Positions 1 through 64,000 of a stretch of DNA of 64,000 bases are shown in pieces (position 1 is the first letter of the stretch; each line of letters starts with the position of its first letter). The DNA comes from Streptomyces sp. AM 4-1-1 (GTDB lineage: Bacteria > Actinomycetota > Actinomycetes > Streptomycetales > Streptomycetaceae): assembly GCF_029167625.1 (NCBI RefSeq), contig NZ_CP119145.1:3906001-3970000 (forward strand). The letters are read 5' to 3'. Below the pieces are notes generated by a model. The model saw only the letters and a program-made list of their open reading frames with translations, did not search any database and was not told where the DNA came from. Made by a program: the position numbers and the translations under genes.

Positions 1-173
1 GCGCCGTCGACAGCGCCCGCTCCCGGCCCCGCGCCCGCCGCCTCGTCCGCGCCCGCCCCCGCGCTCACCGCCTTGTTCGCCCCCGCGCCGTCGGCAGCGC
101 CCGCTCCCGTCCCCGTGCCCGCTCCCGCCTCGTCCGCGCCCGCCGACGACTGCCCCGTACCGCTCGCACACAC
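1..173 (-). CDS. Partial low-complexity Ala/Gly-rich protein, N-terminal part only
   Basis: A leftward frame opens at a GTG at 171-173 and stays open to the window edge. A purine-rich stretch (GGGGGAC) lies about 15 bases upstream of the GTG. The 57 visible residues are almost only Ala, Gly, Asp and Thr, with the unit GAGA(A/V)DGA repeated. This reflects a repeated GC-only DNA motif at 1-45 and 73-118. No domain is visible. It would follow the lipid-kinase-like gene in the same direction with a gap of about 40 bases. It may be a linker-rich N-terminus of a larger protein or merely an open frame in repetitive DNA, so confidence is low. Confidence 0.25.
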   Translation of the reverse strand, partial: MCASGTGQSSAGADEAGAGTGTGAGAADGAGANKAVSAGAGADEAAGAGPGAGAVDG

Positions 174-215
174 CGTTTCTTCACGTCCCCCACGCACAGT
201 GTCCCCGCGTGGAGG

Positions 216-1094
216 CTATCCGTCCGGTCCCCGGGCCGGAAGCGCGGCCGGGAGCATCAGCGCCCACGCGCCCTCCCGCACCGTCCAGGTCCTGGTCCGC
301 ACCGGCCCCCCGATCTGTATGTCCGCCCGGTAGCGGAAGTCCGCGCCGGAGACCGTGACCTGCTTCGCCCCGACCGTCACGGGCGGGCCGTCCGGTGTTC
401 TGATCACCACGTCCATCACCCCTCCGGAGCTGCGCGTGGTGAGGTGCACCGACTCCACCTGGCGGTCCAGGTCGGTCAGCAGCGCCCCGTCCGCCTCGAC
501 CCGCAGCCGGTACCCCGCCGTGGCGGGGGCGGGCGGGATCTCCGGGGGCGCGGGGCGCACCAGGGTCCGTACCAGCGAGCGGCAGGTGTCCCAGACCGCC
601 GTGACCCCCGGATGTCCGGACGCCGTGCCGGGCACCGCCGCCCGTGCCGGTATCCGCAGATCGCCCAGGACGACGCCGTCGCTGTCGTCGACCAGCAGGT
701 CGAGCCGGTGCGCGGTCCCGTCGAGCGCGGTACGGGCCGCCGCCACCGTGCTCGACGGCACGCCCAGCGCGTACGCCACCGAGAGCCCGGCGGCCGGTCC
801 CACCGGCACCAGCGAGAGCACCCCGTCGGCCAGCTCCCGCTCCCGGTGCAAGGTGGCCACCGCCCGCAGCAGCGCGCGGTCGTCGCCCACGACCACCGGC
901 CTGCGGTTGCCCCGCCTGGAGAGGGCGCGGGAGAACTCGTCGTGGTCCTGGGGGAGACAGATCTTGGCGTGCGAACCGGCGCTCAGCACGTCCTTCGCGA
1001 TGCGGACGGACTCGCCGTCCGACCGGCGGGCGACCGGGTCGATCACCACCAGTAGCTGGCGTGTGCCGTCACCGGGGGGCTCTGCAGCCGACAC
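216..1094 (-). CDS. Diacylglycerol/lipid-kinase-like protein (degenerate)
   Basis: About 292 residues resembling the catalytic fold of the diacylglycerol kinase / YegS-LCB5 lipid kinase family: a first beta strand LLVVIDPVARR, then VVVGDDRALLRAVATL where the family has its nucleotide-binding G-G-D-G-T motif, then VPVGPAAGLSVAYALGVP. The GGDGT signature is reduced to GDD, so ATP-dependent kinase activity is doubtful. The start is a GTG at 1092-1094 because GGAAGGA sits 7 bases upstream; an ATG 11 codons earlier has no such site. It is divergent from purA with about 190 bases between them. It probably acts on lipid at the membrane or is a non-catalytic relative. Family assignment is moderate and function is inference. 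Confidence 0.6.
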   Translation of the reverse strand: MSAAEPPGDGTRQLLVVIDPVARRSDGESVRIAKDVLSAGSHAKICLPQDHDEFSRALSRRGNRRPVVVGDDRALLRAVATLHRERELADGVLSLVPVGPAAGLSVAYALGVPSSTVAAARTALDGTAHRLDLLVDDSDGVVLGDLRIPARAAVPGTASGHPGVTAVWDTCRSLVRTLVRPAPPEIPPAPATAGYRLRVEADGALLTDLDRQVESVHLTTRSSGGVMDVVIRTPDGPPVTVGAKQVTVSGADFRYRADIQIGGPVRTRTWTVREGAWALMLPAALPARGPDG

Positions 1095-1280
1095 CTCGGT
1101 CCTTCCTCGGGTAGCATCTTGGTGCAAGAGCCCCTTTCGCTATTGCGCCAGGGGCTTCGTCTATTCCGGGGCACCCGGTTCGACGGCTCAGGCTTCGTCG
1201 TACATCGACGTACCGCGTGTACGGCGTTTACGTACGCCCCCTGACCTTGGACATGCCCCGCCCGGAAGGGGTGTACGCCT

Positions 1281-2564
1281 GTGCCCGCACTTGTGCTGCT
1301 CGGTGCTCAGTGGGGTGACGAGGGCAAGGGAAAGGCCACCGACCTCCTCGGTGGTTCCGTGGACTATGTGGTGCGATACCAAGGCGGCAACAACGCCGGC
1401 CACACGGTGGTCGTAGGTGACCAGAAGTACGCACTGCATCTCCTCCCCTCCGGAATCCTGTCGCCGGGGTGTACCCCGGTCATCGGAAACGGTGTCGTGG
1501 TCGACCCGGCGGTCCTGCTCTCCGAGCTGAGCGGTCTGAACGAGCGGGGCGTCGACACGTCCAAGCTTCTGCTCAGCGGCAACGCTCATCTGATCACCCC
1601 GTACCACACCACGGTCGACAAGGTGACGGAACGGTTCCTCGGCTCCCGCAAGATCGGCACCACCGGTCGCGGGATCGGCCCGACCTACGCGGACAAGATC
1701 AACCGCGTGGGCATCCGGGTCCAGGACCTCTACGACGAGTCGATCCTGATCCAGAAGGTCGACGCGGCGCTCGACTTCAAGAACCAGATCCTCGCCAAGC
1801 TCTACAACCGGCGCGCGATCGATTCCGGCAGGATCGTCGAGGAACTGCTCACCTACGCGGAGCAGATCAAGCCGTACGTCGCCGACACGACGCTGATCCT
1901 GAACAACGCCATCGACGACGGCAAGGTCGTCCTGATGGAGGGCGGACAGGGCACGCTGCTGGACGTCGACCACGGTACGTATCCCTTCGTCACCTCGTCG
2001 AACCCGACCGCGGGCGGCGCCTGCACCGGGTCCGGTGTGGGGCCGACGAAGATCAGCCGGGTCATCGGCATCCTCAAGGCCTACACCACGCGCGTCGGCG
2101 CCGGACCGTTCCCGACGGAGCTGTTCGACAAGGACGGCGAGGCCCTGCGCAGCATCGGCCGTGAATACGGGGTCACGACGGGCCGCGACCGCCGCTGTGG
2201 CTGGTTCGACGCGGTGATCGCGCGGTACGCGACCCGGGTCAACGGCCTCACGGACTTCTTCCTCACGAAGCTGGACGTGCTGACCGGCTGGGAGCAGATC
2301 CCGGTCTGTGTGGCGTACGAGGTCGACGGCAAGCGGGTCGATGAACTCCCGTACAGCCAGAGCGACTTCCACCACGCCAAGCCGATCTACGAGATGCTGC
2401 CCGGCTGGACCGAGGACATCACGAAGGCGAAGACGTTCGGCGACCTGCCGAAGAACGCGCAGGCGTACGTGAAGGCGCTGGAGGAGATGTCCGGCGCACC
2501 GATCTCCGCGATCGGGGTCGGCCCCGGCCGGACCGAGACGATCGAGATCAACTCCTTCCTCTGA
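1281..2564 (+). CDS. purA: Adenylosuccinate synthetase
   Basis: The 427-residue protein catalyses GTP-dependent joining of IMP and aspartate to adenylosuccinate, the first committed step to AMP, in the cytosol. The N-terminal P-loop [11 protein letters not shown] (residues about 8-18), NNAGHT (about 41-46), the [15 protein letters not shown] segment and the C-terminal [10 protein letters not shown] guanine-binding region are all present, and the length is the usual one. It starts with GTG; GGAAGGGG lies 9 bases upstream. It is followed by a strong palindrome cluster shared with the convergent prs-like gene. This is a housekeeping gene and marks the left border of the biosynthetic cluster. Confidence 0.97.
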
Positions 2565-2605
2565 GACGGAGGAGGGGCCCCGGTTTCGGGGATTCGCACG
2601 CCGCG

Positions 2606-2653
2606 CACGCGTGAAGGCCGGAACGGAGCGCTCCGTTCCGGCCTTCACGCGTG
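2606..2653. terminator. 24-bp perfect inverted repeat, probable bidirectional terminator
   Basis: Two 24-base arms (2606-2629 and 2630-2653) are exact reverse complements with no spacer, so an RNA of either strand can fold into a long GC-rich stem. It lies between the convergent ends of purA and the PRPP synthetase gene. There is no T-run, which is common for Streptomyces terminators. Confidence 0.75.
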
Positions 2654-2727
2654 TGTACGGCCGGGCCGGAACACTTCCGTTCCGGCCTCGCGCATGCGTG
2701 AAGGCCGGGCCGGAACACTCCGGCCCG
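2606..2727. repeat. Cluster of three related palindromes
   Basis: After the 24-bp palindrome come two weaker inverted repeats built from the same words: GGCCGGAAC ... GTTCCGGCC (about 2664-2687) and GGGCCGGA ... TCCGGCCC (2707-2726). GCGTGAAGGCCGG occurs as a direct repeat at about 2609 and 2696. The three stems look like copies of one unit that has duplicated and decayed in the intergenic space. Confidence 0.6.
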
Positions 2728-2755
2728 ACCCGGCCCGTACGCGTTCCGGGTCCCG

Positions 2756-3715
2756 CTACCGCCCCGCCAGGAGGCGGGTCACCGACCCGTTCCCGAACAC
2801 CTCCCGCACCGCGCTCGCGATCAGCGGCGCGACGGACAGGACCGTCACCTTGTCCAGCGAGAGGCCGCCCGGCACCGGCAGGGTGTCAGTGAAGACGAAC
2901 TCGCCCACCTTCGACTGCTCCAGGCGCGCCGCCGCCGGCCCCGACAGCACCCCGTGCGTGGCCGCGACGATCACCTCCTCCGCGCCATGGGCGAACAGCG
3001 CGTCCGCCGCCGCGCAGATCGTGCCCCCGGTGTCGATCATGTCGTCGACCAGGACGCACACCCTGCCCTGAACCTCTCCCACGACCTCGTGCGCCGTGAC
3101 CTGGTGCGCGACGTCCTTGTCCCGCCGCTTGTGCACGATGGCCAGCGGGGCGTCCAGCCGGTCGCACCAGCTGTCCGCCACCCTGACCCGGCCCGCGTCC
3201 GGGGAGACCACCGTCAGCCTGCTCCGGTCCACCACCGAACCGACGTGGTCGGCGAGCACCGGCATCGCGGACAGGTGGTCGACCGGGCCGTCGAAGAAAC
3301 CCTGGATCTGGTCGGCGTGCAGATCGATGGTCAGAATCCGGTCCGCGCCCGCGGTCGTCAGCAGATCGGCCATCAGCCGGGCCGAGATGGGTTCCCGGCC
3401 GCTGTGCTTACGGTCCTGACGGGCGTAGCCGTAGAACGGGACGATGACGGTGATGCTCCGGGCGGACGCCCGCTTCAACGCGTCGATCATGATCAACTGC
3501 TCCATGATCGACTTGTTGACCGGGGCCGTGTGGCTCTGGATCACGAAGCAGTCCGCGCCCCGCACGGACTGGTGGTAGCGGATGTAGATCTCGCCGTTGG
3601 CGAAGTCGATCGCCTTCGTCGGGACCAGCGTCGTGCCCAGCTCGGCCGCGATGCCCTCGGCCAGCGCGGGGTGCGCCCGGCCGGAGAACAGCAGCAGCTC
3701 TCTGCCGCCGCTCAC
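2756..3715 (-). CDS. prs: Ribose-phosphate pyrophosphokinase (PRPP synthetase) paralogue
   Basis: 319 residues; makes 5-phosphoribosyl-1-pyrophosphate from ribose 5-phosphate and ATP in the cytosol. The phosphate-binding YGYARQDRK, the LHADQIQGFF loop and the PRPP-binding VLVDDMIDTGGT are all intact, and the length is typical. The start is the GTG at 3715, whose GTGA overlaps the stop of the ene-reductase gene, so translation is probably coupled; a longer upstream frame runs inside that gene and is rejected. Streptomyces normally keep a housekeeping prs elsewhere, next to glmU, so this copy at the end of the NRPS operon is likely a pathway-dedicated supplier (inference). It would feed PRPP to the cluster's UPRTase or recycle ribose 5-phosphate released or used by the PsuG-like enzyme. 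Confidence 0.93.
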   Translation of the reverse strand: MSGGRELLLFSGRAHPALAEGIAAELGTTLVPTKAIDFANGEIYIRYHQSVRGADCFVIQSHTAPVNKSIMEQLIMIDALKRASARSITVIVPFYGYARQDRKHSGREPISARLMADLLTTAGADRILTIDLHADQIQGFFDGPVDHLSAMPVLADHVGSVVDRSRLTVVSPDAGRVRVADSWCDRLDAPLAIVHKRRDKDVAHQVTAHEVVGEVQGRVCVLVDDMIDTGGTICAAADALFAHGAEEVIVAATHGVLSGPAAARLEQSKVGEFVFTDTLPVPGGLSLDKVTVLSVAPLIASAVREVFGNGSVTRLLAGR

Positions 3716-4797
3716 GCGGCGTCCGTCCCGCGCAGGGTCGGGTAGTCGGTGTATCCGCGGTGGTCGCCCCCGTACAGGGCGCTCTCGTCGACGGAGTTGT
3801 ACGGGCCTCCGGCCTTGATGCGGTCCGGCAGGTCCGGGTTGGCCAGGAAGAGGGCGCCCATGCACACCGCGTCGGCGGCGCCCGACTCCAGGGTGTCGGC
3901 GGCCGTCTCCGGGCTGACCGGGCCCGAGTCGGCGGTGGGGTGCGGGTTGAGGATCAGCTTGCCCTGCCACAGTCCGCGCACCGCCAGCGTCTGCGGCCGG
4001 TTCGCGGACTCCATGACGTGCAGGAACGCCAGCGGGGGCAGCGCCTCGACCAGGGCCGCGTACAGCTCGGCCGTGTCGTGCTCGGCGATGTCGTTGTACG
4101 GGTTCGCGGGCGAGACGCGCATCCCGACCCGGTCCGCCCCGACGCGCTCGGCCGCGGCCTCCGCGACCTCGACGGTGAAGCGGATACGGGCCGCGATGTC
4201 ACCGCCGTACGCGTCGGTGCGGTGGTTGGTGTTGGCCGACAGGAACTGGTGCAGCAGGAAACCGTTGCCCGCGTGCAGCTCCACCCCGTCGAAACCGGCG
4301 TCGACGGCGCGCTGGGACGCGGTCGCGATGTCGTCCACGGTCCGCGCGATCTCCTCGACGGTCAGCTCGTGCGGGACCGGGTAGTCCAACGGGCCCTCGG
4401 GGCCGAAGCACTGACCGGCGGCGGCGATGGCGGAGGGGGCGACCGACCGGTGCGCGCTGGGGTAGAGGGACGGGTGGCCGATGCGCCCGGAGTGCATCAG
4501 CTGGGCCACGATCCGGCCGCCGCCGCGGTGCACGGCCTCGGTGACGGGGACCCAGGAGGCGACCTGCTCCTCGGTGTGCAGGCCCGGTGTCTGGAGGAAG
4601 CCCTGGCCGACGGCGTTGGGCTGGATGCCCTCGGTGATGATCAGCCCGGCGGCGGCGCGCTGACCGTAGTAGGTGGCCATGAGTTCGGTGGCCTGGCCGT
4701 CGGGGGTGGCGCGGTTACGGGTCATGGGGGCCATGACCATGCGGTTGCTGAGGGCCAGCTTGCCGAGGGTGACCGGTTCGAAGAGGTTCGAGGACAT
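3712..4797 (-). CDS. Old Yellow Enzyme family ene-reductase (NemA-like)
   Basis: 361 residues; an FMN-dependent NADPH ene-reductase of the OYE family, close in plan to N-ethylmaleimide reductase. Visible marks are NRMVMAPMTRNRA near the N-terminus, ITEGIQPN, AQLMHSGR, the substrate-activating pair in VELHAGNGFLLHQF, TDAYGG and the C-terminal ADAVCMGALFLANPDLP. The ATG at 4797 was chosen because AGGAGAA lies 8 bases upstream; the frame continues 48 codons further without a site. It follows the psuG-like gene after 121 bases and overlaps the prs gene by 4 bases. OYEs reduce activated alkenes such as maleimides, so it may act on a pathway intermediate or detoxify a maleimide product (inference). 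Confidence 0.9.
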   Translation of the reverse strand: MSSNLFEPVTLGKLALSNRMVMAPMTRNRATPDGQATELMATYYGQRAAAGLIITEGIQPNAVGQGFLQTPGLHTEEQVASWVPVTEAVHRGGGRIVAQLMHSGRIGHPSLYPSAHRSVAPSAIAAAGQCFGPEGPLDYPVPHELTVEEIARTVDDIATASQRAVDAGFDGVELHAGNGFLLHQFLSANTNHRTDAYGGDIAARIRFTVEVAEAAAERVGADRVGMRVSPANPYNDIAEHDTAELYAALVEALPPLAFLHVMESANRPQTLAVRGLWQGKLILNPHPTADSGPVSPETAADTLESGAADAVCMGALFLANPDLPDRIKAGGPYNSVDESALYGGDHRGYTDYPTLRGTDAA

Positions 4798-4918
4798 GGT
4801 GTCTTCTCCTGTGTACGAGAGCTGAGCCGCTGAAAGGTGGTGAGAGGCGCTGAAGGTGCTGAGAGGCGCTGAAGTCGCCCGGGTGAGAAGGGGGCCGGGG
4901 TCCGGAACCGGCCGGGCG

Positions 4919-5893
4919 TCAGCCGGTGCCGTGAGCGGCACCGGCGTCCCGCTCCGCCAGATGACGGCTGTGCGCGGCGGCCAGCCGGCCCGCGGTCTCG
5001 GCGCAGGTGGCGAGGACCGCCATGTTCGCCCTGGCCGACCGCCCGTCGGTGGCCGCGTCGACGGCGCGCATGAGGTACTTCGTCAGGCTCTGGCCCGACA
5101 CCCCGTCCCGGCCGGCGGCGGAGACGGCATCGCGGATGGCCGCGTCCACCTCGACGGAGTCGATGGCGTCCTCCTCCCTGACCGGGGTGGTGATGAGGAA
5201 GGAGCTGTGGTTGCCCAGTGCCCAGTGGTTCTCGACGGCGCGGGCGATGGCCGTCTCGTCGTCCATCCGGTGCGGGGCGCGGTGGCCGCTGGTGCGGCAG
5301 TAGAAGGCGGGGAAGTCGTCGGACCGGTGGGCGACCACCGGGACGCACTGCGTCTCCAGGTACTCCAGGGTCAGCCCCAGGTCCAGGATCATCTTGGCGC
5401 CCGCGCAGACGACGGCGACCTTGGACCGGGTGAACTGGACGAGGTCCGAGGAGATGTCGAACGTCTCCTGCGCCCCCCGGTGCACCCCGCCGATCCCGGC
5501 CGACGAGAAGAAGGGGATGCCCGCCAGTTCGGCGGCGACCACCGAGGAGGCCACGGTCGTGGCGCCGAGCCCGCCGTTCGCCAGCACCACCGGCAGGTCC
5601 CGGCTGGAGACCTTGGGGATGCCCGGTGTGGACGCGAACCGCTCGATCTCCTCGTCCGACATCCCCACGTGGATCGCGCCGTCCCGCACGCAGATCGTGG
5701 CCGGGACCGCCCCGCCCGCCCGGACGGCGTCCTCCACCTTCCGGGCGGTGGCCGCGTTGTCCGGGTACGGCAGGCCGTGCGTGATGACGTTGCTCTCCAG
5801 CGCCACCACCGGTCCGCCCTCGTCGAGGGTGGAGCGGACCTCGGGACCGAAGACGATCGGGACGCCGTCGTATGCGCGCATGGGATCTCTCAC
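4919..5893 (-). CDS. Pseudouridine-5'-phosphate glycosidase family, probable C-glycoside synthase
   Basis: 324 residues of the PsuG/IndA family. PsuG reversibly splits pseudouridine 5'-phosphate into uracil and ribose 5-phosphate; relatives in C-nucleoside pathways run in the bond-forming direction. Key family positions are kept: Glu33 in [11 protein letters not shown], Lys94 in [10 protein letters not shown], Asp150 in DISSDL and the Schiff-base lysine Lys167 in [12 protein letters not shown]. The GTG start at 5893 has GGAAG 5 bases upstream and overlaps the stop of the tautomerase gene (GTGA); an internal ATG four codons later is an alternative. Being in one operon with an indigoidine-type NRPS, it is either an IndA or the enzyme that attaches ribose 5-phosphate to the NRPS-made heterocycle. 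No fused HAD phosphatase domain is present. Confidence 0.9.
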
Positions 5894-6123
5894 TTTCGCT
5901 TCCAGTAGGCGGGGGCTTTGAGGAGCAGGTCCTCGCGCGCCTCGATCCGGTCGAGGACGCGGGCGGTCCAGTCGTCCGGCTCGATCGGCTCCAGCGCGAT
6001 CGAGATGGTCTCCTCGCCGGTCTCGAAGGCCGTCATGACCGCCCGGGTGATCGCCGCGTCGACGGCCCGGCGCTGCTCCTCGGTGAAGTTCCGGGGATAG
6101 TGCTGGATGTGGACATGGGGCAC
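5890..6123 (-). CDS. Small 4-oxalocrotonate-tautomerase-like protein
   Basis: 77 residues; a tautomerase-fold subunit. After removal of the initiator, the chain begins with proline ([17 protein letters not shown]), the catalytic base in this family, followed by the typical helix [15 protein letters not shown]. These proteins act as oligomers and catalyse keto-enol or related 1,3-proton shifts. The GTG start at 6123 is supported by AAGGAG 8 bases upstream. It sits 113 bases after the NRPS gene and is translationally coupled to the psuG-like gene. In this operon it may tautomerise the cyclised glutamine product (iminopyridone or aminopyrrole type) before C-glycosylation; this is inference. Confidence 0.8.
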
Positions 6124-6236
6124 GGCTGCGCTCCTTCGGATCGGGCGGGCGGATCAGGTTGTTACGGGGGCGCTCCTCCCGTCCCGGCCGTTGAGGGGGC
6201 CGGGAGAGGCGCCGCCGGTGGTGCGTGATGGTGCGC

Positions 6237-9200
6237 TCAGGTGGTGCGGGAGCGGATGGCCGACACCAGTTCGGTGATGCCGTGGTCCCGGAGGACCTGG
6301 TAGTGGTCGCTCTTCAGGTCGAGCACGGTGGGCGGGGTGGCCGAATAGCCGGAGTGCTCCTCGATGAACGAGTAGTCGTCACCGGACGCCTTGAGGATCG
6401 TCACGGGGGCGTCCAGCCGGCGCTCGACCAGCTCGTCGAAGGAGTAGTCGAACTCGTAGGTCGCGCCGACGATGCGGGTGATGCGCCGCACCATCCCCTC
6501 GTCGAGCGCCGGGAACGCGGCGTGGACGAAGGACACGAAGCTGTCCTCGTCGCGGGTGGCCAGCAGGCAGGCGTCCAGCGCGGGTCCGCTGATCGTCCCG
6601 GCGAACACGGAGAACAGGACGCTCACGTATCCGGGGTTGCGGTACGACGCCTCACGCCCGTACCGCCGTCCGTTCGCCTGCCGCACCTTCGGGTTGCCGG
6701 GGCACAGCAGCATCAGGTGCTCGACCCGCTGCCCGGCCCGCTCCAGCTGCCACGCGGTCTCGAAGGCCACCCGGGCGCCGAAGGAGTAGCCCCAGAGGGT
6801 GTACGGCCCTTCGGGCTGCACCCGGCGGATCTCCGCGATGTCGGCCGCCGCCATCTCGCCGATGGTGCCGTAGGGCACTTCGCCCGCGTTGATCCCGGCC
6901 GTCTGTATCCCGTAGAAGGTGCCCGGCACGTCCGACTCCCGGGCGAGCAGCCGCAGGTTCATCGGATAGCCGCCGAGGCCGGGCCAGCAGAACACGGGCG
7001 CCGCCGTGCCGCTCCTCTCGTGGAGGGGGATCAGCCGTGAGGAGGGTTCGGGGCTGTCGTCCTCGATCCGCGCCGCGAGGTCGGCCAGCCTGGGGTGTTC
7101 GAAGAGGATCTGGAGGGGCAGCGAGATGCCGAACTCCCGGTTGATCCGGTGCGTGAGCACCACCGCCACGAGGGAGTTGCCGCCGGAGGCGAAGAAGTTG
7201 TCCTCGACCGACACGTCCGCGTACTTCAGCGCCTTGCCCCACTCCGCGGCCAGCCAGCGTTCCACCGGGGTGCGGGGAGCGACGTGGACCGTACTGCCGG
7301 AGGCGTCGTTGACCACGTCCGAGGCGGCGAGCGCCTTGCAGTCGATCTTTCCGTTGGCGGTCAGCGGGAGTTCGTCGAGGATCAGCAGCCGGTTCGGGAT
7401 CATGTAGTCGGGCAGCAGCCGCGCCAGGTCGTCCCGGATCATCTCCGTCGGTCCGCGCATGTGCACCGAGTCCTCGCGCATCCCGGTGGAGCGCAGCTGT
7501 TCGTCGCTGACCTTCCCACCGAGGAAGAAGTAGGAGGGGCCGGAACCGATGCCGGCCTCGGCGAGGATGTCGTCGGCGCGCAGCGCGGCGGGCAGCGGGT
7601 GCCCGGTCTTCGAGGAGTAGCCCGAGGACATGAAGCCCATCCTCAGCCCGTTGCGTTGCAGATGGTGCAGCTTCCGGCCGAGGACGATGTACGAGAGCCA
7701 GTCCTCGGGTTCCCTGCTGACGGCGGTGATCCCGATGGGGGCGGACTCGTACACGCCCTGGTTGATCGCGATCACGTGCTTCTTCAGGACCGTGCGGTCC
7801 GAGATCCGCTCGAAGTCACCGCCGCGGTGGCGGTAGGTGCCCGTGGGCAGTCCGGCCACCCCGCCCGGGTGGGTCTGGAGGAAGATCTCGACCGGGTCGG
7901 CGGCCGGGCGGCCGTCGTTGGCGCGTATCTCGAACGTCCCGAGGTAGTAGTCCTCCTCGGCCACGTCCAGGAGGCCCCGCGCCGACGGGTCGAATCCGGC
8001 GGGGTGGATCGCCAGCCCGTACTCGGGCAGCACCTCCTCGAACACACCGAGCATGTGGCCGGTCTCGAACTCCAGCACTTCCTGGATGTTGGTCCTGTAG
8101 ACCGGTTCGATCGCCCGCTTCTTGCCGACGAAGTGCACCTCAAGGCCCTCGGGGGCAGGACATCGCGCGTCGGCGATCCGGACCAGCGTGTGGTCCAGGG
8201 GGTGGAAGTAGTAGACGCCCGGGTCGAGTCCGGCCACGCCTCCGGTCTCCAGGTACATCTGGGTGGCGTACAGCGCTCCCGGTGAGGCGTAGGAGTACTT
8301 CGGCAGCAGCCGTTCCTCGCTGTGGAACGGCCCGAACCACCTGAGGATCGTGCCGAGTTCGGCCTGCGTGAGGCGGTCGGTGCCGCGGGAGTAGGCGGGG
8401 GTCGTCCGGGGGCTCAGCAGCTCTCGCAGGTCGGCGTGGGAGACGCTGCCGCCCTCGTAGAAGCGGTACGTCTTCCGGGCGAAGACCTCGCGGCGCTGGG
8501 CGGGGGTCTCCTCGGCGCCGGGCAGCGGGACGGCGGGCCGGCCCGCCAGTTCCTCGGGGTCCCGTACACCCGCGTTGGACAGCTGGGCCTTGACCTGGAG
8601 CTTGTTGGTCTTCGACTGGTGGTGCGAGCCGTGGTTGCCCTGGTCCATCAGGGCGGCTTCCCTGGGGTTCAGCTCGACGCACGCCACCAGGTTCTGGAAG
8701 CCGGTGCGGGGGTCGTCGGTGACGACGGCGGCGGCCCGCTTGACCCAGGTGTGCTCCTCGATCGCGGAGGCGATCTCCTCCAGCTCCACGCGGTAGCCGC
8801 GCAGTTTGATCTGGGAGTCGGCGCGTCCGCAGAACTGGATCGTCCCGTCGGAGTTCCAGTAGGCCAGGTCACCCGTCCGGTACAGCCGTTCGCACGGCAT
8901 GAAGGGGTTGGTGACGAAGCGTTCCCTGGTCTGGTCCGGCAGGTTCAGATAGCCGCGGGCCACCTGTATGCCGCCGACGTAGAGTTCGCCCTTCTCGGCG
9001 ATGTCCACCGGCTGGAGGTTCTTGTCGAGGATGAAGCAGGTGGTGTTGTCGACCGGGACGCCGATGGAGACGATCGAGGCCGCCTCGTTCCCGGCGAGGT
9101 CGTGCGGGTCGACGAGGTGGGCCGTGGTGTTGATGGTGCACTCGGTCGGCCCGTACAGGTTGACGAGCGAGGTGTGCGGCATCTCCTCGGCGAAGGTGCG

Positions 9201-10088
9201 GGCCAGCGTGGAGCTGAGGGCCTCGCCTCCGGCGAAGACCCGCTTGAGCGAGGTGCAGGCGGGGAGCGATTCGGTGTCCAGCAACGCCTGTAGGAGGGTG
9301 GGGACGCACTGGAGCGTCGTGACGTCGTTCTTAGCGATGGTCTCGATCAGCGCCTCGGGGTCCCGGTAGACCCCGCTGGGGCCCATCACGACCCGGCCGC
9401 CGGCCGCGGGGGCGAGGATTTCCCACTGGGCGGCGTCGAAGCTCATCGGGGTCTTCTGGAGCACGGTGGTGTCAGGCCCGAGGTGCCCGCAGTCCTGCAT
9501 CCAGCGCAACTGCGAGACGATGCTGCGGTGTTCGATCATCACCCCCTTGGGGCGGCCGGTGGAGCCCGAGGTGTAGATGACGTACGCCAGGGTGTCCGAG
9601 CCGAGGTCCGGGCCGGCGGTGGCCGACGGCCGGGGGCCGCTGTCGGCCACGGGGTCCTTGTCGCCGATCACGACGACGGTGACGCCCGTGGCCGACAGCT
9701 CCCGGGCGCGGTCGGCCAGGTGTTCCTGGGTCACCACGATCCGGGTGCCGGAGTTCTCCAGCATGTAGCGGAGGCGGTCCTGCGGGTACTCCGGAGAGAG
9801 CGGCAGATAGGCGCCCCCCGAGGCGAGAATGCCCCAGGCCCCCACCATCAGTTCCAGTGACGGTTCGACGTAGAGGCCCACCGGGGTGTCCGCCCCGGCC
9901 CCTAACTCGCCTAGCCGATCGCCGAGTTCGTCTGCCGCCGCCTCCAGCTGCCGGTAGCTCAGCTCCCGGCCGTTGTGGACGACCGCCACGGCTTCCGGCC
10001 GGGTGGCGACCTGCTGCCTGAGCATTCCGGGCAGTCTGGTGTCACGGAGGCCGTTGGATCTCAGTCTTCCGAAGGTGTGCGTTTCCAT
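6237..10088 (-). CDS. Indigoidine-synthase-type NRPS (A-Ox-PCP-TE), copy 1
   Basis: 1283 residues, close to the length of blue pigment synthetase BpsA/IndC, with the same order. The adenylation domain (about 25-500; [46 protein letters not shown]) is interrupted by a flavin oxidation domain (about 550-830; [26 protein letters not shown]), then the last A motif [12 protein letters not shown], a carrier domain with phosphopantetheine Ser972 in ASGGNSL, and a thioesterase with Ser1102 in GYSFG. BpsA-type enzymes activate L-glutamine, cyclise it and oxidise it to 3-aminoquinone-like units that dimerise to indigoidine; in minimycin and showdomycin pathways a homologue supplies the C-nucleoside base. 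The ATG at 10088 is preceded by GGGGGGA; a GTG four codons earlier is possible. Codon 62 is TTA (9903-9905), so bldA dependence is likely. No phosphopantetheinyl transferase lies in the window. Confidence 0.95.
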
Positions 10089-10115
10089 GAATCCCCCCAC
10101 TACTTGGTACGTGAC

Positions 10116-11027
10116 TCAGGTGTGTACGGGTTGTCTGGAGTCGGCCTGAGGTTCGGCCGGTTTCGGACGCTTCTGCCGGGGCTGGGCGAGCACCACCGCG
10201 GTGATCACGGCCGCCGCACCCACGAACTGGAGGGCGGTCAGCGACTGGTCCAGTACGAGATAGCCGAGGACGGTCGCGGCCAGCGGTGAGGCGAAGCTCA
10301 GGAAGGAGACGGCGAGGGCGGGCAGCCGCTCCACGCCGCGGAACCAGATCGCGTAGGCGAACAGGGCGCCGATCAGGCCGAGATAGGCGAATCCGATGAG
10401 GTTGTGGCCGTTGACGCTGCCGGGCAGTCCTTCGCCGATCAGGGTCACGGGCAGCAGGACCAGCCCGCCGACGGTGAGCTGCCAGCCGGTGAAGGTCAGC
10501 AGGCCGACGCCCTCCGGTCTGCCCCACTTCTTGGTGAGCACGATCCCGGAGGCCATGCTCACCGCGCCCAGCAGACCGGCTCCGACGCCGACGGCGTCCA
10601 GTTCGGCCTGTGGTCGCAGGACGAGCAGCCCCACACCTACGACCCCGAACACGCTCGCCACCACGTGGACGGGTTTGATCTTGTCCTTCAGCAGCAGCGC
10701 CGACAGGAAGAGCACGATCATCGGCTGGACGGACATCACCAGCGCCGCGACCCCGCCCGGCAGGTGGTAGGCGGCGACGAACAGCAGGTAGAAGAAGGCG
10801 CCGATGTTCAGGACGCCGAGGACGAGCGCCCGCCACCACCACATGCCGCGGGGCAGGGTGCGGCCGACTGCCATCAGCACCAGGCCGGCGGGCAGGGCGC
10901 GGACCACCGAGGCCAGCAACGGCCGGTCGGGGGGCAGGAGTTCGGTGGTGACGACGTAGGTGGAGCCCCAGATGAGCGGGGCGAGAGCGGTGAGAGCGGA
11001 GTCTGTCGCGACTCGGTTGGACTTCAC
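10116..11027 (-). CDS. EamA/DMT-family exporter
   Basis: 303 residues, strongly hydrophobic throughout, with about ten membrane segments in two similar halves as in drug/metabolite transporters (LAPLIWGSTYVVTTELLPP, VLGVLNIGAFFYLLFVAAY, then AYLGLIGALFAYAIWF and FLSFASPLAATVLGYLVL). The start is a GTG at 11027 whose GTGA overlaps the upp stop codon; a longer frame upstream is the shadow of upp. It lies immediately before the NRPS gene. It is probably the efflux pump for the cluster's product, matching the transporter that accompanies UPRTase in minimycin self-protection. Substrate is inferred. Confidence 0.88.
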   Translation of the reverse strand: MKSNRVATDSALTALAPLIWGSTYVVTTELLPPDRPLLASVVRALPAGLVLMAVGRTLPRGMWWWRALVLGVLNIGAFFYLLFVAAYHLPGGVAALVMSVQPMIVLFLSALLLKDKIKPVHVVASVFGVVGVGLLVLRPQAELDAVGVGAGLLGAVSMASGIVLTKKWGRPEGVGLLTFTGWQLTVGGLVLLPVTLIGEGLPGSVNGHNLIGFAYLGLIGALFAYAIWFRGVERLPALAVSFLSFASPLAATVLGYLVLDQSLTALQFVGAAAVITAVVLAQPRQKRPKPAEPQADSRQPVHT

Positions 11028-11689
11028 TGGTGCACTGCCGAATCCGTTGTGCCGAAGAACCGGTCGCCGAAGTCGCCGATTCCGGGAACCATGAACGCGT
11101 TCTCGTTGAGACGGTCCTCGATCGCCGATGTGACGATCTTGACCCTGGGGTGTTTGCGGCAGACGGTGTGTATGCCTTCGGGGGCGGTGAGGAAGTTGAC
11201 GAACACGATGTTCTCCTCCCGTACGCCGGCGTCGAGGAGGACACCGATCGCGGTGAGAGCGCTGCCTCCGGTCGCGAGCATCGGCTCCAGCAGGAGTACG
11301 TGGCGCTCGGCGATGTCGTCCGGCAGGTGCGAGTAGTACAGGTGCGGGAGCTTGGTCTTCTTGTCCCGCTGGATGAGGATCTTGCCGATCCGGATGCCGG
11401 GGTGGATGTCCCGCAGCTCCGCCTCCATCGACTCGCCGGCCCGGATGACGGGGACGGCGCACAGCTTCGTGGCGAACGTCAGACCGTCGTAGGTCTCGCC
11501 GACGGGGGTGGTGACCTCGTGCTTGTCGAACGGGAGGAGGTCGAGGCCCGCTTCGAGCAGCAGGCGCATGATGCGCCGGGAGTAGAAGACGAAGTCCGCG
11601 CGGGGAGCTTCGCGGTCGCGGATGATGGTGTGCATGGCCCGCAGCTGGTTCGTCTGCGGGAGTAAGTGGACGTTGTGGCCGACGGTCAT
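11024..11689 (-). CDS. upp: Uracil phosphoribosyltransferase, cluster-borne
   Basis: 221 residues; converts uracil and PRPP to UMP. The PRPP-binding loop appears as LEPMLATGGSA, preceded by YYSHLPDDIAER, with the C-terminal uracil-binding region PGIGDFGDRFFGT; the length is typical. It starts with ATG at 11689. Codon 9 is TTA (11663-11665), rare in Streptomyces and usually found in genes under bldA control. The next gene (EamA exporter) overlaps by four bases. Streptomyces have a general upp elsewhere, so this copy is probably pathway-specific: in the minimycin pathway a UPRTase raises the UMP pool to compete with the toxic C-nucleotide. The same role is inferred here. Confidence 0.95.
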   Translation of the reverse strand: MTVGHNVHLLPQTNQLRAMHTIIRDREAPRADFVFYSRRIMRLLLEAGLDLLPFDKHEVTTPVGETYDGLTFATKLCAVPVIRAGESMEAELRDIHPGIRIGKILIQRDKKTKLPHLYYSHLPDDIAERHVLLLEPMLATGGSALTAIGVLLDAGVREENIVFVNFLTAPEGIHTVCRKHPRVKIVTSAIEDRLNENAFMVPGIGDFGDRFFGTTDSAVHQ

Positions 11690-11814
11690 GACTACCTGCC
11701 TGTCGTTGGACGGGGACCGGGTCCGGGCGCACGGGGGCCGGGGCTCGTGGCTCGCGGCTCGTGGCCCGGGTCCGGTACCGGGGCTCGGCTCGGTTCCGGT
11801 GGCGGGGTGGTGTC

Positions 11815-12498
11815 TCAGCCGATCTCGGCGAAGGCGAGGCGGGACTCCGCGACGAACTTCGCGACCTTCGCGCGGTCCTTGCGGCGGTCGGCGCCCTCCA
11901 GGCCGGTGTGCGCGTCGACCGCGGCGGGCCGTACGGCGCGGATCGCGGCGGCGACGTTCTCCGGGTTCAGACCGCCCGCCATCATCAGCGGCTTCGGCGA
12001 GCGGCGGACCAGCTCCGCGCTGACCGACCAGTCGTGGGTCAGGCCGGTGGCACCCTTGGCGCCGGTCGCGGGGTTGAACGTGTCGGTGATGAACATGTCC
12101 ACCGAGTCGGCCACCTCGTCCACGAGGTTCAGCAGCTCCTCGGCGTTGTCCTCACGGACCACCAGGCTCTTGAGGACGTACAGGTCGGGGCGGTTCGCCT
12201 TGAGCTTGGCGAGCTGGACCCGCTCCACGTCACCGTGGAGCTGCACCGCTCTCACCCCGAGCTGGCTGGTGAAGGCGCTGATCTCGTCGGCGTCGGTGAG
12301 GTAGCTGATCAGGACCCCTGCCTGCGGCGCCGTGAGTCCGCCGATGATGCGGGTGGCCGCCGACTCGGTGATGTCGTCCTTGCCGGACGGCAGGCGGAGG
12401 GGGAAGCCGAGCCAGTCCACGCCCTCCTCGACGAGCATCGCCGCCTCCTCGGCGTCGATGATCCCGGCGACCTGTACCAGATTCTTCACATCAGACAT
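11815..12498 (-). CDS. TrpF-like (phosphoribosylanthranilate isomerase fold) protein with altered active site
   Basis: 227 residues with the whole TrpF barrel pattern: AVQLHGD, ITDTFNPATGAKG, HDWS, MAGGLNPENV and a C-terminal DAHTGLE in place of DVSSGVE. The N-terminal catalytic motif K-I-C-G of TrpF reads Q-V-A-G here, so the general-base cysteine is alanine and the lysine is lost; the arginine-bearing S-K-R loop reads S-G-K-D-D. The aspartate of the L-D-T motif is kept (ITDT). Streptomyces normally have no trpF because PriA does both HisA and TrpF reactions, so this is unlikely to serve tryptophan synthesis. The ATG at 12498 has AAGGG about 8 bases upstream. It may bind a phosphoribosylated pathway intermediate and catalyse another isomerisation; function unknown. 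Confidence 0.85.
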   Translation of the reverse strand: MSDVKNLVQVAGIIDAEEAAMLVEEGVDWLGFPLRLPSGKDDITESAATRIIGGLTAPQAGVLISYLTDADEISAFTSQLGVRAVQLHGDVERVQLAKLKANRPDLYVLKSLVVREDNAEELLNLVDEVADSVDMFITDTFNPATGAKGATGLTHDWSVSAELVRRSPKPLMMAGGLNPENVAAAIRAVRPAAVDAHTGLEGADRRKDRAKVAKFVAESRLAFAEIG

Positions 12499-12678
12499 GG
12501 TGTTTCCCTTTGGTCCGTGGTGGGTGGGGGCAGCACGAAGTCCCCCGTGGCGGTGCTGGGTGTGTACCTGCGCGGATCAGGTGGGGCTGGTGGATCGGGT
12601 GGGGCGGATGGCGCGGCGGATCGGGGGACGGCCCGGGGGTGGCCCGAGCGGTCCGGCGGTCCGGTGGTCCGGTGAAGG
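12499..12678. other. 180-bp gap inside the leftward operon
   Basis: GC-rich spacer between the nitroreductase and TrpF-like genes with repeats of GGTGGTCCGG and CGGATCGGG type. No convincing promoter or gene was seen. It might hold an internal promoter for the trpF-like/upp genes, but nothing in the sequence shows it. Confidence 0.3.
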
Positions 12679-13353
12679 TCAGGCGCGCTCGGGCGTGTAG
12701 CCGTGGCCGTACGTGCCGTCGAAGGCGTTGCGCCCGAGCGGCCGGCGGCCGGGGTGCCTGCGGTTCTCCGCGGGCTTGCCGACCGGCAGCAGCAGCGCGA
12801 TGTGCAGGTCGTCGCGGTCCTCGATGCCGATGACCTGCTTGACCTTGGCCTCGTCCCACCCGTTCATCGGGGAGGTGGCGAGACCCATGGAGGCGGCGAC
12901 GATCATGGCGTGTGTGGCGGCGATCATGGCGTCCTTGATCGCGCACTCACGCAGCAGACCGCGCTTCTCCTGATCCTCGTAGAAATCCAGGGTGGCCTGC
13001 GGGAATCCGGCGATGTACTGGTCGTTCCACGCGCCGTTGCGTCCCGCCTGGCCGTGGATGTCGCTCAGATCCTCGCTCCACGCCCTGCTGGAGCCGACGA
13101 ACACCAACGTCACCGGAGCCTCCTCCGGATGCGGCTGGCCGCCGGTGGCCCAGGTGAGGCCGGAGCGGCCCCGCTGATCGGAGACAACGACCACGGAACG
13201 TGCCTGGATGTTGAAGCTGGAGGGTGCCTCCAGCGTCAGTTCCAGCAGTTCGGTGAGCTGGGCTGCCGGAATCCGGTCCGGTAGGTAGTGACGGACCGCG
13301 CGACGAGCGTGGATGGCCTGCGGCACTGTCAGTGGGGCGTTGTCCTCGGTCAT
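12679..13353 (-). CDS. Nitroreductase-family flavoprotein
   Basis: About 224 residues of the FMN-dependent nitroreductase fold: AIHARRAVRHYLPDRIP (phosphate-binding Arg-Arg-Ala-Val-Arg near residue 18), LELTLEAPSSFNIQ, the central helix AIKDAMIAATHAMIVAASMGL and IALLLPVGKP near the C-terminus. Such enzymes move electrons from NAD(P)H to quinones, nitro groups or unsaturated rings. The ATG at 13353 is taken; a GTG three codons earlier lacks a clear site too, so the message may be nearly leaderless. It is the first gene of the leftward operon and divergent from a MarR regulator, across a 144-base region holding five CTAAGG repeats. It could reduce or oxidise a pathway intermediate or act in redox defence. 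Confidence 0.85.
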   Translation of the reverse strand: MTEDNAPLTVPQAIHARRAVRHYLPDRIPAAQLTELLELTLEAPSSFNIQARSVVVVSDQRGRSGLTWATGGQPHPEEAPVTLVFVGSSRAWSEDLSDIHGQAGRNGAWNDQYIAGFPQATLDFYEDQEKRGLLRECAIKDAMIAATHAMIVAASMGLATSPMNGWDEAKVKQVIGIEDRDDLHIALLLPVGKPAENRRHPGRRPLGRNAFDGTYGHGYTPERA

Positions 13354-13374
13354 GACAACCACGGTAGAGGTGTT

Positions 13375-13490
13375 TTAGGACTAAGGCAAGGCCAATGCTC
13401 GACGCTAAGGTAAATAGTTGAGCGCTAAGGATGATGATCGAGACAACTTTCGGCGAGGCGATACCTCAACGCTAAGGAAGTCGACTAAGG
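13375..13490. promoter_or_regulatory. Divergent promoter with five CTAAGG repeats, probable MarR operator array
   Basis: CTAAGG occurs at 13381, 13405, 13425, 13472 and 13485, with a further TTAGGA at 13375. Most copies carry the longer form CGCTAAGG(A/T) or GACTAAGG. Six such words in about 115 bases of very GC-rich DNA are far beyond chance. The last one merges with the AAGGTGA ribosome binding site of the marR gene, so bound repressor would also hide its start. They are likely binding sites of the MarR regulator encoded alongside. Confidence 0.6.
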
Positions 13491-13497
13491 TGACCAC

Positions 13498-14001
13498 ATG
13501 GCTGACCACGTAGATCACGTACTGGCGCAGTGGGCGGAACAAGCCCCGGCGCTGGACGCCTCACCCATGGCCGTCATCGGCCGGATCAAGCGCCTCGCCC
13601 AGATCGTCGAGGGCGAGCTGCGCACCACCTACAACGAGCACGGGCTCGACGCCGCGGCCTTCGACGTACTGGCCACACTGCGGCGCAGTCCTCCGCCCCA
13701 CCGGCTGACACCCGCCGAACTCATGCGCGCGTCGATGGTCACCTCGGGTGCCATCACGCAACGGCTGGACCGGCTCGAAGGGCGGGGGCTGGTGACCCGG
13801 ACCCGCAGCCAGCTGGACGGGCGCAGCTTCAGCGTCGCGCTCACCGACGAGGGCCTGGCGCTCATCGACAACGCGCAGATCGACAACGTCGGGGCGCAGG
13901 GCCGGCTGCTCGTCGGTCTCACCCCCGCTCAGCGGGACCGGCTCGCGAGGGATCTCCGGCGCCTGCTGGAGTCTCTTGGCGACACCGATCAGTTCAGGTA
14001 G
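13498..14001 (+). CDS. MarR-family transcriptional regulator
   Basis: 167 residues with a MarR winged helix: AAFDVLATLRRSPPPHRLTPAELM leading into the recognition helix MVTSGAITQRLDRLEGRGLVTR, then the wing TRSQLDGRSFSVALTDEG. MarR proteins are dimers that usually repress a divergent gene and release DNA on binding a phenolic or oxidising ligand. AAGGTGA lies 5 bases before the ATG. It faces the nitroreductase gene that heads the ten-gene leftward operon and is followed by a strong intrinsic terminator, so it is transcribed alone. It is the obvious candidate for local control of the cluster, besides bldA. Confidence 0.92.
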   Translation: MADHVDHVLAQWAEQAPALDASPMAVIGRIKRLAQIVEGELRTTYNEHGLDAAAFDVLATLRRSPPPHRLTPAELMRASMVTSGAITQRLDRLEGRGLVTRTRSQLDGRSFSVALTDEGLALIDNAQIDNVGAQGRLLVGLTPAQRDRLARDLRRLLESLGDTDQFR

Positions 14002-14037
14002 TCCTGAGGTCGGACCGGGTTCGAACCGACCCGCGCC

Positions 14038-14085
14038 GGAAACGGACCGCGCCCACTCGTGGAGGGCGCGGTCCGTTTCCTTTTT
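14038..14085 (+). terminator. Intrinsic terminator of the marR gene
   Basis: Perfect 17-bp stem: arm 14038-14054, 9-base loop, arm 14064-14080, followed directly by TTTTT. It begins 36 bases after the marR stop codon. Confidence 0.92.
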
Positions 14086-14492
14086 CAGGCGCCAACCCCC
14101 CCGGGGTCGGTGCATGGCGCAAGGTAGCGCTTTCCCGCGTTCACTCCCAGCGCCTTATCGGCCAACCGCGCCGAAAATTGCGCCTTTCTGACAAGTTCGG
14201 TCTGCCGCCGACGGCTAAATCATCACAACTTGACAAGGTGGCCGTGCTTCCGCTTGGGGACTGTGTCAGAGGACTATGCCGGGCCGTCGTGGGGTGCGGG
14301 CCGCACCCGATCGAGTGGTGTGCCGTCCGCATCGTGGACGCGGTGAAGGGATTCGCGCCAATGTCGGTGCCGGCGGTCGCGCGTCACCGGGTCGGAACGT
14401 TCGGCGAGGAAAGGGCTGTTGGCGCCGGTTTCGGTGCGTAGTGATCGTCACTACCAGGTGACGTGCCCCGGCATCGGTAATTTCCCGAAGGA
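14086..14492. other. Non-coding region upstream of the chitinase promoter
   Basis: About 400 bases with lower GC than the surroundings in parts (for example the CTAAATCATCACAACTTGACAAGG stretch is near 14214). No frame in it has a start with a ribosome binding site and codon bias. TTGACA-like words at about 14230 could be an additional promoter, without a convincing -10 box. Confidence 0.4.
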
Positions 14493-14535
14493 TGGTCTAG
14501 ACCTTGACAGGTCCAGACCATCCGGATTGAGTACG
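14493..14535 (+). promoter_or_regulatory. Chitinase promoter with paired 12-bp repeats around a -35 box
   Basis: TGGTCTAGACCT (14493-14504) and AGGTCCAGACCA (14509-14520) flank and overlap a consensus -35 TTGACA (14504-14509). This is the arrangement known for Streptomyces chitinase promoters: 12-bp repeats that mediate chitin induction and glucose repression, similar in sequence to DasR operators. GAGTAC near 14530 is a weak -10. The gene starts 60 bases downstream. Confidence 0.8.
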
Positions 14536-14595
14536 GGGCACCCCCCATGGCGGTGTGCCGACTCGTGCGGTGTACCGCGCCGAAGGAGTGATCAC

Positions 14596-15510
14596 GTGTT
14601 CAGACGAATCATCAGCCTGCTGGCCGCCCTCGGGGCGGTCGTGGCGACGATCGTCGTCCTCCCCGCGACTCTCGCGTCCGCGGCGGTGGCCTGCACAACC
14701 CCCTGGAGCGCTTCGTCCGTATACACCGGAGGTGGCGCCGCTTCGTACAACGGCCACAACTGGTCGGCCAAGTGGTGGACCCAGAACGAGACCCCGGGCA
14801 AGTCCGACGTCTGGGCCGACAAGGGTGCCTGCGGCACCGGCGGCGGTGACAACGGCGGCGGCGGTGACAACGGTGGCGGCGGCAACACCTCGGGCTTCGT
14901 CGTCAGCGAGGCGCAGTTCAACCAGATGTTCCCGAACCGGAACCCCTTCTACACGTACGCCGGCCTGACCGACGCGCTGAAGGCGTACCCGGCCTTCGCG
15001 AAGACCGGCAGCGACACGGTCAAGCGCCAGGAGGCGGCGGCGTTCCTCGCCAACGTCAGCCACGAGACGGGTGGCCTGGTGTACGTGGTCGAGCAGAACA
15101 CGGCCAACTACCCCCACTACTGCGACGCCAACCAGCCCTACGGCTGCCCGGCGGGCCAGGCCGCGTACTACGGACGCGGTCCGATCCAGCTCAGCTGGAA
15201 CTTCAACTACAAGGCGGCCGGTGACGCGCTCGGCATCGACCTGCTGCACAACCCGTCGCTGGTCCAGACGAACGCGTCGGTGGCCTGGCAGACCGGCCTC
15301 TGGTACTGGAACACGCAGAACGGTCCCGGCACGATGACCGCCCACAACGCCATCGTCAACGGCGCCGGCTTCGGTCAGACGATCTGGGCCATCAACGGTT
15401 CGCTGGAGTGCAACGGCGGCAACCCCGCCCAGGTCCAGAGCCGCATCGACCGCTACCAGGCGTTCGTTCAGATCCTCGGCACCACCCCCGGCTCGAACCT
15501 GAGCTGCTGA
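14596..15510 (+). CDS. Secreted GH19 chitinase with N-terminal chitin-binding domain
   Basis: 304 residues; hydrolyses chitin outside the cell. The N-terminus MFRRIISLLAALG plus a hydrophobic run ending ATLASAA is a Sec signal peptide. Residues about 32-75 are a carbohydrate-binding module of the CBM5/12 type (rich in Trp and Tyr: NWSAKWWTQNETPG), followed by a glycine/asparagine linker (about 77-96) and a GH19 catalytic domain. The catalytic glutamate is Glu157 in NVSHETGG; YYGRGPIQLSWNFNY and WYWNTQNGPG are GH19 hallmarks. The GTG start has GAAGGAG 7 bases upstream. The promoter carries the chitinase-type direct repeats. It belongs with the chiF/chiG group and is unrelated to the neighbouring cluster. 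Confidence 0.95.
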   Translation: MFRRIISLLAALGAVVATIVVLPATLASAAVACTTPWSASSVYTGGGAASYNGHNWSAKWWTQNETPGKSDVWADKGACGTGGGDNGGGGDNGGGGNTSGFVVSEAQFNQMFPNRNPFYTYAGLTDALKAYPAFAKTGSDTVKRQEAAAFLANVSHETGGLVYVVEQNTANYPHYCDANQPYGCPAGQAAYYGRGPIQLSWNFNYKAAGDALGIDLLHNPSLVQTNASVAWQTGLWYWNTQNGPGTMTAHNAIVNGAGFGQTIWAINGSLECNGGNPAQVQSRIDRYQAFVQILGTTPGSNLSC

Positions 15511-15541
15511 GGTCCTGGACCTTCAGTTCCCCCCACCCGAC

Positions 15542-15640
15542 AGGGGGCGCGCCCGGCCGAGAAGGCCGGGCCCGCCCCCTGCTCCGGTATCCGGGCCTCG
15601 CCCGTGGTCCGGCCTCCGCTCCGGCACCGGAGCGGAGGCC
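15542..15640. terminator. Two hairpins between convergent chitinase and clamp genes
   Basis: A 17-bp stem with one mismatch at 15542-15580 and a perfect stem at 15611-15640 (14-base arms, loop CA) lie between convergent genes. Both are GC-only stems without T-runs and would serve either direction. Confidence 0.75.
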
Positions 15641-15656
15641 GCGCCTTCTCGCCGAG

Positions 15657-16841
15657 TCAGACCAACGGCTTGATGGACATCAGCAGATGCCGATGCGTGC
15701 CGACACCCGCGTCGCCCGCGTCACCTCCGTCGCCCGCGTCACCCGACTTCGTACCCGACCCCGCTCCCGTACCCGCCCCCGTCGCGGACGCGGGAAGCCC
15801 GGTGAGCATCGCCCGCTGACCGGGCCCCGCCAACTGGAAGCGGACGACGGGCTCCTCGAACGAGGCCAGGGCGTCCATCAGGTACGAGGGGTTGAACGCG
15901 ACGGTCATGTCGGCGGCCCCCTCCAGGACGGCCGGCAGCCGCTGCGACGCCACATCGTCCTCGTACCCCGCCTGGAGAAGCACCGAGTCGCCCGTGAACG
16001 CGAGCTGGAGCGGGCTGTCGCCGTCCGCGACCACCGCGACCCGCTTGACCGCCTCCGTCAGCGACTCACGGTCGGTCACCGCCACCACCGGGTCGGCCAT
16101 CGCGAACAGCTTGTCGTGGCGCGGCAGTCGCCCGTCGAGGAGACGCACCGTCGTACGCGCCCCGGCGTTCTCGAACCCGGCCGATCCGCCGTCCAGCGCC
16201 ACCCGGACCGTGCCCGCCCGGCCGAGCGAGCGCGCGATCTCCGTCAGCCGCCGGGCCGACACCACCACGTCCGCCGACACGTCCGCCTCCAGCGGCTTCC
16301 ACGGCAGGGTGCGCACGGCGAAGCGGTACCGGTCCGTGGCCGCCAGCGTCATGGTGTCGCCGTCGAGGCCCAGCCGGATGCCGGTCAGCGTGGGCAGGGT
16401 GTCGTCCCGCCCCGCCGCGACCGCCACATGGGATACGGCGGCGGCGAACGCCTCCGCGTCGACCTCACCGCGCACCGGGGGCAGCGGTGGCAGGGACGGG
16501 TAGTCGTCCAGCGGCAGCACCGAGAGCCCGAACCGGGCACCGCCGCCCGTCACCGTGAACCGCGCCGCCTCCACCGCGCACTCCACCGGGCCGTCCGACA
16601 GCACCCGGCAGATGTCGAGCAGCCGTCGCCCCATGACCAGGACCTTCCCGGCCCGCGCGGTCTCCGCCTCGACCTCGACGCACGCCGACGCCTCGTAGTC
16701 GAGGCCGGAGATGCGCAGCGATCCGCCGTCCGCCTCCAGCAACAGCCCGCCCAGCACCGGGACGGGCGACCGGGTGGGAAGCACCCGCGCCGCCCAGGCG
16801 ACGGCATCGGTCAGTGCGCTGCGCTCGATCCGGAACTCCAT
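15657..16841 (-). CDS. DNA polymerase III beta-clamp paralogue (DnaN-like)
   Basis: 394 residues with the three-domain plan of the sliding clamp: MEFRIERSALTDAVAWAARVLPTR, LPTLTGIRLGL, ATDRYRFAVR, MTVAFNPSYLMDAL and a C-terminal HLLMSIKPLV that stands for the clamp's Y-L-L-M-P motif. The conserved proline of that motif is serine and a Gly/Asp/Ala-rich insert of about 30 residues (after LTGLPAS) precedes it. The gene is away from dnaA/recF, so it is an accessory clamp, as seen in Streptomyces. The ATG at 16841 has GAGAGG upstream. It may serve a specialised polymerase; target not evident. Confidence 0.88.
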   Translation of the reverse strand: MEFRIERSALTDAVAWAARVLPTRSPVPVLGGLLLEADGGSLRISGLDYEASACVEVEAETARAGKVLVMGRRLLDICRVLSDGPVECAVEAARFTVTGGGARFGLSVLPLDDYPSLPPLPPVRGEVDAEAFAAAVSHVAVAAGRDDTLPTLTGIRLGLDGDTMTLAATDRYRFAVRTLPWKPLEADVSADVVVSARRLTEIARSLGRAGTVRVALDGGSAGFENAGARTTVRLLDGRLPRHDKLFAMADPVVAVTDRESLTEAVKRVAVVADGDSPLQLAFTGDSVLLQAGYEDDVASQRLPAVLEGAADMTVAFNPSYLMDALASFEEPVVRFQLAGPGQRAMLTGLPASATGAGTGAGSGTKSGDAGDGGDAGDAGVGTHRHLLMSIKPLV

Positions 16842-17248
16842 GGCGGGCCTCTCGTCGGTCGGGTCGGTCGGGGACACTCCTTGTGCGTGCACCGACGCTA
16901 TGTGCCGCCACTGACAACGACGCCGCTGCCCGGGTTCTGGTGGTCGTGACGGCCCGGCCACTGACCGGCAGCCTCATCGGCTGACGCGCCCTGCTGGGCC
17001 GCCGGTCGATCACGACCCACCGGTTGACCGGTTGACCGGGGCGTCGGCCGATGGGACTGCCGGCCATCACGATCCACCGTCGCTCCCGCCTCGTTCGCCC
17101 CCGTTCGGCGGAGGCCGCATCCGTTCGGCGGAGCCCGCGCCGGATACGCGTCGTGTTTTGCGCGGTAAGGGAAGGGAACGCGCGGTAGGGCGCTCTTCGT
17201 CCCCGCGCGCGACCGAAAGCCCGCTCCACCCTGTGCCCCGGAGGCCCC
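16842..17248. other. Divergent intergenic region between clamp and P450 genes
   Basis: 407 bases with no gene seen. It contains CCGGTTGACCGGTTGACCGG-type direct repeats (about 17019-17039), a duplicated CCGTTCGGCGGAG (about 17101 and 17121) and a duplicated GCGCGGTA (about 17159 and 17179). These could be regulatory; no clear promoter boxes were found. Confidence 0.4.
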
Positions 17249-18475
17249 ATGTACGACAGCACGCTCGCCCTGCTGGCCAAGGGATACGCCTGGCTCCCCG
17301 ACCGGCGGCGCCGCGACGGCGGGGCGCCCGTCCGTACGCGGCTCCTGGGGAAGCCGGCGATCGCCCTCCACGGTGTGGACGCGGTGCGCTTCTTCTACGA
17401 CGAGACGCATGTGCGACGGACTTCGGCGCTTCCGGAGCCGGTCGTCGACACGCTCTTCGGCCAGGGGGCGGTGCACACCCTCGACGGCGAGGAACACCGG
17501 GTGCGCAAGGCGATGTTCGTCTCGCTGCTCAAGGACCGGGAGCGCGTCGCCGCACTCGTCCACCGGGTGGAGGAGGAGTGGGAGCGCGCGCGGGCCGACT
17601 GGGCGAAGCGGGAACAGCTCGTGCTGTTCGACGAGGTGAGCAAGGTGCTGACCCGGTCCGTCTGTTCCTGGGCGGGGATTCCGGACGCCATCGGCGAGGA
17701 CGACGGCACGGCGGCGGACCTGGTGGCGATGGTGGACGGCTTCGCCACTGCCGGGCCGCGGCACTGGCGGGCCCGTCGCGCCCGCGCTCGCCAGGAGGAG
17801 CGTCTGGGGAGGCTCGTCACGGAGTGCCGTACGACGGGTGCGCCCGCGGGTGTGTCCGAGGGGTCGATCCTGATGAGCGTGGCGTCCCACCGGGACAGCG
17901 ACGGCTCTCTGCTGGACGCCCGTACCGCCGCCGTCGAACTCCTCAACGTCATCCGTCCGACCGTCGCCGTCACGTGGTTCGTCACCTTCGCCGCCCACGC
18001 GACGCACCGGTGGCCGGACGTCCGGGAACGGCTCGCGTCGGGCGATGCCTCCTACGCGCTCGCGTTCGCCCAGGAAGTCCGCCGGTTCTACCCCTTCGCG
18101 CCGTTCGTCGGCGGTCTCGCCGTCGCCGACCTGCGGTGGCACGACGAGCCGATCGCCGAGGGCACCATGGTGCTGCTCGACATCTACGGCCAGAACCACG
18201 ACCCGGAGCTGTGGGACGACCCGTACGTCTTCTCGCCCCAGCGGTTCGTCGACCGGGAACCCGGGCGTGACGAGCTGATCCCGCAAGGCGGCGGTGAGGC
18301 CGACGCGGGCCATCGGTGCCCCGGTGAGGACATCACCCTGGCCGTCCTCACCGCACTGGGTCCGCGGCTGGCCGGGTTGGAGTACGACGTGCCGGAACAG
18401 GACCTGAGCATTCCGCTGCGGCGCGTCCCGACCCGTCCCCGCAGCGGATTCGTGGTGAGCGGGGTCCGGGGCTGA
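17249..18475 (+). CDS. CYP152-type fatty-acid peroxygenase (P450)
   Basis: 408 residues; a cytochrome P450 of the peroxygenase class that uses hydrogen peroxide to hydroxylate or decarboxylate fatty acids. The I-helix carries Arg236-Pro237 (NVIRPTVAVTWF) instead of the acid-alcohol pair, the mark of CYP152 enzymes. RFYPFAPFVGG, LLDIYGQNHDPELW and the haem loop GHRCPGED with Cys357 follow in the usual order. CCGGAGG precedes the ATG by 7 bases. It has no ferredoxin or reductase partner, which fits peroxide-driven chemistry. It stands alone between the divergent clamp gene and a 44-bp tandem repeat. Confidence 0.9.
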   Translation: MYDSTLALLAKGYAWLPDRRRRDGGAPVRTRLLGKPAIALHGVDAVRFFYDETHVRRTSALPEPVVDTLFGQGAVHTLDGEEHRVRKAMFVSLLKDRERVAALVHRVEEEWERARADWAKREQLVLFDEVSKVLTRSVCSWAGIPDAIGEDDGTAADLVAMVDGFATAGPRHWRARRARARQEERLGRLVTECRTTGAPAGVSEGSILMSVASHRDSDGSLLDARTAAVELLNVIRPTVAVTWFVTFAAHATHRWPDVRERLASGDASYALAFAQEVRRFYPFAPFVGGLAVADLRWHDEPIAEGTMVLLDIYGQNHDPELWDDPYVFSPQRFVDREPGRDELIPQGGGEADAGHRCPGEDITLAVLTALGPRLAGLEYDVPEQDLSIPLRRVPTRPRSGFVVSGVRG

Positions 18476-18496
18476 ACCGGCCGCCCGGCGAACCGT

Positions 18497-18790
18497 CCTG
18501 GGCGCTACGTCTTGCCGTGTGCCTGGCCCCGGCGGCCCGTCCTGGGCGCTACGTCTTGCCGTGCGCCTGGCCCCGGCGGCCCGTCCTGGGCGCTACGTCT
18601 TGCCGTGCGCCTGGCCCCGGCGGCCCGTCCTGGGCGCTACGTCTTGCCGTGCGTCCGGCCCCGGCGGCCCGTCCTGGGCGCTACGTCTTGCCGTGCGTCC
18701 GGCCCCGGCGGCCCGTCCCGGGCGCCATGTCCTGCCGTGCGCCCGGCCCGGCGGCCCGTCCCGGGCGCCACGTCACGCCGTGCGCCTCCC
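18497..18790. repeat. 44-bp tandem repeat, about 6.5 copies
   Basis: A 44-base unit beginning CCTGGGCGCTACGTCTTGCC starts at 18497, 18541, 18585, 18629, 18673, 18717 and (43 bases on) 18760. The first five are nearly identical and the last two have drifted. The period is not a multiple of three and the array lies between convergent genes, so it is non-coding. Each unit contains GGCCCCGGCGGCC, able to form a small stem. Confidence 0.95.
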
Positions 18791-18795
18791 CCGCA

Positions 18796-19953
18796 CTACT
18801 CGGGTGCCCCGTGCCCGCCCTGGGGGACGCCGTTGAAGAGGTCGATGAGTCCGAACGGTGCCCGGTCGCCGAGGCAGAGGTCCAGGATCTCGTGAGCGTC
18901 GGCGTAGAAGGCTTCGCTGCGGGGGAACAGCGCCTCTTCGTAGGCGGTGAGTGCCGCTTCGATGTCGTCGGGGTGCGCGACGATCGCCTTGGCGAGTTCG
19001 GCGCCGTCGAACATGGCCAGGTTCGCGCCGTCGCCGGACGGCGGCATCAGGTGCGCGGCGTCCCCGAGGAGCGTCACCCCGGGCACACGGTCCCATCGGT
19101 GCCCGTCCGGGAGCGTGTGGATCATGCGCGCGACCGGAGCGGTCTCGCCGTCGGTGATCAGCGCGGTGAGGTGCGGTGTCCATCCGTCGAACTCGGCCGC
19201 GATCCGGGCGGTCGCGGCGGCGGCGTCGGTGAAGTCGATGCCGGTGATCCATTCGGCGGGACGGTTCAGCTCGACGTACGTGTGCAGGATGTTTCCCGCC
19301 TCGCGGTGCGCCACGATCCCCTTGCCCGGGGTCAACGCGTACATCGCGCCGGCACCGACCGCCTGGGCCGTCGCGGTGTGCCGCTCGTCCACGTCGTACA
19401 GGTAGGTCTCGATGAACGTCGTGCCGATGTACTCGGGCTCGGCGTCGGAGAGCAGGGGGCGGATCTTCGACCACGCGCCGTCGGCTCCGACCAGAAGGCC
19501 GCTGGTCACGGTGGAGCCGTCGGTGAAGACGAGTTCGTGACGGCCGTCGCCGAGGGCCCGGACAGCGGTGACCTTGCGTCCCCACCGCACCGTCCGGTCG
19601 GGCAGGGAGTCGAGCAGGATGCGGCGCAGGTCTCCGCGGAGCACTTCGGGACGCGCCGCCGTGCCGTCGGCAGGCTCGTCGTGGAGCAACGTGCCGTGCT
19701 GGTCGAGCACGCGCAACGCCTCAGCGCCCTCATGGATGATCGCGTGGAACTCGTCGGTGAGACCGGCGTCCGCGAGCGCACGCTGTCCGTCGTCCTCGTG
19801 GATGTCGAGCTGGCCGCCTTGCGTGCGTGACTCGGCCGAGGCGTCGGCCTCGTAGACCGTCGCGGGGATGCCGTGGACGTGCAGGACCCGGGCGAGGGTC
19901 AGGCCGCCGAGTCCGGCGCCGACGATGGCGATCGGGTGGGGGGTGGCGGTCAT
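18796..19953 (-). CDS. FAD-dependent monooxygenase (TetX/PHBH-like)
   Basis: 385 residues of the class A flavoprotein hydroxylases. The N-terminal GAGLGGLTLARVLH binds ADP of FAD, GLLVGADGAWSKIR is the DG motif, and GVTLLGDAAHLMPPSGDGAN is the second FAD motif. GQLDIHEDDG resembles TetX-type enzymes that modify antibiotics. The ATG at 19953 has GAGGGAG 7 bases upstream. It is divergent from a TetR regulator across a double palindrome and is probably induced by the small molecule it oxidises. A similar gene pair occurs at 44945-46880. Substrate unknown. Confidence 0.9.
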   Translation of the reverse strand: MTATPHPIAIVGAGLGGLTLARVLHVHGIPATVYEADASAESRTQGGQLDIHEDDGQRALADAGLTDEFHAIIHEGAEALRVLDQHGTLLHDEPADGTAARPEVLRGDLRRILLDSLPDRTVRWGRKVTAVRALGDGRHELVFTDGSTVTSGLLVGADGAWSKIRPLLSDAEPEYIGTTFIETYLYDVDERHTATAQAVGAGAMYALTPGKGIVAHREAGNILHTYVELNRPAEWITGIDFTDAAAATARIAAEFDGWTPHLTALITDGETAPVARMIHTLPDGHRWDRVPGVTLLGDAAHLMPPSGDGANLAMFDGAELAKAIVAHPDDIEAALTAYEEALFPRSEAFYADAHEILDLCLGDRAPFGLIDLFNGVPQGGHGAPE

Positions 19954-20017
19954 GGGCTCCCTCGTCTCTGTGCGGGCGCCGCACCGGGCCTCTGCCCGGG
20001 GCGCCAAATGGACCGAT

Positions 20018-20049
20018 GTTCCATAAAGAGTATGGAACGCGGTTCCATA
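20018..20049. promoter_or_regulatory. Overlapping TetR operator palindromes
   Basis: GTTCCATA (20018-20025), TATGGAAC (20031-20038) and GTTCCATA (20042-20049) form two overlapping inverted repeats: 8-5-8 and a perfect 8-3-8. They sit between the divergent monooxygenase and tetR genes, in AT-richer DNA that should contain both promoters. Confidence 0.8.
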
Positions 20050-20078
20050 ACGTGTCAAGAATGTGCCAAAATGAGGTC

Positions 20079-20783
20079 ATGCCACGGACGCGAGGAAGAG
20101 CACCCGCCGGGGGGCGGGCCGACGCCCTCTCGCGGGACATAGTGGTCGGCGCCGCCGTCGCACTGCTGGACGAGCGCGGCGAGCGGGGACTCACCTTCCG
20201 GCTGCTGGCCGAACGGCTGAACACCGGTCCCGGCGCCCTGTACTGGCACGTGGCGAACAAGGACGAGCTGGTCGCCCTGGCCGCTGATCAGGTGATCGGC
20301 CACGCCGTCGCCACGGCCCGGTGTCCCGACGAAGGCGTCGCGGCCGGCGCCGGGCTGCGCGCGCTCGCCGTCGCGGTCTTCGACGCCCTTGACCGGCACC
20401 CGTGGGCCGCGTTCCACGTCACCGCGCCGGCCACGCTGGCGCATACGCTGCGCCTGTTCGACCGCATCGGCACCCTTGTCGCACGAACGGGGCTGCCCGC
20501 CGAGCGGCAGTTCGCGGTCTGCACCGCGGTCTTCTACTACATCACCGGTGTCAGCGCGCAGATCGTCGCCCCAGGCGTCACCGTCGGCGCGACCACCAGC
20601 CGTGACGCCTTCCTCGCCGAGACCGCGGAACGCTGGGCGGAACTCGACCCCGCCGAGTACCCCTTCCTGACGCGCGCCACCACCGACCTGCGCGACCATG
20701 ACGACCGCGATCAGTTCATCACCGGCCTCGACCTGCTCCTGAACGGCCTGACGGCGAGCACGGACCCGCGACCGTCCATGTGA
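20079..20783 (+). CDS. TetR-family regulator
   Basis: 234 residues. The N-terminal HTH is AAVALLDERGERGLTFRLLAERLNTGPGALYWHVANKDELVALA split across helices 1-3 (residues about 22-65), as in TetR proper, and the C-terminal half resembles the TetR-C ligand domain. The ATG at 20079 has GAGG only two bases upstream, so the start may be read from a short or leaderless message. It most likely represses the divergent FAD monooxygenase gene through the palindromes at 20018-20049. Confidence 0.9.
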   Translation: MPRTRGRAPAGGRADALSRDIVVGAAVALLDERGERGLTFRLLAERLNTGPGALYWHVANKDELVALAADQVIGHAVATARCPDEGVAAGAGLRALAVAVFDALDRHPWAAFHVTAPATLAHTLRLFDRIGTLVARTGLPAERQFAVCTAVFYYITGVSAQIVAPGVTVGATTSRDAFLAETAERWAELDPAEYPFLTRATTDLRDHDDRDQFITGLDLLLNGLTASTDPRPSM

Positions 20784-21395
20784 CCGCCCACGTGACCGCC
20801 CACGTGACGCGGTGACCCGGGCGACCCGGGCGGTGCGCGGCCGATCGCCCGGCCGTCACCGCGGCTGTCACCGTCCTCACCGCCGCCGTGCGCTTGTAGC
20901 GGGCCGCGTTCGCCGCGAATAGTCCGCGAAGAGGCTCGCCAACCCGCCCGCGAACCCGCTCGCGAACCCGCTCGCGAATACGCCCGCAAGCGGCGCCAGC
21001 CGCCACACCCGCCGAAGCGTGTCCACCCACGCCGACAGGCTCTCCACGCCCACCACCCCACCGCCCCCCACCACCCCCACCGCCCCCACCGCCCCCACCA
21101 CCCCTCGATTCCCGGCGCGCGCCGAGCAGCCGGACGCCGGTCACCGGCCCGGCACCAGACGCGGATGTCTCTCCCCGGTACGAGCCTCACGGCGTACGCA
21201 ACCCACTCCACCCGTAAGGGAGTTCGATCCCACCGCACACGGGGTGATCACTCCGTCGGGTGAACTGTGCGGCGACGACGACCTGCCGCGGCGATGCCCC
21301 GACGCCCCACCCCCACAGGAAAACCGCAGGTGGACAGGGGACCGAGAGGTGCAACGAGCCCCGTACGCGCCCGTTTTGTTGCCGTTGGAGGGGTC
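20784..21395. other. Long low-complexity intergenic region
   Basis: About 600 bases with short repeats: GTGACCGCCCAC twice near 20780, CGCGAACCCGCT three times near 20945-20975, and a C-rich run of CCACC/CCGCC at about 21050-21110. A leftward frame 20877-21047 starting with GTG would code 56 residues with a hydrophobic stretch, but it has no ribosome binding site and overlaps the repeats, so it is not called. Promoters for the downstream HTH gene should lie near its end. Confidence 0.4.
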
Positions 21396-21488
21396 ATGAC
21401 GCGTAGCACTACATTCGCCGCAATCGACCTCAACGTGCCCGTCGAGCACAGAAGAGCCCCCGCGGTGTTGGCCCACCCGGGGGCATGA
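21396..21488 (+). CDS. Putative 30-residue leader peptide
   Basis: An ATG at 21396 is preceded by GGAGGGG at 5 bases, one of the best ribosome binding sites in the area, and opens a 30-codon frame ending in TGA at 21486-21488, just 19 bases before the next gene. Its last third overlaps a hairpin (GCCCCCG at 21456-21462 with CGGGGGC at 21478-21484). Position, strong site and hairpin fit a leader peptide or a small regulatory protein for the HTH gene. No homology is recognised. Confidence 0.4.
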   Translation: MTRSTTFAAIDLNVPVEHRRAPAVLAHPGA

Positions 21489-21507
21489 CATTAGGAGCGA
21501 CCTCCCA

Positions 21508-22497
21508 ATGCGTATCCACCGTACAAGGCAGACCACGTGCTTCTCCACCTTCGGTAACGCCCTTCTCCGCGACCGCAGCATCTCCTGGTGCGCGGCAGGC
21601 GTACTGGTGTACCTCCTGAGCCTCCCCGAGGGCGCCCGCGCCTCCGTTCGCGCCCTTGCCGCGCAGCGCAGGGAAGGCCGCGCCACGATCGCCAACGCCC
21701 TGCGTGAGCTGGAGGATTCGCGGTATCTGCGCCGCCTGGTCCTCAAGAACGCGGACACCGGCCAACTGATCACGGTGTACGAGGTGTTCGACTCCCCGTA
21801 CGACCAGGAAATGGTCCAGAACCTGGCCTCCGGGGAGCCGGACACCGGCGTGGCGGGCCCGCTCCCCAAGGGAGAAAGGACAGGAGAACAAGTACCTCCC
21901 TCCCCGGCACACGAGCACGAGCCGCACCCGGACCAGCGCCCGGTTCGGCGACCGAGGCCCCGACCGGCCCCCTCCCGCAGGCGGAAGCCCGTGCTGCCCA
22001 GGCTCTCCGCGCTCTCCGTGCCCGAACAGCTCAGGTCGGCGACCGAGTTGCTGCTGTCGCTGGGCCGCCGCGACGTCCGGCTCACCCTGGGCACGGCGGA
22101 GGCCGTCCGGCTGGCCCCGAAGGTCGAGGAGTGGCGGGCGGCGGGCGCGAGCGACGCGCAGCTCCGCGAGGCGCTGACGGCCGGGCTGCCCGCGCAGGTG
22201 CTCTCGGCGCCCGGACTGGTCATGGACCGACTGCGCCGCAAGCTGCCCACCCCGCCCCCGGCAGCACCGCCGCAGTCACCGCCCCGCCCCGGCGAGTGCG
22301 CGGAGTGCGGGGCGCCCGTGAACACGGCGGGGGAGTGCCGCGCCTGTACGACCCCGGCCCCCGCACGGCGACCGGAGCTCCAGGGATACATCCAGGCCGC
22401 GCAGAGGGGCCGCGCGGCGGTACGGGCGGCCCTGGGCGCTCGCGACGGCTCGGACGACCGCACAGCAAGGCCCGCGGTCGCCCAGGGCGCACTGTGA
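21508..22497 (+). CDS. Winged-helix DNA-binding protein with zinc ribbon
   Basis: 329 residues. The first 100 residues form a helix-turn-helix domain of the type common in Streptomyces and some plasmid replication proteins (NALLRDRSISWCAAGVLVYLLSLPEG split over two helices, then RREGRATIANALRELEDSRYL). A Pro/Arg-rich linker follows, then a helical region, and near residue 270 a four-cysteine zinc ribbon CAECGAPVNTAGECRAC. AGGAG lies 10 bases before the ATG. It is preceded by a putative leader peptide and overlaps a small membrane-protein gene. It probably binds DNA; target unknown. Confidence 0.8.
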   Translation: MRIHRTRQTTCFSTFGNALLRDRSISWCAAGVLVYLLSLPEGARASVRALAAQRREGRATIANALRELEDSRYLRRLVLKNADTGQLITVYEVFDSPYDQEMVQNLASGEPDTGVAGPLPKGERTGEQVPPSPAHEHEPHPDQRPVRRPRPRPAPSRRRKPVLPRLSALSVPEQLRSATELLLSLGRRDVRLTLGTAEAVRLAPKVEEWRAAGASDAQLREALTAGLPAQVLSAPGLVMDRLRRKLPTPPPAAPPQSPPRPGECAECGAPVNTAGECRACTTPAPARRPELQGYIQAAQRGRAAVRAALGARDGSDDRTARPAVAQGAL

Positions 22498-22922
22498 GCG
22501 ACCGCCTCGACCGTCGCTCTCCAGGAACCCCCAAGCCGCGGTCGGCGTCCTCAACGATCATGAGGGAACGCATCGAAGCACTGAGAGGCGTCGAGGCACT
22601 GAGCGGCAGCGGGGTGGCCCTGGTCGGCGGCTTCGCGGGGCTGCTGGGATGGGCTGCCGACGCGGAACTCCGGGCACGTGCCGGATACCAGCGAGGACCG
22701 GCCTGGCACGTCCTGTACGCGGAACTCCCGCTGACCGTCCTCGCGGGTGTGGCGGTGGCCCTGACGGCATGGTTGCTGCCCCGACGCCTGCGGGCAGGAC
22801 GGTACGCGGCCGGGTACGCGGGGCGCGTCGCACTCGCCGCCGTAGCGCTGACCAGATTTTGGTCTGTGGTCGAGCGCTGGTACGAGGGACTGCCGGAACC
22901 GCTGCCGGACCGCAAGCCCTGA
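22494..22922 (+). CDS. Small membrane protein
   Basis: 142 residues if the GTG at 22494 is used; its GTGA overlaps the stop of the HTH gene, suggesting coupling. An ATG at 22560 would give 120 residues. Hydrophobic segments are GVALVGGFAGLLGWAA, LPLTVLAGVAVALTAWLLP and AGRVALAAVALTRFW, so two or three membrane spans are expected. The family is not recognised. Shared transcription with the HTH protein is the only functional hint. Confidence 0.6.
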   Translation: MSDRLDRRSPGTPKPRSASSTIMRERIEALRGVEALSGSGVALVGGFAGLLGWAADAELRARAGYQRGPAWHVLYAELPLTVLAGVAVALTAWLLPRRLRAGRYAAGYAGRVALAAVALTRFWSVVERWYEGLPEPLPDRKP

Positions 22923-23009
22923 GGGTCGCCGCGTACTCCCGGGCGTGGGCACGACGGCAGCCACGGCACGGGCGCGCTCGGAGAATCAGCCCCTGTCAGT
23001 CCCCTGAGA

Positions 23010-24329
23010 TCAGGGGCGGCCGAGAGCGCGAACGGTCCAGCCCGCTTCGCGCCAGGTGTCGGCGTCAAGGGTGCCGCGCCCATCGATGACCTTCTGGCTC
23101 GTAGCGCGGTGGGCGAGACAGCAGGGGTCGACGTGGTTGAACTGCGGCCACTCCGTCAGGTGCAGGAGCAGGTCTGCGTCCTGGACTGCGGCGATCGGGT
23201 CGTCGACGTAGTCGAGCTCGGGGTAGGTCTTGCGGGCGTTGTCGAGGGCTTTGGGGTCGGTGACGGTGACGGCGGCCCCGAGTTCGTGGAGCTTGTGGGC
23301 GACGGCGAGGGCGGGTGAGTCGCGGATGTCGTCGGTGTTCGGCTTGAAGGCGGCGCCCCAGACGGTGATCCGCTTGCCCATGAGGTTGCCGTCGAGCTGT
23401 TCGCGGGCGAGGTCGACCATGCGTTCGCGGCGCCGGGTGTTGATCGCGTCGACCTCGCGTAGGAACGTCAGGGCCTGGTCGGCGCCGAGCTCAGCGGCGC
23501 GGGCCATGAAGCCACGGATGTCCTTGGGCAGGCAGCCGCCACCGAAGCCGAGACCGGGCCGCATGCCGCGTCGACCGATGCGGACGTCGTGGCCGAGGAT
23601 GTCGGCGAGTCGGCCGACATCGGCACCCGCTGTCTCGCAGACCTCGGCCATCGCGTTGATGAACGAGATCTTCGTGGCGAGGAAGGAGTTCGCGGAAGCC
23701 TTCGCGAGTTCGGCGGTGGCCCAGTCGGTGACGATCGTCGGTGTCCCCGCCTCGATGATCTTGCCGAAGCACTGCCGCAGGACGGCTTCGGCCCGGGTGC
23801 GTGCGGTGTTGAAGCCGAGGACGAGTCGGTCGGGACGGAGGGTGTCCTCGATGGCGAACGACTCGCGCAGGAACTCAGGGTTCCAGGCGACCTCGATTTT
23901 CTCGCCCGCCGGAGCGCACTTGCGCAGGATTTCCGCGACGCGTGGTGCGGTACCCACCGGGACGGTCGACTTGACCGCGATCACGGCCGGGCCGTGCAGG
24001 TGCGGGGCGAGCCGACGAACGGCGGAGAACAGCTGGGTGAGGTCGTAGGCGTCTTCTCCGGCCTGCTGCGGGGTGCCGACGCCGATGAAGTGCAGGTCGC
24101 CGTGGGCGGCGGCTTCGGCGTAGGAGGCGCTGAACTTCAGCCGGCCCGTCGCGATGTGCTTGGCCAGCAGGTCATCCAGGTCATGTTCGAAGAACGGGGC
24201 CTTTCCGGTGTTGAGGACATGGATCTTGTCCATGTCGGTGTCCATGCCGATCACTTCGTGGCCGAGTTCAGCCATGCAGGCCGCGTGGGTGGCTCCGAGG
24301 TAGCCGCAACCGATGACGGTGAGCTTCAC
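23010..24329 (-). CDS. UDP-glucose/nucleotide-sugar 6-dehydrogenase
   Basis: 439 residues; NAD-dependent oxidation of a UDP-hexose to the uronate, in the cytosol. The N-terminal Rossmann motif VIGCGYLGATHAACMAELGH, AVKSTVPVGTA, the active-site FGGGCLPKDI with Cys266, and VWGAAFKPNTDDIRDSP are all typical of the UDPGDH/ManNAc-DH family. It starts with GTG at 24329, overlapping the Nudix stop codon (GTGA), so the two are coupled. Together with the asparagine synthase homologue it forms a three-gene operon that could supply and amidate a uronic acid (inference). The regulator gene at 26973 is divergent. Confidence 0.92.
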   Translation of the reverse strand: MKLTVIGCGYLGATHAACMAELGHEVIGMDTDMDKIHVLNTGKAPFFEHDLDDLLAKHIATGRLKFSASYAEAAAHGDLHFIGVGTPQQAGEDAYDLTQLFSAVRRLAPHLHGPAVIAVKSTVPVGTAPRVAEILRKCAPAGEKIEVAWNPEFLRESFAIEDTLRPDRLVLGFNTARTRAEAVLRQCFGKIIEAGTPTIVTDWATAELAKASANSFLATKISFINAMAEVCETAGADVGRLADILGHDVRIGRRGMRPGLGFGGGCLPKDIRGFMARAAELGADQALTFLREVDAINTRRRERMVDLAREQLDGNLMGKRITVWGAAFKPNTDDIRDSPALAVAHKLHELGAAVTVTDPKALDNARKTYPELDYVDDPIAAVQDADLLLHLTEWPQFNHVDPCCLAHRATSQKVIDGRGTLDADTWREAGWTVRALGRP

Positions 24330-24841
24330 GAGCAGGTTTCCTTCCAGGTGAGGCCGCTTGCGGCGGCCCCACCTCTCCCCGCCCGAAAAGGGCGGGGAGA
24401 GGTGGCGGGCCGGGCGGCCAGATAGCGGTGGATCCCGTCACGGATGAACGGCGGAATCGTGAGGATGTCGAGGTGTTCGGGGGCGAAGAACTGGAGCTTG
24501 ACGCCCTCGGCGAGAGGCAGCCGGGACTCGTCGCCGTCCCAGCTGCCACAGAAGAAGGTGATGATTTGGCCGGAGCCGTGGGTGTCTCGGATCTCGAAGA
24601 GTTCGGCCAGGTCGGCGACGGTCAGACCGGCCTCTTCGTCGAGCTCACGGACGATCGCTGCGGCCGGGGTTTCATCGCCGTCGGCACCGCCTCCCAGCAG
24701 GCTCCAGTGGTCGGGCCAGGCAATGACGCCCGGCAGGTCGTCGCGCAGGTGGAGGAGGAGTTCACCGCGCCGGTTGACGATGACCGCGACCGCTCCGCGG
24801 GCGGTGGACGGCTGTGGTGAGCTGTTGGTGTCGGATCGCAT
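24326..24841 (-). CDS. Nudix hydrolase
   Basis: 171 residues with the Nudix box GGGADGDETPAAAIVRELDEEAGL (residues about 50-73), matching G-x5-E-x7-R-E-U-x-E-E-x-G-U. Upstream is AVAVIVNRRGELLLHLRDD, the usual beta-sheet start. Such enzymes cut nucleoside diphosphates linked to another moiety, for example nucleotide sugars. It sits between asnB (28 bases before) and the dehydrogenase (4-base overlap). The ATG at 24841 has only GGTGG close upstream. Confidence 0.9.
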   Translation of the reverse strand: MRSDTNSSPQPSTARGAVAVIVNRRGELLLHLRDDLPGVIAWPDHWSLLGGGADGDETPAAAIVRELDEEAGLTVADLAELFEIRDTHGSGQIITFFCGSWDGDESRLPLAEGVKLQFFAPEHLDILTIPPFIRDGIHRYLAARPATSPRPFRAGRGGAAASGLTWKETCS

Positions 24842-24869
24842 CCGACCACCGTAGTAACGGAGTTGAAGG

Positions 24870-26636
24870 TCATGCCGCAGCCCCCACCGTCTGCTTCGAA
24901 AGCCAGGCGGCTACCGTCAGAGCCTGCATCCGGGTGCGGTCGAACCGGCCGCCAGGCTTCAGCCCGCTCTCCAGCAACGGCCGCCAGACCGCCGGCGCGT
25001 CCGTGAGGGCGGTGCGGATCCGATCATCGGTCCAGGCGGCGAGGGGCCCGTTGAGCCACGTGGGGACGGGGCTGGCGAAGCCGAGCTTGTCCCGGCTGCC
25101 CCAGACCTCCCGCGGCAGCCCCAGGGCCTTCGCCGCATCACGCAGGATCCGCTTTCCCTCGGCCGGATCGCAGATCTTGTGCTCAACCGGGAGCCGGTAG
25201 GACAGCTCGATCAGGTCGCGGGCGAGGTAGGGCGACCGGCGTTCGAGGCCGTAGGCAGAGGCGAGTTTGTCGCTGGTCATCACCAGCGGACGCCAGGCCG
25301 TGGCCAGGTCGGCCAACGTGAGCGCGCGGGCCGGATCTCCGCAGGCTCGGCTCATCGCACTGCCGACCAGGTCGCGGATTCGCCCCTCGGGGTCAGGGCC
25401 GCGCAGGACGAGCCGGGTGACAGCCTCCGCCGGGTCCAGGCTTTGCCCGGCGATGTGCATCAGCTTCGCGGCCAGCGGTCGGTACGCCTCCAGCCCAGCA
25501 GCCAGGACAGCATCGGGGCCGAAGAGGACGAGGGCGTGACGGACATAGCCCATCAGGAACTCGTCCGGCCCCAGCCCGCCGACGACGACCTTGAGTCCGA
25601 GATCGGACGCTTTGCGGTAGGCCATGTACTCGGAGAACGTCGACGCGTTGCCCATCGGATAGTCCAGCGCCGAGACCATGTGCGGCAGCACCGTCGCGAA
25701 GTCGGCGCTGTCCGGCTCGACCACCACCAGCTCGGCCCCGATGTCACGGGCGATCGTTGCTGCGATTTTGGACTCGTCGAGGCGGTCCTGGCCCGGGTAG
25801 CGGACCGTGATGCAGGCCGGAGGGCGCATCAGGTATGCCAGCACCGAGGAGTCCAGGCCGCCCGACAACAGCAGGGCGAAATCTCCGGTCGGGACCCGCA
25901 GCGGGACCTGCTCGGCCAGCACCACCGAGAAGCGGGCCAGAGCCTCCTTGTAGTCGCCGTCGAAGGGCCGGGTTCCTTCCAGCGACCACCAGGTGTGCTG
26001 ATCGAGGGAGCCGGTGGCGGTGTCGAAGGCCATCAGGGTGGCGGGGGACAGCAGTTGGATGCCTTGGAAGGGGGTGTCGGCGCCGGTCGGGGTCTCGATG
26101 GAGACCGTCTCGGGCCGCAGGACCGGCGGGGCACTGCCGTAGCCGGTCAGGGTCGTGACCTCGGAGGCGAACGCGAGCCGGCCGCCGTCCAGCCGCCAGT
26201 AGAGCGGCTTCTCCCCCAGCCGGTCCCGGGCGAGGAAGAGCTTGCGAACGCGTGGGTCGTAGATCGCCAGGGCGAACATGCCGTCCAGACCGTCCAAGCA
26301 GGATGGGCCGATCTTCGCCCAGGCCCGCAGCAAGAAGTGCGCGTCCGACTCCCGGGCGGCCAGCTCGATTCCCCAGGCTTTCGCCTGTCGGCGGAAGTTG
26401 TAGATCTCGCCGTTGAAGGCCAGCAGCACCCCGGTGGGGCGGTCGAGGTAGGGGCCGGGCATGGCCTGCGGGTCGACGATCAGCAGCGTGTTCATCGCCA
26501 GCACCGCCCGCCCGTCGACCGACGTGACGTGCATCGTGCCGTCCGGTCCGCGGTGTGCCTGCGAGAGGCCCATCGCTTCTACCGTCGTCTCGTGCCGGGA
26601 GGCGTCGCCTCCGGCCAGTCCTGCGATTCCACACAT
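24870..26636 (-). CDS. asnB: Asparagine synthase (glutamine-hydrolysing) family
   Basis: 588 residues in two domains. The N-terminal class II glutamine amidotransferase starts MCGIAGLAGG with Cys2 as nucleophile, then AHRGPDG, LAFNGEIYNFR and LDGMFALAIYD. The synthase domain has the PP-loop LLSGGLDSSVLAYL (about residues 253-266), GGLGPDEFLMGY and LERRSPYLARDL. Glutamine ammonia is passed to an adenylated carboxylate. The ATG at 26636 was chosen to place Cys2 correctly; GGGGGTG lies 8 bases upstream. In this operon with a sugar dehydrogenase it may amidate a uronate or a specialised substrate rather than aspartate (inference). Confidence 0.93.
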   Translation of the reverse strand: MCGIAGLAGGDASRHETTVEAMGLSQAHRGPDGTMHVTSVDGRAVLAMNTLLIVDPQAMPGPYLDRPTGVLLAFNGEIYNFRRQAKAWGIELAARESDAHFLLRAWAKIGPSCLDGLDGMFALAIYDPRVRKLFLARDRLGEKPLYWRLDGGRLAFASEVTTLTGYGSAPPVLRPETVSIETPTGADTPFQGIQLLSPATLMAFDTATGSLDQHTWWSLEGTRPFDGDYKEALARFSVVLAEQVPLRVPTGDFALLLSGGLDSSVLAYLMRPPACITVRYPGQDRLDESKIAATIARDIGAELVVVEPDSADFATVLPHMVSALDYPMGNASTFSEYMAYRKASDLGLKVVVGGLGPDEFLMGYVRHALVLFGPDAVLAAGLEAYRPLAAKLMHIAGQSLDPAEAVTRLVLRGPDPEGRIRDLVGSAMSRACGDPARALTLADLATAWRPLVMTSDKLASAYGLERRSPYLARDLIELSYRLPVEHKICDPAEGKRILRDAAKALGLPREVWGSRDKLGFASPVPTWLNGPLAAWTDDRIRTALTDAPAVWRPLLESGLKPGGRFDRTRMQALTVAAWLSKQTVGAAA

Positions 26637-26972
26637 CTGGTTCACCCCCGAGGGTGGTTGGGATGCCTTGGCGGCGACCACCACCGGAAAGAGGTCTCTC
26701 CGGTTCCTGCGGTGGCCTGGACCCTCATCACACCGGTCGCAGGTGATCGCGGGGAGGGCTCGCAGGGAGGCTCACAACTCGCGTGCGCGGTTCACCGCGA
26801 GCCCGCAAGGCAATACCCTCGGTGGCCCGACACACGGGAAACGTGCCCGGACGAAAATGCTCAGCTGCCGTCGCGTGCCGCTGAACGTACTCAGCGGCGT
26901 ACGACTTCTGGGCTTCGGGCAGGGCGACTCTTCGTGTGCGCAACGCTTCAGTGACTGGTCAAGGGGGCCGTC
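26637..26972. other. Divergent promoter region of asnB and the TPR regulator
   Basis: 336 bases without a gene. An inverted repeat GCCGCTGA (26877-26884) / TCAGCGGC (26891-26898) with a 6-base spacer is the best operator candidate and is probably bound by the divergent regulator. Confidence 0.4.
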
Positions 26973-28370
26973 GTGACATCGACCGTCCGTCGGAGCCGCC
27001 CGCCCAACGCGGATCTGGCCCAACTCATCGAAAACTGCGGTGCGAGCCGCAAGTCCCTGGCCCTCCGGATCAATCAGCTCGCTCAGCAGGCCGGAATCAC
27101 CACCGACTACTCGCATACCTCGGTGGCGAACTGGTGTCGGCGCGGGATGAAGCCGAAGTGGCCCGTTCCCAAGCTCCTCGCCCAGGCGATCGGTGAACGG
27201 CTGGGGCGGCCCGTCAGCCTTGCCGAAATAGGTATGGGCGATGCGCAGACACCGGATGCGAACGTGGGGTTGGATTTTCCGCGAGATCCCACTGACGCCG
27301 TCCGCGTCGCCACTTCGTTCTGGAGCTCCGTGAACCGCCGCGATTTCCTCACCACGGGCGCATCCGGCTTCGCCGTGTCCGCCTTCACCACCCCGGTAAC
27401 CCGCTGGCTGGTCACTCCCGCCGACGAGACCGCCGATCACGACGGCGGCCACCGGGTCGGCCGAGCGGACCTCGACGAACTGCGCGAGGCCGCTGACGAC
27501 GCCCGGCGCTGGGACTCCAAATACGGGGGCGGGAACTGGAAGGCCAACTCCGTCACCACCTGTCTCCAGGAGCGGGCGGCCCCACTGCTGCGAGGCTCTT
27601 TCGCTGACGGTGTCGGCCGCGAGCTGTTCTCCGTCACCGCGGAGCTGTCCCGGCTGGCCGGGTGGACGGCTTTCGATGTCGGAGAGCACGACGTCGCCCA
27701 ACGGCACTTCATCCAGGCCCTCCGCCTCGCCCGCGCCGGCGGCGACGTGCAACTGGGCTGCTATGTCCTGACCACGATGGCCATGCAGTCGCTCCTGCGC
27801 GGGTTCGCCGGTGAGGCCGTCGACATGGCCCAGGGTGCCTACGAGCGGGCGAAGGGCCAGGCGGTGCCGCGAGTACTGGCGTTCACCAAGCTGATCGAGG
27901 CCCGTGCTCACGCCCGCGAGAACGACCCCCGGGCCGCCTCCCGGGCCCTTGCCGCCTCCGAGACGCTGCTGGAACAGACGAAGGACGACAGTGGCGACGA
28001 GCCCGCGTGGATCGACTTCTATCACCACGCCCGCCTGTCCGCCGATGCCGCCGAGGTCTTCCGCGACCTGAAGAAGCCCAAGGCCGCCCTGGCCTGGAAC
28101 CAGCGGGCGGCGGCCATGCCCTCGGGCGTCTTCACCCGCTCCGTCGGCATGCGCCTGGCGATCGTGGGGTCCGCCCACCTCCAGGCCCGCGACCTGGACC
28201 TCGGCCTGGAACTGGGCCATCGCTCCGTCGACATCCTCGCCCGTGTCCAGTCCAGCCGGGCCCTGGACTACGTCCGCGAGTTCAACACCGCACTGGCCCC
28301 TTGGAGGCGCGAACCGGCCGTGCGCGACTTCATCCACCGCGCCCGCGCCGAACTCGCCGTCGCCGCCTGA
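26973..28370 (+). CDS. DNA-binding regulator with TPR-like repeats
   Basis: 465 residues. The first 90 residues hold an XRE-like HTH (LALRINQLAQQAG followed by SHTSVANWCRRGMKPKWPVP). A short Tat-like segment NRRDFLTTGASGFAVSAF separates it from an all-helical C-terminal part with TPR-like repeats (DVGEHDVAQRHFIQALRLAR, AVDMAQGAYERAKG and more). It is the same architecture as the regulator at 36722-38116. The GTG start at 26973 has AAGGGGGCC upstream. It is divergent from the asnB-Nudix-dehydrogenase operon and probably controls it. A convergent terminator follows at 28462-28503. Confidence 0.82.
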   Translation: MTSTVRRSRPPNADLAQLIENCGASRKSLALRINQLAQQAGITTDYSHTSVANWCRRGMKPKWPVPKLLAQAIGERLGRPVSLAEIGMGDAQTPDANVGLDFPRDPTDAVRVATSFWSSVNRRDFLTTGASGFAVSAFTTPVTRWLVTPADETADHDGGHRVGRADLDELREAADDARRWDSKYGGGNWKANSVTTCLQERAAPLLRGSFADGVGRELFSVTAELSRLAGWTAFDVGEHDVAQRHFIQALRLARAGGDVQLGCYVLTTMAMQSLLRGFAGEAVDMAQGAYERAKGQAVPRVLAFTKLIEARAHARENDPRAASRALAASETLLEQTKDDSGDEPAWIDFYHHARLSADAAEVFRDLKKPKAALAWNQRAAAMPSGVFTRSVGMRLAIVGSAHLQARDLDLGLELGHRSVDILARVQSSRALDYVREFNTALAPWRREPAVRDFIHRARAELAVAA

Positions 28371-28461
28371 CCGGCGGCCAGGACACCGACGCCCGCCCCG
28401 GCCACCCAGCGCAACGCCTCGGCGCGGGTGATCGAATGCCTCGTCGTGTATGCGCGCCTAA

Positions 28462-28503
28462 AGGGCTGTCCCGCAATCCCTGGTGGGCGTGCGGGACAGC
28501 CCT
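28462..28503. terminator. Bidirectional terminator, perfect 14-bp stem
   Basis: Arms at 28462-28475 and 28490-28503 are exact reverse complements with a 14-base loop, between convergent genes. The plus strand carries TAA before the stem rather than a T-run after it. Confidence 0.85.
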
Positions 28504-28584
28504 CAGCCAGGCGGCCACCCACCCAACAGTGCGTGCCTGGTCACGGTCAGCTCGGGTGGATACGGGCCCGATCCGCGTCGACGG

Positions 28585-31482
28585 TCAGAGGTGGATCTCC
28601 TGCCGTGATCTCACCCCGAGTTTGCGCAGCACCTTGGCCACGTGTTCCTCGACCGTCCGAGGGGACAGGAACATCGCCTGGGCGATCTCGCGGTTGGTGC
28701 GGCCGTGTGCCAGCAGGCGCGTCACCTCGCGTTCCCGGGGCGAGAGTTCGTTGCCGTAGCCACGTCGGCCACGCGGCGAGGGGGTGCTCGCACCGGCGCC
28801 GCGGATCAGGTGGCGGCAGCGGGCCGCGTCCGTGGTCGCGCCGAACTCCTCGTAGGTGCGCGCGAGATCGGTGAGCGCGGTGACGTCGGCCGCGCGCGCC
28901 GCCACCGACTCGGTGAGCCGGGCCGCCCGGTAGGGGAACCCGAGGGCCTCGAAGCGGCCGATCGCCTCGTCGCAGAGGCGGTCCGTGCCGGTCAGGTCCC
29001 CCGCCGCCTCCGCGAGTCGCGCTCGGGCGGCGATCAGCGACGCCTGTGCCAGCGGCGCGTCGATCCCGTCGAGCCCGGCGGCCAGGTCGGCCACGAAGGC
29101 GTGCGCGTCGTCGTGGCGTCCGGCGGCCACGTACGCCTCCACGGCCGGGCAGGCCAGCTCCCCCGCCCAGGACCACACGCCCTTGCGCCGGATCAGTGCC
29201 GCGCCCCGGTCGGCGTACTCGCAGGCCGCCGCCGTGTCGTCGCGGTTCGACAGCAGCGTGACCATCGCGCCGAGCGCGGCGGCGGCGACCGGGATGATGG
29301 CCGAGTCGGGCTGATCCATGCGGGTGGCCTTGAAGGCGGTCTCCGCGCGGCCCCAGTCGCCGCGCGCGGTCGCCAGCCAGCCCTTCACCAGATTCAGTTC
29401 GCTGGTCACCCACAAGAGGTGGGCGTAGGTCTGCATGAGCCGTTCGACCCGTTCCGCCAGGCCGTCCCAGTCGCCGACGTGCCAGTCGAGCCGGGCGCGG
29501 GTGGCCTCGGCGGTGCCCACCACGTAGGACGCCCCCGCGCGCTTGGCCAGGTCCAGGCCGCTGTGCAGGAACTCCCGGGCCCGCCCGTAGTGTCCGGTCC
29601 ACGAGCAGCCGTCGGCCAGATTGCAGTGCGCGCGTGCCAGCGCGCGCAGCGTCTCGGCGTCGACCGGTCCGGACGCGGGGGGCAGCAGGCCGAGCCGGTC
29701 CCACACCCGCCGGTCGCCGACGTGCACCCGGGCTCCGAGGGTGGACGCCAGCAGCTCCGTACGCAGACCGCCCGGCTCCAGGGCCTCCACGTGCGCGTCC
29801 ACCCGCTCCAGCCAGACCAGGTCGTCGGCGTACGGGCCGGTGCTGATGTAGGGCAGGGCCAGCACGGACATGCCGCGCAGCCGGCGTTCGGGCCGGCCGT
29901 GCAGCGCTTCGACGGCCAGCTCGATCTCCGCCCGGCCCCGGCCCATCCCGCCCGGCCTGCGGATCAGCAGCAACCCCAGCCACAGGTGCACCTCGCCGCG
30001 CACCTCGTCCGAGAGGCGGGGATCGGACGACAACTGCTCGATCTGTGTGGTGACCTCCTGGTGGTGCAGGCCCATCAGCGCGGATTCGCACAGGTTGACC
30101 GCGAGCCGGTCCACGTCCCCGGCCGGGACGGTGGGTTCGGCCACCGCGGCGCAGAGCAGTTCCATCGCGGTGAAGGTGTCCCCGGCCCGTACCGCCGCGT
30201 CGGCCGCCGCCTCGCTGTAGCGCAGCCAGTCCGCCGTCAGCCCGGCGCGTTTGCAGTGCGAGGCCAGCTGGACCAGCGGCGGCGGGTCCATCCGTGCCAG
30301 CTCCCGTACCGCGCGCACGTGCAGTTCCTGGCGGTACGGGCCCGAGAGCGATTCGTAGACCGCCCGTTGGCCGAGCGCGTGCCGGAAGCCGTACGCGTTC
30401 TCCGCGGCCTCCACCAGCACCGCCTGCTCCAGCAGCCGGGTGACGTGCGCCCTGCTCCCCTTCACTCCGGCGACCGCGCTCAGCAGCGCGACCGACGCGG
30501 GGACCCCGAGGACCGCCGACGCCTGCGCGACGGTACGCGCGTCGTCCGGCAGCGCGTGCATGCGCTCGGCCATCGCCTCACGCAGCAGTACGGGCACCTC
30601 GACGATGTCCAGCAGACGGCGAGCCGTCTCCTCGTCGGCGCACAGCCGCTCCTCCAGAGCGCGCAGCGCGCACGTCGTCTCCTCCACCACGAAGGGGATA
30701 CCGGCGGTGCGCTGCCGCACGATCTCGGCGAACCCCTCGGCCACCGGAGCGCCGAGGATCGCCTCGGCCAGCTCCCGTACGCCGTCGGTGTCCAGCGGCC
30801 CCAGGGTCAGGTGCGCCCCGGTGGCGCCCGGCGGTGCGCGGAACGGCCGGCCCAGCGGCGCGTTGCCCGCCAGGTCCTCGCGGCGGTAGGTCATGACCAG
30901 CGAAAGGCCGGGGGGCGGGTCGGTCATCACGAACCGCAGGAGCTGCCGGGTGCCCTCGTCCGCCCAGTGCATGTCCTCGATGACCAGGACGACCCGGCCC
31001 AGCGCGGCCAGCAGGTCGCGGACGGCGCGGAAGACCTGGTGCTGCTCGGCGCCGGGATCGCCCAGCGGTGGCAGCGCGGGCGGCAGCGAGTCGGCGAGCT
31101 CGGGCAGATAGGGGCGGAGCGCACCGACGACGGGGCTCAGCTTCTCCCGTCTTCGCCCCAGTTGGCCCGCGCACTGGCGCAGGCAGTCGAGGACGACGCC
31201 GTACGGGAACGGATCGCGCAGCGGCTGGCAGTACTGGACCAGGGTCCGTGGTGGACGTCCGCGCGGGCCGGCGATCGGTTCGGTGGTCAGTCCGGTGATC
31301 AGTTCGGCGATCAGGCGGGACTTGCCGACGCCCGCCTCCCCCTCGACGAAGATCACCGATGGTGCGGCGGCGACGGCGGTGATCAGGGCCCGCAGTTCCC
31401 GGTCGCGGCCCACAAGCACCGGTGAGCTGGTCCGCAGCACCGCCGGGGACGGGGCTCTGGCCGGCTGCGCACCATTCGTCAT
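28585..31482 (-). CDS. LuxR-family large ATP-binding (LAL) regulator
   Basis: 965 residues, the usual size of LAL regulators. The N-terminal AAA/NTPase region starts at LVGRDRELRALI, with Walker A GEAGVGKSRLI (about 44-54) and Walker B VVLVIEDMHWADE. The middle is helical with TPR-like repeats, and the C-terminal 65 residues are a LuxR HTH (LSPREREVTRLLAHGRTN, IAQAMFLSPRTVEEHVAKVL). The ATG at 31482 has GGGAG upstream; the frame is open 70 codons further without support. Such proteins often activate secondary metabolism or extracellular enzymes. It is divergent from the secreted subtilase gene and may control it or either NRPS locus; target unknown. Confidence 0.93.
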   Translation of the reverse strand: MTNGAQPARAPSPAVLRTSSPVLVGRDRELRALITAVAAAPSVIFVEGEAGVGKSRLIAELITGLTTEPIAGPRGRPPRTLVQYCQPLRDPFPYGVVLDCLRQCAGQLGRRREKLSPVVGALRPYLPELADSLPPALPPLGDPGAEQHQVFRAVRDLLAALGRVVLVIEDMHWADEGTRQLLRFVMTDPPPGLSLVMTYRREDLAGNAPLGRPFRAPPGATGAHLTLGPLDTDGVRELAEAILGAPVAEGFAEIVRQRTAGIPFVVEETTCALRALEERLCADEETARRLLDIVEVPVLLREAMAERMHALPDDARTVAQASAVLGVPASVALLSAVAGVKGSRAHVTRLLEQAVLVEAAENAYGFRHALGQRAVYESLSGPYRQELHVRAVRELARMDPPPLVQLASHCKRAGLTADWLRYSEAAADAAVRAGDTFTAMELLCAAVAEPTVPAGDVDRLAVNLCESALMGLHHQEVTTQIEQLSSDPRLSDEVRGEVHLWLGLLLIRRPGGMGRGRAEIELAVEALHGRPERRLRGMSVLALPYISTGPYADDLVWLERVDAHVEALEPGGLRTELLASTLGARVHVGDRRVWDRLGLLPPASGPVDAETLRALARAHCNLADGCSWTGHYGRAREFLHSGLDLAKRAGASYVVGTAEATRARLDWHVGDWDGLAERVERLMQTYAHLLWVTSELNLVKGWLATARGDWGRAETAFKATRMDQPDSAIIPVAAAALGAMVTLLSNRDDTAAACEYADRGAALIRRKGVWSWAGELACPAVEAYVAAGRHDDAHAFVADLAAGLDGIDAPLAQASLIAARARLAEAAGDLTGTDRLCDEAIGRFEALGFPYRAARLTESVAARAADVTALTDLARTYEEFGATTDAARCRHLIRGAGASTPSPRGRRGYGNELSPREREVTRLLAHGRTNREIAQAMFLSPRTVEEHVAKVLRKLGVRSRQEIHL

Positions 31483-31739
31483 CGTCCCGCTCCCGCCAAA
31501 AATCCTGGCTTGACCGTTGATCATTGATGAGGTGTCCAGAGGATAGCCAAGGCGGTGTTGTTCCGGAAGGCCGTGTTCCCGGTCGGCAAAATCCCGTACC
31601 TCTACGGGTAGTTCCCACGGTTGTTCGGGCGACCGGGCCGGGGGGATCGTTCTCGCCGAGTGGTTCACCGTTCCCCGACCCCCGGCGGCCACTCCTCATG
31701 TCCGGATCGCCGGACCCTGAGCGGGGAGACGGAGTTCTC

Positions 31740-33311
31740 ATGCGAGACAGATCCTTGCACGGCACACGACGTGCCGGCACGGTGGCCGTGCTGGCCGCCG
31801 CCGCGCTGGCCGTCGGCGGCACGGCCGGCGCACAGCCGCCCCAGGCCGCCGGTCCCATGGCCGAAGCCGCGGTCCAGAAGGCTTCCCACCCCGTTCAGGG
31901 ACAGTACATCGTCGTTCTGAAGGACGACGCGCCCAAGGCAGCGGCCGGGCAGGCCACCAGCCTGGCCAAGCGCTACGGCGCCTCGGTCTCCAGGACCTTC
32001 TCCGCCACGTTCAACGGCTTCACCGTCCACGGCACCAGTGCGCAGGAGGCCCGGCGGCTCGCGGCCGACCCGTCCGTCAAGGCGGTGTACGAGGACGGCA
32101 CCACCCGCGCCACGGCCGACCAGCTGAACCCGCCCTCGTGGGGGCTGGACCAGAGCGACCAGAAGACCACCAGCCTCGACAAGAAGTACTCCTATCCGAA
32201 CACCGCTGACGGCATCACCGCCTACGTCATCGACTCCGGTGTGGCCAAGAACCACACCGAGTTCGAGGGCCGGGCCGGCTTCGGCTACGACTTCGTCGAC
32301 AACGACACGGATGCCACCGACTGCTTCTGGCACGGAACGCACGTGGCGGGCACCATCGCCGGCAAGACCGTCGGCATCGCCAAGAAGGCCAAGGTCGTCG
32401 CGGTGCGGACGCTCGGCTGTGACGGCAGCGGCCCCGACTCGGCCACCATCGCGGGCATGGAGTGGGTCGCCACCAACGGCAAGGGCCCGGCCGTGGTCAA
32501 CATGAGCCTCGGCATGGACTCCGTCGGCGTCGGTGACCAGCAGGTCAAGGCGCTGGTGGCCAAGGGCTTCGTCGTCGTGGTCGCGGGCGGCAACGACGGT
32601 GTGGACTCCTGCGGTGTGAGCCCCGCCCGGGTGCCCGAGGCGATCACGGTCGGCTGGATGAACCAGGGCGGCAGCCGCAGCGGCAACTACGGCAGCTGCC
32701 TCGACCTGTTCGCACCCGGCGGCAACATCACCTCCGCCGACAACACCGGCGGTTACCGCTCCGGCAGCGGTACGTCCATGGCGACTCCGCACGTCGCGGG
32801 TGCGGCGGCGATGTACCTGGAGGCCAACCGGAGTGCCACCCCGCAGCAGGTGCGCGACGCGCTCGTCAACAACGCCACGCCGAACCTGGTCACCAACGCC
32901 GGGTCCGGTTCGCCGAACAAGCTGCTGTACACCGGCTTCATCGGAGGCAGCGGCCCGAGTCCGGTCTGCGGCACCAAGTCCAACGCCCAGGCCGTGACCA
33001 TCCCCGACGCGGGAGAGGGCAGCAGCGACATCACCCAGGACTCCTGCGCCGGCAACGCCTCGTCCGCGCTCGCGGTGAAGGTCGACATCGACCACACGTA
33101 CAGCGCCGACCTGTCCATCGACCTCGTCGGGCCGAGCGGCGCAAGCTACTCGCTGCTGCGTTCGGGCGGCGTCGGTACCGCGGGCGGCGTCCACAAGACC
33201 TTCACGGTCGACGCCTCCGCCGAGAAGGCCAACGGCGTCTGGAAGCTGCGGGTCAAGGACGCGTACCGGTACGACACCGGCGTGCTCACCGGCTGGTCGA
33301 TCACCTTCTGA
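31740..33311 (+). CDS. Secreted subtilisin-like serine protease (S8)
   Basis: 523 residues. Signal peptide MRDRSLHGTRRAGTVAVLAA with twin arginines, hydrophobic core and AGA cleavage region; I9-type propeptide (about 45-120; GQYIVVLKDDAP, VKAVYEDG); catalytic domain with Asp165 (VIDSGV), His198 (WHGTHVAGT) and Ser346 (GTSMATPHVAG). The C-terminal 120 residues form a proprotein-convertase P-like domain (ITQDSCAGNASSALAVKVDI). GGAG is 7 bases before the ATG. An extracellular nutrient protease; the adjacent trypsin-like protease is 146 bases downstream in the same direction. Confidence 0.95.
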   Translation: MRDRSLHGTRRAGTVAVLAAAALAVGGTAGAQPPQAAGPMAEAAVQKASHPVQGQYIVVLKDDAPKAAAGQATSLAKRYGASVSRTFSATFNGFTVHGTSAQEARRLAADPSVKAVYEDGTTRATADQLNPPSWGLDQSDQKTTSLDKKYSYPNTADGITAYVIDSGVAKNHTEFEGRAGFGYDFVDNDTDATDCFWHGTHVAGTIAGKTVGIAKKAKVVAVRTLGCDGSGPDSATIAGMEWVATNGKGPAVVNMSLGMDSVGVGDQQVKALVAKGFVVVVAGGNDGVDSCGVSPARVPEAITVGWMNQGGSRSGNYGSCLDLFAPGGNITSADNTGGYRSGSGTSMATPHVAGAAAMYLEANRSATPQQVRDALVNNATPNLVTNAGSGSPNKLLYTGFIGGSGPSPVCGTKSNAQAVTIPDAGEGSSDITQDSCAGNASSALAVKVDIDHTYSADLSIDLVGPSGASYSLLRSGGVGTAGGVHKTFTVDASAEKANGVWKLRVKDAYRYDTGVLTGWSITF

Positions 33312-33457
33312 GTCGCCGGGAGAGCCGGGCACCGGTCCGCTCCCGGGACCGTCCCCGGCGCTTCAGCGAAACACACCCGAGGACAACTCCTTCCGCACCC
33401 CTTTCCCGGCCGTCCTCTCCTCGCCCCCCCACTCACCACACCACCAAGGGATCGTCC

Positions 33458-35566
33458 ATGAGAGCAAGACATCTGCTACGGCCGCTGATCGTGGCGGTGG
33501 CCGTAGCCCTCCTGCCGGCCGCCATACCGGCCGCGGCCGCCACGCACAGCGGGCCCACCCCCGCCCACGCCGCCATCCCCACCGATCAACTGCATCCCGA
33601 CGAGAGCGCCGCCACCCCCAAGGTGGTCAACGGGCAGCGCACCACGGTCAGGGAGAACCCGTCCCTCATCACCGGCCTGCGCGTCGGCGGCGGCGGCCCC
33701 CAGGGAGCCTCCTGTACCGCGTCGGTGGTCGGCCGGAACAAGATCCTCACCGCCGCGCACTGCATGATCGACGCCACCGGCGCGAAGAGCTATCTGTACG
33801 GCGACGACGACCTGAACACCCCGGGCGACGAGACCTTCCGCACGAAGCTCGCCTCCTACAAGGTGCACCCGAAGTACACCGGCACCAACAGCTGGCAGAA
33901 CGGTTACGACGTCGCCGTCGTGACCACGGTGGACGACATCCCGGTGCCCCCGAGCCAGTGGGCCAAGGTCGCCGGTTCGGGTGACAGCGCGCTCACCCAG
34001 CCCGGCAGGACCGGGACGGCGTTCGGCTGGGGCAAGACCTCCGCCAACGGCTCCACCGGCGTGCTCAACAAGACCACGATGCCGGTCAACGACGCCGCCA
34101 ACTGCCAGGTGTTCGACATCCGGGTCAACCCCGACCTGATGGTCTGCATCGGTTACAACGACGGACGCACCGCGACCTGCTCGGGTGACAGCGGTGGCCC
34201 GTTCACCGTGGACGGCGTCGTGGTCGGCCTCGTGTCATGGGGCGCGAGCAACTGCGACCGCTACAGCATCATGTCCCGCCTCACCAACACGATGGGTGAC
34301 TGGGCCAAGGGCGAGATCGGCAGCGATCCGGGCGACGGTACGTTCTCGGTGGCTCTCGACCCCGCCTCCGGTCGGGTCGACGCCGGTAAGTACGTCTCCA
34401 CCGGAGTGACCACCCAGGCCGGTGGCGCGGGCGCCGAGAAGGTCGACCTGTCGGCGACCGGTCTCCCCGCCGGTACGACCGCCACGTTCCAGCCCACCTC
34501 CATCCAGGCGGGCGAAGGCGCGAAGGTCACCTTCGAGACCACCGGTCAGACGCCGAAGGGCAACCACACCATCACCGTCCAGGCCAAGAGCGCGTCCGGC
34601 ACCAAGACCGCGACGTACACGCTCACGGTCGACGGCGGCACGGACCCCGGCGACGGTACGTTCTCGGTGGCTCTCGACCCCGCCTCCGGTCGGGTCGACG
34701 CGGGCAAGTACGTGTCCACCACGCTGACCAGCCAGGCCGGTGGCACGGGCGCCGAGCAGATCGACCTGTCGGCGACCGGCCTCCCCGCCGGTACGACCGC
34801 CACGTTCCAGCCCACCTCCATCCGCACCGGTGAGAACGCGAAGGTCACCTTCGAGACCACCGGTCAGACGCCGAAGGGCAACCACACCATCACCGTCCAG
34901 GCCAAGAGCGCCTCGGGCACCAAGACCGCGACGTACACGCTCACGGTCGACGGCGGCACCGACCCGGGCGAGGGTACGTTCTCGGTGGCCCTCAACCCCA
35001 CCTCCGGACGGGTCGACGCGGGCAACCACGTGTCCACCGCGCTGACCACCCAGGCCGGTAGCGCGGGCGCCGAGGACATCGCGCTGTCGGCGACCGGCCT
35101 CCCCGCCGGTACGACCGCCATGTTCCAGCCCACCTCCATCCAGGCCGGCGACGCCGCGAAGGTCACCTTCGAGACCTCCGCGCAGACGCCGAAGGGCAAC
35201 TACGCCATCACCGTCCAGGCCAAGAGCGCCTCGGGCACCAAGACCGCGACGTACACGCTCACGGTCGACGGCACCACCACCACCGAAGGCCCCAAGCCGG
35301 TGCTGGCGGTCTCCTCCGGCACCATCAGCCGCGGCCAGATGTTCCAGACGAACGTCACGGTGACCGGTGGGCAGGGTTCCAGCAAGCTCACCGCCACGGG
35401 CGTGACGATGGACCCGATGTTCTTCCCGTCGACGGTGGCGCAGGGCGGGACCTCGCAGATGACCGTCTTCGCTCCGTTCCAGGCCGGTGTCTACAAGGTC
35501 ACCGTCACGGCCACGGACCAGGCGGGGAAGAAGGGCACCGCGGAGTTCACACTGACCGTCCGCTGA
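33458..35566 (+). CDS. Secreted trypsin-like protease with three tandem Ig-like repeats
   Basis: 702 residues. Signal peptide of about 28 residues, then an S1 domain with His101 (LTAAHC), Asp151 (YDVAVV) and Ser245 (CSGDSGGPF). Residues about 291-609 are three nearly identical 106-residue units beginning with G(D/E)GTFSVAL(D/N)P and ending TATYTLTVDG. They look like Ig-like domains of the kind found in cell-surface and substrate-binding proteins. The C-terminal 90 residues form a further beta-rich domain. An ordinary secreted trypsin is about 260 residues, so the repeats more than double it. They may bind substrate or hold the protease at the cell surface (inference). Confidence 0.93.
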   Translation: MRARHLLRPLIVAVAVALLPAAIPAAAATHSGPTPAHAAIPTDQLHPDESAATPKVVNGQRTTVRENPSLITGLRVGGGGPQGASCTASVVGRNKILTAAHCMIDATGAKSYLYGDDDLNTPGDETFRTKLASYKVHPKYTGTNSWQNGYDVAVVTTVDDIPVPPSQWAKVAGSGDSALTQPGRTGTAFGWGKTSANGSTGVLNKTTMPVNDAANCQVFDIRVNPDLMVCIGYNDGRTATCSGDSGGPFTVDGVVVGLVSWGASNCDRYSIMSRLTNTMGDWAKGEIGSDPGDGTFSVALDPASGRVDAGKYVSTGVTTQAGGAGAEKVDLSATGLPAGTTATFQPTSIQAGEGAKVTFETTGQTPKGNHTITVQAKSASGTKTATYTLTVDGGTDPGDGTFSVALDPASGRVDAGKYVSTTLTSQAGGTGAEQIDLSATGLPAGTTATFQPTSIRTGENAKVTFETTGQTPKGNHTITVQAKSASGTKTATYTLTVDGGTDPGEGTFSVALNPTSGRVDAGNHVSTALTTQAGSAGAEDIALSATGLPAGTTAMFQPTSIQAGDAAKVTFETSAQTPKGNYAITVQAKSASGTKTATYTLTVDGTTTTEGPKPVLAVSSGTISRGQMFQTNVTVTGGQGSSKLTATGVTMDPMFFPSTVAQGGTSQMTVFAPFQAGVYKVTVTATDQAGKKGTAEFTLTVR
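34331..35284 (+). repeat. Three 318-bp tandem coding repeats
   Basis: Units start at 34331, 34649 and 34967, each 318 bases (106 codons), inside the trypsin-like protease gene. Units 1 and 2 are almost identical at DNA level over long stretches, which implies recent duplication or gene conversion; unit 3 is slightly more diverged. Confidence 0.95.
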
Positions 35567-35607
35567 CCATCCACTGACGAACCCGGTCTGCGACACGGCG
35601 ACACACG

Positions 35608-35637
35608 AGGACCCGCGAGCGCACGCTCGCGGGTCCT
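35608..35637 (+). terminator. Hairpin terminator after the protease gene
   Basis: 14-base arms 35608-35621 and 35624-35637 are exact reverse complements around CA, followed by TCG. It begins 42 bases after the stop codon. Confidence 0.85.
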
Positions 35638-35700
35638 TCGCGTGCCATGTCCCCCGGGGGCGGAGGCCGGTGACCGACGGTGGCCTGGTGAACTGGGCGG

Positions 35701-35991
35701 ATGCGACCACCCCGACCGGGCTCCCCCGAGGACCTTCTGCGCTCCACCGCCGAGACCATCGCCCGCCGATCGGCCATGGAGAAGAACGCGGCCTCGGCAC
35801 TGCGTTCGGTCATCGACATGATCGACAACGATGAGGCGGAACTGGCCCTGGACGACCTGGCGCACGTGATCGAGTGCTTCCGCATCCCCGTCCTCCGGAC
35901 GGAATACGACCAACTCGCGGCGCTGGAACCACTGTTGGACTCGGCAGGCGCACTCCTGGAATCCGGTGTCGCGCGGTTCGTCATGGAGTGA
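35701..35991 (+). CDS. Hypothetical helical protein, 96 residues
   Basis: Predicted to be all helical (NAASALRSVIDMIDNDEAEL, LDDLAHVIECFRIPVLRTEY). No known domain is recognised. The size and acidic, helical nature resemble small immunity or antitoxin proteins, but there is no toxin beside it. An internal ATG at 35776 is an alternative start. Codon use is that of a real gene. Confidence 0.6.
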   Translation: MRPPRPGSPEDLLRSTAETIARRSAMEKNAASALRSVIDMIDNDEAELALDDLAHVIECFRIPVLRTEYDQLAALEPLLDSAGALLESGVARFVME

Positions 35992-36124
35992 CCCGCCCGA
36001 CGGCCCGGCGGCCCGCCTGTCGGTCCGGTCACCTGTCCGTCCGCGCGTCCGCCTGCCCGTCCGGCCCCGCGGGTCTTGTTCCCGTCCCCGGCCCGCGTCG
36101 CGTCGGGTCTGATAGGACAGAAGG

Positions 36125-36499
36125 ATGCAGGAACGCTCGGCTCAAGAAGCCATCGACACCTTCCTCTCCGCCTTCAACGCCTCCAGCGACAGCTATGTGA
36201 CCGACCTCCTCTTCCAGGCCCTCACCCCGGACGTCATCTTCTGGGGACCCCTGGGACGCAGCCATGGCATCGAGGCGGTCGAACGGTTCGTGCTGGACAT
36301 GCGAAAGCACCCGGCGGGGCCCGGCACCATGGTGCGGTGCTCGGCCGTGGACGCCCCCGACGAGTGGGCCCGCTACCGCTGGGCCCTCAGCACACCGGCC
36401 GACGGCCCACGGCTGGCGGGCACGGATGTCGTGCACCTGCGCGACGGGCGGATCGACCAGATGATCGTCTTCGCGGGCGACCTGGGAACGCCCGCCTGA
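36125..36499 (+). CDS. SnoaL/NTF2-like protein
   Basis: 124 residues with the cone-shaped NTF2/SnoaL pattern: an N-terminal helix AQEAIDTFLSAFNASS, ALTPDVIFWGPLGRSHGIEAVERFV and the closing strands GTDVVHLRDGRIDQMIVFAG. Members are small cyclases, isomerases or ligand-binding proteins. AGGA lies 7 bases before the ATG. No obvious pathway partner is next to it. Confidence 0.75.
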   Translation: MQERSAQEAIDTFLSAFNASSDSYVTDLLFQALTPDVIFWGPLGRSHGIEAVERFVLDMRKHPAGPGTMVRCSAVDAPDEWARYRWALSTPADGPRLAGTDVVHLRDGRIDQMIVFAGDLGTPA

Positions 36500-36575
36500 G
36501 GAGCGCCCGCCTGAGGAACGCCTGACTGAGGAGCGGCCGACGGGGCCGGGGACGGCCCGGCCCTGTACGTACGCT

Positions 36576-36710
36576 TCAGTCTGCCCAGCCGACGAACGTC
36601 GACCACGCGTCCGGAGCGACTGTGAAGGTGGGTCCTTCGGGGACCTTGGAGTCGCGGATGTGGACGGCGTGGGGGCAGGTGGCCATCTCGACGCAATCAC
36701 CGCCGTCACC
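36576..36710 (-). pseudogene. 3' half of a DUF397 gene split by an island
   Basis: The leftward reading encodes GDGGDCVEMATCPHAVHIRD and continues to the stop at 36576-36578 with the DUF397 ending FTVAPDAWSTFVGWAD. It has no start of its own. The block 36571-36705 is about 95% identical to the end of the intact DUF397 gene at 43260-43394 in the same orientation. Its missing 5' half is at 43133-43178. Joined across the 6.4-kb island, the two give a reading frame through the junction YSEG-DGGDCVE with no lost base if one CACC is removed. Confidence 0.82.
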
Positions 36711-36721
36711 ATGGGTTGAGG

Positions 36722-38116
36722 TCAGGTGAGTGCGCCGACACGGTGGGCGAAGGACCGTACGCCAGGCAGGGTGCGGTCGTGGCGGAGCAGCCCGCCCGCC
36801 ATGGTGCGTACCGCGCCACGGCGCACTTCTTGCGGGGCGGCTTCCTCGGCAGCCAGCAGGGCGCGGTAGCAGCGGTCGGGTTTGTTCCACTGGTCGAATG
36901 AGCGGGCCACGTCGATCCAGTAGCGGGCCCGGCGCTCAGCGGTCGGCAGTTGCCCGGTGTTGACGTGGCGGGCGTGGTCGATGGCCGTGCCGGCGTCGCC
37001 GAGGAGGTGGCTGATGGAGATCTGGTGCAGGAGAACCTGGCTGGGGCCGAAGAACGCCGTGCCGCCAGGGGACTGGTCCTGGCCCAGACGCCTCGCAGTG
37101 GCTTCGGCTTCGGCGATCAGGTTGTGGGCGGTGTTGCGGTCGCCGTGCTTGGCGGCGGTGTAGGCGGCGGTCGCGTAGAGGTTGCCCTGCACCGAGAGAC
37201 GCTGGGTTTGAGAGGTGGTGCGGTCGGCGGCCAGTTGTTCAGCGGCGGTGACGGCGACATCGGTGGCGCGGGCGTAGTGGCCCTGGCGTCGCCAGGAGCT
37301 GGAGACCATGCGGTGTGCCTCGGCGATGGTCAGCGCGTCGGCACCTGAGAGAGCGGCGGTCAGCGCGCGGTCTGCGGTGACGGCGGCCAGTCCGTCCTCG
37401 CCGAGTTTGATGCACAGCCGGGTGGCGATGTTGTAGAGCTCTGCGACGGCCGCGGCCGACTCTTCCGTGGCACGGTGGCGGCCCAGGGCTTGGGCGAGGG
37501 CGATGCGGGAGGGCAGGGCGCGGGCGAGGCTGTCGTAGCGGCAGGTTCCGAAGTCCCGGCGGGAAGCATCCAGGGCTGCGGTGACCGCGGCGCGCGTGGG
37601 TTCGGTGCCGGTGAGATCGCCGCCGCGGTGCAGGAGCAGGTCTTCCAGGCCCGTCAGCGTCGGACGGGCAGCGGCCGGGGAGGCACCGAGGACGGTACCG
37701 GCGGTGGCGGCGGCCAGGCCGGCCAGGAGATTGCGGCGTCGCACCGGGTTCTCACCCTCTTCACCGAACAGGTCTCGTCCGTCTCGTGCGGCAACCCTAG
37801 TCCCACCGGCGGCCGGACGGGGGACGGATTCAGGGCCTGACGGCGGGGCGTGTCGGGACGCAAGGCCGAGGAGTTGGGGCGGGATGGTCAGCACGTCGGC
37901 GATCTGCTGGAGGAGGTGCATGTCCCGCATCGGCTGTTTGCCGCGTTCCATCCGGGAGATGGACGCGGCGGTGTAGCCGGTGGCCTGACCGAGCTGTGCC
38001 TGGGTGAGTTCGGCCGCGCGGCGGGCCAGGCGCACGACCGCTCCCGGGTCGCCCCGGGTGATGGCCTCGCGCATTTCTGGGGTGTGCCAGATCGAGTGGG
38101 TGTCGTGAAGGGTCAC
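36722..38116 (-). CDS. XRE-type regulator with TPR-like domain
   Basis: 464 residues. Residues about 25-85 are a clear XRE HTH (VVRLARRAAELTQAQLGQAT, ASISRMERGKQPMRDM). Then comes RRRNLLAGLAAATAGTVLGA, a Tat-like segment as in the regulator at 26973, followed by a helical TPR-like half. The GTG at 38116 has GGAAGG upstream. The stop codon is only 11 bases from the left island boundary. It is divergent from the glycosyltransferase operon and likely controls it. Confidence 0.88.
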   Translation of the reverse strand: MTLHDTHSIWHTPEMREAITRGDPGAVVRLARRAAELTQAQLGQATGYTAASISRMERGKQPMRDMHLLQQIADVLTIPPQLLGLASRHAPPSGPESVPRPAAGGTRVAARDGRDLFGEEGENPVRRRNLLAGLAAATAGTVLGASPAAARPTLTGLEDLLLHRGGDLTGTEPTRAAVTAALDASRRDFGTCRYDSLARALPSRIALAQALGRHRATEESAAAVAELYNIATRLCIKLGEDGLAAVTADRALTAALSGADALTIAEAHRMVSSSWRRQGHYARATDVAVTAAEQLAADRTTSQTQRLSVQGNLYATAAYTAAKHGDRNTAHNLIAEAEATARRLGQDQSPGGTAFFGPSQVLLHQISISHLLGDAGTAIDHARHVNTGQLPTAERRARYWIDVARSFDQWNKPDRCYRALLAAEEAAPQEVRRGAVRTMAGGLLRHDRTLPGVRSFAHRVGALT

Positions 38117-38181
38117 GGCCCGCTGCCTTCCGCCGGTGCTGGGGCAATCGTCCCGCCAACACGGGGCAGCGTACGGGTTTT

Positions 38182-38205
38182 TGCACGTCGCTTACACCCC
38201 GTGCA
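38182..38205. promoter_or_regulatory. Candidate operator between regulator and glycosyltransferase operon
   Basis: TGCAC (38182-38186) and GTGCA (38201-38205) form an inverted repeat in a less GC-rich stretch (GTTTTTGCACGTCGCTTAC region), followed by TACCG...CGGTA at about 38206-38220. The place between divergent genes fits a regulator site. Confidence 0.4.
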
Positions 38206-38315
38206 TACCGTGTACGCGGTACGTGGTCGCCCCTGCCCAGAGGACGGGGGTGGCGGTTGTCTGCCTGAACGGCCGGTCCGAGACCCGGGCTGCCGCAATG
38301 GGAGGCAGGGGCATC

Positions 38316-39479
38316 ATGCGTGTGCTGTATCTGCTCAACATCTCCAACCCCGACCGGCTGGCCGCCGACTCCGGGTGGATCTTCGCGGATCTCCTCGCAC
38401 CGGCTCTGGCGGACGCCGGTGCCGAGGTGACGGTCGCGGCACCGTCACCCGCCGGGGACAACCGGGCCGTGTTCCACCGTACGAGGGTTCACGGTACGAA
38501 GTACCGGGCCCGGTTCGGTACGGACATGGATGGGCTGGTGGCCATGATCCGGGCCGCGAAGCCGGATGCGGTGGTGGCCAACCAGATCGAGGAGGCGCCC
38601 GCCGTCCGCGCGGCCCTGCTGGAGGCCGGTGCAGGTGCCCTGTTGGCCGGGTACTGCCACTATCTCCCCTTCTCTCTCACCGACGACGGGCAGATCGTGC
38701 TGGATCCCTCACTGGACGACGCGGGACTCGGGCGCAGTGTGCTGCTGGCGTTCGCCGCGGGCCTTTCCGCCTGCGACCGGGTGATGGTCCATTCCGCCAC
38801 GGCCGAGTCCTGGGTATCGGCCGCCGCCACCCAGGCTGGTGTGAACCTCGTCGGCCGGACGCGGGTTGTGCCCCCGCCACGCGACGGGCGCCTGGTCCGC
38901 GGCCCCGCCACCGTCGCCGCGGCGGACCGCTCCGGTGCGGGGGCGATCGGGGTGTACAACCACCGGCTCTACGCGCACTACGGCACCGGGCGGTTCGTGG
39001 ACCTGGCGAGGGAGCTGACCGCGTCCGGGATGGTGCGGGTGCGGGTGATGGACCTCTTCGGCACGCGGCGGACCGAGCGCACGGGCCTGGACGACAGCCC
39101 TGAGCGGATGCGCGACCAACTGGCGGCCCTGCCGCATGTACAGGTGGTCTCCGACCGGGGTGACCGGATCCGCTACCGGCAGCTGCTGGCCGGCGCCCGC
39201 TTCGGCATCGCCCCCTTCCGCCCCGGCTGTCCTTGGTCGATGAGCGTGATCGACTGCCAGGGCATGGGTCTGCCGGTGATCTCCCCGCACATGGGCTGGC
39301 TCGCCGAACACATCGACCCCGCCCTCCGCTTCTCCACCTCGGCCGAGGCCGTCGCCCTGGCCGAGCGGCTGGCCACCGACGACGCCTTCCACGCCGAACA
39401 CGCCCGGCGTGCGTTCGCCTCCACCACCGGCCTCACCCCGGCCTCCGTGGCGGTTCGCTACCTGGAGGCGATCGCATGA
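38316..39479 (+). CDS. Glycosyltransferase, GT-B fold (GT4-like)
   Basis: 387 residues. The N-terminal half begins MRVLYLLNISNPDRLAADSG with a Rossmann-like start; the C-terminal half has FGIAPFRPGCPWSMSVIDCQ and MGLPVISPHMGWLAEHI, the donor-binding E/D-x7-glycine-rich pattern of GT4 enzymes in altered form. The ATG at 38316 has AGGGG 5 bases upstream; longer frames lack a site. It is the first of five genes joined by overlaps (ATGA with the next). It transfers an unknown sugar to an unknown acceptor. Confidence 0.82.
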   Translation: MRVLYLLNISNPDRLAADSGWIFADLLAPALADAGAEVTVAAPSPAGDNRAVFHRTRVHGTKYRARFGTDMDGLVAMIRAAKPDAVVANQIEEAPAVRAALLEAGAGALLAGYCHYLPFSLTDDGQIVLDPSLDDAGLGRSVLLAFAAGLSACDRVMVHSATAESWVSAAATQAGVNLVGRTRVVPPPRDGRLVRGPATVAAADRSGAGAIGVYNHRLYAHYGTGRFVDLARELTASGMVRVRVMDLFGTRRTERTGLDDSPERMRDQLAALPHVQVVSDRGDRIRYRQLLAGARFGIAPFRPGCPWSMSVIDCQGMGLPVISPHMGWLAEHIDPALRFSTSAEAVALAERLATDDAFHAEHARRAFASTTGLTPASVAVRYLEAIA

Positions 39480-40180
39480 GCGGCTTCGGCGCGGTACTGC
39501 TCTCTTACGACGAGCCCCTTGCCAATCAATTCCACACCCGCCTGGAAGGGGTGTTCGGCGGGCCGGTGAAGCGGCTGCACGGCGTGCACGGAATGCGGCG
39601 CGCGTACCGGCTGTGCGCGGAGGTCGTGGACCACGAGCAGTTCTTCCTCGCTGACGGGGACTTCGACATCCACCCCGCATTCGACACGGCCGCCGTCGAA
39701 CCACTCGGTGAGGGGGTGTCGATGCGGGTGTGGCGGGCGGTCAACCCCGTCACCGGCCACGCGTACGGGTACGGCGGGCTGAAGCTTCTGCGCCGCACCG
39801 CCCTGCGGCAGATGGGCAATGCGGTCGATGTGCTGGCCGCCCTGCCCGGCAAGGCCGAATTCGCTCCGGAGAGCGCCGGGGTCACGCGGTTCAACCAGAG
39901 CCCGTTCCACGCCTGGAAGGCCGGTTTCCGTGAGTGCGCCATGCTCACCCGCGGCAGTGAATACGGCATGAGTGCCAGCCGCACAGCAGACCGGATCAGG
40001 GCCTGGACCGACAGCCACGACGGTGAGTACGCGCTCTTCGTCGCCTCAGGTGCCCGCCACGGCGTCGCCTTCGCCCGCCAAGCTGCCCGTGATCCGCAGG
40101 AGTTCGAGCAGCTGAACGACCCGCTCTGGCTACGCACGCGGTTCGCCTCCGCGCACGGCATCCGGAAGGGATCGGCATGA
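39476..40180 (+). CDS. Putative GT-A-like glycosyltransferase or partner protein
   Basis: 234 residues, starting with ATG that overlaps the preceding stop (ATGA). The segment QFFLADGDFDIHPAF contains a D-x-D-like element as used by GT-A glycosyltransferases to hold the metal and nucleotide sugar, and GAVLLSYDEPLANQF resembles their first strand. No family is assigned with certainty. Its place between two glycosyltransferase genes supports a role in the same glycan. Confidence 0.6.
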   Translation: MSGFGAVLLSYDEPLANQFHTRLEGVFGGPVKRLHGVHGMRRAYRLCAEVVDHEQFFLADGDFDIHPAFDTAAVEPLGEGVSMRVWRAVNPVTGHAYGYGGLKLLRRTALRQMGNAVDVLAALPGKAEFAPESAGVTRFNQSPFHAWKAGFRECAMLTRGSEYGMSASRTADRIRAWTDSHDGEYALFVASGARHGVAFARQAARDPQEFEQLNDPLWLRTRFASAHGIRKGSA

Positions 40181-41433
40181 ACACCGAACCGAGCGTCTCC
40201 CCGCGCTTGTTGGTGTTGATCGAGCCGTACGCGTACCGGCTGGGTGGCCACCATCAGCACACACTCCTCGCCCTCGCACGGGCTTGCCCCGGCACCCTGG
40301 TGATCGCCCCCAACGGCATCGTCCGGCAGACGGCCGCCGGCCTGCGCGGGGCCAGGGCGCGGCTGGTCACCGGTGGGGCCGGGCACTGCGCGCGTCTCTT
40401 GCTGCGGGCCTCCGTCCTGCTGGCCAGGCTTTCCTGGGTCGCCCAACGGGTCTTTCGCTCCCGCCGCTGGCCTCGTGCTGTGCGGCGGAGTCCGCACCAG
40501 ATCACCCTCGTCGCACGGTGTCTGGTGGAGGCCGCCGCACTGCGGACGGCCCGCCGCGAGGGTCGGGGTGCGGGGGCGGTGGTGATCCTGAGCGCGAGCG
40601 AGGCCCTGCACGGTGCCGCAGCCGTGCTGGGCGGACTCCCTCACCTGCGGTTCGTCCACGAAACAGTCACCACCGAGGACGCGCCCCTGCGCCTGTTCGG
40701 ACGGCTCACCCGCTGTGGCCGGCGGCGGGTGGTCGCCCTGTGTCCGACCGCCACGGTCCGCGACCAGGTGGCCCGGTTCTTCCCCGGTATGGCGTCGGAG
40801 GTACGGGCGTTCGCGGTCGACGACGGTCGCCGCCTCACCGAAGGCGAACGCCGAGATGGCCGGGCCGCCTTCTCGATCCCCCGAGCGGAGGCCGCGGTGT
40901 GTCTGGTCGGCGGCTGGTGGCCACACAAAGACATCGGAGTGATCGGCGCGGCGCTCGGCTCGTTGAAGGAACCGCTGCATGTGATCGTCACCGGCCACCC
41001 GCTCGACGACTCCGTCCTCGCTCGGTGGCAGGCCCTGCCGAATGTCCGGCTCCATATCGAGCCCGGACCGCTCGGCGAACCCGTGCTGAGACTGGTCTAC
41101 GCGGCGGCCGACGCGGCCCTGGTGGCCCGGTACGCGGCGGTAGGGAAGGAGTCCGGGCTCGTGATGGACGCGGCCCGCTACGGCGTGCCGCTGATCGTCT
41201 CCGACCACGACCCGGATCTCAACCAACGGCTGCGGGAACAGTCCTGGGCCCGGATCTTCCCCGCAGGAGACCCTGCCTCGCTCGCCTCGGTTCTGGAGGA
41301 CCTGGTGCGTCGGCCCTTCGACGTGCCGGGTCCCGGCGCGCTGAAGGCCCTGGACCTGTGGAGTGCCGCCGAGCAAGTCCGGTTCCTGACCCGGACCGCC
41401 CACGGCCTGTGCGGAAAGGGGGCGAGGTGCTGA
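40177..41433 (+). CDS. Glycosyltransferase, GT-B fold
   Basis: 418 residues; LLVLIEPYAYRLGGHHQHTLLAL at the start is the glycine-rich acceptor-side loop of GT4-type enzymes (shown here in part), and CLVGGWWPHKDIGVIGAAL, PLHVIVTGHP and YAAVGKESGLVMDAARYG form the donor-binding half with the E-S-G element. ATGA overlaps the previous stop; the last 7 bases overlap the next gene. Confidence 0.82.
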   Translation: MNTEPSVSPRLLVLIEPYAYRLGGHHQHTLLALARACPGTLVIAPNGIVRQTAAGLRGARARLVTGGAGHCARLLLRASVLLARLSWVAQRVFRSRRWPRAVRRSPHQITLVARCLVEAAALRTARREGRGAGAVVILSASEALHGAAAVLGGLPHLRFVHETVTTEDAPLRLFGRLTRCGRRRVVALCPTATVRDQVARFFPGMASEVRAFAVDDGRRLTEGERRDGRAAFSIPRAEAAVCLVGGWWPHKDIGVIGAALGSLKEPLHVIVTGHPLDDSVLARWQALPNVRLHIEPGPLGEPVLRLVYAAADAALVARYAAVGKESGLVMDAARYGVPLIVSDHDPDLNQRLREQSWARIFPAGDPASLASVLEDLVRRPFDVPGPGALKALDLWSAAEQVRFLTRTAHGLCGKGARC

Positions 41434-42296
41434 CGCCTACGCTGATCGCCGTCATCGGGCCCGTCGAACCCGCCCTGCTCACCGACTGGATCAAGCACTA
41501 CCGATGGCTGGGCGTCGAACGGTTCCTTCTCGCCTTCCACTTCCCCGAGCACGTCCCCGACCAACTCCGCCATGAACTGCAATCAGTGTGCCGCCAAGCG
41601 GGCATCGTGCCCGCCGGGACCAGTAGCGGGCCGTGGCACGAGCACACCAACACGCGGATCCGCGACGCGTTGCGGCACCAGGCGGGGCAAGGCTGGCACC
41701 TGTTCGCGGACGCGGACGAGTTCCAGCAGTACCCTGCGCCCTTGCACGAGGTCGTCGCCCAGGCCGAACGCAGCCGCCGGCGGGTGGTGGGCGGCCTGCT
41801 CCTGGACCGTGTCTCGGCCAGTGGCGATCTGACCGATTGGAACCAACGCGACGGACTCGATCATGCCTATCCGTTCGGCGGGCACCTCACGCACCGGCTT
41901 CTGCACGGAGACCCACGCAAGATCGTCCTCGCCCGCCACGACATTCCCCTTTCCTCAGGCAACCACCGTGCGCCCGGCCACAAGCCCGACCCGGATCGGC
42001 TCAGTGCGGTCCACCACTTCAAATGGCGTACGGGAATTCTGGACGATCTGCGCCGCCGGGTCCATCACTTCTCCACCGGCCTGTGGCGGGAACAGAGTCC
42101 CGCCGTACGGGCCGAGGCCGGCCGGTTTCTCGCTCATGTCGGTCGATATCAGGGCAGGGTGAACGTCGCCGACCCGCGTTTCGCCTTCCGCCGGGTGGGT
42201 CTGGACCTCATGCCGCACAGCTGGCCCACCGAAGCCCGGACCATCCACACCACTTGGCTCCCCCGTACCGGGAGCGGCCGACAGGATGGACAATGA
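41427..42296 (+). CDS. Glycosyltransferase family 2/92-like protein
   Basis: 289 residues. TDWIKHYRWLGVERFLLAFH followed by LFADADEFQQYP matches the Glyco_tranf_2_4 / GT92-like group, where the D-A-D-E element binds the metal and donor. The GTG at 41427 has GGAAAGGGGG upstream and overlaps the preceding gene by 7 bases. It overlaps the kinase gene by 11 bases if that gene starts at 42286. Confidence 0.8.
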   Translation: MLTPTLIAVIGPVEPALLTDWIKHYRWLGVERFLLAFHFPEHVPDQLRHELQSVCRQAGIVPAGTSSGPWHEHTNTRIRDALRHQAGQGWHLFADADEFQQYPAPLHEVVAQAERSRRRVVGGLLLDRVSASGDLTDWNQRDGLDHAYPFGGHLTHRLLHGDPRKIVLARHDIPLSSGNHRAPGHKPDPDRLSAVHHFKWRTGILDDLRRRVHHFSTGLWREQSPAVRAEAGRFLAHVGRYQGRVNVADPRFAFRRVGLDLMPHSWPTEARTIHTTWLPRTGSGRQDGQ

Positions 42297-42867
42297 TCAC
42301 ACCCCTGGACCGACAGCGAGCAAAGGACTGAAGAGCGTGCCACCCCTCGCGGTTCTCCTCGCCGGACTCACCGGATCCGGAAAGACGACACTCGCCCAGG
42401 CACTGGTCGTACGCGGCTTCACCCGGCTGTCCGTGGACGAGGAAGTCCACCGGCTGCACGGCCGCTACGGTGTCGACTATCCCGAGGACACCTACTTCGC
42501 CCGCGAGCGCCCCGCCCTGGCCACCATTCGAGGGCAGTTCACGGCCGAACTGCGAGTCGGCCACGACGTGGTCCTGGACCACGGCCTGTGGCAGCGCGCG
42601 GACCGCGAGGCATGGAAGGCGGCCGCCCGTAATGCGGGCGGCCTCCCCGTGCTTGTGTATCTGCCCGCCGACCGTCAGGGGTTGTTGCGCCGCCTCACCG
42701 AGCGGAACCTGCGGGCCGATGCGAACGCCCTCGCCGTCACTCCTGAAGCCCTCGACGACTTCTTCGCCCGCTTCGAACCACCCAGCGCCGACGAGAACCC
42801 AGTGGTGCGTCCCGGCGATGCGGAGGCACTGGCCGTGCTGCTGGAACGGGCACGTCGCACAGCTTGA
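42286..42867 (+). CDS. P-loop kinase (AAA_33/zeta-toxin-like)
   Basis: 193 residues; Walker A LLAGLTGSGKTTLAQAL near residue 28, LSVDEEVHRLHG as the substrate-binding acidic element, DVVLDHGLWQRADREAW as Walker B-like strand, and LLRRLTERN with lid arginines. Such small kinases phosphorylate sugars, antibiotics or nucleotide sugars (zeta toxin acts on UDP-N-acetylglucosamine). The ATG at 42286 overlaps the previous gene; a GTG at 42337 with AAGG upstream is an equal alternative. Last gene of the island operon. Confidence 0.8.
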   Translation: MDNDHTPGPTASKGLKSVPPLAVLLAGLTGSGKTTLAQALVVRGFTRLSVDEEVHRLHGRYGVDYPEDTYFARERPALATIRGQFTAELRVGHDVVLDHGLWQRADREAWKAAARNAGGLPVLVYLPADRQGLLRRLTERNLRADANALAVTPEALDDFFARFEPPSADENPVVRPGDAEALAVLLERARRTA

Positions 42868-43132
42868 AGATCAGGTCGGATACCGCCATGCACTGGGTGG
42901 CCGATGTTCCTGGCAGGGGCTGTGCGGGCGCCGTGCCGTCCCCGCCTGCCCGATGCGCCGCGGATCGAGACACGGCCCGAATCGGCACGCGATCCTGACA
43001 GGTGCCTTTCAACTGGTCTTGTGCGGCCAGTCGCCTCTGCCGAACAAGTTCCCGTACGAAAGGAACTTCCGGCCCGGACGAGTCCGCACTGGCAGTTCTG
43101 TGGAGCCGATCAGGGCAGTCACGTGAACTGAC
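42868..43132. other. Non-coding right end of the island
   Basis: About 265 bases with no gene. It contains the inverted repeat AAGTTCC (43046-43052) / GGAACTT (43062-43068), which could be a terminator stem for the kinase operon or part of an island end. Confidence 0.4.
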
Positions 43133-43178
43133 CACCCTCGCTGTAGTTCGACTTGAACCACTGGAGGGTGCTGCCCAT
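43133..43178 (-). pseudogene. 5' half of the split DUF397 gene
   Basis: ATG at 43176-43178, with AGGAGA 8 bases upstream, encodes MGSTLQWFKSNYSEG, the DUF397 N-terminus, then runs into island DNA and stops at 43119-43121. The intact paralogue starts MNSTLQWFKSSYS. The remainder of this gene is at 36576-36710. Confidence 0.82.
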
Positions 43179-43264
43179 ACCCGATCTCCTGTCGGTCGCT
43201 CGACGAGGTCCTGAGGGGGTGGTGCGGCTGCTACGGGGCCGGGGTCAGCCCGGCCCCGTACGCT

Positions 43265-43501
43265 TCAGTCTGCCCAGCCGACGAACGTGGACCACGCGTC
43301 CGGAGCGACTGTGAAGGTGGGGCCTTCGGGCACCTTGGAGTCGCGGATGTGGACGGCGTGGGGGCAGGCGGCCACCTCCACGCAATCACCGCCGCTGGGA
43401 TTGCTGTACGAGGACTTGTGCCAGTCGTAGGCGACCTCGACGCAGTTGCCGCCGCTGTCACTGCTGTAGCTGGACTTGAACCACTGGAGGGTGCTGTTCA
43501 T
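43265..43501 (-). CDS. DUF397 protein with internal duplication
   Basis: 78 residues. The DUF397 signature K-S-S-Y-S ... G-G-(N/D)-C-V-E-V-A occurs twice in a row (FKSSYSSDSGGNCVEVA, then HKSSYSNPSGGDCVEVA), followed by the family ending HIRDSKVPEGPTFTVAP. The ATG overlaps the stop of the XRE gene (ATGA). In Streptomyces, DUF397 proteins are partners of the neighbouring XRE/DUF5753 regulator, often as an antitoxin-like or anti-regulator pair. Confidence 0.92.
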   Translation of the reverse strand: MNSTLQWFKSSYSSDSGGNCVEVAYDWHKSSYSNPSGGDCVEVAACPHAVHIRDSKVPEGPTFTVAPDAWSTFVGWAD

Positions 43502-44346
43502 TCCCGATCTCCTGCCAACCGCTCGATAAGGTCCAGCGATTCACGAGGACCCAGGGCCTGTGCTCGGATCTTCGCATACCGCTGGGCGTACCTGCTCACC
43601 ACATCAGGATCGCTGATCAGCAGGCTCTCTTCTTGCGGTTCCAGGTAGACGAGGTTGTCGTGCTCTGGCGTCTCCACCAAATTTACGTCTCCGTAGGCCC
43701 CTGCATGCTCGCCCGAGAGACCACAGTCAAGTGGAAGCACCTGAAGCGTGACGTTACGACGTCGAGCGCACTCGGCCAGGTGGCGCATCTGGTCGCGCAT
43801 GACGTCTTGGCACCCGATGACGCGAGTGAGAACGGCCTCCTCCAGGACCACCTCGATCAGCGCGGTGGGCTCACGCTCGAAGAGCGCCTTGCGAATCATC
43901 CGGTTCTCCACCAGTTCCTGCACCCGCTGGTCCGGGAGTGGTGGATAGCTGCCGCCGATCAACGCGCGGGCGTACGCCTCCGTCTGGAAGAGACCATGCA
44001 CGACGACTGCCGCGTACAGACGCAGAGACACCGCCGTCTGCTCCAAAAGCGCGTAGTTTTGGAATTGCCGGGGGTACTTCTCCAACCGTACGTACAGTCG
44101 CGCCTCCTCGAAGATGCCCATGTTGTCGCCGAGCACCCGTTCCAACTCCACCAGCATCTCGTCACTCGCGGGCTGCGCAAGCGTCTCCATGGCGCTCACC
44201 GCCGCCCCGGAGTAGCCGAGTTGAGTGCCGAGGTATTCCTGTGTCCACCCCTTCCGGATGCGCGCCCGCCGGGCGACCCCGGCAATCATCTTGGCCGCTG
44301 GACCAGCAGTTTCCTTGTTCTGCGCTCGTGCCATACCGATCACCAT
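43498..44346 (-). CDS. XRE regulator with DUF5753 (Scr1-type)
   Basis: 282 residues. N-terminal XRE HTH (RARIRKGWTQEYLGTQLGYS, AVSAMETLAQPASDEML) and the long C-terminal DUF5753 domain (LRLYAAVVVHGLFQTEAYAR, FEREPTALIEVVLEEAVLTR, LQVLPLDCG). ATG at 44346, or 44334, neither with a strong site. It is followed by overlapping DUF397. Such pairs affect sporulation and antibiotic production. Confidence 0.92.
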   Translation of the reverse strand: MVIGMARAQNKETAGPAAKMIAGVARRARIRKGWTQEYLGTQLGYSGAAVSAMETLAQPASDEMLVELERVLGDNMGIFEEARLYVRLEKYPRQFQNYALLEQTAVSLRLYAAVVVHGLFQTEAYARALIGGSYPPLPDQRVQELVENRMIRKALFEREPTALIEVVLEEAVLTRVIGCQDVMRDQMRHLAECARRRNVTLQVLPLDCGLSGEHAGAYGDVNLVETPEHDNLVYLEPQEESLLISDPDVVSRYAQRYAKIRAQALGPRESLDLIERLAGDRE

Positions 44347-44350
44347 TCTG

Positions 44351-44371
44351 ACTCAACCGGTCTCAACCGGT
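44351..44371. promoter_or_regulatory. Direct repeat CTCAACCGGTC upstream of the XRE gene
   Basis: CTCAACCGG occurs twice in tandem with a 10-base period (44352 and 44362), directly before the start codon of the XRE gene. One helical turn spacing suggests an operator for side-by-side dimers. Confidence 0.45.
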
Positions 44372-44489
44372 CCCGACTCGACCCAGTCGAATTCGACTGT
44401 TCACCACGTGAGTTCGCGCAGCTCAACGAGTGACTGACGACCCCTCGTAGTCATGGCAAAAGGTAACCAGCCGGGGCCAGACTGGTCCT

Positions 44490-44897
44490 GTGAATACCAA
44501 AAATTCCACCCTGAACCTTGATTGGATTCCGTCTTCCGGATTCCAGCTGCGAAAGGCCGGCGTCCAATTCGACGCCGTACGGGTCGACGGCGGTGACGGG
44601 CGTCGACTGGCGAAGGCGATGCGGTCGATGGTGGCCGGTGAACCCGGTCCGATCATCATCGCGGCGAACGGCCGGCGTGGGGTCTACTTCCTGCTCCCGG
44701 CGGGCAGTGCCGCGCACAAATCATGGCCCGAGGGTGTGACGCGTCTGAACTCGGCGCCGGGCCACGTGTGTTACGTACCCGTTCCGGCACTCACCGGTCG
44801 CACCTGGCCGCTGTCGTGGTACGTACCGCCCACGACCCCCGACAGGTTCGTACATCCGCTGCTTCTCCTCAACGCGGCAAACTCACTGCTCGGTTGA
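44490..44897 (+). CDS. Hypothetical protein, partner of XRE/DUF397 locus
   Basis: 135 residues, divergent from the XRE gene. FDAVRVDGGDGRRLAKAM, GPIIIAANGRRGVYFLLPAG and TWPLSWYVPPTTP are strongly gene-like but no domain is assigned with certainty; the strand order is loosely like a small primase-polymerase fold. GTG at 44490 without a Shine-Dalgarno sequence, so possibly leaderless. Similar short proteins often sit next to Streptomyces XRE/DUF397 pairs. Confidence 0.65.
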   Translation: MNTKNSTLNLDWIPSSGFQLRKAGVQFDAVRVDGGDGRRLAKAMRSMVAGEPGPIIIAANGRRGVYFLLPAGSAAHKSWPEGVTRLNSAPGHVCYVPVPALTGRTWPLSWYVPPTTPDRFVHPLLLLNAANSLLG

Positions 44898-44944
44898 GCC
44901 GCGCCGGGGTCCGCACCGACGTGTGTCGTTCTCGCGGTGGGGGC

Positions 44945-46087
44945 TCAGGGGCGGGCGTCGTCGTCGCCGAAGTCGGGGACGTCGGCGGACAGCAGGTGCT
45001 CGGCGCCGCCTTCGAGGAGCCTGGCCGTCTCGGTGGAGCGGGGGAGCATGGTCCTCTCGTAGGTGCGGATGGCGTCGTCGACGGTGGCGGAGTCGGCGAG
45101 GGCGAGGGCGAGTTCGGTGGCATCGAGCATGGCGAGGTTGACGCCGACGCCGAGCGGGGGCATGAGGTGGGCGGCGTCGCCGAGCAGGGTCACGGTCGGG
45201 TTGTGGTCCCAGGTGTGCGGGACGGGGAGGGCGAGGATCGGACGGTCGACGTAGGGGCCGTCGTTGTCGGTGATCATCCGGCGCATACGGGGCGACCAGT
45301 GGGCGTACTCGTCGAGGAGCAGGGCGCGGATGCCATCGGTGTCGTCGGCGGTCAGGCCGCTCCGGCTGATCCAGTCGACCGGGACCCGCTGGATGACGTA
45401 CACGCGGATGTGGTCTCCGCCGTTGCGCTGGGCGAACAGTCCGCGGTCGCCGTCGGCTGCGTGGGCGCCGCCCGGGCCGACCAGTTCGGCGATGTCGGGG
45501 TGGCGGTTCTCGACGTCGGAGAACCACGCCTCCAGGAAACTCACCCCGGTGTACCGGGGCTTGGCGGGAGACACGGCCCGGCGTACCCGGGAGAAGGCGC
45601 CGTCGGCGCCGATGACGAGATCGGCTTCCGTGGTCGTGCCGTCGGCGAAGCGCAGCCGCCGCGGTCCGTCGGCGGGCCCGCTGATCGTGTCGAGGGCCTG
45701 TCCCCAGCGCACGGTTCCCGGTCGCAGGGATGCGAGCAGCAGATCGCGTAGCCGGCCGCGGTCGATCTCCGGTTTGAAGAGTTCGTCGGCCGCCGGGACC
45801 TTGTGGGACGTCATCGTGCCGGTCGGGTCCATCTGCCGCATTTCCTGCCCTTCGGGGCGGGCCAGCGTGAAGAACTCGTCGAGCAGACCGGCCTCGCGCA
45901 GGGCGATCTGGCCGTTGTCGGCGTGCAGGTCCAGGGTGCCGCCCTGGTCGCGGGCGTCGGCGCTGGGCGCGCGGTCGTGGACGGTGACCGCGATGCCGCG
46001 CCGCTGGAGGACGCGGGCGCAGGTCAGCCCGCCGGGCCCGGCGCCGATGACGCTGATCCTGGCCTGGGTGGGTGCTACGGAGTTCAT
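44945..46087 (-). CDS. FAD-dependent monooxygenase (TetX-like), second copy
   Basis: 380 residues; GAGPGGLTCARVLQ at the N-terminus, GGTLDLHADNGQ, DLVIGADGAFSRVR and TVTLLGDAAHLMPPLGVGVN are the standard class A flavin hydroxylase motifs. GAAGGAA lies 6 bases before the ATG. It is divergent from a TetR gene, exactly as the pair at 18796-20783, with which it shares domain order. Probably oxidises an aromatic or antibiotic compound; substrate unknown. Confidence 0.9.
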   Translation of the reverse strand: MNSVAPTQARISVIGAGPGGLTCARVLQRRGIAVTVHDRAPSADARDQGGTLDLHADNGQIALREAGLLDEFFTLARPEGQEMRQMDPTGTMTSHKVPAADELFKPEIDRGRLRDLLLASLRPGTVRWGQALDTISGPADGPRRLRFADGTTTEADLVIGADGAFSRVRRAVSPAKPRYTGVSFLEAWFSDVENRHPDIAELVGPGGAHAADGDRGLFAQRNGGDHIRVYVIQRVPVDWISRSGLTADDTDGIRALLLDEYAHWSPRMRRMITDNDGPYVDRPILALPVPHTWDHNPTVTLLGDAAHLMPPLGVGVNLAMLDATELALALADSATVDDAIRTYERTMLPRSTETARLLEGGAEHLLSADVPDFGDDDARP

Positions 46088-46163
46088 GGTGTTCCTTCCG
46101 CCGACGCCGGATCACGTACGTCCGCGACCTGTGCCGCGGACCCGTCGGACACCATCCACGGTA

Positions 46164-46188
46164 TTTGCAACGACTACAAAAATGCAAC
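46164..46188. promoter_or_regulatory. Candidate TetR operator
   Basis: TTGCAAC and ATGCAAC (46164-46170 and 46182-46188) lie in an AT-rich part of the divergent region; TTGCA/TGCAA also form an inverted repeat with a 14-base gap. A likely site for the TetR encoded beside it. Confidence 0.4.
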
Positions 46189-46226
46189 AGTTCCAGATTA
46201 GCCGTGCGCCGGGTAAGGTCGGAGAC

Positions 46227-46880
46227 ATGGCAGAGACGATCGACCGCGCGGGAACGGGTGGGCGGCGCGAACGCAAGAAGGCCGCCACCCGCCAGGCGAT
46301 CGCCGATACGGCGCTGCGGCTGTTCCTGGAACGCGGCTACGAGCAGGTGGGCGTGCGCGAGATCGCCGAGGGCGCCGACGTGTCGGTGTCGACCCTGTTC
46401 AACTACTTCCCCCGGGGCAAAGAGGCCCTGGTCTTCGACGAGGACGCCCGCAACGAGGCCGCCCTGGTCGACGCCGTCACCGACCGGCCGCCGGGCCGGA
46501 GCATCCCCCAGGCGCTGCGCGCCCATCTCACCGGCTGTGTCGACTCGGCCCACTCCCGAGACCCCCGCTTCGCCGACTTCCAGCGGCTCGTCCAGGAGAC
46601 CCCGGCCCTGCGCGAGTACTCCCGCGCGATGTGGCTGCGCCACGAACACGCTCTGGCCCGCGCTCTCGCCGACCAGACCGGCCGGCCGCACGACGACCTG
46701 CTCTGCGCCGCCTACGCCCGGTTCACCCTCGAAGCCCTCGCGTTCGCCGGCTCCCGCCCCGACCCCACCGCCGCGATCGACCAGGCATGCCTCCTGCTCG
46801 ACCAGGGCTGGACGACCACGGCCGCCCAGGACGCCCCCGGACCTGGCGGTCCCGCCACCGGTCCCTCGCCGGTCGCATAG
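46227..46880 (+). CDS. TetR-family regulator
   Basis: 217 residues. HTH: RQAIADTALRLFLERGYEQ, then VREIAEGADVSVSTLFNYFP and KEALVF. The C-terminal part resembles the MftR-like ligand domain. ATG at 46227 with GGAG and AAGG just upstream. It most likely represses the divergent FAD monooxygenase gene. Confidence 0.9.
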   Translation: MAETIDRAGTGGRRERKKAATRQAIADTALRLFLERGYEQVGVREIAEGADVSVSTLFNYFPRGKEALVFDEDARNEAALVDAVTDRPPGRSIPQALRAHLTGCVDSAHSRDPRFADFQRLVQETPALREYSRAMWLRHEHALARALADQTGRPHDDLLCAAYARFTLEALAFAGSRPDPTAAIDQACLLLDQGWTTTAAQDAPGPGGPATGPSPVA

Positions 46881-46913
46881 GGCTACGGGTCCGCGCCTCG
46901 GCAGGACCCGCGC

Positions 46914-47501
46914 CTATCTGTTGTAGCCCGCTGCGGAAGTCGCCAGGTACTGCTTCAGCGGCACCGGCTCGTCATCGGAATGCGCCGGCAGCAGGAGGGG
47001 CGTACCGTCCTCGGCTCGTCCGAAGCAGGCAGCCCCGCCGGTACGAACCGCCTCGGCGACACTCCACGCGATCGGTTCTTCGTCCCACATCACCCACTGG
47101 TCCTCCGACAGCCCGGTGCGCAGACGGGACTTGCGTACCTTGGGGAGGACGAGGGGATGGTCGACGTTCTCCCACGTGTCCCTCAGGCGCATGACGCGAC
47201 CGCACCTGTACGCGCGGGCCTCCGCGTCCAGGGCGAACCGGCCGAGGGGCCAACGCCGGTCGACGATCACCGTCCGATCCGTCGAACCGAAGAGACCCGC
47301 CTTGCGCCTGCTCAGAACCGGGACCGGTTCCGCCCGCGCGGCGCGCAACGACCCCACGGCCGCCTTGAGGAGAGCACGCGCGCTGCTCAGCGTCTCCTCC
47401 CACTGCTCGTGCTTCGACCGTTCCTGTGCCTCCCGCTCCATTTCCCCGGCCGCGATCCTGCGGCGCTCGGCTGCGACCAGATCATCGAAGTCCGACAACA
47501 C
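46914..47501 (-). CDS. Hypothetical protein
   Basis: 195 residues from a GTG at 47501; GGAGG lies three bases upstream, and a TTG one codon later has better spacing. The first 60 residues form a charged helix (DFDDLVAAERRRIAAGEMER), followed by a beta-rich part with several Trp (DTWENVDHPLVLPK, EDQWVMWDEEPIAW). No family recognised. Convergent with the TetR gene. Confidence 0.6.
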   Translation of the reverse strand: MLSDFDDLVAAERRRIAAGEMEREAQERSKHEQWEETLSSARALLKAAVGSLRAARAEPVPVLSRRKAGLFGSTDRTVIVDRRWPLGRFALDAEARAYRCGRVMRLRDTWENVDHPLVLPKVRKSRLRTGLSEDQWVMWDEEPIAWSVAEAVRTGGAACFGRAEDGTPLLLPAHSDDEPVPLKQYLATSAAGYNR

Positions 47502-48063
47502 ACACCTCCGGGTGAGGGGCCGTTTCAAGCCGCCAAGCCGTGTGCTCGAACTCCTCGAACAGGTCGTTCAGCGCGGCCGTACTGGTCAGCTCAGGCACTC
47601 CGGTCACTCCTCCGGCGCGAAACGCACCCACAGCTCACGCTCATCAGAATGGACGCCGGATGGTGTTCTGTCGGCGAAACAGCGAAATCCCGCCCCCCGC
47701 GTCCAGCAGGGAGACAGGAAGGGGGTTCTTGGACGGGCACACGCAGGCTGTCACACACCGCAGCCGTCACATCGCCGAGGAGACCTCATTTACGTCGTCG
47801 GGCGCCACCCCACCGCGTACTGCGGCCCCTGCCGCCCCTGCCGCCCCTGCGGGAACTCGGGTACGTCTGCACCGTGCCCGCCGCGAGGTGCCTGGTGGCT
47901 CTGCTCCACAGGTCGGCCCGTAATCGGTTCGGTGTTGTCGGCCGCCGGGCATTCCCGTGAGGGGTGGAACGCGTAGTGGTTCGGTGCTTTTCGGAGCTGA
48001 TCCGCAGGTCATTTCGGAAATCGCGGGGATCGCATTCGTTATCGAGACGGAACTCGGAAGCTC
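47502..48063. other. Non-coding region with falling GC content
   Basis: About 560 bases. Frames on both strands lack starts with sites and show no codon bias. GC content drops markedly toward 48000-48100, unlike the rest of the window. CCGCCCCTGCC-type repeats lie at about 47821-47855. Confidence 0.4.
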
Positions 48064-48092
48064 TTCCGAAAGTTTTGTTTTTGTGGTATAAT
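48064..48092 (+). promoter_or_regulatory. AT-rich promoter with perfect -10 box
   Basis: TATAAT at 48087-48092, preceded at 17 bases by TTCCGA (48064-48069) as a weak -35. Transcription would begin near 48099, giving a leader of about 10 bases to the ATG at 48110. Perfect -10 boxes are uncommon in Streptomyces. Confidence 0.6.
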
Positions 48093-48109
48093 CTCAAATT
48101 GCTGGGTTA

Positions 48110-49012
48110 ATGTCCTGCGTCATGATGAACAAGGCGCAACCCAGTCGGACAGCCCTTATGTCGGCCGCAGCACGCGCGGCGCACCTTCTCGTCGACGGAA
48201 CCCCTCCGATCTTCGCCGACACCCTCGCACAGACCTTCCTGGGGGAGCGCGCCGAAGAACTCCTCGGCTACCACCGGTCCCACGGCGGCCACCCAGCCCT
48301 GTCCGGCGCTCGGACGGCGGCCGTCACCCGCAGCCGCTACACCGAGGACCGGCTGGCTGAGCTTGTCGGCCGGGGCGTCGACCAGTACGTGATCCTCGGC
48401 GCGGGGCTGGACTCCTTCGCCTACCGGTCGGAACTCGCCGACCGCGTCCGGGTGTTCGAGGTGGACAAGCCCGCGACCCAGCACTGGAAACAGACGCTGC
48501 TGGCCGAGACGGCGACGAAGGTGCCGCCATCCGCCTTCTTCGTCCCCGTCGACTTCGAGAAGGAGTCCGCCCGGTCACTCGCCGATCACCTCGTGCGGTC
48601 CGGCTTCGACCCGGGCCGCCCCGCGCTGGTCAGCTGGCTCGGGGTCACGATGTACCTCACCTCGGAGGCGATCGGGCAGACCCTGGCCGTCGTCAGCGGC
48701 TTCGCACCCGGCACGGAGATCGTCGTGGAGCACCTTCTGCCGGCCGGAGTCCGCGACGAGGCCGGTCAGTCGTACGCGGAGCTGGTCATGGCTGCGGCGG
48801 CCGAGCAGGGCGAGCCTTGGCGCACGTTCCTCGGCATCGAGCAGATGGACGCGCTTCTGCTTGAGCACCGGCTCCAGCCGATCGAGTACGTCCGGCAACG
48901 CGAGACGATCGGCCCCGCGGAGTGGGAACGTACCGACGCGCTCCGCCCGTTCGAGTTGTCCGTCCTCGCCCGTGCGAGCGTCCCGGCCCGCCGGGCGGCC
49001 CCGACCCGGTAG
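48110..49012 (+). CDS. SAM-dependent methyltransferase (LCMT/TIGR00027 family)
   Basis: 300 residues of the leucine-carboxyl-methyltransferase-like family common in actinomycetes. The SAM-binding loop is YVILGAGLDSFAYR (about residue 103), followed by VFEVDKPATQHWK and SWLGVTMYLTSEAI. ATG at 48110 or 48122; no Shine-Dalgarno, with a probable near-leaderless message from the promoter at 48064-48092. Substrate unknown; often next to secondary metabolism genes. Confidence 0.88.
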   Translation: MSCVMMNKAQPSRTALMSAAARAAHLLVDGTPPIFADTLAQTFLGERAEELLGYHRSHGGHPALSGARTAAVTRSRYTEDRLAELVGRGVDQYVILGAGLDSFAYRSELADRVRVFEVDKPATQHWKQTLLAETATKVPPSAFFVPVDFEKESARSLADHLVRSGFDPGRPALVSWLGVTMYLTSEAIGQTLAVVSGFAPGTEIVVEHLLPAGVRDEAGQSYAELVMAAAAEQGEPWRTFLGIEQMDALLLEHRLQPIEYVRQRETIGPAEWERTDALRPFELSVLARASVPARRAAPTR

Positions 49013-49560
49013 GCCGAGCCGCTGATGGACCGGGTCCGGGTCCCGGAGGTCGACGGACCGTCCCGAAGAGCTGATCCAGGAGGTGGTCGTGGGGTGTCGA
49101 CCGAGTGCGCTCGTCCGGCCGGTGACGGCGTGGTGAAGGAACACGACGAGTAAAGTGGCCTGACGACCGATGGTGTGACGGCGCAAAAGCCCGCGCGGAC
49201 AGCCTGGGCGATGGTGCGTGATCTCCCGGCAGTTACTCTCATCTCCCCATGGTCTGTCCGGGCCGTGCCCAGCCGCGCTCTCACGAAGAAGCGCCTGGCG
49301 CAGCCCGCCCGCCACCGTGAACGGCTCATCGGCCTCACTCCGCTGAGGGCAGTACCACCGGGGCGGCTTCGTCGGACCTGGCTGCCCTCCGGGACCGAGC
49401 GCGGTGGCCACCAGCCCCTCCGACGCCGTGCCGGGCGCACGTACGCCCAGCTCTGTACGGCCTGCGGGTGGCATTCCTGCCCGGCGTCCGGACTTCGTCA
49501 TCTCAGCCACGATTCAGAAGCCGCCCTCCGACAGGGCCGGCGAACGCAGGGAGCGTTCCC
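49013..49560. other. Region without a convincing gene
   Basis: 548 bases. A rightward frame 49175-49564 (129 codons) overlaps the next gene's start and contains CTACGWHSCPASG, but it has no ribosome binding site and a non-genic composition, so it is not called. It may be decayed coding DNA. Confidence 0.4.
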
Positions 49561-50235
49561 TTGAGCATCGACCAGATATTCGACGACCCTTACACCGCGC
49601 CGCGGTTCGCCTCCGCCGCGCTCATCACCATCGACGTGCAGCGGGACTTTCTGTCGGAAGCGCCGTACGGCGTCGCCGGGACGACCGAGGCGCTTCCCCG
49701 CATCCGTGAGGTTGTCTCCGCGTTCCGTACCGCTCAGCGCCCGGTGGTGCACATCGTCCGGCTGTACGACGTCGGTGGCGGCAACGCCGAACCGTCCCGC
49801 CGCCGCCTGTTGGAGAGCGGGGTGGACCTTGCCGCTCCCGGCACTCCCGGCAGCCAGCTCGCCGAGGGAATGGCTCCGGCCGGTGCGGCCGAACTCGATG
49901 TCGACCTGCTCAAGTCGGGCAGGCCGCAGGAGCTAGGTCCGCACGAGTTCGTCCTGTTCAAGCCGAGGTGGGGGGCCTTCTACCGCACCGGGCTCGACGA
50001 GTTGCTCCGTGCGCGTGGGGTGGACACGCTGGTCTTCGCCGGGTGCAACCTGCCCAACTGCCCTCGGGCCAGCGTCATCGAGGCGTGCGAGCGCGATTAC
50101 CGCGTCGTGCTCGTCCCCGATGCCGTGTCCCGCGCAACCGAGGTGGGGCTGGCGGAGATCTCCGGCCTCGGCGTGCACCTGGTGCCCGCCGCCGAGTTGA
50201 TCGGCCACCTGCCCGGCCGGGCGCCGACACCGTAG
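49561..50235 (+). CDS. Isochorismatase-family cysteine hydrolase
   Basis: 224 residues. Catalytic triad in family context: Asp in ITIDVQRDFLS, Lys in LFKPRWGAFYRTGLD, Cys in VFAGCNLPNCPRASV. The TTG start at 49561 is chosen because AGGGAG lies 7 bases upstream and the protein then begins MSIDQIFDDPY. Members hydrolyse isochorismate, nicotinamide, ureidoacrylate and other amides; the substrate here is not evident. Convergent with the MFS gene. Confidence 0.88.
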   Translation: MSIDQIFDDPYTAPRFASAALITIDVQRDFLSEAPYGVAGTTEALPRIREVVSAFRTAQRPVVHIVRLYDVGGGNAEPSRRRLLESGVDLAAPGTPGSQLAEGMAPAGAAELDVDLLKSGRPQELGPHEFVLFKPRWGAFYRTGLDELLRARGVDTLVFAGCNLPNCPRASVIEACERDYRVVLVPDAVSRATEVGLAEISGLGVHLVPAAELIGHLPGRAPTP

Positions 50236-50282
50236 TCCCCGCACGAGCGGAGGCCGGTGTCGCGGACAGGGCACGCGTGCCG

Positions 50283-50314
50283 AGGGCCTCACACCCGCCG
50301 GGGTGTGGGGCCCT
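50283..50314. terminator. Bidirectional hairpin between isochorismatase and MFS genes
   Basis: AGGGCC-T-CACACC pairs with GGTGTG-G-GGCCCT around a short GC loop (50283-50314), placed between convergent stop codons. Confidence 0.75.
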
Positions 50315-50338
50315 GACGCTGTTGCGCGTGCGCGCGGA

Positions 50339-51772
50339 TCAGCCGGTGGTGCCCGGCTCTCCAGGTCTTCCGGCGGGAGTGCCGACGGCCGTCGGCCGTG
50401 AGGCCCGCGCCACGACGAAGAGGAACAGTCCGCAGGCCGCCACGAGCAGCCATCCCGGATGCGACGCGGCGGCGAGACCGGCGGGGTCGGTGCCCGCGAC
50501 GAGGCCACCGGCGACAGCGATGCCGATCGCCGCACCGACCTGGCGTGCGGTGGACGTGATCGCCCCTGCCACGCCCGCCCGGGAACGCGGCAGGCCGCTG
50601 ACCGCGGTGTTGGTGAGGGGGGCGTTGGCGAAGCCGAACCCGACACCGATCAGCAGGTAGGAGAAGAGGATCAGCGGCACGCTCGTGTCCTGGCCCAGGT
50701 TCATCAGGCACAGACCGCCGACCGTGGTGAACCCGCCCGCGAGGAGCAGCGGACGCCGTGGTCCGAGACGGCCGACCAGCGCCCCGGACCAGGGGGCGCA
50801 CAGGACGGCCCCGAGCGCCATGGGCAGGGTCGCGGCCCCGGACGCGAGCGGTGTCCAGCCGCGGGCGTGCTGGAGGTAGAGGGTGTTGAGCAGCAGGCTC
50901 ACGTTCAGCGCGACGAAGACCGCCGTCGCGCCGAGCACCGCGGTCGCGAACGGCGGTCGACGGAAGAGGCGGAGGTCCATGAGGGGTTCGTCGCGGCGTA
51001 GCTCGACCAGGACGAACCCGGCCGTCGCCGCCGTGAGCAGGGCGTAGCCGGTGAGGGCAGCGGGCGAGGCCCAGCCGATGCGGGGCCCTTCGATGAGGAT
51101 GCCGACGAAGAGGCAGAGGACGGCAGTGAGGAGCGCCTGGCCGGGCAGGTCGGGGCGCCGGGCACGCTCCGCGCGGGACTCCGGTACGAACACGGCGACC
51201 AGGACGAGGGCCGTGACGACGACCGGTGCGTTGATCCAGAACACCGAACGCCAGCCGAACGCGGCGATGAGCGCCCCGCCGGTGACCGGCCCCACCGCCA
51301 TGCTGAGGCCGAAGACCGACGCCCACACGCCGATCGCCCGAGCCCGTTCCCTCGGGTCGGGCATCGCGTTCACCACGATCGCCAGGGCCACGGGGCTCAG
51401 CATCGAGGCCCCGGCCCCCTGGACGGCCCGAGCCGCGACGAGCACGCCGAGCGAGGGGGCGAGGGCGCACACGAGGGAGGCCAGACCGAAGACGAGCAGT
51501 CCGCACCGGAAGATCCGGCGGCGTCCGAAGCGGTCCGCGAGCGCGCCGGAGACGACGAGGAGGCCGGCCAGGACCACGGTGTAGGCATCGACGACCCACT
51601 CAAGACCATGGATGCCCACGTCGAGGCCCCGCCCGATCTCGGGCAGACCCACATTGACGATGGTGGTGTCCACACCCACCAGGAACATGCTGAGCGCGCA
51701 GACCGCCAATACCGTCCAGCGCCGACGCGCGCTCGGTGGTGAGGGCGGGGCGGACAAGGATGACGTGAGCAC
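50339..51772 (-). CDS. MFS multidrug exporter (DHA2, 14 TM)
   Basis: 477 residues with about 14 hydrophobic segments. Motif A appears as GALADRFGRRRIF, motif C as GPVTGGALIAAFGWRSVFWI, and SMFLVGVDTTIVNVGLPEIG is the D1 element of 14-TM proton antiporters. GTG at 51772 with AAGGGGGACC 8 bases upstream. It is divergent from an XRE-cupin regulator whose operator lies 71 bases away, so its expression is likely controlled by that protein. Confidence 0.93.
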   Translation of the reverse strand: MLTSSLSAPPSPPSARRRWTVLAVCALSMFLVGVDTTIVNVGLPEIGRGLDVGIHGLEWVVDAYTVVLAGLLVVSGALADRFGRRRIFRCGLLVFGLASLVCALAPSLGVLVAARAVQGAGASMLSPVALAIVVNAMPDPRERARAIGVWASVFGLSMAVGPVTGGALIAAFGWRSVFWINAPVVVTALVLVAVFVPESRAERARRPDLPGQALLTAVLCLFVGILIEGPRIGWASPAALTGYALLTAATAGFVLVELRRDEPLMDLRLFRRPPFATAVLGATAVFVALNVSLLLNTLYLQHARGWTPLASGAATLPMALGAVLCAPWSGALVGRLGPRRPLLLAGGFTTVGGLCLMNLGQDTSVPLILFSYLLIGVGFGFANAPLTNTAVSGLPRSRAGVAGAITSTARQVGAAIGIAVAGGLVAGTDPAGLAAASHPGWLLVAACGLFLFVVARASRPTAVGTPAGRPGEPGTTG

Positions 51773-51842
51773 GGGAGGTCCCCCTTCAACGGGATCGACT
51801 GCCGCCCAGGCTCGGGCCGGGCGGGGGCCCAGGCCCAGGGAA

Positions 51843-51859
51843 TTTGCGGAGACCGCAAA
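51843..51859. promoter_or_regulatory. Perfect palindrome abutting the XRE-cupin start codon
   Basis: TTTGCGG-AGA-CCGCAAA ends exactly one base before the ATG at 51860. Placed between two divergent genes, it is the probable operator of the XRE-cupin regulator; binding would cover its own start. Confidence 0.75.
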
Positions 51860-52447
51860 ATGACGGGCATGGAAGCCGACCTCGCCGAACTGCTCGACAG
51901 CATCGGACCACGGCTGCGCGCACTGCGGCGCGACCGCGGTCTCACCCTCGAAGACCTCGCGGAGGACACCGAGATCTCCGTGAGCACGCTGTCACGCCTG
52001 GAGTCGGGCCGGCGGCGTCCGACACTCGACCTCCTCATCCCGCTCGCCCGTGCCCACCGCGTCGCGCTGGACCAACTGGTGGCGGCTCCGGCCACCGGTG
52101 ATCCGCGGGTCCACCTGAAACCGCGAAGCCGTGGCCGGGGAAGCGTCCTCGTCCCGCTGACGCAGTACCCGGGCCGGGTCCAGGTCTTCAAACAGGTCCT
52201 CGCGCACCGCGAACCGAGACTGGTGACCCACTCCGGCTACGAATGGCTCTACGTCCTCGCAGGCGAGCTGCGCCTCGTCATCGGGGAGCAGGAGGTCACT
52301 CTGCGACCGGGCGAGGTGGCCGAGTTCGACACCACCGAACCGCACTGGTTCGGCCCGGCCGATACCGAAGTGGTGGAAATCCTGCACCTGTTCGGCCCCC
52401 ACGGCGACCAGGCCGTCGTCCGCACCCACCCGAAGGCGAAGGGCTGA
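51860..52447 (+). CDS. XRE-cupin transcriptional regulator
   Basis: 195 residues: N-terminal XRE HTH (LRALRRDRGLTLEDLAEDTE, VSTLSRLESGRRRPTLDLL) and a C-terminal cupin barrel (HSGYEWLYVLAGELRLVIGE, LRPGEVAEFDTTEPHWFGP). The cupin senses a small ligand. There is no room for a Shine-Dalgarno sequence, since a palindrome directly precedes the ATG; a second ATG three codons in (51869) is possible. It probably represses the divergent MFS exporter and itself. Confidence 0.92.
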   Translation: MTGMEADLAELLDSIGPRLRALRRDRGLTLEDLAEDTEISVSTLSRLESGRRRPTLDLLIPLARAHRVALDQLVAAPATGDPRVHLKPRSRGRGSVLVPLTQYPGRVQVFKQVLAHREPRLVTHSGYEWLYVLAGELRLVIGEQEVTLRPGEVAEFDTTEPHWFGPADTEVVEILHLFGPHGDQAVVRTHPKAKG

Positions 52448-52516
52448 CGGGCACGGGCTCCTGACGATCTCGCGGGGGTCCGCGCCCACCGGCAGCAGTT
52501 CCCCTCCCGGCCCGGC

Positions 52517-52547
52517 TTGCACCTCACGTCACGTGAGGGCACATGGT
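52517..52547 (+). promoter_or_regulatory. MerR/TipA-type promoter
   Basis: A -35 TTGCAC (52517-52522) runs into the palindrome CCTCACG-TCA-CGTGAGG (52522-52538), with a -10-like ACATGG or CATGGT at about 52541-52547. The long spacer of about 19 bases with a palindrome inside is the mark of MerR-activated promoters and closely resembles ptipA. Confidence 0.75.
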
Positions 52548-52574
52548 GGGGGACGTACCGATGAAGGAGCGGAC

Positions 52575-53333
52575 ATGGGTTACTCGGTGGGACAGGTCGC
52601 CGGCTTCGCCGGGATCACTGTGCGCACCCTGCACCACTACGACGAGACCGGACTGCTCGTGCCGGGGGGCCGCAGCCATGCGGGACACCGGCGTTACGAC
52701 GACGCCGACCTCGACCGGTTGCAGCAGATCCTGTTCTACCGGGAACTCGGCTTTCCGCTCGACGACATCGCGGCCCTCCTGGACGACCCGGACGCCGATC
52801 CGCAGGAACACCTGCGGCGTCAGCACGACCTGCTGACCACCCGGATCGCCAGGTTCCAGGAGATGGCCGCGGCCGTTGGCAACGCTATGGAGGCGAAGAA
52901 GACGGGCGTCGATCTCAGCCCGGAGGAGAAGTTCGAGGTCTTCGGTGACTTCGACCCGGACGACCACGCGGAGGAGGTCGAACAGCGCTGGGGTGACACC
53001 GAGGCGTACCGGGAATCGCAGCGCAAGGCCGCGTCGTACGGCAAGGACGACTGGAGACGCATCACCGAGGAGTTCGACGCCGTCCACCGGCGCATGGGCG
53101 AGCTACTGGTGCGCGGCGTCCCGGCGGATTCCGGTGAGGCCATGGACGGCGCCGAGGAACACCGCGAGACCATCGCCCGGAACCACTACGCGTGCTCGTA
53201 CGAGATCCACACCTGCCTCGGCGAGATGTACGTGGCGGACGAGCGTTTCACCGCCACCTACGAGGCGATCCGGCCCGGCCTGGCGGTGTACATGCGCGAC
53301 GCGATGCTCGCGAACGCCGCCCGCAACGGCTGA
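52575..53333 (+). CDS. MerR regulator of the TipAL family
   Basis: 252 residues. MerR HTH at the N-terminus (YSVGQVAGFAGITVRTLHHYD, in which the second helix binds DNA), the dimer helix, and a C-terminal TipAS domain (EEVEQRWGDTEAYRESQRK, LGEMYVADERFTATYE) that binds thiopeptides and other hydrophobic antibiotics. AAGGAG is 6 bases before the ATG. The gene's own promoter contains a TipA-like palindrome, so it is autoregulated on drug binding. Confidence 0.93.
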   Translation: MGYSVGQVAGFAGITVRTLHHYDETGLLVPGGRSHAGHRRYDDADLDRLQQILFYRELGFPLDDIAALLDDPDADPQEHLRRQHDLLTTRIARFQEMAAAVGNAMEAKKTGVDLSPEEKFEVFGDFDPDDHAEEVEQRWGDTEAYRESQRKAASYGKDDWRRITEEFDAVHRRMGELLVRGVPADSGEAMDGAEEHRETIARNHYACSYEIHTCLGEMYVADERFTATYEAIRPGLAVYMRDAMLANAARNG

Positions 53334-53429
53334 CGGCGTGGCAGTGGCGATCGTGCCGGTCACACAGCCGGAGCGACCACCGCCCGTGCAAGCCGCCACG
53401 CCGCCCGCGTCTGCGGCGCCGGTCGTACC

Positions 53430-54341
53430 TCACCGCGCCTTCGGCTGCTCCTTCTGCCACGGGCCCGTGCCGAGCTTCCCCGTGGTGCCCAGGTCGAACT
53501 CCGGTGTCACGGTCACCGCCGTGGCCCCGGGCCTCGCCGTCACCCTGGCGTACGGGGCGTTCACGGCCTCGCCGAACCCGGTGGTGTTGCGCCAGGCCAG
53601 CCGGGCGAACGCGGACTCGCCCGGCTTCAGTGTCACGGGTCCGGGCGGGGCGTCCGAGCCGAGACCGGTGGAGATCTCGGAGGTGCCCCGGAGGATTCGT
53701 ACGCCGGTCACCGGCTCATGGTTCGCGTCGAGAAGCTGGAGCTGGGGATAGCCGTCGAGGCGGTAGTCACCGGTTCCGCAGTTGGTCAGATGGAGCCCCA
53801 CGACCCGCAGCCCCATGGCGGCGTCGCCCTCGTCGGTCGTGACCCGGATACCGGAGGGCGGACACGCCCCGGCCGAACCGGACGCCTCGTTCGCGGGAAC
53901 GGCACGCACCTTGGTGATCTGCACGCGCGGCCAGCCGTTGCCGTCGGCCCCCGTCCTCGCCGTGTCGACGATGTCCCTGACAGTGCGGCCGGGACCCACG
54001 GACGCCACTGTCCGGATGGTGCTGTCCATGGCCTCACCGGCGTCGTTCATGAGGGCGAAGTTGATGGTGTACGTGAGCGCCTGCGACCCGGAGTTGGTGA
54101 CCTCGAACTCGGTGGCCGTCGCCGACGGACCGCAGCCCCGGCCGAGGACGGTCACGCCGTCCCGCTTCAGCCGGTCGGGATCGCCGACGGGTGGGGACGG
54201 CGTGCACGTCGGGGAACCGGAGGCGGCGGACGCACCGGACGAGCCGGGGCCGGCGGAGTCGGCGTCCCGTGTTCCGCACCCGGTGAGGAGCAACGCGCTC
54301 GCGAGGACGGCGGACAGGGCGAGAGGAGTGGCGGGACGCAT
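53430..54341 (-). CDS. DUF4232-type lipoprotein
   Basis: 303 residues. Signal peptide with lipobox LLLTGC, so the mature protein would be lipid-anchored on the outer face of the membrane. Two beta-rich parts follow; the second (AMGLRVVGLHLTNCGTGDYR, GYPQLQLLD, VTLKPGESAFARLAWRN) matches DUF4232. The ATG at 54341 lacks a strong ribosome binding site. Function of this common Streptomyces family is unknown. Confidence 0.85.
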   Translation of the reverse strand: MRPATPLALSAVLASALLLTGCGTRDADSAGPGSSGASAASGSPTCTPSPPVGDPDRLKRDGVTVLGRGCGPSATATEFEVTNSGSQALTYTINFALMNDAGEAMDSTIRTVASVGPGRTVRDIVDTARTGADGNGWPRVQITKVRAVPANEASGSAGACPPSGIRVTTDEGDAAMGLRVVGLHLTNCGTGDYRLDGYPQLQLLDANHEPVTGVRILRGTSEISTGLGSDAPPGPVTLKPGESAFARLAWRNTTGFGEAVNAPYARVTARPGATAVTVTPEFDLGTTGKLGTGPWQKEQPKAR

Positions 54342-54524
54342 CCGCTCAGGACACCAGGGGCTGTTCGAACGGGCTGTGAGGCAGGCCACATATCCCGTCA
54401 CAGTGGCGTCACAAGGGGGCCCGCGGGACAGTTCCCGGTCGGTCGACCGCAGGTGTGGTGTGCGTACCGCCTCATAGCCTTCTGCGCCTTCTGCACGTTC
54501 GTCGGATGGGCGTAACGTGCGCCC

Positions 54525-55028
54525 ATGACTCTGGAAGAGGGCGCGCGGCGGCTGGAAGCGGAACGGCAGGCGGAGGCGGAGCGTCGTCGGCGACAGGCCG
54601 AGGACGCGGAGAACGCTCTCGCTCCGCTGCTCGGGGAGTTCGCCGATGCGCTGCGCAAGCGTGGTCGGCGGCCGTCGGTCGCGGTCCACGGCTACCGGAC
54701 CGTCGAGCCGACCGCGAACAACTTCCGGCGTTTCTACGTGACGCCGGACATCCACGGTCACGGGTGGGTGTTCAGCAGCTACTGGGAGACGTCCGACGGC
54801 AGTGGCGGGACCCGCCTGGTGCTCATGGAGGACGGCCGCACCCTCGTCATGCCGCTGACCGAAGGGCTGGTCAAGCGCCCCACGAAGCGGTTCTTCCGGG
54901 GGTACTGGCCCAAGGAGGAGTTCGTGTGCTGGTCGCACCTCCACAAGGTCAACTCGATGCTGGACGTCGAGCCCGTCCGGGACGGCATGATCCGGCACCT
55001 CGACAGGCTCGATCACCCCTCGGACTGA
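54525..55028 (+). CDS. Hypothetical protein with N-terminal coiled coil
   Basis: 167 residues. The first 50 are a highly charged helix (EAERQAEAERRRRQAEDAEN). The rest is beta-rich with aromatic clusters (NNFRRFYVTPDIHGHGWVF, RFFRGYWPKEEFVCW). No family recognised. Convergent with the NRPS gene to the right. Confidence 0.65.
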   Translation: MTLEEGARRLEAERQAEAERRRRQAEDAENALAPLLGEFADALRKRGRRPSVAVHGYRTVEPTANNFRRFYVTPDIHGHGWVFSSYWETSDGSGGTRLVLMEDGRTLVMPLTEGLVKRPTKRFFRGYWPKEEFVCWSHLHKVNSMLDVEPVRDGMIRHLDRLDHPSD

Positions 55029-55137
55029 CGGGCGCCGGGCAGGCGGTGCACCGGCCTCGGCGTTCCGGGGCGTCGCCCGACGCCCGCCCTCTGCCCTCTC
55101 CGGACCGGCCGGCCCCGCCCGTCCCGCCGGCCCGGAC

Positions 55138-58100
55138 TCATCGGTGTCCGGGTGATTGCGCCGCGGTGGCACGTGCGCGGCGGATCGCCTTGGCGAGTTC
55201 GTCCACGCCCGGGTCCCGGAGCGCCCCGTAGTGGTCCGCGTCCAGGTGGACGACGGCGGGCGCGTCGGCGGTGTGGGCCGGGGTGCCCTCGATGAAGGAA
55301 GGGGTGTCGCCGCGCGCCTTGAAGACCGTCACGGGCGCCCGCAGCGGGCGGTGGGCCGGGTCGGTGACGTCGTACGTGAAGCGGTGCGTGAGGCGGACCA
55401 CGGCGATGACCCGGCGGATCAGTCCCGCGCCGAGCTGCGGGAAGCGGCGGATCACGAACTCCGTGAAGCTCTCCTCGTCCCGGGTGGTCCGCAGACAGGA
55501 GTCCAGGAGCGGGCCGCTGATCGTGCCGGCGAAGACGGAGAAGAGGAGCGTGACGAAGGCCGGGTCGGCGAAGTCCGCCGCGGACCGGCCCGGTGCCCGG
55601 TCGCCGGGTATCCGGGGGGAGCCCGGGGCCAGCAGGAACAGCTGGTCCACCCGGGCGCCGGACCGTTCCAGCTGCCGGGCCGTCTCGAAGGCGACCCGGG
55701 CGCCGAAGGAGTACCCCCACAGGGTGTACGGGCCGTCCGGCTGGACCCGGCGCAGCGCCTCGATGTCGGCGGCGGCCATTTCCCCGATGTCGGCGTACGG
55801 GGTCTCCCCGCTGTTGAGGCCGTGGGCCTGGACGCCGTGGAACGGCCGGTCGGCGGCGGTGCGGGCCGCCAGCGGACGGAGGTTCATGGGGTAGCCGCCC
55901 AGGCCCGGCCAGCAGAAGACCGGGCGGGCGGTGCCCCCGGCCGCCAGCGGGATCAGCCGGGACGAGGGCGCGGCGTCCGGGGCGTCGACGCGTACCGCCA
56001 ACTGCTCCACGGTCGGGGCCTCGAAGATCACCTGGAACGGGAGCGTCCGGGAGAACTCGCGGTTGATGCGGTTCACCAGGGAGACCGCGATGAGGGAGTT
56101 GCCTCCGCACTCGAAGAAGTCGTCCCGGACGGAGACGACATCGCGCTTCATGGCCGCTCTCCACAGGTCGCGGAGCCTCGACTCGGTCCTGTTGCGCGGG
56201 GCGACGACCGGACGGTCGTCGAGGGCCGCGGTCCGGTCCGCGTGTGCTTCGAGGGCCTTGGTGTCGATCTTCCCGTTGGGCGTGTGCGGCAGGTTGTCCA
56301 TGACCAGGAACCGGTTGGGGAGCATGAACTCGGGCAGCGAGGCGACCAGGTCCTCCTTGATCAGCTCCGCCGGGCCCTTCATGTGGACGGCGTCCTCGTT
56401 CATCCCCTCGTGGGCGAGCTGTTCGTCGCTCACCCGGCCGCCGACGAAGAAGTACGAGGGGCCGGTCGCCCGCCCGTTCTCCCGGAGGATGCCCTCCATC
56501 CGCCGGGCGGCGGGCAGGTCTTGGCCGGTGCGGGAGCTGTAACCGGCCGACATGAAGCCGAGGCCGGACGTGTTCAGCATCAGGTGCTGGAGCCTTCGCC
56601 CCAGGTCGAGGTAGCCGCCCCGGTCCTGGTCCGCCCGGCTGACGACGGTGATGCCGAAGCCGGACCGCTCGTACGCCGCCTGGTTGATGGCGATGACATG
56701 GCGCTTGAGGACCAACTCGTCGCAGTACCACTCCAGTCGGCCGTCGCGGTACTCGTACTGTCCGCTGCGCATGCCGTGTCCGCCGCCCGGATGGAACTGG
56801 ACGTGGATGTCGGCCGCGTCCCTCCCGCCGTGCGGCCGGTGCTCCGGGTCCGAGCCGGTCAGGTCGAAGCTGCCCAGGTGGAAGTCCTCCGGTGGGCACT
56901 CCAGCCGTGCGGGGGCGCCGGGGTCGTGGGGCGCCTCGACGACGGCGAGGCCGTGGGCCGGGAGGAGTTCGTCGAACAGGCCGACCATGTGGCCCGCCTC
57001 GATCTCCAGCACCTCCCGGATGTTGTTCCGGTACACCGGCTCGATCGCGCCTCTGCGGCCCATGAAGTGCAGCCGGACGCCGGGTGCGGGGCGGGGTTCG
57101 GAGGCGGCACGGATCAGGTACAGCTCGTGGCGCAGCGGGTGGTAGTAGTAGCACCCCGGCCTCAGGCCCCCGATCCCGGCGAGCTCCAGATAGAGCTGTG
57201 CGGCGTACAGCGATCCGGGTGAGGCGTACGCGTACTTCGGCAGCAGCCGGTCCTGGCTGGTGAACCGGCCGAAGTTCCTGAGCAGTGCGCCGAGTTCGGC
57301 GAGGGTGATGTCCTCGGGGGAGCGTGGCGCGGCCCCCGTCACCCGTCGCTCCAGTGCCGCCGTCACGTCCTGGGCGCTGACGGGGCCGCCGTCGTAGAAG
57401 CGGTACGTCTTGCGGGCGAACGCGCGGCGGCGCTGCTGCGGGGTGGGTGTGGCGCCCGGCAGGGCGACGGCCGTGCGGCCCGCCAGGTCGTCGGAGTCGC
57501 GGACGCCTCCGCCGGCCAGCTGGGCCTTCACCTGGAGCCGGGACGACTTCGACAGGTGGTGGCCCCCGTGGTTTCCCTGGTCCATCAACGCGGCTTCGCG
57601 GCGGCTGAGTTCGATGCACGCGATCAGGTTCTGGAAGCCGGTGCGCGGGTCGTCGCGGACGAGTACCGCCGCGTTCCGCACCCAGTCGTGGGCCTCGATG
57701 GCGAGGCGTATCTCGTCGAGTTCGACGCGGTGGCCGCGCAGCTTGACCTGGTTGTCCGCCCGTCCCGCGAACTGGAGGGTGCCGTCCGGGTTCCAGTGCG
57801 CCAGGTCGCCCGTGCGGTAGAGCCGGTCGTGGGGGGCGGGGTCCGCGACGGGACTTGTGACGAAACGTTCCGCTGTGAGGTCCGGGCGGTGCAGGTAGCC
57901 GCGGGCCAGCTGGACCCCGCTGATGTACAGCTCGCCCGTCTCACCGGGGCCCAGTGGCCGGCGGTGGGCGTCGAGGACGTGGTGGCGCAGTCCGTCCACG
58001 GGGGTGCCGATCGGGAGGGACCGTGCTCCGTCGCCGAGCACCGCCGGGCCGACCGTGAGCGCCGAGGCGTTGATGGTGCACTCGGTCGGCCCGTAGAGAT

Positions 58101-59007
58101 TGACGAGGGCGCAGTCCGGCAGGATTTCCGCGCACTGCCGTGCGAGTTTGCCGGAAAGGGCTTCGCCGCCGCTGAACACATGGGTGAGCGAGGTGCAGCG
58201 GTGCAGTTCGTCGGTGTCGACGAGTGCTTGCAGCAGGGTGGGAACGCATTGGAGTGTGGTGATTCCGTCACGTACCACGGTCTGGATGATCAGATGCGGA
58301 TCGCGATGAATTCCCGGGACTCCGACGACGACCTCGCTGCCGCAGGCCGGGGCCAGGATCTCCCACTGCGCGGCGTCGAAACTCATCGGGGTCTTCTGGA
58401 GCACGACGCGTGCGGGGCCCAGGTAGGACTTGCGCAGGAGCCAGTTCATCTGGTGCACGATGCTGCGGTGCTCGATCATCACACCCTTGGGCTTCCCGGT
58501 GCTTCCCGAGGTGTAGACGACGTATGCGAGGCCCTGCGGTTCCGGATTGTCGAGCGGAGTGTCATGCGTTTCGGCCCGACCGGATTTCCGGTATTCCGCC
58601 GCGTCCTCCAGGGTGGTGATCGTGATCCCGCGCGGAGCGATCTGCTCCAGTCGGTCGCGGAGTGATTCCTCGCAGAAAGCGACCGATACGCGGGAATCCT
58701 CCAGCATGTATTGCAGCCGTGCGTCCGGATAATCCGGTGACAGCGGAAGATAGGCTCCGCCGGAGAAGAGCGTGCCCCAGGTGCCGATCATGAGATCCAG
58801 CGAGGGGCCGACCAGGACGCCCACCGGGCTGTCCCTCTCGACCCCGAGCTGGTGCAGGTGACGGGCGAGGTCGAGGCTTTCGGCGAGCAGTTCGCCGTAG
58901 GTGAGGGTGGAGCTGCCGTGCCGGACGGCGATGTCGTCGGGGTGCCTGCGCACCTGTTCGATCAGCAGATCTGTCAGACATTTATTGACGGCACCAGGAT
59001 TTCCCAT
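55138..59007 (-). CDS. Indigoidine-synthase-type NRPS (A-Ox-PCP-TE), copy 2
   Basis: 1289 residues with the same plan as copy 1: adenylation ([44 protein letters not shown]), embedded flavin oxidation domain (RKTYRFYDGG, YASPGSLYAAQLYLE), LPHTPNGKIDTKAL, carrier domain with Ser971 in ECGGNSL, and thioesterase with Ser1100 in GYSFG. The A-domain pocket region is as in BpsA, so L-glutamine is the expected substrate. ATG at 59007 with GGGGGA upstream. No TTA codon was seen, in contrast to copy 1. It lacks indA/indB-type neighbours and is divergent from the papBAC operon. It may be the true indigoidine synthase or work with the p-aminophenylalanine genes. Confidence 0.93.
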   Translation of the reverse strand: MGNPGAVNKCLTDLLIEQVRRHPDDIAVRHGSSTLTYGELLAESLDLARHLHQLGVERDSPVGVLVGPSLDLMIGTWGTLFSGGAYLPLSPDYPDARLQYMLEDSRVSVAFCEESLRDRLEQIAPRGITITTLEDAAEYRKSGRAETHDTPLDNPEPQGLAYVVYTSGSTGKPKGVMIEHRSIVHQMNWLLRKSYLGPARVVLQKTPMSFDAAQWEILAPACGSEVVVGVPGIHRDPHLIIQTVVRDGITTLQCVPTLLQALVDTDELHRCTSLTHVFSGGEALSGKLARQCAEILPDCALVNLYGPTECTINASALTVGPAVLGDGARSLPIGTPVDGLRHHVLDAHRRPLGPGETGELYISGVQLARGYLHRPDLTAERFVTSPVADPAPHDRLYRTGDLAHWNPDGTLQFAGRADNQVKLRGHRVELDEIRLAIEAHDWVRNAAVLVRDDPRTGFQNLIACIELSRREAALMDQGNHGGHHLSKSSRLQVKAQLAGGGVRDSDDLAGRTAVALPGATPTPQQRRRAFARKTYRFYDGGPVSAQDVTAALERRVTGAAPRSPEDITLAELGALLRNFGRFTSQDRLLPKYAYASPGSLYAAQLYLELAGIGGLRPGCYYYHPLRHELYLIRAASEPRPAPGVRLHFMGRRGAIEPVYRNNIREVLEIEAGHMVGLFDELLPAHGLAVVEAPHDPGAPARLECPPEDFHLGSFDLTGSDPEHRPHGGRDAADIHVQFHPGGGHGMRSGQYEYRDGRLEWYCDELVLKRHVIAINQAAYERSGFGITVVSRADQDRGGYLDLGRRLQHLMLNTSGLGFMSAGYSSRTGQDLPAARRMEGILRENGRATGPSYFFVGGRVSDEQLAHEGMNEDAVHMKGPAELIKEDLVASLPEFMLPNRFLVMDNLPHTPNGKIDTKALEAHADRTAALDDRPVVAPRNRTESRLRDLWRAAMKRDVVSVRDDFFECGGNSLIAVSLVNRINREFSRTLPFQVIFEAPTVEQLAVRVDAPDAAPSSRLIPLAAGGTARPVFCWPGLGGYPMNLRPLAARTAADRPFHGVQAHGLNSGETPYADIGEMAAADIEALRRVQPDGPYTLWGYSFGARVAFETARQLERSGARVDQLFLLAPGSPRIPGDRAPGRSAADFADPAFVTLLFSVFAGTISGPLLDSCLRTTRDEESFTEFVIRRFPQLGAGLIRRVIAVVRLTHRFTYDVTDPAHRPLRAPVTVFKARGDTPSFIEGTPAHTADAPAVVHLDADHYGALRDPGVDELAKAIRRARATAAQSPGHR

Positions 59008-59325
59008 CGTGTCCCCCTGATTGTCCTACGACTGGTCGGCCCCGGAATGCTGGAAAGTATGGGATCGGCCAACTGCGCTTGGCAAGGGGGTGCCTGTCCA
59101 CGGTCGGCGTGTGCGAGGCCGGGTCGCGTTTGGCCGCCTCTGTCCCGGCGGGCCGTGCATTCGGCCTCCGCGACTTGTTCTCCACGTCGCCATAAGGTGA
59201 TTTGGTCCTCTATGTCCACCCCTGGATTGTGTGCAGTGCGTGGACCCGAGCCATGGGGGTCATGGCGCACCCCCGGGGCGCGCGGCAGACTTCGGGGAGT
59301 GGAATACCCGGGGGAGGGACGAATC
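59008..59325. other. Bidirectional promoter region of NRPS copy 2 and papBAC
   Basis: 318 bases without a gene between divergent starts. Stretches around 59055-59065 (GGAAAGTATGGG) and 59190-59225 (CATAAGGTGATTTGG, CTCTATGTCC) are less GC-rich and may hold the promoters. No clear operator palindrome was found. Confidence 0.45.
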
Positions 59326-62581
<3,256 letters not shown>

Positions 62582-62743
62582 ACCAAAGCTCTGTCCAGAA
62601 CCAACGCGCTGTCCAGAACCAATGCCCTGTCCAGAACCAACGCGCTGTCCAGAACCAATGCCCTGTCCGCGACCGGTGCTCTGTTCGGAACCAACGCTCC
62701 GTCCGCGCCCGGCGCTCAGTTCGCGGCCGGCGCTCCGTCCGGG
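62582..62743. repeat. 18-bp tandem repeat, about nine copies
   Basis: Starting on the base after the papC stop, the 18-base unit ACCAACGCGCTGTCCAGA recurs: five copies are nearly exact, two variants alternating (AACGCG / AATGCC), and about four more have diverged toward GCGCTCCGTCCGCG-like sequence up to about 62760. It separates papC from the ligase gene and is non-coding on the plus strand. Confidence 0.92.
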
Positions 62744-62820
62744 CCGACCCCCTGCCAAGAACCAACGCTCCACCGACCCACCGCGGTACTCCCTCACGCG
62801 TCACTCCGGAAGGTGCATCC

Positions 62821-64000
62821 ATGTCCACGTTCGCCCCCACTGTCCTGACGCCGCAGCAGCGGACCGATCTCGCCGCCGACACCACCGTGGGCGGCGGCAA
62901 CCTGCTCCGCTCCGCGATCGCCGCCAACCCGCGGCCCGACGAGCGGTTCATCCACTCCTCCCAGCCCATCGCCACCGCCTCCGGCGAACTGCGGCAGGAC
63001 TTCAGCCTGGTGGAGTTCGACGCGCTCGCACAGGCGTGGTCGGCGTGGTACCTCGCACAGGGCGTGCAGACCCGCGACCGGGTCGCGGTCTGGATCGAGG
63101 ACTCGATCGCGTACTCCCTGCACTTCTACGCGCTCGCCCAGATCGGCGCCGTCGCCGTACTGATCAACTCCAACGCGCCGCAGGCCATCGCCGTGTCCCT
63201 GCTGCGGCAGACCACCCCGGTCGGCCTCTACGCCGACCAGGCGCGGCTGGACATCCTGGGCGACACCGCCGAGCTGAGCCCGAACTGGGTCCAGTCCCTC
63301 GAAGAGCTGCCCGCGCCGCCCGCGGCCACGCTCCCCGAGTCCTCGTACTGGAACCACCACGACGACGACCCGGTCGTGATCCTGCACTCCTCCGGCACCA
63401 CCGGCCGTCCCAAGCCGACCCTCCACACCCACAAGTCGATCATCTCGGGGCCGAAGTTCCGGCTGGTCGACCACACCGAGCAGCCCGGCGCGCTGATGAT
63501 GACCGCGCTGCCCCAGTCGCACCTGGGCTGCGTCGCGTACACCGTGTACGCGATGCTCGGCGGCACCCCGTTCGTCGCCCTGAGCGACAGCAGCGGGTCC
63601 TCCCTGGCCGCGGCCGTGCAGAAGCACCGGCCGACCGCGGTGATGTCCTTCGCGCGCGGCTACGCCGAACTCGCCAACCTCGACCTGCCCGTCGGCTCGC
63701 TCGACTCCGTCCAGGTGTGGACCTCCATCGGTGACGCCGTCCACCAGGCGCACATCACCAAGGTCCTCTCGCTGCGCAGCGAGCACCTGGAGCCGTCCGC
63801 CTTCTTCGACCGGCTGGGCACCACCGAGCTGGGCTGGGGCGTGCTGCTCAAGGTCCGCACGCTGAAGACCGAGCGCAACGACCGCTGCGCGGGCCAGGCC
63901 GTCGGGGTCGCCGAGGTCGCCATCCTGCGCCCGGACGGCAGCCACGCCGACGACAACGAGGTCGGCTTCCTCGCCGCCAAGGGCCCGGCCGTCACGCCCG
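62821..64000 (+). CDS. AMP-dependent acyl/aryl-CoA ligase-like protein, cut by window edge
   Basis: 393 residues visible of a probable 500. The adenylate-forming core is clear: ILHSSGTTGRPKPTLHTHKS (P-loop, about residue 188), ALPQSHLGCVAYTVYAMLGG, DRLGTTELGWG (A5-like). GGAAGGTG lies 7 bases before the ATG. It is not an NRPS A domain; it should activate a free acid as AMP ester and then CoA or carrier thioester. Being downstream of papBAC, the substrate could be an arylamine acid made from p-aminophenylalanine (inference). Confidence 0.88.
   Translation, partial: MSTFAPTVLTPQQRTDLAADTTVGGGNLLRSAIAANPRPDERFIHSSQPIATASGELRQDFSLVEFDALAQAWSAWYLAQGVQTRDRVAVWIEDSIAYSLHFYALAQIGAVAVLINSNAPQAIAVSLLRQTTPVGLYADQARLDILGDTAELSPNWVQSLEELPAPPAATLPESSYWNHHDDDPVVILHSSGTTGRPKPTLHTHKSIISGPKFRLVDHTEQPGALMMTALPQSHLGCVAYTVYAMLGGTPFVALSDSSGSSLAAAVQKHRPTAVMSFARGYAELANLDLPVGSLDSVQVWTSIGDAVHQAHITKVLSLRSEHLEPSAFFDRLGTTELGWGVLLKVRTLKTERNDRCAGQAVGVAEVAILRPDGSHADDNEVGFLAAKGPAVTP

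What the first reader, a model, noticed from the sequence alone, without database searches (positions are those of the whole stretch)
2756..14001. Variant C-nucleoside-type biosynthetic cluster (minimycin/showdomycin logic)
Seen: ten leftward genes plus a MarR gene, with an indigoidine-type NRPS, PsuG-family glycosidase, uracil phosphoribosyltransferase, EamA exporter, tautomerase, NemA-like reductase, PRPP synthetase, TrpF-like protein and nitroreductase. Known, from memory: minimycin and showdomycin pathways use an indigoidine-synthase-like NRPS and a PsuG-like C-glycoside synthase that joins the heterocycle to ribose 5-phosphate, and minimycin producers protect themselves with a UPRTase and a transporter. 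Inference: this cluster makes a C-nucleoside. The TrpF-like gene, tautomerase and ene-reductase, and the lack of any phosphatase or DUF4243 gene, make it different from the minimycin set.
Basis: partly seen in the sequence, partly recalled or inferred. Interest (0 to 1): 0.95.

Follow-up and report, generated by a model that had tools for sequence, protein, structure and literature searches.

The report
C-nucleoside-type cluster: TrpF-like replaces phosphatase
This Streptomyces gene cluster carries relatives of the pigment-making and sugar-joining enzymes of C-nucleoside antibiotic pathways, but where related clusters carry a phosphatase gene it carries an altered relative of the tryptophan enzyme TrpF, so it likely makes a differently finished sugar-linked compound.

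Summary
The gene content is right, save that there are nine leftward genes, not ten, plus a divergent MarR gene (window 2756-14001). The block lies between purA and a chitinase gene; two relatives have other DNA there. PsuG belongs with biosynthetic, not catabolic, PsuG and keeps eight of eight key residues. A C-nucleoside product is inferred, not shown; published relatives are linked only to pigments. New here: a TrpF-marked branch. Of 42 NRPS+PsuG loci, 29 carry the TrpF-like gene and 13 the HAD phosphatase of minimycin-type clusters, none both, apart from one distant HAD gene in a TrpF locus; a Streptomycetaceae sample gives 14, 18, 0 both, 2 neither. The PsuG tree forces at least three changes of that label. 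TrpF-like has the TrpF fold but Ala for the catalytic Cys in 164 of 164 rows, keeps the catalytic Asp, and never has the anthranilate-binding Arg. Best reading: a C-nucleotide is made as in minimycin, then TrpF-like acts on it instead of a phosphatase. The same core is in print, unrecognised, on C. aurimucosum pET44827.

The parts
2756..3715 (-). Ribose-phosphate diphosphokinase (PRPP synthetase), 319 aa, GTG start, overlapping the end of the OYE gene by 4 bases
   Evidence: NF002844 541.5 bits, over its cut-off; start codon
3712..4797 (-). Old-yellow-enzyme / NemA-like flavin reductase, 361 aa, with Phe where the three solved relatives printed have Tyr (HAGNGF)
   Evidence: PF00724 255 bits; PDB alignments; HAGNGF in 22 of 22 aligned rows, 19 of them distinct
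4919..5893 (-). PsuG / IndA / MinB-type C-glycosynthase, 324 aa
   Evidence: PF04227 364 bits; E. coli YeiN 4gij 262 bits, AlnA 4ex8 253 bits; key residues kept; only PF04227 match in the genome
5890..6123 (-). 4-oxalocrotonate tautomerase-type protein, 77 aa, Met-Pro N-terminus; overlaps the PsuG start by 4 bases
   Evidence: PF01361 28.5 bits, cut-off 22; sequence
6237..10100 (-). Indigoidine-type single-module NRPS, 1287 aa: A domain split by an oxidase-like insert, T, TE; A-domain code read by eye as DAWQFGLINK (Gln)
   Evidence: Pfam; insert matches SagB and BmdC oxidases weakly, nothing in Pfam; 217 relatives in genome contigs; PMC3992020 prints the same code for the glutamine NRPS of S. 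albus J1074
10116..11027 (-). EamA exporter, 303 aa, GTG start
   Evidence: PF00892 121 bits; start codon
11024..11689 (-). Uracil phosphoribosyltransferase nearest the Toxoplasma-type enzymes; overlaps the EamA start by 4 bases
   Evidence: PF14681 261 bits; 1upf 255 bits; a second UPRT lies at G000:C1:3381689
11815..12498 (-). TrpF-like (phosphoribosylanthranilate isomerase fold) protein, 227 aa, catalytic Cys replaced by Ala
12679..13362 (-). Nitroreductase-family flavoprotein, 227 aa, GTG start
   Evidence: PF00881 85 bits; ydfN 3bem 75 bits
13363..13497 (.). Divergent promoter gap with five CTAAGG hexamers, the only five in the 64 kb window
13498..14001 (+). MarR-family regulator, nearest the solved MarR proteins 8ylf, 8ylh and 2fbk (PecS/HucR type, names recalled)
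   Evidence: PF12802 55 bits; 116, 114 and 62 bits

Best explanation
This is a biosynthetic cluster of the NRPS-plus-PsuG kind that likely makes a ribose-linked aminopyridone (a C-nucleotide) and in which a TrpF-like protein is predicted to act on that phosphorylated intermediate in place of the phosphatase that the other branch of these clusters carries. Proposed steps: (1) the NRPS activates L-glutamine, oxidises and cyclises it to the indigoidine monomer, an aminopyridone (inferred from domain make-up and code); (2) the tautomerase shifts it to the form PsuG accepts (inferred from minimycin); (3) PsuG joins it through carbon to ribose 5-phosphate (inferred; key residues kept); (4) the TrpF-like enzyme, which keeps the TrpF fold and the general-acid Asp but has lost the general-base Cys and the carboxylate-binding Arg, binds the 5'-phosphoribosyl compound and probably opens its ribose ring (inferred, weakest step); (5) the ene-reductase and nitroreductase reduce an activated, quinone-like form of the product or detoxify it (inferred); (6) PRPP synthetase plus UPRT keep the UMP pool up, and EamA exports (inferred from minimycin self-protection); (7) the MarR protein, on an array of CTAAGG sites, controls the divergent operon (inferred). 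Shown here: gene content, the block's presence at a place where two relatives have other DNA, the exclusion of TrpF-like and cluster-type HAD phosphatase, and the active-site changes.
For: Exclusion: 29 TrpF-only, 13 HAD-only, 0 both of 42 NRPS+PsuG loci; 14, 18, 0 both and 2 neither of 34 PsuG loci from a 394-genome Streptomycetaceae sample. Label changes on the PsuG tree: 5 needed, at least 3 forced; window PsuG sits in one supported clade with HAD and TrpF loci. All 15 TrpF-like genomes of 394 have cluster-type PsuG within 7 kb. PRPP synthetase 17/29, OYE 15/29, nitroreductase 10/29 in TrpF loci against 0/13 in HAD loci, at the identity thresholds; DUF4243 0/29 against 5/13; second sample 8/14, 9/14, 4/14 against 0/18, DUF4243 0/14 against 3/18. 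TrpF-like: Cys7 to Ala 164/164, Arg36 to Asp/Glu/Asn/His in 165/165, catalytic Asp kept 165/165 rows, 153 distinct, while the genome's ordinary TrpF keeps Cys. In both distant relatives TrpF-like is the best-kept protein of the set: 66% to A. vitis, 54% to C. aurimucosum. PsuG key residues kept in 29/29 TrpF-type loci. Model and fold match.
Against: No product is known. The published relatives are linked to pigments only. The exclusion counts are not independent observations (related loci; at least 5 of the 14 sample loci are also among the 42). L060 holds a HAD-family gene (30% to the cluster HAD; PF13419) beside its TrpF-type cluster; I set the 36% threshold after seeing it. OYE is absent from 14 of 29 TrpF loci, so it is not an obligatory step of the branch; two HAD loci (L072, L075) have a 47-48% OYE relative within range, below the 55% threshold, and one HAD locus of the second sample has a MarR relative. 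In three genomes of a sister genus the NRPS is not beside the TrpF-type operon (380 kb away in one, on another contig in two), and a fourth (G199) has none at E<=1e-150. Loss of the Cys makes ordinary TrpF chemistry unlikely but does not say what replaces it.
Confidence: 0.5

Rival explanations
1. The cluster is in effect an indigoidine (pigment) cluster: the NRPS product dimerises to indigoidine, and PsuG, TrpF-like, UPRT and the flavoenzymes limit or recycle toxic monomer adducts and do not build a secreted nucleoside.
For: Papers link the same core to blue pigment (S. lavendulae) and black pigment (C. aurimucosum); driving the NRPS of a HAD-type relative gave blue colour. OYE and nitroreductase here, and DJ-1, FMN-reductase and mycothiol-dependent nitroreductase genes in L077, look like electrophile defence.
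Against: 40 of the 85 loci with an NRPS match have no PsuG within 11 kb, some of them on cut contigs, so the NRPS often does without these genes; PsuG keeps its key residues, and a UPRT and exporter accompany it, as in minimycin.
Confidence: 0.22
2. TrpF-like does not take the phosphatase's place: it works with its neighbour UPRT and the PRPP synthetase as a salvage or repair set, for instance releasing ribose 5-phosphate from N-phosphoribosyl adducts of the aromatic amine, and the missing dephosphorylation is done by a housekeeping phosphatase.
For: TrpF-like lies next to UPRT in the four plasmid records and within about 1 kb of it in the 14 sample loci; PRPP synthetase at >=50% identity occurs only with TrpF-like (17/29 against 0/13); the natural substrate of TrpF is an N-phosphoribosyl aromatic amine (general knowledge).
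Against: UPRT also occurs in 11 of 13 HAD loci, without TrpF-like; a repair function would not be expected to exclude the phosphatase.
Confidence: 0.25
3. It is an ordinary minimycin/oxazinomycin or showdomycin cluster whose last genes lie elsewhere in the genome.
For: NRPS, PsuG, UPRT and a transporter are shared with minimycin.
Against: No DUF4243 and no cluster-type HAD in 29 of 29 TrpF-type loci, so the absence is a rule and not one split cluster; the showdomycin cluster has dissociated NRPS enzymes. The rest of the window's genome was not searched for HAD or DUF4243 genes.
Confidence: 0.04

Closest known systems
Plasmid pET44827 pigment region, Corynebacterium aurimucosum ATCC 700975 (NC_010813, L083)
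   Same: Divergent MarR, TrpF-like, UPRT, NRPS, tautomerase, PsuG, EamA; the paper links it to the black pigment (PMC2830990, passages)
   Different: No OYE, PRPP synthetase or nitroreductase match; proteins 28-54% identical; the paper guessed that the UPRT and TrpF genes activate the NRPS
Blue-pigment genes inside the auricin cluster, S. lavendulae CCM 3239 pSA3239 (NZ_CP024986, L084)
   Same: TrpF-like, UPRT, EamA, tautomerase, PsuG, OYE, PRPP synthetase, NRPS; 59-87% identity
   Different: NRPS at the end of the operon, SARP instead of MarR, no nitroreductase match
Minimycin cluster (minA-D, minT), S. hygroscopicus JCM 4712
   Same: NRPS, PsuG, UPRT, transporter (PMC8724604 section 6)
   Different: Minimycin has MinC (HAD phosphatase + DUF4243) and a tautomerase domain in the NRPS; here neither MinC part is present, the tautomerase is a separate protein, and TrpF-like, OYE, nitroreductase and PRPP synthetase are added. 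The min sequences themselves were not in any collection call, so the comparison is by gene content
S. albus J1074 cluster 9 (indigoidine)
   Same: IndA, 4-OT tautomerase, NRPS with code DAWQFGLINK, transporter, phosphoribosyltransferase (PMC3992020 passages)
   Different: Has IndB and, in the passage read, no TrpF-like gene
Showdomycin cluster (sdm)
   Same: PsuG-type C-glycosynthase SdmA (PMC8724604 passage)
   Different: Dissociated NRPS enzymes, cyclase SdmE and phosphatase SdmB

Membership tests
Minimycin-type cluster | Single-module indigoidine-type NRPS for Gln | tested here: met
   Domains, oxidase-like insert (weak matches); code DAWQFGLINK read by eye
Minimycin-type cluster | MinB-type PsuG with key residues | tested here: met
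   MinB itself was not compared
Minimycin-type cluster | MinC HAD phosphatase | tested here: not met
   no match in the window; 0 of 29 TrpF-type loci at >=36% identity
Minimycin-type cluster | MinC DUF4243 (PF14027) domain | tested here: not met
   no match in the window; 0 of 29 TrpF-type loci
Minimycin-type cluster | UPRT (MinD) and transporter (MinT) | tested here: met
   UPRT and EamA present; that MinT is of the EamA family was not checked
Minimycin-type cluster | Minimycin produced | not testable with these tools
   needs metabolite analysis
Showdomycin-type cluster | Dissociated NRPS enzymes | tested here: not met
   one 1287-aa NRPS
Showdomycin-type cluster | Phosphatase SdmB | tested here: not met
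   no HAD match in the window; SdmB itself was not available
Catabolic PsuG | Groups with the PsuG common to Streptomycetaceae | tested here: not met
   219 of 394 genomes have a PsuG at E<=1e-60; the listing (capped) shows 69-84% identity for cluster-type PsuG, 13 places at 51-64%, and the bulk at 39-50%. No tree with the low group was built
TrpF (phosphoribosylanthranilate isomerase) | TrpF fold | tested here: met
TrpF (phosphoribosylanthranilate isomerase) | General-base Cys7 | tested here: not met
   Ala in 164 of 164 rows with a letter there; the genome's other TrpF has Cys
TrpF (phosphoribosylanthranilate isomerase) | General-acid Asp126 | tested here: met
   Asp in 165 of 165 rows
TrpF (phosphoribosylanthranilate isomerase) | Arg36 for the anthranilate carboxylate | tested here: not met
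   Asp 140, Glu 17, Asn 6, His 2 of 165 rows; the window genome's ordinary TrpF also lacks Arg in that aligned column (Ile), so this feature is weaker than the Cys
TrpF-marked NRPS/PsuG branch (pET44827-like) | TrpF-like, UPRT, NRPS, PsuG together, no cluster-type HAD | tested here: met

The most novel reading that the evidence does not exclude
The TrpF-like protein is a ring-opening enzyme for a C-nucleotide: it opens the ribose of the PsuG product, and flavin reductases trap the open form, giving an acyclic C-ribityl or C-ribulosyl aminopyridone phosphate. That would be TrpF chemistry moved from a carbon-nitrogen to a carbon-carbon linked sugar, and a product class not described in the C-nucleoside papers found here.
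Probability: 0.15. Interest if true: 0.85.

Novelty: new variant of a known kind. Interest (0 to 1): 0.6.

Why it matters
It defines a second, recurring branch of NRPS/PsuG clusters, found in actinobacteria and on an Agrobacterium plasmid, in which an uncharacterised TrpF-like family stands where the other branch has its phosphatase. It reads orf19 and orf20 of the published black-pigment plasmid as part of a ribosyl pathway, gives genome miners a one-gene marker for likely new C-nucleoside chemistry, and turns the function of a protein annotated as 'phosphoribosylanthranilate isomerase' into a direct assay.

Tried and rejected
Catabolic PsuG: rejected on identity groups and gene company. Plain minimycin or showdomycin: rejected on gene content. 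TrpF-like as a spare housekeeping TrpF: rejected, the genome has an ordinary TrpF elsewhere and the catalytic Cys is missing. OYE as self-protection against a maleimide product: considered because the best NCBIfam model is N-ethylmaleimide reductase (289.9 bits, below its cut-off 403); not supported further. Palindromic operator in the MarR gap: the best palindrome is no better than shuffles (355 of 500 as good); the direct CTAAGG array was found instead. Phylum sample of 396 genomes: TrpF-like only in the window's own genome, so that sample was of no use for the exclusion test.

Limits. The loci are seeded by the NRPS and are the best 80 of 217. One search's 165 rows are the window, 120 best protein hits (one of them, P0001, the window's own protein) and 44 loci; 153 are distinct, and they lean to close relatives. 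The 22 OYE rows are 19 distinct and are those that passed a coverage and stop filter; some loci with an OYE match (L052, L053, L096) fell out. The PsuG column of E. coli Thr130, also printed, is Ser in 28 of 29 TrpF-type loci and is not among the eight kept residues that I cite. ORF calls were mechanical. The NRPS tree is FastTree only. Residue roles for PsuG, TrpF and OYE, the PecS/HucR names for the MarR structures, and the positions of the A-domain code are recalled and come from no call; the code string itself is printed in PMC3992020.

Literature: that the TrpF branch is undescribed rests on searches in the open-access library only. The minimycin paper is not held; the showdomycin paper and the S. 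aureofaciens blue-pigment paper were seen only as entries in reference lists. PMC8724604: outline, section 6 and passages. PMC2830990, PMC13405713, PMC8910723, PMC10409956, PMC7917724, PMC10358988, PMC12701797 and PMC3992020: passages only.
Full report
What is there. Window 2756-14001 holds nine leftward genes and one divergent MarR gene. Three pairs overlap by 4 bases (OYE/PRPP synthetase, tautomerase/PsuG, UPRT/EamA; coordinates in parts, start codons), so translation is probably coupled. The left neighbour is purA (1281-2564, +), the right one a GH19 chitinase gene (14419-15510, +). In two related genomes purA and that gene lie 4.7 and 7.8 kb apart in the same orientation; blastn matches stop at window 2560 and start again at 14482 or 14620, and no cluster protein matches the DNA between. 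So the block sits where relatives have other DNA and behaves as a unit gained or lost; which, was not tested. The genome is 7.47 Mb in 2 contigs.

The enzymes. The NRPS has an A domain split by about 400 residues, then T and TE. The insert has no Pfam match but weak matches to the NRPS oxidase BmdC (E 0.00023) and to SagB-type dehydrogenases, as expected for the oxidase domain of indigoidine synthases. By eye its specificity code reads DAWQFGLINK, the code that PMC3992020 prints for the glutamine NRPS of S. albus J1074 (passages). PsuG matches E. coli YeiN at 262 bits and AlnA at 253 bits and, with 29 of 29 TrpF-type loci, keeps Glu31, Lys93, Thr112, His137, Ser147, Asp149, Lys166 and Asn289 (YeiN numbers; their roles are recalled). 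UPRT is nearest to Toxoplasma-type structures (255 bits); the genome has another UPRT elsewhere.

Which PsuG. In 394 Streptomycetaceae genomes 219 have a PsuG at E<=1e-60. The capped listing shows 69-84% identity for one group, 13 places at 51-64%, and the bulk at 39-50%. The window's PsuG belongs with the first group, which is the one found beside TrpF-like genes or NRPS and HAD genes.

The TrpF-marked branch. Using the NRPS I collected 80 loci of 217 relatives, added four plasmid records and the window's own short locus, 85 in all, and looked for each window protein and for a HAD phosphatase and a DUF4243 protein taken from L051. Loci with PsuG near the NRPS: TrpF-like only 29, HAD only 13 (5 of them with DUF4243), both 1, neither 2; 40 have no PsuG near. 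The two with neither are the window's own short locus L001 and the truncated contig L039. The one with both, L060, has a HAD-family gene only 30% identical to the cluster HAD. Leaving out L001, L039 and L056 (the same record as L084) and asking at least 36% identity for the HAD, a threshold I set after seeing L060, which then counts as TrpF-only, the count is 29, 13, 0 and 0 of 42 (Fisher p 4e-11, not corrected for kinship).

A second sample, not seeded by the NRPS. TrpF-like occurs in 15 of 394 Streptomycetaceae genomes, always with a cluster-type PsuG within 7 kb. I fetched the 14 other than the window and the 20 places with PsuG above 50% identity and no TrpF-like gene beside them. Result: 14 TrpF-like without HAD, 18 HAD without TrpF-like, 2 with neither (L117, L120), 0 both (Fisher p 9e-8). 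All 7 places with NRPS and PsuG but no TrpF-like have HAD.

Repeated exchange. On a PsuG tree of 43 rows the TrpF label needs 5 changes and well-supported branches force at least 3; window PsuG sits in a supported clade of 8 with 6 TrpF rows, itself included, and 2 HAD loci (L015, L018; 99/82). The UPRT tree (41 rows) gives 5 changes, 4 forced. A FastTree NRPS tree puts the window with L002 (no PsuG nearby), L015, L018 and L035, while the S. lavendulae-type NRPS falls elsewhere, so the NRPS gene seems to have been exchanged within the branch.

What goes with TrpF-like. In the 42 loci: PRPP synthetase 17, OYE 15, nitroreductase 10, MarR 13 of 29 TrpF loci and 0 of 13 HAD loci at the thresholds (two HAD loci have a 47-48% OYE relative); DUF4243 0 of 29 against 5 of 13; UPRT 29 of 29 against 11 of 13. 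In the second sample: 8, 9, 4 and 4 of 14 against 0, 0, 0 and 1 of 18.

Mechanism. NRPS, tautomerase and PsuG should give a phosphorylated C-nucleotide as in minimycin (PMC8724604 section 6). In HAD loci a phosphatase gene follows. Since TrpF-like and HAD replace each other repeatedly over closely related PsuG, and TrpF-like has a fold that binds phosphoribosyl-aromatic compounds, I infer that it acts on that C-nucleotide. With the acid kept and the base lost, ring opening without the usual Amadori step is the simplest guess. Flavin reductases confined to this branch could reduce the open, quinone-like form, but OYE is missing from 14 of 29 loci, so this is not general. In the 22 cluster OYE rows aligned a Phe stands where the solved relatives printed have Tyr.

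Regulation. All five CTAAGG hexamers of the 64 kb window lie in the 135-base divergent gap; the whole-window count is not raised (5 found, 6.4 expected), only their place is odd. The nearest MarR relative with the same layout, L035 (72%), has CTTAG/CTAAG motifs in its gap; the other eight gaps printed show TTCGA-type motifs instead (judged by eye).

Known and new. pET44827 of C. aurimucosum carries MarR, TrpF-like, UPRT, NRPS, tautomerase, PsuG, EamA; the paper ties it to the black pigment and suggested that orf19/orf20 activate the NRPS (PMC2830990 passages). S. lavendulae pSA3239 carries eight of the genes inside the auricin cluster, described as blue-pigment genes (PMC10409956 passage). The one paper found that holds both 'indigoidine' and 'phosphoribosylanthranilate isomerase' is the C. 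aurimucosum one. So parts of the cluster are in print as pigment genes, while the TrpF/phosphatase alternation was not found in searches. I rate this a new variant of a known kind.

Noticed in passing
window 13363-13497: All five CTAAGG hexamers of the 64 kb window lie in this 135-base divergent gap, all on the + strand; likely operator array for the MarR protein.
   Followed up: partly
G199 (L098): A TrpF-type operon (TrpF-like, UPRT, EamA, PsuG, OYE, PRPP synthetase) in a genome with no indigoidine-type NRPS at E<=1e-150; the source of its base is unexplained.
   Followed up: no
window 3712-4797 and 21 other rows: Cluster OYEs carry Phe at the position of a Tyr in solved relatives (HAGNGF), 22 of 22 rows, 19 distinct.
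   Followed up: partly
L073, L075 (Lentzea), L125: PsuG has lost the catalytic Lys166 (Arg in L073 and L075, Glu in L125); L073 and L075 also lose Glu31, Lys93 and Asn289, suggesting decay or a changed role of PsuG there.
   Followed up: partly
window 15657-16961: A DNA polymerase III beta-clamp paralogue beyond the chitinase gene; most of it lies in DNA shared with relative L126, so it is not counted as part of the cluster.
   Followed up: partly
P0029, P0049, P0066, P0086, P0113: Nearly the same TrpF-like protein (72-79% identity) in Shewanella, Pseudoalteromonas, Flocculibacter and Rheinheimera; P. rubra S4059 has a cluster called indigoidine at under 40% similarity (PMC7917724 passage; not necessarily the same strain).
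   Followed up: no
L064, L065, L071, L077: Core clusters that share neighbour families with L077, where Pfam names them alpha/beta hydrolase, DJ-1, FMN reductase and mycothiol-dependent nitroreductase: an electrophile-defence look different from OYE plus nitroreductase.
   Followed up: partly
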